This document shows, one piece after another, positions 1-24,737 of a stretch of 24,737 bases of DNA. Source of the DNA: a virus; IMG/VR virus record IMGVR_UViG_3300033149_001582, positions 1 to 24,737 of that record; one strand, given 5' to 3'. Position 1 is the stretch's first letter. Each line of letters starts with the position of its first letter. The notes beneath the pieces were generated by a model. The model was not told where the DNA came from. It did not search any database and worked only from the letters and a program-made list of their open reading frames with translations. The translations under genes and the position numbers were made by a program.

Positions 1-58
1 TCAGTATAACCGTATTAGAACCAGCCAGAGCAATAAGGACCGCACCAGTATCAATCAT
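1..58 (-). CDS. small hydrophobic protein, partial (C-terminus off the left edge)
   Basis: Only the first 19 codons lie in the window. They begin with an ATG at 58-56 that overlaps the TGA of the upstream zinc-ribbon gene (ATGA), with an AAGGAGG-like site just before it. The peptide MIDTGAVLIALAGSNTVIL is almost wholly hydrophobic, so this is probably the first membrane segment of a small phage membrane protein. A holin is possible but not shown. It is translationally coupled to the two genes before it in the left-hand minus-strand operon. Confidence 0.6.
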   Translation of the reverse strand, partial: MIDTGAVLIALAGSNTVIL

Positions 59-180
59 TTGTCCTCCTTCACCCAAACTCTATAGTTACAATCTGGTGTA
101 TGGCACTTATACATTACCTCACCAGTGGTTATATTCCTAATCACTATCAGTAGTGGTTTTCCACATTTCGGGCACATCAT
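55..180 (-). CDS. 41-aa zinc-ribbon protein
   Basis: A short ORF whose start overlaps the stop of the terminase-small-subunit-like gene (ATGA at 180-177) and whose stop overlaps the next start. It has CPKC at residues 3-6 and a second pair, C26 and C31 (CHTPDC), the usual four ligands of a one-zinc ribbon, with beta-strand-like hydrophobic residues between them. The function is unknown. Short zinc ribbons next to packaging genes are common in phages and may bind DNA or protein partners. Tight coupling on both sides supports that it is translated. Confidence 0.7.
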   Translation of the reverse strand: MMCPKCGKPLLIVIRNITTGEVMYKCHTPDCNYRVWVKEDK

Positions 181-695
181 CGGACATTTTTTTCTTCCTT
201 TTCCAGCCTGATGGTTAGCACGGTTTTGGTAAAATCAAATGCCTCACCAGAATCATCCTTACCACTGACCAGTTGCCTGATTCTGGTTAACTGCTCAGGA
301 GTGTAAAACTTCCTGATGGTTAACAGATATTGCTGTTCCTTCTCCGTCAATGGTTTCTCTTGAGCATCCTTAAATAATATTTGGAAGTCCTTGGCCAGAA
401 CTAACCTGAAGTTGCGGGTAAATTCAATATCAATAAGCTGGTTGGACAACTGCTCTCTTAACTCGCCTAGGGCTTTAGTCTCCAACTCATTAAAGCCGTT
501 GTCCTCTGCTCTCCAACGTTTAATGGTGGCTAGGTGAACCTTAGCCAAGGCTATGGACTCCATAACAGAAAAGCCAGCTACCAGATAACTCAGGTAACGG
601 GCTCTTTTGCCACCATCCGCATAATAATTGATTAAGGATTGGGCTGCTCCCTCAGTAGGAGTTATTACACCTTCCACAGTCTCAATGTCATTCAT
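177..695 (-). CDS. HTH DNA-binding protein, terminase small subunit-like
   Basis: A 172-residue protein. Residues about 35-65 form a predicted helix-turn-helix (LSYLVAGFSVMESIALAKVH then TIKRWRAED), the arrangement of small terminase subunits and phage DNA-packaging HTH proteins. A charged helical C-terminal half follows, which in that family mediates oligomerisation and binding of the large subunit. The start at 695 has TAGGAG nine bases upstream and follows a strong minus-strand promoter at 714-742. It leads a minus-strand operon leaving the window, the expected place for the packaging and structural genes. A transcription regulator is the main alternative, because no large terminase is visible to confirm the role. 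Confidence 0.55.
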   Translation of the reverse strand: MNDIETVEGVITPTEGAAQSLINYYADGGKRARYLSYLVAGFSVMESIALAKVHLATIKRWRAEDNGFNELETKALGELREQLSNQLIDIEFTRNFRLVLAKDFQILFKDAQEKPLTEKEQQYLLTIRKFYTPEQLTRIRQLVSGKDDSGEAFDFTKTVLTIRLEKEEKNVR

Positions 696-713
696 GCTTA
701 CACTCCTATTTAC

Positions 714-742
714 ATTCTAACACAGTAAGCTAGTTATGTCAA
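714..742 (-). promoter_or_regulatory. sigma70-type promoter of the left (late) minus-strand operon
   Basis: On the minus strand, TTGACA (742-737) is separated by exactly 17 bases from TAGAAT (719-714). Transcription would begin near 707, a few bases before the ribosome binding site of the gene at 695. The -35 lies in an element reading CTTGACATAACTAGCTTAC, which recurs almost unchanged on the minus strand near 3929-3909. Confidence 0.8.
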
Positions 743-752
743 GCTAAGTCTG

Positions 753-798
753 AGTATACTTGCAAATGTATAATACTATATTATGTTAAGTATACTTG
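753..798. repeat. paired AGTATACTTG direct repeats, putative operator
   Basis: The 10-base sequence AGTATACTTG occurs at 753-762 and again at 789-798, 36 bases apart. Each copy contains the perfect palindrome AGTATACT, extended to AAGTATACTT at 788-797. The right copy overlaps the -35 hexamer of the plus-strand promoter (796-801) and the left copy lies about ten bases upstream of the -35 of the divergent minus-strand promoter. That is the geometry of a repressor controlling a divergent switch. The binding protein is unknown. Confidence 0.6.
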
Positions 799-824
799 AC
801 AAGAGTTTAGACAGGTGCTATAAT
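796..824 (+). promoter_or_regulatory. strong sigma70 promoter of the first plus-strand operon
   Basis: TTGACA (796-801), a 17-base spacer and TATAAT (819-824) match the full sigma70 consensus, and TG at 816-817 adds an extended -10. Transcription would start near 831, just upstream of GAGAGGTGAG and the ATG at 846. This rules out the longer reading frame starting at 783, whose start codon lies upstream of the -35. Confidence 0.9.
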
Positions 825-845
825 TATAGTAAGAGAGGTGAGAAG

Positions 846-1007
846 ATGGAAGATATTGAAGTAGAAGAAATTGTACTTAGGGTGTTGGAGAAAACCCTTG
901 AACACCGTTACTGTTATCACTGCCAAAGGGAAGTTACAATGGTAAAGTTTGAAGCAGGTGGCCAAGTCCTTCACAGGTGTCTTAATTGCTTAGGAGTGTT
1001 TAGTTAG
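846..1007 (+). CDS. 53-aa zinc-ribbon protein
   Basis: First gene of the plus-strand early operon. The ATG at 846 is chosen because it follows the ribosome binding site GAGAGGTG and lies downstream of the predicted transcription start. The protein has an acidic N-terminal helix and two cysteine pairs, CYHC (residues about 23-26) and CLNC (about 46-49), separated by a hydrophobic strand, typical of a single zinc ribbon. No enzymatic motif is visible. Early position and small size fit a host-takeover or transcription-modulating protein, but that is inference. Confidence 0.75.
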   Translation: MEDIEVEEIVLRVLEKTLEHRYCYHCQREVTMVKFEAGGQVLHRCLNCLGVFS

Positions 1008-1019
1008 AGAAGGTGTAAA

Positions 1020-1184
1020 ATGACTAAGTTGGAGAAACTAATCAAGAGGTTTGAGGAAATCAGAGAACAATATAAAGGTGATGAGGAAGTAATCCATGGT
1101 AAAATGGATGATGCCTTACTCCAATATATAGATTCTGACCGCATTACCGAATTGTTTAATGCTGATACAAAGTGGTATGCTTAA
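1020..1184 (+). CDS. 54-aa acidic helical protein, hypothetical
   Basis: A reading frame filling the gap between the two zinc-ribbon genes. It starts with ATG at 1020 after AGAGAAGGTG and ends at TAA 1182-1184, ten bases before the next start. The product is charged and predicted helical throughout (KLEKLIKRFEEIREQYKG near the start), with no cysteines or membrane segment. It is probably a small soluble phage protein of unknown role. Confidence 0.65.
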   Translation: MTKLEKLIKRFEEIREQYKGDEEVIHGKMDDALLQYIDSDRITELFNADTKWYA

Positions 1185-1193
1185 AGGAGTAAC

Positions 1194-1418
1194 ATGGCTT
1201 GGGGAGCATATCAACAGCCAGGGTTAAGCGAGGAAATAGACAGCCTAGGGTCTGAACTATCAGTGGTTATTGGCTGTCCTGTACACTATCCTGCATATAA
1301 TAAAAATTTATTCGAATGTAGGTGTGGGGTAATATTTCCTCTATATGTGGTTAAAGGGCGGAATTGGCAGGTGATTAAACAAAAACATATTGAGGAAAGG
1401 AGAATGATAAAGGTATGA
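1194..1418 (+). CDS. 74-aa hypothetical protein with CRC metal-site-like motif
   Basis: The ATG at 1194 follows AAAGGAG. The protein has Cys28 and a CRC pair near residues 42-44, plus histidines, enough for a small zinc-binding fold resembling a degenerate ribbon (FECRCGVIFPLYVV reads like the second knuckle followed by a strand). Its stop overlaps the next start (ATGA), showing translational coupling. No family recognised. Confidence 0.65.
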   Translation: MAWGAYQQPGLSEEIDSLGSELSVVIGCPVHYPAYNKNLFECRCGVIFPLYVVKGRNWQVIKQKHIEERRMIKV

Positions 1419-1549
1419 ACAAAAAGGTAAAGGTTATATGTACCTATTGCCATGAAACTGTAGAAGTAGACCAATACATAGCTGACATGCTAGATGAAAC
1501 CACAGCCTTCTGTTGTGGCAGGTGTCTAAGGGTAGACCAACCATTATAG
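1415..1549 (+). CDS. 44-aa zinc-ribbon protein
   Basis: This short gene overlaps its predecessor by four bases. It has CTYC at residues 9-12 and CCGRC at 33-37, the two knuckles of a zinc ribbon joined by an acidic helix (VDQYIADML). The AAAGG upstream serves as ribosome binding site. The spacing resembles the ribbons found in archaeal-type transcription factors and many phage miniproteins; no specific function can be assigned. Confidence 0.7.
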   Translation: MNKKVKVICTYCHETVEVDQYIADMLDETTAFCCGRCLRVDQPL

Positions 1550-1564
1550 AGTAAGGAAAGCTAA

Positions 1565-1999
1565 ATGACCATTCCTAACGTAACCATGCGTTGGTGTGTT
1601 AAGAAATCCATCTGTAAGTGGTGCAGCCAGCCCATAGACAATGGGACGCCTATGGTTTCAGTAATCTTTTGGAATAAAGGCAACCCAGAAAGCAGGAAAT
1701 GGAATAGTTACTCCAAGTATCATCCTCAGTGCTGGGTAGAACAAGGACTGGATTATCTTAGGAGGAATCCTTACGTACCTCAAACTAGGGAGCATAAACC
1801 AAAACTATGTGAGGAGGATAGAAGAAAACGGTTCCTGCTGGTTAGGAAATTTCACAAAGCTGAACAGCAGAGGAGGAATTGTGGTAAGTTTCCAGACAAC
1901 CTACTGGCTGAGATTAAACTAACCCAGCAAATGGTTGACATAATGCTGGAGGTAGCTACGTTGGGAGGAGTGCCAGAATCATGGGCAGGGAAATTATAA
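1565..1999 (+). CDS. 144-aa zinc-finger protein, hypothetical
   Basis: The ATG at 1565 follows GTAAGGAAAG. The N-terminal third carries a CKWC pair (residues 17-20) and, about 35 residues later, HPQCW, giving a C-x2-C...H-x2-C set like the treble-clef or PARP-type fingers that bind DNA ends. The remainder is a basic helix-rich region (EEDRRKRFLLVRKFHKAEQQRR) that would suit nucleic acid binding, followed by an amphipathic tail. It is the largest of the early metal-binding proteins. The specific role is unknown. Confidence 0.7.
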   Translation: MTIPNVTMRWCVKKSICKWCSQPIDNGTPMVSVIFWNKGNPESRKWNSYSKYHPQCWVEQGLDYLRRNPYVPQTREHKPKLCEEDRRKRFLLVRKFHKAEQQRRNCGKFPDNLLAEIKLTQQMVDIMLEVATLGGVPESWAGKL

Positions 2000-2011
2000 G
2001 GAGGGATAAAC

Positions 2012-2233
2012 ATGTGGAGACCTGAGAAAGACTGGGACAAGGAAATACTCGACCAGTACTTAATAATGTCTGGATGGAAGCCTACCAATATGCAGGGTGC
2101 ATTAAACCTCGTTGGTTTTGTTGCTGATGCTATGCTTGAGGCACTGAGAACTGGGGCAACCAGAATCAATAACGTAGGAGACCCACCTAATGGCAAAGGT
2201 GTAATCGTATTTATCCCCGATGAGGAAGAATAG
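2012..2233 (+). CDS. 73-aa hypothetical phage protein
   Basis: The ATG at 2012 follows GGAGGGATAAAC. It begins MWRPEKDWDK, has a central segment ADAMLEALR and ends in an acidic tail after a VIVFIPDEEE strand. This overall pattern is shared by small proteins in many tailed phages, so it is probably a genuine conserved gene, but no activity is known to me. It sits directly before the methyltransferase gene. Confidence 0.7.
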   Translation: MWRPEKDWDKEILDQYLIMSGWKPTNMQGALNLVGFVADAMLEALRTGATRINNVGDPPNGKGVIVFIPDEEE

Positions 2234-2255
2234 GTGAGCAGAAAGGCTATAACAA

Positions 2256-2777
2256 ATGGATATATGGAATAATAAATATGATGTAATAGTGATTGACCCA
2301 CCTTGGGATATAGGTAAGATAATTAGAAAAGTGAGACCCAAACAGGGTCCTACGTTAGATTATCCTACAATGTCTATAGGGGAAATAGCTAGTTTGGAGA
2401 TAAAGAAAATAGCTACCGATGACTGTGTATTGTTCCTATGGACCATAAACCAATACCTTGGTACCGCCATTGACCTAGTTAGTTTTTGGGGATTTAGATT
2501 CCACTTACTTATTACATGGGATAAACAGAATGGAATGTGTCTTTTCGGATTCCATCGCAGAACAGAGTTTGTATTGGTAGGGTTCAAAGGTAAAATTGAA
2601 ATGTATCCACACAGAAAAGCTATGCCCACCATTATAACGGAATCATCATGGGGCAAACATTCAGTTAAGCCTGACATATTTTACCAATGGGCTGAAACCT
2701 TCGGTGATAAGAAGGTAGATTTATTTGCTAGACGACAAAGACCTGGATGGGACTGTTGGGGTAATGAGGTAGAATAG
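2256..2777 (+). CDS. MT-A70 family adenine DNA methyltransferase
   Basis: A 173-residue protein with the MT-A70 catalytic motif DPPW at residues 14-17, followed by LFLWTINQYL and WDKQNG, the SAM-binding and core strands of this family. It ends with the expected FARRQRPGWDCWGNE segment. MT-A70 enzymes transfer methyl groups from SAM to the N6 of adenine; phage members modify the genome, often against restriction. It is near full length for compact phage versions. The start follows AAAGG. Its early position would allow modification of incoming DNA. Confidence 0.93.
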   Translation: MDIWNNKYDVIVIDPPWDIGKIIRKVRPKQGPTLDYPTMSIGEIASLEIKKIATDDCVLFLWTINQYLGTAIDLVSFWGFRFHLLITWDKQNGMCLFGFHRRTEFVLVGFKGKIEMYPHRKAMPTIITESSWGKHSVKPDIFYQWAETFGDKKVDLFARRQRPGWDCWGNEVE

Positions 2778-3017
2778 GTGAGAAAGGCTTTGACTTACGA
2801 ACAATATCTAACCTCTGACGTATGGAGGTGTAGCAACTCTCCCACAGGCGCTCATCATTGGGTAGAAATCCAACATGCCGTAGGTGAAGACTTCCACACA
2901 GGGCTGTGGTACTGTAAATACTGTATGGATGGTAAGAAATTCCCTAAAGACTGGGCAGCTTGTAACAAAATGGTTGGAGTAATAAAGGAGGGTCAAGATG
3001 ATGATTTGGCAAGTTAG
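2778..3017 (+). CDS. 79-aa zinc-ribbon-like protein
   Basis: A GTG start at 2778 lies directly after the methyltransferase stop, with GAGGT in the preceding codons as ribosome binding site. The sequence has W-R-C near residue 18, HHW at about 26-28, then a WYCKYC pair and a final cysteine in WAACNK. Such Cys/His-rich, Trp-rich proteins are common small phage zinc binders. It shares the operon with the methyltransferase; no function is recognised. Confidence 0.7.
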   Translation: MRKALTYEQYLTSDVWRCSNSPTGAHHWVEIQHAVGEDFHTGLWYCKYCMDGKKFPKDWAACNKMVGVIKEGQDDDLAS

Positions 3018-3057
3018 GTTTACATCTTTAGGATTACCTTCCTGCCAGGATTGTTAA
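2998..3057 (+). CDS. possible 19-aa miniprotein at the operon end
   Basis: ATGATG at 2998-3003 is preceded by GGAGGG at good spacing and overlaps the end of the gene before it. The peptide MMIWQVRFTSLGLPSCQDC ends in a CxxC pair. The good ribosome binding site is the main support; length alone cannot prove it. It could equally be a remnant of a longer gene. Confidence 0.35.
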   Translation: MMIWQVRFTSLGLPSCQDC

Positions 3058-3151
3058 CCAACAGAGGAAATAATGAATTTACAGGAAAGTTAATTTCTCA
3101 GACCTTAACTAGGAAAATAAATAACTATCTGAAAAAGAGCTGACCCGTACC

Positions 3152-3180
3152 TTGACAGGAAGTAGCACATATGTTCTAAT
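3152..3180 (+). promoter_or_regulatory. plus-strand promoter antisense to the 3231-3761 gene
   Basis: TTGACA (3152-3157), a 17-base spacer and TCTAAT (3175-3180), with TG at 3172-3173 extending the -10. Transcription from about 3187 would immediately enter the 3200-3220 hairpin and then run antisense to the minus-strand gene. No plus-strand gene follows until 4072. The operator at 3163-3178 overlaps the spacer and the -10, so a bound protein should block it. Confidence 0.6.
3163..3178. promoter_or_regulatory. operator copy 1 of the TAG(A/C)AC-N4-GTTCTA family
   Basis: TAGCACATATGTTCTA is an imperfect 16-base dyad (TAGCAC / GTTCTA, one mismatch). It sits on the spacer and -10 of the promoter at 3152-3180. 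Near-identical sites occur at 3930-3945 and 9073-9088. Confidence 0.65.
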
Positions 3181-3188
3181 CGCCGAGT

Positions 3189-3225
3189 AAACAAAAAGAG
3201 ACGGTTGGCAACTAACCGTCCCTCT
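3189..3225 (-). terminator. rho-independent terminator of the 3231-3761 gene
   Basis: Read on the minus strand, a GACGGTT / AACCGTC stem (3220-3214 with 3206-3200, extendable by A-T, G-C and G-U pairs) encloses a 7-base loop and is followed by TCTTTTTGTTT. It begins about five bases after the TAA of the minus-strand gene. On the plus strand the same stem has only a weak T-rich tail, so it may be partly bidirectional. Confidence 0.85.
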
Positions 3226-3230
3226 TGCTG

Positions 3231-3761
3231 TTATTTGACTGGAGCTAACTTGCCTTCAGCTATGACACGTTTCTTGACAGCTTGCTTTTTCTGCCAGGAC
3301 TGGCTGTTAGTCGCAGCTGAAGCTATAGCCGCTTGTTCCTCAGGGGTAGCAAACTTGTCTACAATCTCCTGTAGACTCAAGCCGTATTCGTCCTTACTCT
3401 TGCCAGTGCTACCTCCGCCAGCTTTGTGGGATTTCACTATTGCGGTTGTCAAAGCTACCGTCTTATAAGTAACGTCTGGTTCCGCTGGGTTAGCTTTGTC
3501 CACTTTGTAAGTAAATCCCCAACCCTTGACATCAGTGATAGCCTTGTCAAGGTTCAGTAGCTTGACCTGCTTGTGGATTTCAGCGGCTAATGCTTCACGT
3601 TTGCCAGCTAATTGCTCCGACTCTTTCTGCAGCTTCTCAGCTTCAGCCTTAGCCCGTTCTTTCTTGCTGGCTACGATTTGCAGGGCTATAGCTTCCATAC
3701 CAGCTACATCGTTGTTGGATATAGCTGTAGCCATTTGAGCTTGAAGTTCCTCAATGCTCAT
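3231..3761 (-). CDS. coiled-coil protein with basic C-terminal domain, possible regulator
   Basis: A 176-residue protein. Residues about 1-75 are strongly helical and charged (alternating Lys/Glu/Ala, a coiled-coil pattern). Residues about 76-115 contain strands, including GWGFTYKV. A Gly/Ser/Lys linker (HKAGGGSTGKSK) leads to a basic helical domain ending in KKQAVKKRVIAEGKLAP. Oligomerising N-terminus plus basic C-terminus resembles nucleoid-associated or regulatory proteins, but I recognise no named family. The start follows AGAGAGGTGAAGGA. It is the only minus-strand gene within the plus-strand operons and has its own promoter (3812-3840) and terminator, as expected for an autonomously controlled regulator. 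Confidence 0.75.
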   Translation of the reverse strand: MSIEELQAQMATAISNNDVAGMEAIALQIVASKKERAKAEAEKLQKESEQLAGKREALAAEIHKQVKLLNLDKAITDVKGWGFTYKVDKANPAEPDVTYKTVALTTAIVKSHKAGGGSTGKSKDEYGLSLQEIVDKFATPEEQAAIASAATNSQSWQKKQAVKKRVIAEGKLAPVK

Positions 3762-3811
3762 TCCTTCACCTCTCTATTCAATTATTAATGTACGTTACCA
3801 CTTACATATAC

Positions 3812-3840
3812 ATCATAACACATAGGATAAACTTTGTCAA
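3812..3840 (-). promoter_or_regulatory. promoter of the 3231-3761 gene
   Basis: On the minus strand TTGACA (3840-3835), a 17-base spacer and TATGAT (3817-3812) form a near-consensus sigma70 promoter, with TGTGT before the -10. The start would be near 3805, giving a leader of about 45 bases. A degenerate operator lies 40 bases upstream at 3880-3895. Confidence 0.85.
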
Positions 3841-3879
3841 GTGTTTTACAGGCAATTTGTAAATATTGGTGAAAATAGG

Positions 3880-3895
3880 TAGAACATTTGAGCTA
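3880..3895. promoter_or_regulatory. operator copy 2 (degenerate)
   Basis: TAGAACATTTGAGCTA keeps the left half TAGAAC of the operator family and differs from GTTCTA at two positions in the right half. Its centre is 50 bases from that of the copy at 3930-3945, close to a whole number of helical turns, which would allow cooperative binding. Confidence 0.45.
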
Positions 3896-3929
3896 ATGGC
3901 TAGGTTATGTAAAGCTAGATTATGTCAAG

Positions 3930-3945
3930 TAGAACGGATGTTCTA
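3930..3945. promoter_or_regulatory. operator copy 3, perfect dyad
   Basis: TAGAACGGATGTTCTA is a perfect palindrome with a 4-base spacer. It lies directly against the plus-strand -35 (3946-3951) and one base from a minus-strand TTGACA (3928-3923), so the dyad is flanked by divergent -35 hexamers. Its core GAAC-N4-GTTC is also the known LexA (SOS) box of Bacillus and other Gram-positive bacteria, so host LexA control is an alternative to a phage regulator. Confidence 0.75.
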
Positions 3946-3974
3946 TTGACATGTGCAATAGCAGGTAGTATAAT
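3946..3974 (+). promoter_or_regulatory. strong sigma70 promoter of the 4072-9062 operon
   Basis: TTGACA (3946-3951), a 17-base spacer and TATAAT (3969-3974) match consensus fully. Transcription would begin near 3981, leaving a leader of about 90 bases before the possible gene at 4072. A second TTGACA at 3988-3993 has only a weak -10 (CATAAC). The perfect operator dyad abuts the -35. Confidence 0.9.
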
Positions 3975-4071
3975 ATAGATAGAGTAGTTGACATAAGGTT
4001 GGCTACAGGACATAACGAGAGGATAGCCAGTCAAATGGTTATCAATAGAGCTGAGGAAAGGAGCCGAACCA

Positions 4072-4275
4072 ATGTACGTCTGGGACACGGAACTAACAGT
4101 ACCGAGTGGTAGGTCATACCTCCATGCTAAGACTAAGAAAAAACCCCGACTAAGTGATGGGTTAAGGCACCCAGTAAGAGTAATTAAGGAGGCTAAGCCA
4201 ATTGGTTCCTTGACCCAGCCCATTACCCGCCAGAGCAATAATATCGCTGGGAACAGGTGTAGTGGGCTGGGTTGA
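4072..4275 (+). CDS. 67-aa hypothetical protein, uncertain
   Basis: The ATG at 4072 has AAAGGAG upstream, and it is the first frame after the operon promoter. The product is basic, starts MYVWDTELTVPSGRSYL and ends in a polar, low-complexity tail. The last 60 bases form a 14-bp hairpin (4213-4272), so the DNA may be selected for RNA structure rather than protein. The stop immediately follows the hairpin. An alternative 25-codon frame begins at 4035. Treat the coding call as tentative. Confidence 0.4.
   Translation: MYVWDTELTVPSGRSYLHAKTKKKPRLSDGLRHPVRVIKEAKPIGSLTQPITRQSNNIAGNRCSGLG
4213..4272 (+). other. long stable hairpin in the operon leader region
   Basis: ACCCAGCCCATTAC (4213-4226) pairs with GTAGTGGGCTGGGT (4259-4272) over 14 base pairs with a single G-U. 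The 32-base apical part contains a smaller CCAG/CTGG stem. No T run follows, so it is not a standard intrinsic terminator. It lies 27 bases before the gene at 4300 and could be an RNase III site, a stability element or part of a small RNA. Confidence 0.65.
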
Positions 4276-4299
4276 AGGAATTAAGAAAGGAGTAGGATA

Positions 4300-4491
4300 A
4301 TGGAGAGTTGGAGTAAACGTCATCCACTAACAGTGAATGGTTATGGGGCTAGAGGATACGTGGGAAAGGTAAAGGGTGGCTATGATGTAGTCATTACGAT
4401 GCCCTTCAAACGGGAAGCCACTGCAAGGAAGTGTCTGAATGAGCTACACAAACTAAAGGAGGTTAGCAATGAGGCAATCAACGCTGGATAA
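4300..4491 (+). CDS. 63-aa basic hypothetical protein
   Basis: The ATG at 4300 follows AAAGGAGTAGGATA, a strong ribosome binding site. The protein is basic, with a probable beta hairpin (GYGARGYVGKVKGGYDVVITM) followed by a helix (TARKCLNELHKL). The alternation of strands and a positively charged helix would suit nucleic acid binding, but no family is recognised. Its end overlaps the next gene by 23 bases. Confidence 0.65.
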   Translation: MESWSKRHPLTVNGYGARGYVGKVKGGYDVVITMPFKREATARKCLNELHKLKEVSNEAINAG

Positions 4492-4642
4492 AATCGGTGG
4501 TGGTAATCCTGTATTCCCTATCAACCTATCAGGCAGGTCTCTACCAGTGCTACAGTTCCTCATCATGCTGGATGAGACCTGGCCTATGGAAACCGATAGG
4601 GACTGGTGGACTTTGTACCTGGCTACTAAGTGGTGGAACTAA
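4469..4642 (+). CDS. 57-aa hypothetical protein
   Basis: The start at 4469 is preceded by AAAGGAGG and lies within the end of the previous gene. The product is moderately hydrophobic with four tryptophans near the C-terminus (DWWTLYLATKWWN) and a LPVLQFLIMLDETWP segment. The stop TAA shares its last base with the ATG of the next gene (TAATG), which is strong evidence that both are translated. Function unknown. Confidence 0.65.
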   Translation: MRQSTLDKIGGGNPVFPINLSGRSLPVLQFLIMLDETWPMETDRDWWTLYLATKWWN

Positions 4643-4737
4643 TGAGGAAGCCATACCGTAGTGAGTATAAGACAGTCCACTCCTATGAACAGGCTTACCG
4701 TAAATGGAGAGTACAAAACAAGAGGAGGATGAAATGA
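4642..4737 (+). CDS. 31-aa basic miniprotein
   Basis: It begins at the TAATG junction with the previous gene and ends at an ATGA junction with the next. The peptide is very basic and tyrosine-rich (RKPYRSEYKTV near the start, KRRMK at the end). Both boundaries show translational coupling, which makes a real gene likely despite its length. It may bind nucleic acid or simply couple translation across the region. Confidence 0.55.
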   Translation: MRKPYRSEYKTVHSYEQAYRKWRVQNKRRMK

Positions 4738-4925
4738 CCTTCACTCAAGAGGATAAGCAAGCCATGGATGATGCCGCCATAGATGCAGAGAATGACCTAT
4801 CCGAGTTAACTGGTGTGGATGAGAACCTGCCCATAACCTCAGTAGCAGACTGGTTATCAAAATGGGTAATGAAAGCAGGGTATAAGAGATTGGGTAGAAT
4901 ACTAATCCAATATAAAACGGAGTAA
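4734..4925 (+). CDS. 63-aa acidic hypothetical protein
   Basis: The ATG at 4734 is chosen over an in-frame ATG at 4704, because GAGGAGG lies just before 4734 and the start overlaps the upstream stop. The N-terminal half is very acidic (DDAAIDAENDLSELTGVDE), the C-terminal half basic and helical (WLSKWVMKAGYKRLGRIL). A small phage protein of unknown function; the charge split would suit a DNA mimic or an adaptor, which is speculation. Confidence 0.65.
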   Translation: MTFTQEDKQAMDDAAIDAENDLSELTGVDENLPITSVADWLSKWVMKAGYKRLGRILIQYKTE

Positions 4926-4951
4926 ATAATAGATGTATGAGGAGGATTATA

Positions 4952-5275
4952 ATGGAACCAATAAGGGTCGACCCACTAACAGGCGTAATGAATTACTTGT
5001 CTACGCTTGCTGCAGGAAACCCCTACCCCGACCAACAAATAACTTCAAAGTTGGAAGACATAACTGTTGATACCTCATTACCCAAAGACATAATGATATG
5101 GGAGACAGGCATCAAACGGCTCAACATTGAGGGTAAGTGGGTTATCGTTGAACAGTATCCTGATGAGGAGGCTGCTAAAGTAGGACATGAGAACTGGGTC
5201 AGGATAATGCAGGAGTATCCTGACTATCCACTCAAGGACATTGACATTTGGAGTTTACATATTGAGGAGGATTAA
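4952..5275 (+). CDS. 107-aa conserved-type hypothetical phage protein
   Basis: Start 4952 is preferred to the in-frame ATG at 4937, because AGGAGG lies between the two and serves 4952. The protein has a strand-rich core (IMIWETGIKRL, GKWVIVEQYP) followed by DEEAAKVGHENWVRIM and a tail DIWSL. This pattern, in which a strand ending in EQYPDEEAA leads into a helix ending in W, recurs in small proteins of many tailed phages. No enzymatic motif is seen. It is followed directly by a coupled zinc-finger gene. Confidence 0.75.
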   Translation: MEPIRVDPLTGVMNYLSTLAAGNPYPDQQITSKLEDITVDTSLPKDIMIWETGIKRLNIEGKWVIVEQYPDEEAAKVGHENWVRIMQEYPDYPLKDIDIWSLHIEED

Positions 5276-5425
5276 ATGATACACCATGAAAGAGACCGCA
5301 AGCAGGGTCAACCAATCCGATGCTATGTCTGTAATGCCTCAGGTGGTACACTAATCAAAGACGATAAAGGTTATCGCCACACTGAATCGGATATGAAATG
5401 CAGGCTAATGAAATTAAGGAGGTAG
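5276..5425 (+). CDS. 49-aa zinc-finger protein
   Basis: The ATG at 5276 overlaps no stop but follows the preceding TAA by one base pair, with GAGGAGG in the end of the previous gene as ribosome binding site. It carries CYVC (residues 16-19), a histidine near 36 and Cys42, a plausible C-x2-C...H...C zinc site. The rest is basic. It is another of the small metal-binding proteins of this operon. Confidence 0.65.
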   Translation: MIHHERDRKQGQPIRCYVCNASGGTLIKDDKGYRHTESDMKCRLMKLRR

Positions 5426-5428
5426 CAC

Positions 5429-5722
5429 ATGAGGCTAACCAAGGAGAAAGCAGTAGAACTTTCAATTGAACTTTGGACATGGCTGGCGGAAACGGGAAAA
5501 ATGAAATGCGAATGGCCTGGCTGGGGTAAATATACTGACATAGTATGTCATTGTTTCCTATGTGAGTATGCTGCAAAGCATGGTGGTTGTTCCTCTTGTC
5601 CTTACTCTCAAAAGTTTGGAGTCTGTAGCGGTGGCCACTACTCCAAATGGACACTTAGCAGAACCACAAGGACGAGTAGAAAGTATGCTAGACTATTCCT
5701 AGAACAACTGAAACAACTTTAG
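5429..5722 (+). CDS. 97-aa cysteine-rich protein
   Basis: The ATG at 5429 follows AAGGAGG. The centre carries a dense set of cysteines: CHCFLC (about residues 40-45), CSSC (54-57) and VCSGG (65). It is flanked by an N-terminal helix with WTWLAETG and WPGWGKY and a basic C-terminal helix. Six or seven cysteines are enough for two zinc ions or an iron-sulphur cluster. Similar WLAETG/WPGW proteins occur in other phages, but the function is not known to me. Confidence 0.75.
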   Translation: MRLTKEKAVELSIELWTWLAETGKMKCEWPGWGKYTDIVCHCFLCEYAAKHGGCSSCPYSQKFGVCSGGHYSKWTLSRTTRTSRKYARLFLEQLKQL

Positions 5723-5733
5723 GAGGTAGATGA

Positions 5734-6081
5734 ATGAGTTACCAAGATGTTAAGGACAAACTATACCGAGGTCATAGGAAGATAGCCAACAATACTTACC
5801 TAGAGCTATGGGAAAAGACTGACCACAGTGGTGAAGGAATAGACATGGGACTACACGGCAACTTGGTGGCTAGGTTCTATCCTGACCATCTAAAATTATA
5901 CTCTGCTGGTTGGTACACCCAAACCACCAAGGATAGACTTAACTTAGCCCTAGACATAGCTGGTATATATGGCTACAGTGTATGGCAACATGACTACCAG
6001 TGGTACTACGGTTATCTACTAACTGGTGTTGAATTCTATGATGGAATGAAAATAGACTATACAGGTGAAGTAATAAACTAA
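5734..6081 (+). CDS. 115-aa conserved phage protein (TTKDRLN family)
   Basis: The ATG at 5734 follows AGGAGG. It has the pattern NNTYLELWEK, then GLHGNLVARFYPD, then SAGWYTQTTKDRLN, and a final YDGM. This short beta-rich domain, with a near-invariant GW-x-T-x-TTK-x-R-x-N core, is frequent in tailed phages and some plasmids. Its biochemical role is not established as far as I know. The gene has its own good ribosome binding site and is followed by a 46-base gap without any gene. Confidence 0.8.
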   Translation: MSYQDVKDKLYRGHRKIANNTYLELWEKTDHSGEGIDMGLHGNLVARFYPDHLKLYSAGWYTQTTKDRLNLALDIAGIYGYSVWQHDYQWYYGYLLTGVEFYDGMKIDYTGEVIN

Positions 6082-6127
6082 GTATATTAGTATTATATGT
6101 TTAACTGTATACCAAGGAGAATAACAG

Positions 6128-6310
6128 GTGAGCTATCTAACTGGTTTTCCTATCTGTCCAGGTTGCTACAACCTGTTGGACTACCACCCAATGCCCGATG
6201 TTGGTGAAACCTACTGGTACTGTCCAGCCTGTAAAATGTGGTGGGAAACCAGCTTCCTAATACAATGTCTAGAGGATGAGGAACTGTTTGAATATTTATC
6301 TGAGGAATAA
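6128..6310 (+). CDS. 60-aa zinc-ribbon protein
   Basis: A GTG start at 6128 follows CAAGGAGAATAACAG. The protein contains CPGC (residues 10-13) and CPAC (32-35), a textbook zinc ribbon, and ends in an acidic tail. The aromatic knuckle WYCPACKMWW resembles ribbons that contact nucleic acid. Function unknown. Confidence 0.75.
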   Translation: MSYLTGFPICPGCYNLLDYHPMPDVGETYWYCPACKMWWETSFLIQCLEDEELFEYLSEE

Positions 6311-6326
6311 ATAAAGGAGGTAACCA

Positions 6327-6581
6327 ATGACTAGAGTAAATTTCCTATATGTAGACATCAAGGTCTACCCAGCCAGCGTTGAGGAAGGACGTCATACTGG
6401 TTATGACATGGACTCGATACTGATAGCTAACCAACCAGTTCTAACCAGATACGAGAACCTGTTTAGCCTATATGATGAGGGAGGGTGGCTACAGCGAGGC
6501 TTAGCTGAGTGGATTAAAGAGGAGACACTAAACAAAGGCAAGGAGCTTATCTACCAGAATTGCCCTCAGGCTCCAAAGTGA
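6327..6581 (+). CDS. 84-aa hypothetical protein
   Basis: The ATG at 6327 follows AAAGGAGG. The product begins with a strand (VNFLYVDIKVYPA) and then has a mixed segment with a LFSLYDEGGWLQRGLAEWI helix. The DEGGWLQRG stretch is the most distinctive feature; no family recognised. The stop overlaps the GTG start of the membrane miniprotein that follows (GTGA). Confidence 0.65.
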   Translation: MTRVNFLYVDIKVYPASVEEGRHTGYDMDSILIANQPVLTRYENLFSLYDEGGWLQRGLAEWIKEETLNKGKELIYQNCPQAPK

Positions 6582-6661
6582 GATATTTAATTGTAATCCT
6601 AATAATTGTGGTTATACTTTATGTATTATACCATACAGTATTAAGGCATTGGACATTATAG
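6578..6661 (+). CDS. 27-aa single-pass membrane miniprotein
   Basis: It begins with GTG at 6578 overlapping the previous stop and ends one base before the next ATG. Residues 3-20 (YLIVILIIVVILYVLYHT) form an uninterrupted hydrophobic helix with an Arg at position 2 and a basic end, as in small phage membrane proteins that modulate host envelope complexes. There is no strong ribosome binding site, so translation would depend on coupling. Confidence 0.5.
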   Translation: MRYLIVILIIVVILYVLYHTVLRHWTL

Positions 6662-6662
6662 G

Positions 6663-7106
6663 ATGAAAACCTTATCACCTAGGGAACGTATACTCAAGGA
6701 ACGAGGACTACTAGAGAAGCAGTCAGCTCCTAGAAAGCATAAGAGGTTACAGCCAGCAATAAAGGTGAGTATTCCAGACATCCCCAAAACTCCTCTAATG
6801 CGTTACATTGAGCAGAAGTATGGTAAGAGGATAGAGGATATACTGGTTAGCGGCTCTCTCTCTGTTGTAGCCAAGCAACTAAACAATGAGGTGGACACCA
6901 GCACCTTGAGTAGGTGGATTAAGAGGTTTAAGCTAAGATATAGTAAGGACAACCTGCCTAGCTGTGAAGGTTGTAAGCAGTATGGGCTGGCATGTCAACA
7001 AGGAGTGTGTTATGTGTTATTGAACTTGGAACTATACGAACTGGTGCCGATTAAACAGAAGGAAGTATTAAATGAAGGAAATCAGAATACTAATGCAGGA
7101 ACTTAA
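6663..7106 (+). CDS. HTH DNA-binding protein with C-terminal Cys cluster
   Basis: A 147-residue protein with a basic N-terminus (PRKHKRLQP), then a helix-turn-helix near residues 55-90 (LVSGSLSVVAKQL, then STLSRWIKRFKLR). A cluster of four cysteines follows in CEGCKQYGLACQQGVC (residues about 101-116) that could bind zinc or an iron-sulphur cluster. The fold resembles the HTH of transposase or resolvase-type DNA-binding modules, but no catalytic domain is present. It is a good candidate for a transcription regulator of the operon. Its end overlaps the next gene by 35 bases. Confidence 0.7.
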   Translation: MKTLSPRERILKERGLLEKQSAPRKHKRLQPAIKVSIPDIPKTPLMRYIEQKYGKRIEDILVSGSLSVVAKQLNNEVDTSTLSRWIKRFKLRYSKDNLPSCEGCKQYGLACQQGVCYVLLNLELYELVPIKQKEVLNEGNQNTNAGT

Positions 7107-7290
7107 AGGTTACCCAAACAATTTCTTCGCCTATCCCGGTAGCCACTGTGACTTATCAGAGGGTGGCTACACATCTGACTATGTGGAGGAACACACTATC
7201 CCAGGTCTATTCATCTGTGATATGGATGGTGTCCAGCAAGGGTTTATCGAAACTGGAGGAGCAAAAGAAACAGATGTAGGTAATTGGTAA
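7072..7290 (+). CDS. 72-aa hypothetical protein
   Basis: The ATG at 7072 follows AGAAGGAAG and lies within the end of the previous gene. The protein is strand-rich with glycine and aspartate turns (FFAYPGSHCDLSEGGY, FICDMDGVQQGFIETGG). Two cysteines, no membrane segment. It ends immediately before the ATPase gene, whose ATG abuts its stop codon, so the two are probably co-translated. Confidence 0.6.
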   Translation: MKEIRILMQELKGYPNNFFAYPGSHCDLSEGGYTSDYVEEHTIPGLFICDMDGVQQGFIETGGAKETDVGNW

Positions 7291-8046
7291 ATGAAACCAG
7301 AATCATTAGGTGATTTCCTAGCATGGAAACCACCACACATAACCGAGCTAATAGGAAGTGGTATCTTGATACCTCAAGGCAAGATTATCCTGTTCGGCCC
7401 TTACAAGTCATGGAAGTCTATGACCTCCATAGACCTAGCTTTCAAATTATCCAGCGGTAAACCTTGGCTGGGGTTCAGAACCACCTTGTCCACCGTGCTG
7501 GTGATACAATTAGAGATTCCCAAAGCAGCCTACCAGAAGCGGGTTAACAAATATTGCTTTGGTAATAAGCTATCACCATTGGATAACCTATACTTTGTTA
7601 CCATACGCAATCTGAAGCTGGATAAAGGTTGGGGTGTAGCCCTGTTAGAACAGTGGATAGCTGAAATAAAACCACAGGTTATCGTAATTGACCCGATATT
7701 CAAGGTTATCTCAGGTCGCCTAACCGATGAATATGATGTAAGACAATTCACTGACAGGATAGATGAGATTATAGAAAAACATAAGGTCAGCTTTGTCCTC
7801 ATCCATCATGAAGGTAAGGACTGGATAATAGAAGGAGAACGCTATGATAGAGGAGCTGATGCAGCCTTTGGTTCAGCTGTATTTGGTTGGTGGTGTGATT
7901 CTTCCATAGAGTTGAGGACTGAAACGGAAGGAGGTAACATAATCAATGTGAGTTTTCCATTACTCCGACTGGCTGAGGATGAAATAAAGTCAGTGAGGAT
8001 AGAGATAAGCAGGAATAATCTGGTGTTTATAAACAAAGGAGGTTGA
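7291..8046 (+). CDS. AAA_25 / RepA-like RecA-fold ATPase, probable replicative helicase
   Basis: A 251-residue RecA-fold ATPase. Walker A is GPYKSWKS (residues 36-43), Walker B is VIVIDP with Asp134, and the LIHHEGK segment (H172-H173) corresponds to the histidine loop conserved in RepA and AAA_25 proteins. Plasmid RepA members are hexameric 5'-3' DNA helicases, and phages without a DnaB gene often use one. No primase domain is fused and none is seen nearby, so priming may depend on the host or a gene outside the window. It lies at the end of the small-gene operon, upstream of the replication operon. Confidence 0.85.
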   Translation: MKPESLGDFLAWKPPHITELIGSGILIPQGKIILFGPYKSWKSMTSIDLAFKLSSGKPWLGFRTTLSTVLVIQLEIPKAAYQKRVNKYCFGNKLSPLDNLYFVTIRNLKLDKGWGVALLEQWIAEIKPQVIVIDPIFKVISGRLTDEYDVRQFTDRIDEIIEKHKVSFVLIHHEGKDWIIEGERYDRGADAAFGSAVFGWWCDSSIELRTETEGGNIINVSFPLLRLAEDEIKSVRIEISRNNLVFINKGG

Positions 8047-8049
8047 GGG

Positions 8050-8442
8050 ATGAACCAAGAAGAACTAATTCAGAAATGCAAACTGACGGATGAGGAGCTT
8101 TACCAGTTTGAAGATGACTTTGTTCAAATAAGTTGGCAGAGTAGGCAATATCCCAATGAGCCAGTGATGGATTTTGCCTGTGGATTGGTTATCCAAATAG
8201 CCGAAGCCCAGCTCCGCAAAGCCATACCCATTATACAGAAGAAGGATGCTGAGATAGCAGAGTTAAAGGAACAGATTGAGTATATGCACGAGGCTTGGGA
8301 AGTTCTAATTGAGGTAACAGAAGCTGAGTGCCAGGAAAGGGTGGAGAGTATAAAGAGGGAGCTTGAGGATATAACTCGTTCCCCCTTTGGTATCAACGAG
8401 AGAAGATGGCAAGCTGTTTGGGAGGAGGAAGGAGTGAAATGA
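8050..8442 (+). CDS. 130-aa acidic coiled-coil protein
   Basis: The ATG at 8050 follows AGGAGG at the end of the ATPase gene. Residues about 50-110 are a long helix (QLRKAIPIIQKKDAEIAEL through ECQERVESIKRELED) with heptad spacing, so the protein probably dimerises. The N-terminus is acidic (DEELYQFEDDFVQIS). It may assist the helicase, to which it is closely linked (3-base gap), but that is inference from position. Confidence 0.65.
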   Translation: MNQEELIQKCKLTDEELYQFEDDFVQISWQSRQYPNEPVMDFACGLVIQIAEAQLRKAIPIIQKKDAEIAELKEQIEYMHEAWEVLIEVTEAECQERVESIKRELEDITRSPFGINERRWQAVWEEEGVK

Positions 8443-8621
8443 TGTTTAGGGCTACGATAATAAGAGGCGGTAAGTGGCAAGACAACCTGTACTTTGAGGA
8501 GAAAACCTACGGAGACTTCCCAAACCTCAAAAGAGCCGTTGAGTGGGTGGCAATAGAATCAACAAAGTTTCGAGGTGGTTGGAACGTGACGGAAATTCTC
8601 ATCAAGGAAGGAGTGAAATGA
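8439..8621 (+). CDS. 60-aa hypothetical protein
   Basis: The ATG at 8439 (or 8442) is chosen because GGAAGGAG precedes it and it overlaps the upstream stop as ATGA; the in-frame ATG at 8406 has no ribosome binding site. The product is a mixed alpha/beta domain with two strands (FRATIIRGGKW, NLYFEEK) and a helix (NLKRAVEWVAIES), ending in a strand. Function unknown. Confidence 0.65.
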   Translation: MMFRATIIRGGKWQDNLYFEEKTYGDFPNLKRAVEWVAIESTKFRGGWNVTEILIKEGVK

Positions 8622-8782
8622 ACACTAAATGCCCCTACCTGAAGACAACCAGAGCCTATGATGACCAGTTTGATGAGGTTTATGAAGGCTCTATCTGTAC
8701 CCTTGCGGATAAACATTGTCTGATGGAGTCTGGCGAGGAGTGTGAAATCTATAATGAATGGAAGGAGGAACAAGATGAATAA
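8618..8782 (+). CDS. 54-aa cysteine-containing acidic protein
   Basis: The ATG at 8618 overlaps the previous stop (ATGA) and follows GGAAGGAG, so the longer frame from 8543 is rejected. It has five cysteines (KCPYL, SICTLADKHC, ECEIY) in a compact acidic protein, a spacing like small iron-sulphur or zinc modules in the N-terminal parts of phage nucleases. Too short for an assignment. It overlaps the next gene by 8 bases. Confidence 0.65.
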   Translation: MNTKCPYLKTTRAYDDQFDEVYEGSICTLADKHCLMESGEECEIYNEWKEEQDE

Positions 8783-9062
8783 AGTAGAAGAACTGGTGGA
8801 GTGGGTAGCAAACGAGATATGGGCAACGATACATCCATCAAGAACCTGTACTTTAAGGCAGGCAGGGAAGGACACAATGTCTGCATATTATAAGGTTGCC
8901 AAGCAAATCCTCTCTCACCCTGACCTTGCCCTGATTGATAGGGAGAATGATTTACCCGAAGTTGCTTATCATAGTTCAAACTGGTGTCTCATTCCCAGAC
9001 GGTTTATTAAAAGCCATATTGAGGTTGTAATCCCTCCAGCAGGAGCATTGGAACAATCCTAA
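8775..9062 (+). CDS. 95-aa hypothetical protein, last gene of the middle operon
   Basis: The ATG at 8775 follows GGAGGAACAAG; the in-frame ATG at 8742 lies inside the previous gene without a site. The N-terminal half is helical (KVEELVEWVANEIWATI) and includes YYKVAKQIL. The second half is strand-rich (WCLIPRRF, HIEVVIPPA). It closes the operon: within 12 bases of its stop the operator and promoter region of the replication operon begins, and no terminator is visible between them. Confidence 0.65.
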   Translation: MNKVEELVEWVANEIWATIHPSRTCTLRQAGKDTMSAYYKVAKQILSHPDLALIDRENDLPEVAYHSSNWCLIPRRFIKSHIEVVIPPAGALEQS

Positions 9063-9072
9063 CTTTACATAA

Positions 9073-9088
9073 TAGCACACTTGTTCTA
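9073..9088. promoter_or_regulatory. operator copy 4, replication operon
   Basis: TAGCACACTTGTTCTA matches copy 1 at 12 of 16 positions, with all differences in the central N4 spacer. It lies one base upstream of TTGACA (9090-9095), the same placement as the operator at 3930-3945, and upstream of the promoter at 9105-9134. Confidence 0.7.
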
Positions 9089-9104
9089 GTTGACATAACT
9101 AAAC

Positions 9105-9134
9105 TTGACAAGCTAGTGTCCACTGTGTTATAAT
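9105..9134 (+). promoter_or_regulatory. promoter of the replication/recombination operon
   Basis: TTGACA (9105-9110), an 18-base spacer and TATAAT (9129-9134) with TG at 9126-9127 (extended -10). Transcription would start near 9141, before AGGAGG at 9153-9158. A second TTGACA 15 bases upstream (9090-9095) lacks a matching -10 and may be part of the operator module. Confidence 0.85.
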
Positions 9135-9169
9135 GTTTATAGAGTTTATAATAGGAGGTAGTTAATGAG

Positions 9170-9307
9170 GTGAACTATTACATAACCGTTGACCTAGCTG
9201 AGGAACAGAAGAAGGAACTAAAGATAATAGCTGTCAAGGAAGGAAAGACGGTTAAGCAACTGGTTAGGGAACTGATAATAAATAAATTGGAGGGTCGCCA
9301 TGAGTGA
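9170..9307 (+). CDS. 45-aa ribbon-helix-helix DNA-binding protein
   Basis: The sequence has the RHH (Arc/CopG) layout: a strand NYYITVDL (residues 2-9), helix A EEQKKELKIIAVKEG, a turn, and helix B TVKQLVRELIINKL. Arc-type dimers insert the strand into the DNA major groove and usually repress transcription. The GTG start at 9170 is used because the ATG at 9165 is followed by one codon and a stop. AGGAGG at 9153-9158 serves both. It is the first gene after the operator and promoter at 9073-9134, the usual place for an autoregulator. Its end overlaps the next gene by 8 bases. Confidence 0.8.
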   Translation: MNYYITVDLAEEQKKELKIIAVKEGKTVKQLVRELIINKLEGRHE

Positions 9308-9557
9308 TGGAGGAGTATCAGAACAGCTGTACCTCGTGTATGAGGTGCAAAGGCTGAAAGAAATGGCCTCAGGACTTAGGAGCAAATTCCTAGATAGGTT
9401 TGTAAAGGAGCCAGAGAAAGAACCTAGTAAGACAGATGCGTGTGAACCAAACCCTATTGACCAATGTATTAGAGTAACTAGAGAAACCCAAACAATCGTG
9501 GAGTCCTGCCATAAACTACTAGAGGAAAAAATAATAACCAAATTGGATGGTAAATGA
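9300..9557 (+). CDS. 85-aa charged helical protein, hypothetical
   Basis: The ATG at 9300 follows TTGGAGGGTCGCC inside the RHH gene. It is helical at both ends (EQLYLVYEVQRLKEMASGL and a C-terminal ESCHKLLEEKIITKL) joined by a polar linker rich in Glu, Pro and Lys with two cysteines. No family recognised. Coupling to the RHH gene upstream and the next gene (ATGA) suggests co-translation. Confidence 0.65.
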   Translation: MSDGGVSEQLYLVYEVQRLKEMASGLRSKFLDRFVKEPEKEPSKTDACEPNPIDQCIRVTRETQTIVESCHKLLEEKIITKLDGK

Positions 9558-9691
9558 TAGTAACAATTTACCAAGGTGAGGATGGCTACCCAGTAGTTAC
9601 TGTCCAAGGTGACACTATAGATAGCCCTGCGGCAGTGGCTATGGCGTACTTGGAGGCACTAAAAGTATTAAAGGAGGCGTTAAACAAATGA
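9554..9691 (+). CDS. 45-aa hypothetical protein
   Basis: Bounded by ATGA overlaps on both sides (9554-9557 and 9688-9691), which strongly supports translation. It has two short strands (VTIYQGEDGY, VVTVQGDTI) and one helix (AAVAMAYLEALKVLKEAL), a compact alpha/beta miniprotein. Function unknown. Confidence 0.65.
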   Translation: MIVTIYQGEDGYPVVTVQGDTIDSPAAVAMAYLEALKVLKEALNK

Positions 9692-10446
9692 CCGAACTAA
9701 CCCCAGAGCAATTACTAGCCCAACTACAGACAAGAGGATTTGAGGCGGGAGGATTCCGTTCACCATTAAGGCATTTCAGAGGAACATTAACCAGCATTAC
9801 TGGCTCAATGGTTCAACGTGGTAACATGCCTCAAGCCAAACTGGAGGTCACCTATAATTTTGATAAGCCAGGAGCACCAATCGAGGTATTCGCATCTACA
9901 GAACCCTATCCATTTCCTATAGCCCAAATATCCATGATGCACTCTAACCGTGAGAAGTCCAACATGGGTGTGTTGGGTGCATCCATAGACAAAATCATAA
10001 ATGCTGATGTGGACAGTAATGCACCACAGGCACAGGTTAAGAACCAGGACTTCCTCATTGGCAAGGTTCAAGAGTGGAAGATGACACCAGGCCACATGAT
10101 GTGGGATAATGACAAACAGGCTGAAACACCCAGAGATGCTTGGGAAGTGGTCTATGTTGAGGGTGTTGGTGGCACTCCTCATTCGGGGGTGGCTACACCT
10201 ACACCGGCTGATGCACCAGCTCCAACTGCTACTCCGACTGGAGTAACTCCTATACAACAAGCTCTCAACCTGCTGGATGGTAAAACCCAACAGGACTGGA
10301 ATAACCTAGTATTCCAAGACCCGTTGGTGAAGGGTGACTCAGCCCTGGTTAGTAAAATCATCGGTGGGGCATTTATTACAGAACTAGAAGCTGTTGGTAT
10401 GGTTACCAAGGATGACAATGGTGTTTATCACGTGAAGAAGGATTAA
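9688..10446 (+). CDS. putative single-stranded-DNA-binding-like protein with Pro-rich linker
   Basis: A 252-residue protein whose ATG overlaps the previous stop, with AAAGGAGG upstream. Residues about 1-155 look like a beta-rich domain (FRGTLTSITGSMV, AKLEVTYNFDKP, FLIGKVQEWKMTPG, WEVVYVEG), compatible with an OB-fold-type binding protein. A linker rich in Pro, Ala and Thr (about 165-190) joins a C-terminal helical domain of about 60 residues. Its place before the recombination nuclease and Sak4-like ATPase is where phages often carry an SSB. The assignment is by context and shape; no sequence signature proves it. Confidence 0.5.
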   Translation: MTELTPEQLLAQLQTRGFEAGGFRSPLRHFRGTLTSITGSMVQRGNMPQAKLEVTYNFDKPGAPIEVFASTEPYPFPIAQISMMHSNREKSNMGVLGASIDKIINADVDSNAPQAQVKNQDFLIGKVQEWKMTPGHMMWDNDKQAETPRDAWEVVYVEGVGGTPHSGVATPTPADAPAPTATPTGVTPIQQALNLLDGKTQQDWNNLVFQDPLVKGDSALVSKIIGGAFITELEAVGMVTKDDNGVYHVKKD

Positions 10447-10457
10447 CAATTGAATAG

Positions 10458-10679
10458 CTTGCTGGTGTGGAGAAACTTAATTTAGTGTAGTGGCTAGGAA
10501 TGAATCTTCTGGCGGTTGACGAAGCCGAGGGAGTTATGAAAAAGAGTCCTAGTCCTCGGAACGAGCCAGCAAGTCTGCCAGCTACCCAGAAATTGGGCAA
10601 CGCAACACTGGGCTGGTGTCCTGAAACGTGCTGAGTAGTAGTAAGGCGGAGAGGCTACTAGCTGGCACCCCTTCGGGGG
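10458..10679 (+). ncRNA. structured RNA of about 220 nt in the leader of the RecB/Cas4-like nuclease gene
   Basis: This gene-free gap folds almost completely on the plus strand. Domain 1 is closed by CTTGCTGG (10458-10465) with CCAGCAAG (10566-10573). Inside it CTAGGA (10494-10499) pairs with TCCTAG (10547-10552) and CCGAGG (10525-10530) with CCTCGG (10554-10559), a crossing arrangement, that is, a pseudoknot. Domain 2 is closed by TGCCAGCTA (10576-10584) with TAGCTGGCA (10659-10667) and holds CCCA/TGGG, ACAC/GTGT and GTAG/CTAC hairpins. A CCCC-TTCG-GGGG tetraloop hairpin (10668-10679) abuts the ribosome binding site of the next gene. No known RNA family matched by eye. It could be a cis-regulator, a processed RNA or a ribozyme. 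Confidence 0.8.
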
Positions 10680-10691
10680 AAGGAGTTAAAA

Positions 10692-11582
10692 ATGTTAGAA
10701 TGGTTCAAATGCCCTGACGGTGAAATAACCACGGTTAAGGATTGCCTAACCAAATGTAGAATGGATGAACGCTGCCTCACATTACCAACACTGACCCTAA
10801 TGGCTGAGGAGAGAGAGTGGAATGGAATACCATCGACTACCCAATTATTAAATGGTACTATGTATGAGTTCCTCAAGTTAACTCAGCCTTATGCTGTTGA
10901 CCCTGATAGTAGAGCCTTTATGTTGGCTGGAACCAAACACCACAAATCATTAGAGGAAGTGGCTAAAGAACTAGACTTGCCTTCAGAAATTCCACTCAAT
11001 GTAGACAGGGATATATTTGACCTACTAGAGCCAGAGAATGGTAATCTGGTACTAACCGATTATAAGCTGTGGGGTAGTTACCGAGTGGCTAAGGCTCTAG
11101 GCATAGTTGAGGTAGGCAAGAGGCCTGACCCAACAGGTGCAGTTTATAAAGTCTCTGGTAAATGGGGTAAGGCTGGTGAACCCAAAATGGTTCCAGTATT
11201 CCAGTCTATGCCTCAAGAGGTTGATGTATTCAATGAGGAATTACAGTTAAACCGCTACCGTATAATGTTGGAAGAGCTGGGTATATCCATATCCAAAATG
11301 CAACTACAGGTTACAGTGAGGGATGGTGGATTGGCCGTAGCTCGTGGTAGAGGATTGGATAGGAACATCTATAGGATACCAATTAGTATGTTAGCTAACC
11401 AAATAGTTATTGACATTTTTGATGCTAAGGCATTGGCATTACACAAGGCACTAGAGGATGGTAGCTGGACTGAACCTTGTAATGACAGAGAATGCTGGGA
11501 TGGAGCCAGATGCAAAGGTTATTGTGAGGTAGCTAGGTATTGTCCTAAAGGTTTATTATATCAGGAATCAGTCAATGAGTAG
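10692..11582 (+). CDS. RecB/Cas4-family PD-(D/E)XK nuclease with cysteine clusters
   Basis: A 296-residue protein. The nuclease core shows GTKHH (His83-His84), the acidic stretch VDRDIFD (105-110) and the LTDYK motif (Asp123, Lys125), followed by QLNRYR, the motif IV of RecB/Cas4 exonucleases. Four N-terminal cysteines (7, 18, 22, 28) and five C-terminal ones (263, 268, 274, 278, 284) could hold an iron-sulphur cluster, as in Cas4 and AddB. Such phage enzymes resect DNA ends for recombination with a Sak4-type annealase or ATPase, encoded just downstream. The start follows AAGGAG immediately after the structured RNA. Confidence 0.85.
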   Translation: MLEWFKCPDGEITTVKDCLTKCRMDERCLTLPTLTLMAEEREWNGIPSTTQLLNGTMYEFLKLTQPYAVDPDSRAFMLAGTKHHKSLEEVAKELDLPSEIPLNVDRDIFDLLEPENGNLVLTDYKLWGSYRVAKALGIVEVGKRPDPTGAVYKVSGKWGKAGEPKMVPVFQSMPQEVDVFNEELQLNRYRIMLEELGISISKMQLQVTVRDGGLAVARGRGLDRNIYRIPISMLANQIVIDIFDAKALALHKALEDGSWTEPCNDRECWDGARCKGYCEVARYCPKGLLYQESVNE

Positions 11583-11769
11583 AGTTCATATAACCAGAAG
11601 CGACCAACTAAGAATGGTCAGGGAAATCGAAGAAGAGGCTAGGAAACTATACCATGATAGATATGGCAGGCGTAACCCAGCTACTCTATCAACCTGGGAC
11701 TTAGACCAGATTAAGACTGAGGCTGGCAAGAGAGTTCAAGATAGGAGAAAGGGGAGGTTAGTACCATGA
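11575..11769 (+). CDS. 64-aa basic hypothetical protein
   Basis: The ATG at 11575 overlaps the nuclease gene by 8 bases and the stop overlaps the Sak4-like gene (ATGA), so it is embedded between two recombination genes. It is basic and helical (RMVREIEEEARKLYHDRYGRR near the N-terminus, EAGKRVQDRRKGR at the end). A role as a small partner of the nuclease or the ATPase is suggested by position only. Confidence 0.65.
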   Translation: MSRVHITRSDQLRMVREIEEEARKLYHDRYGRRNPATLSTWDLDQIKTEAGKRVQDRRKGRLVP

Positions 11770-12551
11770 TATTCGGATTGTGGGGTGAGGACAAAAGCTG
11801 TAAAACTACCTTAGCATTAACATTTCCTAAGCCACTAACCCACATGGAATTTGACATAGGTGGGTTTGACCGAGCTATATACAGGTTCAATGGTGATTAC
11901 CAGTCTGGCTTAATCAAACATGAGAAGTATCCTATGCCATTCCAAGTAGGCACTATAGACCCAACTAAACTCACTACCAGACCCAGCAAGATAATTGTAG
12001 GTATGAAGGAGCTATGGTATAAGTTCCTCATCCACTATATTCAGCATTTGGATGACCCAACCATAAACACTATAGTAATTGATACTGGCACCTTGTTGTG
12101 GGAAATCTGCTGTTCTGGCTACCTCCAAGAAAAACAGGAAATCCAACTAGACGCTAAAGGTAACCTACTACCTAATGAGAAGTTGCGGGTCAGCCTGTTA
12201 CCAATAGAGTACAGAGAACCCAACATCCGCATGAGAGGTATTATTTACCAAGCCAAGGCGCATGGCAAGCATCTGGTTCTAACCCACCATAGCCGTGATG
12301 AATACGGACCCATGCCTGAAAAAGGAGGTGGCATAGTGGAGGCTAAGACGGGTAGGAAAGAACGGGCTGGTTGGAACCCACTAGGTGACGGTGCTGATGT
12401 CATTGTCCATACCTATTGGGATGATAAGGTCAACAAGCCCTATTGTAAGGTGGAACTGGCCGAGGTCAAAGCCTTGGAAGGTATGTTATTTGATACACCT
12501 ACATTTGATAAAATCAACCAAGCTATAAGGATGATTAAAGGAATAGCCTAA
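11766..12551 (+). CDS. Sak4-like RecA-fold ATPase (AAA_24 type)
   Basis: A 261-residue single-domain P-loop protein. Walker A is GEDKSCKT (residues 7-14), Walker B is NTIVIDTG with Asp106, and HLVLTHHSRDEYG resembles the sensor strand of the RecA-like core. Phage Sak4 proteins are short RecA/RAD51-core ATPases that promote single-strand annealing and usually lie next to an SSB and an exonuclease, as here. The final segment returns to a helix, MIKGIA. A lone P-loop ATPase could also serve another step, but the neighbourhood supports recombination. Confidence 0.8.
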   Translation: MIFGLWGEDKSCKTTLALTFPKPLTHMEFDIGGFDRAIYRFNGDYQSGLIKHEKYPMPFQVGTIDPTKLTTRPSKIIVGMKELWYKFLIHYIQHLDDPTINTIVIDTGTLLWEICCSGYLQEKQEIQLDAKGNLLPNEKLRVSLLPIEYREPNIRMRGIIYQAKAHGKHLVLTHHSRDEYGPMPEKGGGIVEAKTGRKERAGWNPLGDGADVIVHTYWDDKVNKPYCKVELAEVKALEGMLFDTPTFDKINQAIRMIKGIA

Positions 12552-12706
12552 CTGTGGAAAACAAGCTCACCAAATCAATTTTAAGCACGATGAAATTAGC
12601 AAGCTGTACTAAACTATTCACAAGCTCAAAAACAAGCGTGAAAGCGATTCTGTGCAGTCTGACAGCAAATCGAGACTGACCAAACAGGAGAATAGGAGAA
12701 ATAGGA
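12552..12706 (+). other. island of about 155 bases without a recognisable gene
   Basis: This gap interrupts an otherwise overlapping operon. It has ACAAGC three times (12561, 12620, 12632), two of them in the 9-base repeat ACAAGCTCA. It also has TGTGGAAAA (12553-12561) and CTATTCACA (12614-12622), each one mismatch from a DnaA box in opposite orientations, and a CAGTCT/AGACTG hairpin (12655-12678). A 41-codon GTG frame (12554-12679) spans it but encodes a Ser/Thr/Lys-rich peptide unlike its neighbours. It may be a small RNA, an origin or a poorly conserved gene. Confidence 0.4.
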
Positions 12707-13444
12707 ATGACCCTGTTAATAGATAACCATGAACCGAAGGAAATTGAATATCTCATCAATCAAGCGGTTCCTACCATAATGCCACAGCCAGGGTTGAACA
12801 GTCAAGGATTTGCTGATTATATGTGGTTCGCTTGTGATGGTCATAGGGTGCAGGTGGAGAGGAAACAAATCTATGAGGTACTTGGTGGAGTAAACCAGGT
12901 TGAGGAGCAGTTAAGTAGAGAGATGGATAATGGTGTAGAGGAAACACTATTACTCATTGAAGGTATTTGTGAACCTGTGGCTGGGTTAAAGGTAGCTACT
13001 CAGGTGTGGCACAGGGCTAAGGGTAAAAATATTTTAATACCTGGCAAGGTCTACAACTGTAGTTATACAGGGTTGCAGGCATGGAAAAGCCAGTTGGACA
13101 AGGCTGGGATAACTGTAGTAGAAACCTTCGACTATACGGCTACAGCTATGACCTTGGTAGCATTGTACCAAAACTCACAGGAGACTAAACACAGAACCCT
13201 TAGACGTTACATTAAAGACAGGATATTTATTGAATCCCGCAACCCACATATCTATAACCTATTAGCTATCAAAGGAGGTGGAGTAGGTGAAGAAATAGCT
13301 AAGGCTTGGATAGAACAGTTTGGGACTTTTTGGTATACAATCAATCAGGATGTTGAGGTTCTAGCTGAGGTTATGGTTAATGAGAAAAGAGTCGGTACAG
13401 CTAGGGCTAAGAAATTTCTTAAAGCTATAGGAAGGAATATATAA
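12707..13444 (+). CDS. ERCC4 (XPF/MUS81-type) structure-specific nuclease with HhH domain
   Basis: A 245-residue protein. The N-terminal ERCC4 domain has LIDNHEP (Asp6), ADYMW (Asp37) and the diagnostic VERK motif (residues 50-53), the metal-binding acids and lysine of XPF-family nucleases that cut branched DNA such as flaps and recombination intermediates. The C-terminal third carries a helix-hairpin-helix segment (LLAIKGGGVGEEIAKAWI and a second VGTARAKKFLKAIG) that would bind DNA. The start follows several GGAG repeats. With the nuclease and Sak4-like genes upstream it completes a recombination and branch-resolution set. Confidence 0.9.
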   Translation: MTLLIDNHEPKEIEYLINQAVPTIMPQPGLNSQGFADYMWFACDGHRVQVERKQIYEVLGGVNQVEEQLSREMDNGVEETLLLIEGICEPVAGLKVATQVWHRAKGKNILIPGKVYNCSYTGLQAWKSQLDKAGITVVETFDYTATAMTLVALYQNSQETKHRTLRRYIKDRIFIESRNPHIYNLLAIKGGGVGEEIAKAWIEQFGTFWYTINQDVEVLAEVMVNEKRVGTARAKKFLKAIGRNI

Positions 13445-13701
13445 TGAAATTCAGAAAGAAACCAGTGGTAATTGAGGCATTTCAGTTACAGGCTAGTTGG
13501 TTTGATGATGACCACCCCAATCCGCAACACATAATAGGTTTTATTACTGACCCTATAGCACGTACAGTCATTATCCCAACACTGGAAGGAAACCACTTAG
13601 CAAGAGAGGGTGACTGGATTATCAAGGGTGTTAAGGGCGAGTTCTATCCCTGTAAGCCAGACATCTTTGAACAAACATATGAACCAGTAGAGGAGGATTA
13701 A
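13444..13701 (+). CDS. 85-aa conserved phage protein (PGDYG-like)
   Basis: The ATG shares a base with the preceding TAA (TAATG) and follows GGAAGGA. It starts MKFRKKPVVIEAFQL and continues with IPTLEGNHLAREGDWIIKG and GEFYPCKPDIFEQTYE. This small beta-rich protein is widespread in tailed phages and prophages, where the EGDWII stretch corresponds to the PGDYG motif. Its function is not established. It is full length for the family. Confidence 0.85.
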   Translation: MKFRKKPVVIEAFQLQASWFDDDHPNPQHIIGFITDPIARTVIIPTLEGNHLAREGDWIIKGVKGEFYPCKPDIFEQTYEPVEED

Positions 13702-13914
13702 ATGGATAAGGAACTAACCAGAACTATCATCCAAGACCAGAAGATTTACCTCGGTGAACATGAGCTTACCAACCTAGTCAGGACGTTAATCCGTGTTTAC
13801 CGTTTCAGGAGTAAGAACCAAACACCAACAGCTGTTGTCATACCTTATGTTGCTGAGGTTGACGATGTCAAGGTGGAGTTTCCTAGACCTAAGGAGGAGA
13901 TAAAAAATGACTAA
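13702..13914 (+). CDS. 70-aa hypothetical protein
   Basis: The ATG at 13702 directly follows the previous stop, with GAGGAGG as ribosome binding site. The protein has a helix (ELTNLVRTLIRVYRF), a strand (TAVVIPYVAEV) and a charged C-terminus. No motif recognised. It ends 8 bases into the next gene. Confidence 0.65.
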   Translation: MDKELTRTIIQDQKIYLGEHELTNLVRTLIRVYRFRSKNQTPTAVVIPYVAEVDDVKVEFPRPKEEIKND

Positions 13915-14179
13915 ATCAAAGAGGATACCAGGACTTGACACCATACAAGGATTGGTAGGTACACCACCTTTAATCAATACTATACCACTTAAAACAATGA
14001 GGTTTGCAACTATAATCCAACAGGCTTGGAATGCCACCCATATTGCTTTCATTCCTTACTGCTTTAAGTGTAAGGTTCCTCTGGATTGGCACTCTCCTCC
14101 AGATGATGGTAAGGTGTTCACCTGTCCCAACTGTAACAGACAATGGATACTAGGAGAGAAGGATGACAAAGCCAAATAA
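13907..14179 (+). CDS. 90-aa zinc-ribbon protein
   Basis: The ATG at 13907 follows AAGGAGGAG. The N-terminal half has no motif (LDTIQGLVGTPPLINTIPL). The C-terminal half is a zinc ribbon: CFKC (residues about 52-55), then CPNC (about 74-77) before RQWILG. It may bind nucleic acid or a partner protein of the methyltransferase encoded nearby; this is speculative. Confidence 0.7.
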   Translation: MTKSKRIPGLDTIQGLVGTPPLINTIPLKTMRFATIIQQAWNATHIAFIPYCFKCKVPLDWHSPPDDGKVFTCPNCNRQWILGEKDDKAK

Positions 14180-14291
14180 GACACCACAGCAGTTAGCAGA
14201 TGAGCATTGGGACTGGCTGGAAACAATTCTAAGGAAAATATTTAAAGATGCCTTCATACATGGGTATAAGCATGGTAGGAAGAACAAATGA
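14163..14291 (+). CDS. 42-aa basic miniprotein
   Basis: An ORF filling the gap before the methyltransferase gene. ATG at 14163 follows TAGGAGAGAAGG, and the stop overlaps the next start (ATGA at 14288-14291). It has an amphipathic helix (LADEHWDWLETILRKIFKDAF) and a basic tail (HGYKHGRKNK). Miniproteins with this helix and a HGYKHG tail are frequent in phages. Function unknown. Confidence 0.7.
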   Translation: MTKPNKTPQQLADEHWDWLETILRKIFKDAFIHGYKHGRKNK

Positions 14292-15100
14292 GACAGTTTG
14301 CTCCTGAATATCAAAGGAATGAGGAGGGTTGGATATTATTCCCACCCGACCAGAAGGATAGAAAGTCTTTGTTCTTCCCTGAGGAAGTTATGAAGCATCC
14401 AGCTAAGATGAACTTCCACCTACAGCAGGCTATTATTGAATATGTAGCCAATAAAGATGGTGTCCTACTCGACCCGTTCGGTGGTACGGGTACACTGATG
14501 ATAGCCGCCTTGCAAGGCTATAGAGTAATCCTAATAGAGATTGAGAATGGCTACCACCAACTAGAATTACAGGCTAGGGAAGAACTAGAGAGACAAGCTC
14601 CTGATGCTGGCAACCTAGTTATATTACTCCATGGAGATAACAGACTATTACTACCCATACCCTGTAATCATATAATAACCTCTCCACCTTATGCCCAGGC
14701 TATGAATATCAGTAGGGTGAGGAAGAAACGTGAGGATGCTCCTGACGACTGGCTGGTTCAGCAGGACCAGAGGATGATGGAGTATAGTAAATCTCCACGC
14801 AACCTATCTAAATTAAACCAGTTCCTTTATAATCAGGAGATGAGGAAAGTCTATACTTTATGCTACCAGAGCCTTCCTATCGGTGGGACAATGACCACAG
14901 TGATTAAGGATAGGATAGTTAATGGTGAAAGAGTTTACCTCAGCAAGTGGGCTAACAAAGTATGTGAAGCAGCAGGGTTTCAACTAGAACTATGGGAGAA
15001 GTGGAAGGCTCCTGGTCATGGGTTTACTAAGATAGCTCAGAGCCAAGGGAAGGAGATTGTGGAGGATGAGGACGTGCTTATCTATAGGAGGGTTAAATGA
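14288..15100 (+). CDS. DNA methyltransferase, N4-cytosine or N6-adenine type
   Basis: A 270-residue SAM-dependent methyltransferase with motif I DPFGGTG (residues 62-68) and catalytic motif IV SPPY (132-135), in that order. SPPY is typical of N4-cytosine and some N6-adenine enzymes; the substrate base cannot be told by eye. A target-recognition region probably lies between motif IV and LCYQSLPIGGTM. It is small for a restriction-modification enzyme and no restriction gene is adjacent, so it is likely an orphan phage enzyme that protects phage DNA. It begins at an ATGA overlap and ends at another. Confidence 0.9.
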   Translation: MRQFAPEYQRNEEGWILFPPDQKDRKSLFFPEEVMKHPAKMNFHLQQAIIEYVANKDGVLLDPFGGTGTLMIAALQGYRVILIEIENGYHQLELQAREELERQAPDAGNLVILLHGDNRLLLPIPCNHIITSPPYAQAMNISRVRKKREDAPDDWLVQQDQRMMEYSKSPRNLSKLNQFLYNQEMRKVYTLCYQSLPIGGTMTTVIKDRIVNGERVYLSKWANKVCEAAGFQLELWEKWKAPGHGFTKIAQSQGKEIVEDEDVLIYRRVK

Positions 15101-15270
15101 TTAACTATCTGGTAGGTCTAGCTGGTATGTGGTTGTTCACCGACGGAATAATATCAATTAAGCTATATCCCAAGCAGAGTTGGTTGCATGACCACTCTAT
15201 TAGAATAATCAGGATAATGATTAGCATAGGACTAATGGTAGCAGGAGGACTAGATGCACTTCGTCCATGA
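15097..15270 (+). CDS. 57-aa two-helix membrane protein
   Basis: An ORF between the methyltransferase and the polymerase, starting at the ATGA overlap and ending 17 bases inside the polymerase gene. It has two hydrophobic segments (NYLVGLAGMWLF near residues 3-14 and IRIIRIMISIGLMVAGGL near 36-53) separated by a charged loop. It is probably a small inner-membrane protein; a holin is possible, but its position among replication genes gives no support. Confidence 0.6.
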   Translation: MINYLVGLAGMWLFTDGIISIKLYPKQSWLHDHSIRIIRIMISIGLMVAGGLDALRP

Positions 15271-16903
15271 CCCTAACGCCAACTTCTATTATTACGGTGA
15301 GGATGAGCCAACGTCCAAAACCTATAAGGAGTTATTGGTTGAACAACCACCTAAACTGATAGGAGTGGATGTCGAGACAATCTCTCTCAAGGAACGTATA
15401 GCCGTCGGTGTAGGGATTTCTATTAAACCTTTAACCAGCTTTTACTTTGTGTTATTCCCTGAGCCATCGCCAGCCACTCCTTGGCATTTACTAAAAGACC
15501 CCACAATAGCTAAGGTATTCCACAATGCCTTGTTTGATTTATCAGCCCTAAGAGAGTATGAGATAGATAATACCAACATCAAGGATACTAATGTTATGGC
15601 TAGGCTACTATGCCACAAGTTCAATAAGTTGATTGACCTATCATGGAAACATAACATGGAAGTGCATGAGGTCAGCGAGTACCTACCAAAAGGTGGTACT
15701 ACCCTAGATGTCGACCAAGCGGTTATGGCTAAAAAGTGTATGCAGGATAGTGGAGCTAGCCTCAAGCTGTATTATGAATTCTGGGATGACATTGACCGCA
15801 ACTATTTTGATGTTGAGATGCAGACCATACCTATAATGATTGAAATGTCTAATAGAGGACTACTGATTGACCAGGAAAGGAGACAACAGGTAGAGGACGA
15901 GTTAACTGAACAGGCAGACTATTACAAATCCATCTGTGAGGATGTTGGATTCAATCCTGGTTCTCCTCAGCAGGTGGCATATATCCTAGCCAGTAGAGGA
16001 GCATACTCTAACTTCACCAAATTACCATTTACAGGCTGGGGAAGGAAGAACCTATCCACGTCGGTAGAGGTGCTGGAAAAGATGGATGACCCACTAGCCT
16101 CCATAGTGTTACAATATAGGAAGCACTCCAAACTCCTGTCCACATACATTAAACCTTGGGCTAAGGAGGATAGAGCTACTACCCATTTCCACCTAGATGC
16201 TGCTACAGGTAGACCATCCTCAACAGATAGGAACATGCAGAACATACCTGGTAAGAAATCAACCATCACCAACTGTAGGAATATATTACTACCTGACTTC
16301 GGTATATTCACAGATATGGATTGGTCACAACTAGAATTGAGAATACTAGCCTATCTTTCACAGGATAAGGAAATGCTCCACATCTTTGAAACAGGTGGAG
16401 ACATACACCAAGCCACGGCTGAATTCCTCAACATTGAAAGGAGTATAGCCAAGAATGTGAACTTTGCCTTAATCTATGGGGCTACTGATGAGACCTTAAT
16501 GGAGACAGCCCACATTAGGTCGCTGGGTAGAGCCAAGCAATTGAAGCAAAATATGTTCCAACTCTATACTGGTGTTGGGGATTGGATTGAAACGGTACAG
16601 CATAATGCTACCAACAATTATAGGGCTAGAACTCTGTTTGGTAGGAACCTTAGGTTACCGACTATGGATGAGGAGAGGTTGGATGGCATCCAGAGGAAGG
16701 CTGTGAATTACCCTATTCAAGGTTCGGCAGCAGAGATATTAAAGCGAGGACTAATACTTTGTAAAGACCTGCCCATGGTTCTACAGGTACATGATGAGCT
16801 ACTGATTGATGGCTTTGTTCCTGATTATAGGTTCAAACCACTGGAGGATATAGCTCCTTTTCATACGCCAGTGGAAATCAAGTATCTTGAAAGATGGGAA
16901 TAA
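15254..16903 (+). CDS. polA: family A DNA polymerase with 3'-5' proofreading domain
   Basis: A 549-residue DNA polymerase. The DEDDy exonuclease shows DVE (Asp39, Glu41), NALFD (Asn91-Asp95) and Y174-EFW-D178. The polymerase has TGRPSSTDRNMQNIP, motif A DWSQLELR (Asp356), motif B R396-x3-K400-x3-F404-x3-Y408-G and motif C VHDE (513-515). All catalytic residues are present. Position 762 of E. coli Pol I corresponds to Phe404, the ancestral state. It is shorter than Pol I or T7 polymerase, in line with compact phage enzymes. No 5' nuclease domain. AGGAGG precedes the start at 15254. It is the last gene of the replication operon. Confidence 0.97.
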   Translation: MHFVHDPNANFYYYGEDEPTSKTYKELLVEQPPKLIGVDVETISLKERIAVGVGISIKPLTSFYFVLFPEPSPATPWHLLKDPTIAKVFHNALFDLSALREYEIDNTNIKDTNVMARLLCHKFNKLIDLSWKHNMEVHEVSEYLPKGGTTLDVDQAVMAKKCMQDSGASLKLYYEFWDDIDRNYFDVEMQTIPIMIEMSNRGLLIDQERRQQVEDELTEQADYYKSICEDVGFNPGSPQQVAYILASRGAYSNFTKLPFTGWGRKNLSTSVEVLEKMDDPLASIVLQYRKHSKLLSTYIKPWAKEDRATTHFHLDAATGRPSSTDRNMQNIPGKKSTITNCRNILLPDFGIFTDMDWSQLELRILAYLSQDKEMLHIFETGGDIHQATAEFLNIERSIAKNVNFALIYGATDETLMETAHIRSLGRAKQLKQNMFQLYTGVGDWIETVQHNATNNYRARTLFGRNLRLPTMDEERLDGIQRKAVNYPIQGSAAEILKRGLILCKDLPMVLQVHDELLIDGFVPDYRFKPLEDIAPFHTPVEIKYLERWE

Positions 16904-16991
16904 TAGAGGCTCCCATTGTTGCCACTTTAGGAACCCCTATGTAGTAGAGGCAGATGACCACAACTTTATAATTGCCTGGTTCTCCTCATTA

Positions 16992-17096
16992 CTACCTTCT
17001 GGATGGTCTGCCAATTGGTCCTCTACCTTTGCCTCTACCTAATCCTCTACCAGCACCACCACTTCTAATTTTGCTTCCTGGACATGGTTTAGACAT
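16992..17096 (-). CDS. 34-aa Arg/Gly-rich basic miniprotein
   Basis: The ATG at 17096 follows GGAGGTG, which overlaps the stop of the upstream structural gene. The product, starting MSKPCPGSKIRSGGAG, is built of Arg-Gly repeats (GRGLGRGKGRG) and ends in RPSRR. The DNA repeats GGTAGAGG three times. Its charge suggests binding to nucleic acid, as with protamine-like or RGG peptides. It is the last gene of the structural operon; the 88 bases between it and the polymerase gene hold no clear terminator. Confidence 0.65.
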   Translation of the reverse strand: MSKPCPGSKIRSGGAGRGLGRGKGRGPIGRPSRR

Positions 17097-17106
17097 TATT
17101 CACCTC

Positions 17107-18339
17107 CTACGCTGGCTGTTTGACTGGAGTGGATGATATTCGCTTCCTGTACTCAGCCTTGTCCCTTAAAATAGACCAAAACTCATTACGCCTTTCTAAT
17201 CCCTCTTGTCTCCATCTGCTAGCCATTTCCAAGTACAACCCCGCATTGGCTATTCGGTTCTGAGCCTCGCCATTCCAAGCATCGGCTTTATCCACATACC
17301 TAGCTGCCTCGGTGAGGAGGTCAGCCCGTTTCTGCTCATATGCTCTGGCTACCAGGAAATATCTCTCAGCTAAAGTAGCTTGGATGTTGGCATAATCCCT
17401 ATACAACTCAGGAACATTATCACCAACATTAACCGTGTTTATTAAGGCATCACCTGTACTTAGGTAATCCGCACCAGTATCTAAGGTACTATCCACAAGC
17501 TGTATAGCCGTGAGTTCATCAGACCAGACACCAGCAGCGGAGGTTAGCTCACCATCCAAGGCAGTCATTTCAGTGTCTATTTTATCCAATGCGGTATCCA
17601 CATAGGCTATGTCCGTAACCGCCTGATGCTCGTATTTTAATGCCATCATCAGCAAGGCATAGGCACTAGCACCGATACAGATAACTTGGTCAAGGAAGGC
17701 TGGATAACTGGGAGCAGTAGCTACCAAAGGAGCTGTATGAGGTTTCTCGTAATAAATGGCTATGTGTTTTTTATCCGCAAGTTGGGTTTGGGACTCTCCT
17801 GTTTTCTGGCTACCTATATACATAAAGTCGTTCCAGATATTGAAGGACACCCTTTGTTGAGGAATCATATCAACAGGGTAAATCACATGAACCACCCTTA
17901 TCAGGTCAGTTATAATGGCTGATATATCAATGCCTAGTCTGGACTTAGTGTAGCTAACCTTAATACTAGCACTTTCACTAATGTCACCACCAGAGATAAT
18001 AGTGTACCTACCGTTAGCATAGTCCATAGTGTAGTCAGTATCCCTAGTATAGGTACTACCTCCACCAGAAGTAGTAATGGTCTCTGACTCAGGTTTAATA
18101 GGCTTATAAGCTAGGTCTTTCCATGTCCCTACAGCAGGAGCAACAGAGGCTTCATCGGTTACGGTATAATCTATGGTATGCTCATAAACCGCTTCTAGAG
18201 GATAAAACCTGCTAAGGTCGTCCACAGCCCTCTGGACACATCTGTCCAACTCAGCATCAGACCACAATGCTCCTGTGTCCTTCAGGTCTATTCTTAACTC
18301 GTCTTGGTATTCGTCAATATACCTCGTTGAAAAAGCCAT
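17107..18339 (-). CDS. neck/head-tail adaptor-like structural protein with long coiled-coil tail
   Basis: A 410-residue protein. The first about 230 residues resemble a phage head-tail connector: LWSDAELDRCVQRAVDDLSRFYP, then strand-rich parts (YTRDTDYTMDYANGRY, ISESASIKVSYT), followed by VVHVIYPVDMIP. Residues about 240-400 are continuous helices (EMTALDGELTSA, LTEAARYVDKADAWNGEAQ, ASRWRQEGLERRNEF), a long coiled coil. The start at 18339 follows AAGGAGGTAGTT. It is unusual for its large C-terminal extension. The adaptor role is by resemblance, and its position late in the structural operon rather than beside the portal is atypical. Confidence 0.6.
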   Translation of the reverse strand: MAFSTRYIDEYQDELRIDLKDTGALWSDAELDRCVQRAVDDLSRFYPLEAVYEHTIDYTVTDEASVAPAVGTWKDLAYKPIKPESETITTSGGGSTYTRDTDYTMDYANGRYTIISGGDISESASIKVSYTKSRLGIDISAIITDLIRVVHVIYPVDMIPQQRVSFNIWNDFMYIGSQKTGESQTQLADKKHIAIYYEKPHTAPLVATAPSYPAFLDQVICIGASAYALLMMALKYEHQAVTDIAYVDTALDKIDTEMTALDGELTSAAGVWSDELTAIQLVDSTLDTGADYLSTGDALINTVNVGDNVPELYRDYANIQATLAERYFLVARAYEQKRADLLTEAARYVDKADAWNGEAQNRIANAGLYLEMASRWRQEGLERRNEFWSILRDKAEYRKRISSTPVKQPA

Positions 18340-18341
18340 AA

Positions 18342-18521
18342 CTACCTCCTTATCTTATGGGCTATATCCTCACCTACAGCAGGGAATCTTGGTCTCCTCG
18401 TGTCCACAGGTTGGCTAAGGGCTTTCTCCAACCTTTTAACTATGACCTCTAAGCCAGGTTCAGGCTTGGTCAACTTATACTTTCTAGGAGTATCAGCCTC
18501 CCTAAGCGGTGGTATAATCAT
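18342..18521 (-). CDS. 59-aa basic hypothetical protein
   Basis: This frame fills the gap between the coiled-coil gene and the neck gene. It starts at 18521 overlapping the upstream stop (ATGA), and its stop lies two bases before the next gene. The product is basic and proline-rich, with a central helix (EVIVKRLEKAL). It may be a small adaptor or scaffolding-like partner of the following neck protein; no family recognised. Confidence 0.65.
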   Translation of the reverse strand: MIIPPLREADTPRKYKLTKPEPGLEVIVKRLEKALSQPVDTRRPRFPAVGEDIAHKIRR

Positions 18522-18703
18522 TTCTCCTCCACTACGGTTTCCTCGGTTCCATTCAACCTCTGCAGGTATTGTATGATACCCTGTTTCCTGAACAATTCCT
18601 CCAGTAGAGCCTTCCTCTGTGCCTGTAACTGCTGTAGTTGGGCATCAAGGGCTGCCACTTCCTCCAGTTGTTTCTGTAGTTCTGCCTTCACATCCAGTTT
18701 CAT
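18518..18703 (-). CDS. 61-aa coiled-coil protein
   Basis: Nearly the whole protein is one long helix with heptad repeats and a Gln/Leu pattern (LQKQLEEVAALDAQLQQLQ, then RKALLEELFRKQGIIQYLQRL). Such miniproteins occur in many tailed-phage structural operons, where they may act as trimerising or chaperone elements for the adjacent tail proteins. The start follows GGAGGTC. Function inferred from the helix only. Confidence 0.7.
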   Translation of the reverse strand: MKLDVKAELQKQLEEVAALDAQLQQLQAQRKALLEELFRKQGIIQYLQRLNGTEETVVEEK

Positions 18704-18712
18704 TATGACCTC

Positions 18713-19441
18713 CTACGCCAATTGTTCGACTTGGATATAGCCAGTCTTTGACCCAATCATTACTTTAATCCAGCCTACAGTGCCACCAGATTTATCATCA
18801 CCATCGTTGGCTACTTGGTTATCGTCAGGCAGTTTGGCAAACCCTGCCCAGGCTACATTGCCTCCACCAGCATCAACCGCAATACAGTAAGGTCCAACGG
18901 TAACTGTTCCATGTAAAGCCTGCATACAGTGGAGAACATATGCTTCTGCCACTGTCCTTGTGGAACCTGAGTCGCTTTCTAACTTACCTTCATAACACCT
19001 CATAGCACTGCTAAGGTCCCCAGTGGTTCCTTTAAGTAAAGGATTGGACATAATCCCAACTATCTTACTACCTGCTATACTGTCAGCAAACCTGGGTGAA
19101 ACCTCAATTCCAGTTACACCTGTGGTTCCACCTACGCTAATGTTGGGTTTACTCTGCACAGCCGTCATGTCACCACTGGTAGCCTCATAATCTCTACTGT
19201 TCAACCTAACATTATCAGTATCCGTTACAGTATCCAGGCAGAAATCCCCACCTGTACACTTGAAGTTGAACTGTGAGGCTAAGGTGATAACCATATTGGT
19301 ACCATCAAAATCTATTTTACAATCATCACCAGTCCCAAATATCAACTCCTCATCATCGACCAGGTCATAGTCCTCCAATTTCAGGTTCATCTTGGTATGG
19401 GTAATCAAGTCACCTGCTGCTACTGCTGTTCCTGTTCCCAT
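18713..19441 (-). CDS. tail fibre or receptor-binding-like structural protein
   Basis: A 242-residue protein. The N-terminus (AVAAGDLITHTKMNLKLED) matches a common beginning of phage fibre-like proteins. A repeated strand pattern follows, ELIFGTGDDCKIDFDGTNM, typical of fibre shafts and trimers. A Gly/Thr-rich distal domain follows (TTGVTGIEVSPRFAD, LKGTTGDLSSAMRC, VAVDAGGG-like turn). The C-terminus is strand-rich. It probably forms a trimeric host-recognition fibre or spike. The start at 19441 follows AAAGGAGG. Confidence 0.7.
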   Translation of the reverse strand: MGTGTAVAAGDLITHTKMNLKLEDYDLVDDEELIFGTGDDCKIDFDGTNMVITLASQFNFKCTGGDFCLDTVTDTDNVRLNSRDYEATSGDMTAVQSKPNISVGGTTGVTGIEVSPRFADSIAGSKIVGIMSNPLLKGTTGDLSSAMRCYEGKLESDSGSTRTVAEAYVLHCMQALHGTVTVGPYCIAVDAGGGNVAWAGFAKLPDDNQVANDGDDKSGGTVGWIKVMIGSKTGYIQVEQLA

Positions 19442-19453
19442 AGTACACCTCCT

Positions 19454-19666
19454 TTAATAGTAATGGCAGTCTCTGTAACCACCCGCTCCGTATATTCCAT
19501 AGGATAAACCATATAAACATTCACAATAGTAATTTGCACCATATACACCTACGGGTAACCTTGCTAGGAATAATATTTGTTGCAACATACCCACTGGTAT
19601 CCTAGGCCAACGCCTTTCTAAGTCCTCAAAACTATCGTAACGCTTCCCTGTTTTTTCTCTACCCAT
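19454..19666 (-). CDS. 70-aa protein with Tyr/Gly/Cys-rich C-terminus
   Basis: The ATG at 19666 lies just after the previous gene; its site is AGGGAAG. The N-terminal half is basic with a short hydrophobic segment (GMLQQILFLARLPVG). The C-terminal 30 residues are rich in Tyr, Gly and Cys (NYYCECLYGLSYGIYG). It may be a structural miniprotein attached to the fibres. No family recognised. Confidence 0.55.
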   Translation of the reverse strand: MGREKTGKRYDSFEDLERRWPRIPVGMLQQILFLARLPVGVYGANYYCECLYGLSYGIYGAGGYRDCHYY

Positions 19667-19667
19667 T

Positions 19668-20774
19668 TTAATACTTCCCTGGAGGAATATCTGATACCTT
19701 CATACAATAGTAACCTTTCTCTAAAGACCAGGTTAATACCTCATCACTCTGGCAGACAGGCAATGTAGGTATCGTCGGAGCTGGTTTCCCTGTTGGGATG
19801 ATTAAACCAAACTCGGATGTTACTCCTCCTAACACCATCTCTAAAGTATAACTACCAGGAACCCAGCGATGTACTAAGCTACTAACCCTAGTAGCTACCA
19901 CTGTGGTGGTGAATTCGGACAAAGCCGTATATACTGTATCCCCATTATCTACAGACTCCACACGCCATTGATAAGTTGTGCCCGCAGCAAGGTTGTCAAT
20001 GTCCGCAGTTATACTGGTAAAGAGAGCAGTCCCATACTGCCAGCTAGTTTGCTGTTTGGTTCCCTCATAGTCTGACTTTTTTCCATATTCAAACCTTAAC
20101 CTCGGGTATTCTGGGTTATCCCCCTCATAAGTTATTTCAAGGTGGGCTGGGCTTCGATGCCCCCTATAAATAGCATTTAGGGTAGCAGAACTCTTTGTTA
20201 TGTTAGTAGCCTCTAATTCATTTGCAGGGGGAAAACTACCTCCCCAATCAAAAAACACATGGTTGGGTTCATCAGTAGGTTCAGACGCATCTATATCCCC
20301 AGATGAACGTAGGCATAACTTAGTGGTTCCAGAAGAGTTTAGCCAACCTATCCCGTTACTATTCAATTCTATTAAATAACCAGGATAACCTATAACCCTA
20401 TCAACATAGTCTCTACTACCACCAGATGTGGTTTTGTTTAGGTGGGCACCATAATCCTCGTCAATTATAGGGATATGGTGAACACTTTCAACTATATGTA
20501 GGGTTGAGTGTCCCGCATCAACCTCGCCCCAAAGGTTAGACCGTAGATGTAGCCTTGCTGCGGTAATGGTAGCTCCTCCTAAATCAGTAGGAAAGTCATA
20601 AAATCCCCTATAGATAACAAAACGATTATCATAACTATCAAGGTCATTCTCTGCTTTAATGGCATGGGAGTTAGACGCAGTACCAGTACCAGCATCATGG
20701 GCATCGAGATAAACTGATTGCCTCTGACCACAATACCCTTGATTTCCTGATGCTCTTAAAATAGCAAGCCCCAT
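19668..20774 (-). CDS. tail fibre-like protein with fibronectin type III domain
   Basis: A 368-residue protein. The first about 190 residues form a beta-rich domain of the kind seen in carbohydrate-binding-like fibre proteins (RFVIYRGFYDFPTDL, AARLHLRSNLW, VFFDWGGSFPP). Residues about 190-290 form a fibronectin type III domain, with TNITKSSATLNAIY at its start and AGTTYQWRVESVDNGD near its end, joined to a TALSEFTTTV strand. The C-terminus includes PTLPVCQSDEVLTWS. It probably binds host surface polymers. The start at 20774 follows GGGGGT. Confidence 0.75.
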   Translation of the reverse strand: MGLAILRASGNQGYCGQRQSVYLDAHDAGTGTASNSHAIKAENDLDSYDNRFVIYRGFYDFPTDLGGATITAARLHLRSNLWGEVDAGHSTLHIVESVHHIPIIDEDYGAHLNKTTSGGSRDYVDRVIGYPGYLIELNSNGIGWLNSSGTTKLCLRSSGDIDASEPTDEPNHVFFDWGGSFPPANELEATNITKSSATLNAIYRGHRSPAHLEITYEGDNPEYPRLRFEYGKKSDYEGTKQQTSWQYGTALFTSITADIDNLAAGTTYQWRVESVDNGDTVYTALSEFTTTVVATRVSSLVHRWVPGSYTLEMVLGGVTSEFGLIIPTGKPAPTIPTLPVCQSDEVLTWSLEKGYYCMKVSDIPPGKY

Positions 20775-20783
20775 CTATACCCC

Positions 20784-20822
20784 CTAGAATACTCTTATTT
20801 CCTTAGCCACCTGTGCTGACAT
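20784..20822 (-). CDS. possible 12-aa peptide between hub and fibre genes
   Basis: ATG at 20822 shares a base with the TAA of the hub gene (TAATG) and reads MSAQVAKEIRVF to a TAG. A coupled leader peptide, a frameshifted extension of the hub, or a chance ORF are all possible. Its only support is the start-stop overlap. Confidence 0.2.
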   Translation of the reverse strand: MSAQVAKEIRVF

Positions 20823-21841
20823 TACAAACCTCTCGAGTCAACAATTCCCACCCTGTCATATAACTCCACCCTACAATCATGTGGTATAACCAGCCTACCA
20901 GACATAACCTCAGCCTGTAATTTGGATAATATAGCACTTGCCCTGTTGTTGGCGTCAGTCTGGTTGGTAATTGTAGGAGCAGTAAACAGACCAATAACCT
21001 CCATATACTTGGCTATTTGGTCAGAATCCTCAGCCTCACCAGTAATAACCAGTTCTGCTACCCAACCTTCCTCCTGCTGGTTACAAAATACTATAATATG
21101 ATTGGGAACAATAATATTCCTCTGTTCCACATACTCGAAGAAGAAGTGAGCCTGGTTGGAATAGTATGTTTCATCCACATCATCAGTATCCTGAGGATAA
21201 ATTATCTGAAATACCAAGCCAGCCCTGGCCCTCAGGTAACAATGGGTCATAGCCATTAAGGTTTGTACCAACGTATTAAAATCATCAAAGGCTACCTGGT
21301 TAGGAGAGAACTGAGGGATAAAGGTATTAATTATACCATCATCCTGGTCTGCTAGGGATTCCAAGCTAAAATTAAACCCAGTAGCAGCAACCAGTTCCGT
21401 TACTATGAGGGTTCGCAGGATACTGTAAATAGTCTGGGTGGTATAAGGTGAATCATTATAAAGCGGAGGACTACCAACCCTCAACAATTGTTCTCCCATG
21501 AGAGACCAGGCTCCCTCCAGTGTCACAGCTACCACTAACTTCCCTTCCATAGAAATCTCGGCTTGGGACTTAACCCATAGCCGAGCAGTTTGGACACAAT
21601 CATCATCATGTCCATAGCATATCTGGATGTGGTAACCAGTCAGGTCTACAACCGCCCTATCACTATTATCTAGGAGGATAATAGCCCAATCGTTGTAAGG
21701 CTCCTCATGGTGTTCTACCAGCTTTTTCCTGTCAGTATAGTTGACGTAACCACCTGCAGGGTTGCGGAATATTAACCCAACATAAGGAGTGCCTGATACA
21801 GCCTCCTGAGCAGCCTGTAAGGATGAGCTGATAGTCCTCAC
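20822..21841 (-). CDS. tail hub / baseplate-like protein
   Basis: A 339-residue protein starting with GTG at 21841 after AGGGGGT. It has a strand-rich start, an intermediate LQAEVMSGRLVIPHDCRVELYDRVGI segment, and the pattern TNQTDANNRASAILSKLQ, which resembles the tail-hub/distal-tail domain of siphophages (Gp37- or gpD-like), where a strand domain ends in DSRG. It would form part of the tail tip or hub to which fibres encoded just downstream attach. The conserved order hub, then fibres, agrees. Confidence 0.65.
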   Translation of the reverse strand: MRTISSSLQAAQEAVSGTPYVGLIFRNPAGGYVNYTDRKKLVEHHEEPYNDWAIILLDNSDRAVVDLTGYHIQICYGHDDDCVQTARLWVKSQAEISMEGKLVVAVTLEGAWSLMGEQLLRVGSPPLYNDSPYTTQTIYSILRTLIVTELVAATGFNFSLESLADQDDGIINTFIPQFSPNQVAFDDFNTLVQTLMAMTHCYLRARAGLVFQIIYPQDTDDVDETYYSNQAHFFFEYVEQRNIIVPNHIIVFCNQQEEGWVAELVITGEAEDSDQIAKYMEVIGLFTAPTITNQTDANNRASAILSKLQAEVMSGRLVIPHDCRVELYDRVGIVDSRGL

Positions 21842-21843
21842 TA

Positions 21844-22224
21844 CTACCCCCTATTAAAGCCACGGACATATAAAGTCCTATCAGCACTTTGATTGGAACC
21901 AAACCGCATCCTCAAGTATTGTGCCCCACCAATCCTGAATGTTACTGCAACCTGAGTTGTTGCAGCCGTAGTAGCATGGGCAAAACTTCCAGTTGCATCA
22001 TCATCCAGTGCATGGACTATTACAGGAACAGTGGCAATAGAACTATCCCTCTGGATATAAGGGTTTAATGTAGAACTGGTAATGGCAGAACCAAGCATCA
22101 CGGTGATAAACTCGTAGTCATCACCTAAGTCAACCAAATCGGAAAACTGGTCAACATCATCACCTGTAAACTCGGTCGCCCTGTCAATATCTACCGTAGC
22201 TGTTATCCATCTACTAAATTTCAT
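21844..22224 (-). CDS. 126-aa structural protein, beta-sandwich-like
   Basis: The ATG at 22224 follows GAGGAGTTGAA. The protein is a strand-rich domain (WITATVDIDRA, FITVMLGSAITSS, TVPVIVHALDDDA, VTFRIGGAQYLRMRFG) rich in Asp, Thr and Ala, without cysteines. This profile suits a capsid-decoration, tail or neck protein. Position between the capsid genes and the tail hub supports a structural role, but the exact place in the particle cannot be read from sequence. Confidence 0.6.
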   Translation of the reverse strand: MKFSRWITATVDIDRATEFTGDDVDQFSDLVDLGDDYEFITVMLGSAITSSTLNPYIQRDSSIATVPVIVHALDDDATGSFAHATTAATTQVAVTFRIGGAQYLRMRFGSNQSADRTLYVRGFNRG

Positions 22225-22233
22225 TTCAACTCC

Positions 22234-22416
22234 TCATCGCTGTTTACCCTCGCCTAACTCCTTGCCAGTTTTCTCCCTAGCAATGTTATAGGCTATGGCA
22301 GCACACTGTTTTTGGTCTTTTCCCTCATTTACACACTGTTTAATGGACTTACTGATAGCCTCCCTAATAGAAGTTATAGGACTATCTGGTGTTAAATTCT
22401 CCACAGGTAATGGCAT
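22234..22416 (-). CDS. 60-aa conserved phage head-module protein
   Basis: The ATG at 22416 shares a base with the stop of the zinc-ribbon gene before it (TAATG). Its core IKQCVNEGKDQKQCAAIAYNIAREKTGK is a short Cys-containing helical motif seen in small proteins encoded in phage structural modules. Two cysteines lie eleven residues apart (QC...QC). Function unknown. Confidence 0.7.
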   Translation of the reverse strand: MPLPVENLTPDSPITSIREAISKSIKQCVNEGKDQKQCAAIAYNIAREKTGKELGEGKQR

Positions 22417-22661
22417 TAGAATCTACCTCCATGAATTTTTTCAGGCAATGCTGGAATGGTATCTGTAGTCTGTTTCCTACTAAGTATGGTGCCGTCATGT
22501 CCTACTACAGTATCATAGGAGGCAAAGATTACTCTGCCCCAAGCTGAAACCAATAACTTTGCAGATTTACCACATATAGGACAAATGGCATTAAACCTAT
22601 CAGCTATTCTATGATATTCTTCGAACCTAATCCCACAACACTCATACTCATATAATGGCAT
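22416..22661 (-). CDS. FmdB-like zinc-ribbon protein with altered first knuckle
   Basis: An 81-residue protein beginning MPLYEYECCGIRFEE, the start of the FmdB family, with a second knuckle CPIC (residues 28-31) before GKSAKLL. In the family the first knuckle is YxCxxCG; here the two cysteines are adjacent (C8-C9), so zinc geometry is altered unless only one of them binds. The C-terminus (LPEKIHGGRF) extends beyond the ribbon. It lies between structural genes, where FmdB-like proteins are seen in some phages. The start is preceded by AAAGG right after a perfect hairpin. Confidence 0.75.
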   Translation of the reverse strand: MPLYEYECCGIRFEEYHRIADRFNAICPICGKSAKLLVSAWGRVIFASYDTVVGHDGTILSRKQTTDTIPALPEKIHGGRF

Positions 22662-22670
22662 TTCAACCTT

Positions 22671-22703
22671 TTAGGGAGAGCAGCTATTAACTACTCTCCC
22701 TAA
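22671..22703 (-). other. perfect 10-bp hairpin before the FmdB-like gene
   Basis: TTAGGGAGAG (22671-22680) and CTCTCCCTAA (22694-22703) form a perfect 10-bp stem with a 13-base loop, eight bases after the stop of the structural gene at 22711. No T run follows on the minus strand, where the ribosome binding site of the next gene comes next. It may slow decay or limit read-through of the structural transcript. Confidence 0.6.
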
Positions 22704-22710
22704 TTCCTCC

Positions 22711-23682
22711 TTACTTTCTCCACTGGACGTAAATCATAGGCAGACCTTCATCCGTAAGTGTTGCTAACTCAAACTTGGTATCAGCAAGGATGTGACCAAT
22801 TACAGGATAATGACTATCCATATAGTCGTAAGTGCTTTCCCTCACCTGAACAGAGCCATCAGACATAAGCATAACCACTCTTTCGTTTTCCGCAGCACCC
22901 ACATTGGCTGCATGAACATGAGGACAAAACATTGGTCCCCAAGTCTGGAACCAGACATGTCGAGTGGCAGTTGGGTCATTGTGCATACAGGCACCAAGAC
23001 AATTTCTATAATGCTGGTAACCTGTATCATTCATCCAGACACCATGCTTCCACTCGTTCTGCATTATAGTGGTAGCCATGCTAGTCTTATCATTGATTAC
23101 TGGTTGGTCAAGCTCCAACACACTAGCATACGTATATGCACTCAGGTCAACGACTGTGAAAGACTTGTTGGTTTCGTTCCAAATCTTTTGTGCTACGGAG
23201 CCAGTAGCTTGGTAATCATGCTTCACAATAAAACGTTGGAAAAACCGTTCATCACTAGGAGCTGTATCCTTGCCACAGACCCAACCACCTGAATACCAGT
23301 CATCTGCCCTAGCACCGTCATCAACAGTGGTGTTGTAAACGATGGACATCTCACCTGCTATCTTCCTCACCAATAGACTATTTGCCATATCTTGTTGGTA
23401 TGCACAGGTGAAAAGAAACTTACCGAACAGGTCATCACCATTGGTAGCGGTAACTGTATTGGCTGACGCACTACTATTAGCCACACCTCGGTATGTTCCA
23501 TAGTAGAACACTCTCTCACCCTGTTCTAACTTAGCACCACGAGGATAAAGGGCTGATGCGTCGTCCGCACCATAGATATCAGGAAAGGCTAAGTTAGTCC
23601 AGCCTGACTCTCCACTATAATACTCAGGCATATAGATTGTTCTGCCATGGTCTCTCCTTAAATCGTGGTTTGTTTTACTCAT
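22711..23682 (-). CDS. structural protein next to the capsid gene
   Basis: A 323-residue protein with no recognised enzyme motif. It is rich in aromatic residues, Asp and Asn, with strand segments (GERVFYYGTYRGV, FLFTCAYQQDM, VIGHILADTKFEL) and a RHVWFQTWGPMFCPHVH segment. Proteins containing QTWGP occur next to capsid proteins in other metagenomic phages. It follows the capsid gene by 50 bases, has AAGGAG before its start and is enclosed by hairpins on both sides, consistent with an abundant virion component such as a decoration protein. Exact role unknown. Confidence 0.65.
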   Translation of the reverse strand: MSKTNHDLRRDHGRTIYMPEYYSGESGWTNLAFPDIYGADDASALYPRGAKLEQGERVFYYGTYRGVANSSASANTVTATNGDDLFGKFLFTCAYQQDMANSLLVRKIAGEMSIVYNTTVDDGARADDWYSGGWVCGKDTAPSDERFFQRFIVKHDYQATGSVAQKIWNETNKSFTVVDLSAYTYASVLELDQPVINDKTSMATTIMQNEWKHGVWMNDTGYQHYRNCLGACMHNDPTATRHVWFQTWGPMFCPHVHAANVGAAENERVVMLMSDGSVQVRESTYDYMDSHYPVIGHILADTKFELATLTDEGLPMIYVQWRK

Positions 23683-23704
23683 TCTGTTACTCCTTAGTTT
23701 ATTG

Positions 23705-23724
23705 GGGTGATTCCAGGCTCACCC
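23705..23724 (-). other. hairpin between capsid gene and following structural gene
   Basis: GGGTGA (23705-23710) pairs with TCACCC (23719-23724) around an 8-base loop, in the 50-base gap after the capsid stop. There is no T run, so it is not a standard terminator. It could mark RNA processing between the two structural messages. Confidence 0.5.
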
Positions 23725-23732
23725 TAGCCTTC

Positions 23733-24737
23733 TTATGCAGTTATAGCAGAATCATCCACATCGTGGATTCTTGCTAAACACTTGGTTGAGCCTAAAAGCA
23801 CTGAGCCATATGAGTTCAACCTAATCCCACTGGCATTGTAATCTTCTAGGGCATCAAAGGTTATCAGCTCATAAAGGTCACCCTCGCCTTCAGTACCGCC
23901 ATAAGCGAATGTTACGCCAGGTTCTCTAGCTAGGACATTACCAAACCTAAGACCAAAAATGGAGAAGGTTCTGTCCGAGCTATACACAGCCCTCTTGTTG
24001 CTGGTAGCACCAGTACCAGTACCAGATTCCTCATCAACCAGGAAGTCAGTCCGAACTATTGGTATACCCATCCAATACATAATTGGTCTACCAAGTTCAT
24101 TCAAACCTCTGGTCAACAGGCTGATGTCACCATGAACAATGGTTTGTAAGGCTTCACCAGTATCAGTGCGGAAACCATACTCTCCATAGGCTGCGTCAAA
24201 GCGGATGCCGATTTCTGGAGGAACCCAAATCTCGTCACAACCAAACATCATGGCATCTACCATCCGCCTAAGCAGGCTGAGGGGAAGACCACCATCCTCT
24301 GCGTCAAGGTTGAGGTCGGAATTGGCTACTACTGAGGCTGAGTTTGGTGTGCCTCTTTCAGCTACTAACGCATGGAGACCATCCCACTGTGTTGGTGAAC
24401 CTCCATAAGTAGTATCCGCATAGATGATACGGTCACCTATTTTCCGCTTCAAACCCTTCTCGCATTCCAAGAGCATCTGTGCCCGATAGTCGTTATAGGT
24501 ACCATAGATGTTCTGGACATAGCGGTCTAGTTTCCTCTGGATGTAGATATACCTAAGAATGGATTCTACCTCAGTGTAGGTTACATCCTCACTCCAAGAT
24601 AATTGTTCACCAACAGAAGCCTCAGAAACAGCATCCTCAGTGATTTCGTTTTCCCTTAACCACTCTATTTTGAGTCCTGTGCCTGCGGCTTGGGCTACTG
24701 GCAACCTTTCTATAGGGTTGTTACGTTTGATGTCCTC
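23733..24737 (-). CDS. major capsid protein, HK97-like, N-terminus off the right edge
   Basis: The open frame continues past the right edge; it has eleven in-frame codons (EDIKRNNPIER) before the TTG at 24704, so a start there is unlikely. Visible features fit an HK97-fold capsid: an N-terminal arm (LPVAQAAGTGLKIEW), helix-rich LSWSEDVTYTEVESILRYIY, a spine with YRAQMLLECEKGLKRK, a DGLHALVAE segment, and C-terminal IPIVRTDFLVDEESGTG followed by the A-domain strand VTFAYGGTEGEG. Neighbouring structural genes and minus-strand orientation support it. Only the first part of the protein is missing. Confidence 0.85.
   Translation of the reverse strand, partial: EDIKRNNPIERLPVAQAAGTGLKIEWLRENEITEDAVSEASVGEQLSWSEDVTYTEVESILRYIYIQRKLDRYVQNIYGTYNDYRAQMLLECEKGLKRKIGDRIIYADTTYGGSPTQWDGLHALVAERGTPNSASVVANSDLNLDAEDGGLPLSLLRRMVDAMMFGCDEIWVPPEIGIRFDAAYGEYGFRTDTGEALQTIVHGDISLLTRGLNELGRPIMYWMGIPIVRTDFLVDEESGTGTGATSNKRAVYSSDRTFSIFGLRFGNVLAREPGVTFAYGGTEGEGDLYELITFDALEDYNASGIRLNSYGSVLLGSTKCLARIHDVDDSAITA

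Follow-up and report, generated by a model that had tools for sequence, protein, structure and literature searches.

Viral exoribonuclease-resistant RNAs (xrRNAs), which belong to eukaryotic RNA viruses, consist of tandem compact pseudoknotted units with a ring-like fold around the 5' end. In ToxI, the RNA antitoxin of type III toxin-antitoxin systems, adenines of loop 2 contact stem 1 (PMC8860590), and phage PhiTE carries pseudo-ToxI, a phage-borne mimic of such an antitoxin RNA (PMC5449768). The 5' region of GOLLD is its less conserved part (PMC12286853), and RNA anti-CRISPRs (Racr) are phage-encoded RNA mimics of CRISPR repeats directed against host defence (PMC10651486). Here we compare with these systems an array of structured modules found in a viral sequence of 24,737 nucleotides (the window, meaning the whole stretch that was analysed). 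The same kind of array occurs on about 38 distinct viral contigs, with one to six modules each (types A, B, C and D/E), and comparison of their sequences makes it almost certain that they constitute an undescribed phage RNA family, a claim that takes in both the common structure and the exchange of cassettes between phages.

The array of the window fills an intergenic gap of 245 bases (10447-10691) between two plus-strand genes (9688-10446 and 10692-11582), and all helices given in the preliminary description, together with its two stem-closed domains, were found again at their positions. Module A (10457-10574, plus strand), assigned from the stem table, covariation and folding energy, comprises a closing stem P1 of ten pairs and an H-type pseudoknot. 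The 5' strand of P1, GCUUGCUGGU (10457-10466), pairs with GCCAGCAAGU (10565-10574), and relatives covary at this stem. Inside it, crossing helix a joins GCUAGGA (10493-10499) to UCCUAGU (10547-10553) and crossing helix b joins CCGAGG (10525-10530) to CCUCGG (10554-10559), all on the plus strand; the equivalent of helix a is supported in relatives and that of helix b covaries there. The crossing pair claimed earlier, CUAGGA (10494-10499) with UCCUAG (10547-10552) plus CCGAGG with CCUCGG, is indeed the best set of crossing helices in the interior of module A. Module B (10576-10667, plus strand) is closed by nine pairs between UGCCAGCUA (10576-10584) and UAGCUGGCA (10659-10667), and holds a CCCA..UGGG hairpin after the 5' strand of this stem and an inner stem of the GUAGU/GCUAC type. 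It is followed by a CCCC(UUCG)GGGG hairpin (10668-10679, plus strand), also present in two relatives (L001 and L004), which adjoins the ribosome binding site AAGGAG (10680-10685) ahead of the ATG at 10692.

Taken alone, the window sequence suggests structure without proving it, and its chance-corrected signal is modest, since the MFE of the entire gap does not stand out (z = -0.99) and only that of module A by itself is better (z = -2.27, compared with -0.91 for module B); on the whole-gap value, single-sequence folding energy was rejected as proof of structure. The stacking energy of the crossing pair was -25.6 kcal/mol; dinucleotide-shuffled sequences gave -19.8 ± 2.5, with 3 of 150 equally good, and the chain of closing stems was equalled in 2 of 100 shuffles (z = 2.6). 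The decisive evidence for structure is comparative and comes from the aligned relatives considered below. A coding explanation of the gap was rejected, because the interiors are free in length and are replaced among relatives. The statement that the genes of this operon otherwise overlap is only roughly true, as a second gap exists at 12552-12706. A short ORF in that gap (about 44 aa; ..NKLTKSILSTMKLASCTKLF..) is under the 50-aa cut-off of the ORF listing and is conserved in L001, L003 and L004.

Relatives were drawn from one public viral collection, and all of them are uncultured. A search with the downstream protein returned 16 viral contigs, in seven of which an alignable element precedes the gene, and the total of about 38 was reached through A-B junction, A-start and B-A variant patterns together with a search for the upstream protein family. 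Candidates in which module context was absent were discarded on inspection (L032, L047, L051, L052, L056, L058-L060, L062-L064, L066 and L067, and most of the pattern matches L099-L132); L047, the sole match in a scan of a genome collection with the A-B junction pattern, was a chance match in which the structure is absent. No array was found by BLAST of named phages and plasmids. At gathering thresholds, no family of Rfam 15 matched the window or 13 array contigs, in agreement with the first reading of the sequence, which had recognised no known RNA class, and a permissive Rfam search gave snoRNA matches at chance level only. In the literature searched, no RNA family of this kind is described. 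Searches for tRNA and tmRNA genes found none on the array loci scanned; a tRNA-like stretch (..GGTTCAAGTCCCTCCTACGGCACCA) lies shortly 5' of one array (L001:4660-4735), where ARAGORN called no tRNA. In two contigs the interval from the SSB-like gene to the nuclease gene carries only a single plain hairpin of 12-13 bp (L044:3739-3787 and L045:3751-3797), which may represent the array in a reduced or an ancestral state, and a third contig shows another design at the same operon position, with a closing stem of 17-18 bp (AGCGTTCTGGATAGGATA/TATCCTATTCAGAACGCT) around about 100 nt (L016:4681-4818).

Arrays are chains of modules in the fixed order A-B-C-D/E, with units of 50-250 nt and closing stems of 9-10 bp, and for the majority of the 21 arrays tested these chains of closing stems stand above dinucleotide shuffles, the longer arrays having z values between 3 and 6.6. 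Type A is closed by the pattern (U)AGCUUGCUGG ... CCAGCAAG, type B by UGCCAGCUA-CCCGAAAGGG ... CUAC-UAGCUGGCA and type C by GCCUGAGCC-GAGG ... GUA-GGCUCAGGC, and type D with its variant E has an outer stem of free sequence followed by (C/G)UGGGGU ... GCCCCA(G/C). A typical A interior runs UGUC, 5' strand of helix a, optional hairpin, AACUAUCGG (5' strand of helix b), optional hairpin, 3' strand of helix a, NGAAR and 3' strand of helix b (CCGAG), an order that, as a predicted fold, is that of a classic H-type pseudoknot. The interior in the window is a variant which has neither AUCGG nor NGAAR and keeps the crossing order with sequences of its own; its crossing fold is suggested by the shuffle test and by relatives with other interiors, and not by close homologues with the same interior. 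A Chi-like GCTGGTGG at a few module A starts was judged a coincidence. Module E of two contigs (L006:4463-4523 and L009:3867-3929) holds GCAGGAGTTGAACCTGC, which resembles the complement of the tRNA T-arm.

The compact nested pseudoknots and the conserved NGAAR joining segment could also be read as those of an array of self-cleaving ribozymes. An HDV-like fold was considered on account of several A modules that carry GGCGAAA before the last strand, in the manner of J4/2, and was rejected because the first joining base varies (C, G or U) and the order of hairpins differs. As neither this base nor the strand order is like that of HDV-like ribozymes, and as no Rfam ribozyme family matched the window or the 13 array contigs, we consider self-cleavage highly improbable.

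For the comparative analysis, stem alignments were gap-free and anchored by eye on core motifs, and some candidates had first been chosen partly for pairing, so that percentages of pairing in the stems are biased towards pairing; more trust is due to the controls with slid and shuffled strands and to the variety of pair types. Across relatives, double changes occur at four of nine pairs of closing stem A, at three pairs (21 cells) of closing stem B and at seven of ten pairs (47 cells) of closing stem D, whose covariation score of 0.66 compares with 0.16 for shuffled and 0.05-0.19 for slid strands. Helix b, anchored by motif and position only, showed 17 double-change cells, a number reached in 0 of 500 shuffles, and two unconserved positions flanking its core pair above permuted partners (p = 0.010 and 0.004). 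Helix a, anchored by position only, gave a permutation p of 0.0004 (n = 17). The A interior of L065 is nearly identical to the one that comes first in L021; of the eight sites that distinguish them, six make up three compensatory double changes within helix a. Across 34 A interiors, the mean z of the crossing fold against shuffles was -1.18, a combined figure that is not to be taken as a probability because the interiors are related. Covariation at the closing helices and at the crossing pair, whose absence the preliminary description had named as the observation that would count against it, is therefore present, and its proposal of a selected structured RNA is borne out by a sense-strand, pseudoknotted RNA whose relatives covary.

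The strand is indicated by imperfect pairs, among which G-U outnumbers A-C by 38 to 13, pointing to RNA of the sense (plus) strand. This excess argues against a site acting at the DNA level in replication or recombination, where hairpins in ssDNA would be acted on by SSB, annealing protein and nuclease and cassettes would move like integron attC sites. Such a site would account for the position of arrays beside SSB-like, RecT and perhaps Rad52-like genes and for the exchange of cassettes at conserved inverted repeats, but GNRA-like and UUCG loops and an orientation that is constant relative to the operon also speak for RNA, iterons and recombinase-type core sites were not seen, and we hold a DNA site to be unlikely.

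Regarding the genomic context, the gene 5' of the array in the window (9688-10446, plus strand) encodes a protein of 252 aa whose fold is predicted to resemble OB-fold ssDNA-binding proteins. A Foldseek search with its AlphaFold model (pLDDT 78) gave the ssDNA-binding OB-fold protein PrgE as top match (probability 0.97, E 5e-3), followed by many SSB and RPA chains, with no match under E 1e-3. Homologues of this protein (25-85% identity) are encoded directly 5' of the array in about 20 contigs, and the array usually lies 3' of such an SSB-like gene or of another ssDNA-annealing gene. One array follows a RecT gene (L131, PF03837 E = 1.5e-6), and others have in their vicinity a candidate Rad52-like gene (L048, E = 0.01, below cut-off), a Gp3-like gene (L050) or ClpP (L035); the last is at the 3' end of its operon, with convergent genes opposite and no same-direction gene downstream. 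The gene 3' of the array in the window (10692-11582, plus strand) encodes a PD-(D/E)XK nuclease-like protein of 296 aa with conserved cysteines, which neighbours the array only in some relatives. Its naming as RecB/Cas4-like has gained weak support from PF12705, matched by 4 of 14 homologues (best E = 9e-4), and its predicted structure was too poor a model for a search. Phage Sak4 annealing proteins often belong to Pfam family AAA_24, which a downstream protein of the window matches below that family's cut-off (E = 5e-4). Elsewhere in the window, the product of 2256-2777 matches PADLOC type II methyltransferase models (E = 3e-40) and is possibly encoded by a phage self-methylation gene.

The preliminary description had placed the RNA in the leader of the nuclease gene and had considered a riboswitch-like regulator of the nuclease. 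A cis-regulatory leader of this kind, riboswitch-like or protein-controlled, would agree with the position of the array just 5' of the nuclease gene in the window and in certain close relatives and with the UUCG hairpin that adjoins the ribosome binding site. However, the gene 3' of the array differs among relatives, the nuclease gene lies elsewhere in several of them, and many nuclease homologues have no array; because the following gene varies and the array of L035 ends its operon, the nuclease leader is the wrong frame. A riboswitch with a conserved pocket does not fit either, since interiors are replaced wholesale even between near-identical phages; neither a constant position before one gene or pathway nor a conserved ligand pocket was found. 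We therefore regard control of the nuclease as very unlikely, and the SSB-like, RecT and other neighbours, together with the position in L035, indicate that the array belongs to a recombination neighbourhood and not to the nuclease gene.

Changes in the arrays can be followed between closely related phages. L018 and L037 share 97.3% identity over 7.6 kb, yet their A interiors are wholly different within an identical stem; modules B, C and E are identical, and no segment other than the A interior has been replaced. Identity between these two dips at only one other place, in the DNA polymerase gene of L018 (reverse strand, 7778-7860), where 39 bp are duplicated in tandem and in frame. In L031 and L061 (about 84% identity) the A and B interiors differ and the third module is the same, and the SSB-like genes of L006 and L009 share 89% identity as far as the first stem strand, with similarity returning at the last module. 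Conversely, single modules are common to contigs with non-aligning flanks, namely B of L005/L049, C of L065/L091, A of L021/L065, B of L050/L124, A of L003/L027 and D of L005/L026. Replaced interiors in near-identical phages and lone modules common to contigs with non-aligning flanks indicate that interiors move module by module, and on this sequence evidence the interiors are swapped as cassettes within constant stems with the predicted fold preserved, and recombination at the conserved stems would be the simplest route.

Replacement of this kind could be tolerated by an intercistronic mRNA element that acts in cis, in which tight stems and pseudoknots would block exonucleases or direct processing and so set unequal expression of the flanking genes; if topology alone matters, interiors are free to drift or to be swapped. 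In keeping with such an element, closing stems are conserved above interiors, one plain hairpin takes the same place in L044, L045, L089 and L092, and arrays are always co-directional and intercistronic, usually 3-30 nt past the stop codon and shortly 5' of a strong ribosome binding site. It is less easily reconciled with the unpaired motifs UGUC, AACUAUCGG and NGAAR, which survive across swapped interiors and go beyond what a roadblock needs, with the array of L035 that has no same-direction gene downstream, or with a rate of exchange in the array far above that of change in the flanks. We consider a cis-acting element, the main rival of the reading favoured below, possible but doubtful.

The reading that we favour is that of a trans-acting, diversifying RNA, to which we assign a probability of about 0.4 on the sequence patterns. 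The array would be transcribed within the recombination operon, and its modules would bind proteins of the host or the phage in trans, most likely serving as a varying set of decoys for, or inhibitors of, an antiviral nuclease or toxin of the host. Recombination between phages would diversify the modules: the conserved stems would give the short stretches of homology, and the machinery could come from the adjacent genes for SSB, annealing protein and nuclease. The locus looks to be under pressure to vary because fold, stems and motifs are kept while interiors are replaced quickly and shared across phages. More tentatively, we propose an RNA cassette-variation locus, comparable at the RNA level to antigenic variation, in which ordered slots with constant stems would take interchangeable pseudoknotted interiors from other phages and so outpace host factors; with the same reserve, these factors might recognise the array RNAs or be inhibited by them. 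That phages would diversify an RNA is suggested by outer stems that stay constant as the insides are swapped between phages. Against decoys stands the conserved order A-B-C-D/E, needless for a bag of decoys, although slot-wise homologous exchange would also keep this order, and rapid exchange could mean weak constraint on the interiors and not selected diversity. Control of the nuclease, a DNA site and a ribozyme are less likely than both the trans-acting role and the cis element.

Overall, the arrays add an undescribed class of structured RNA in dozens of uncultured phages, with an unusual mode of RNA evolution in which fold and outer stems are kept and whole interiors are swapped even between 97%-identical phages. 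If conflict with the host is the cause, this would amount to an arms race at the RNA level with a bacterial target, and the natural interior swaps offer ready-made test pairs.

Compared with known systems, the arrays share with viral xrRNAs the tandem arrangement of compact pseudoknotted units in one transcript, but differ in strand topology, in their phage setting and in matching no Rfam family. With GOLLD and ROOL, large ornate RNAs that phages and prophages carry, they have in common a multi-domain, pseudoknotted structure; they differ in that they match no Rfam covariance model, that modules are exchanged singly and that tRNA genes were not found on the array loci scanned. ToxI also consists of tandem RNA units with an H-type pseudoknot, which in the arrays is found in module A (helices a and b), and its contact between adenines and stem (PMC8860590) recalls the NGAAR segment. 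ToxI units, however, are near-identical repeats of about 35 nt with single-stranded tails beside a toxin gene, whereas the arrays have units of 50-250 nt, closing stems of 9-10 bp, several types and replaced interiors, and their modules differ in sequence and type where tandem near-identical short repeats would be expected of a ToxI. Next to the array of the window no toxin gene of the toxN, cptN or tenpN type was found, the neighbours being SSB-like, nuclease-like and AAA_24, and PADLOC gave no toxin match among ten window proteins scanned, both flanking genes included. Like Racr, the arrays would be phage-encoded RNA, but no repeat-like unit was recognised in them. The nearest precedents for phage RNAs under pressure to vary are antitoxin-RNA mimics and RNA anti-CRISPRs, and it is these, together with a locus that looks pressed to vary, that lead us to favour a trans-acting, diversifying role.
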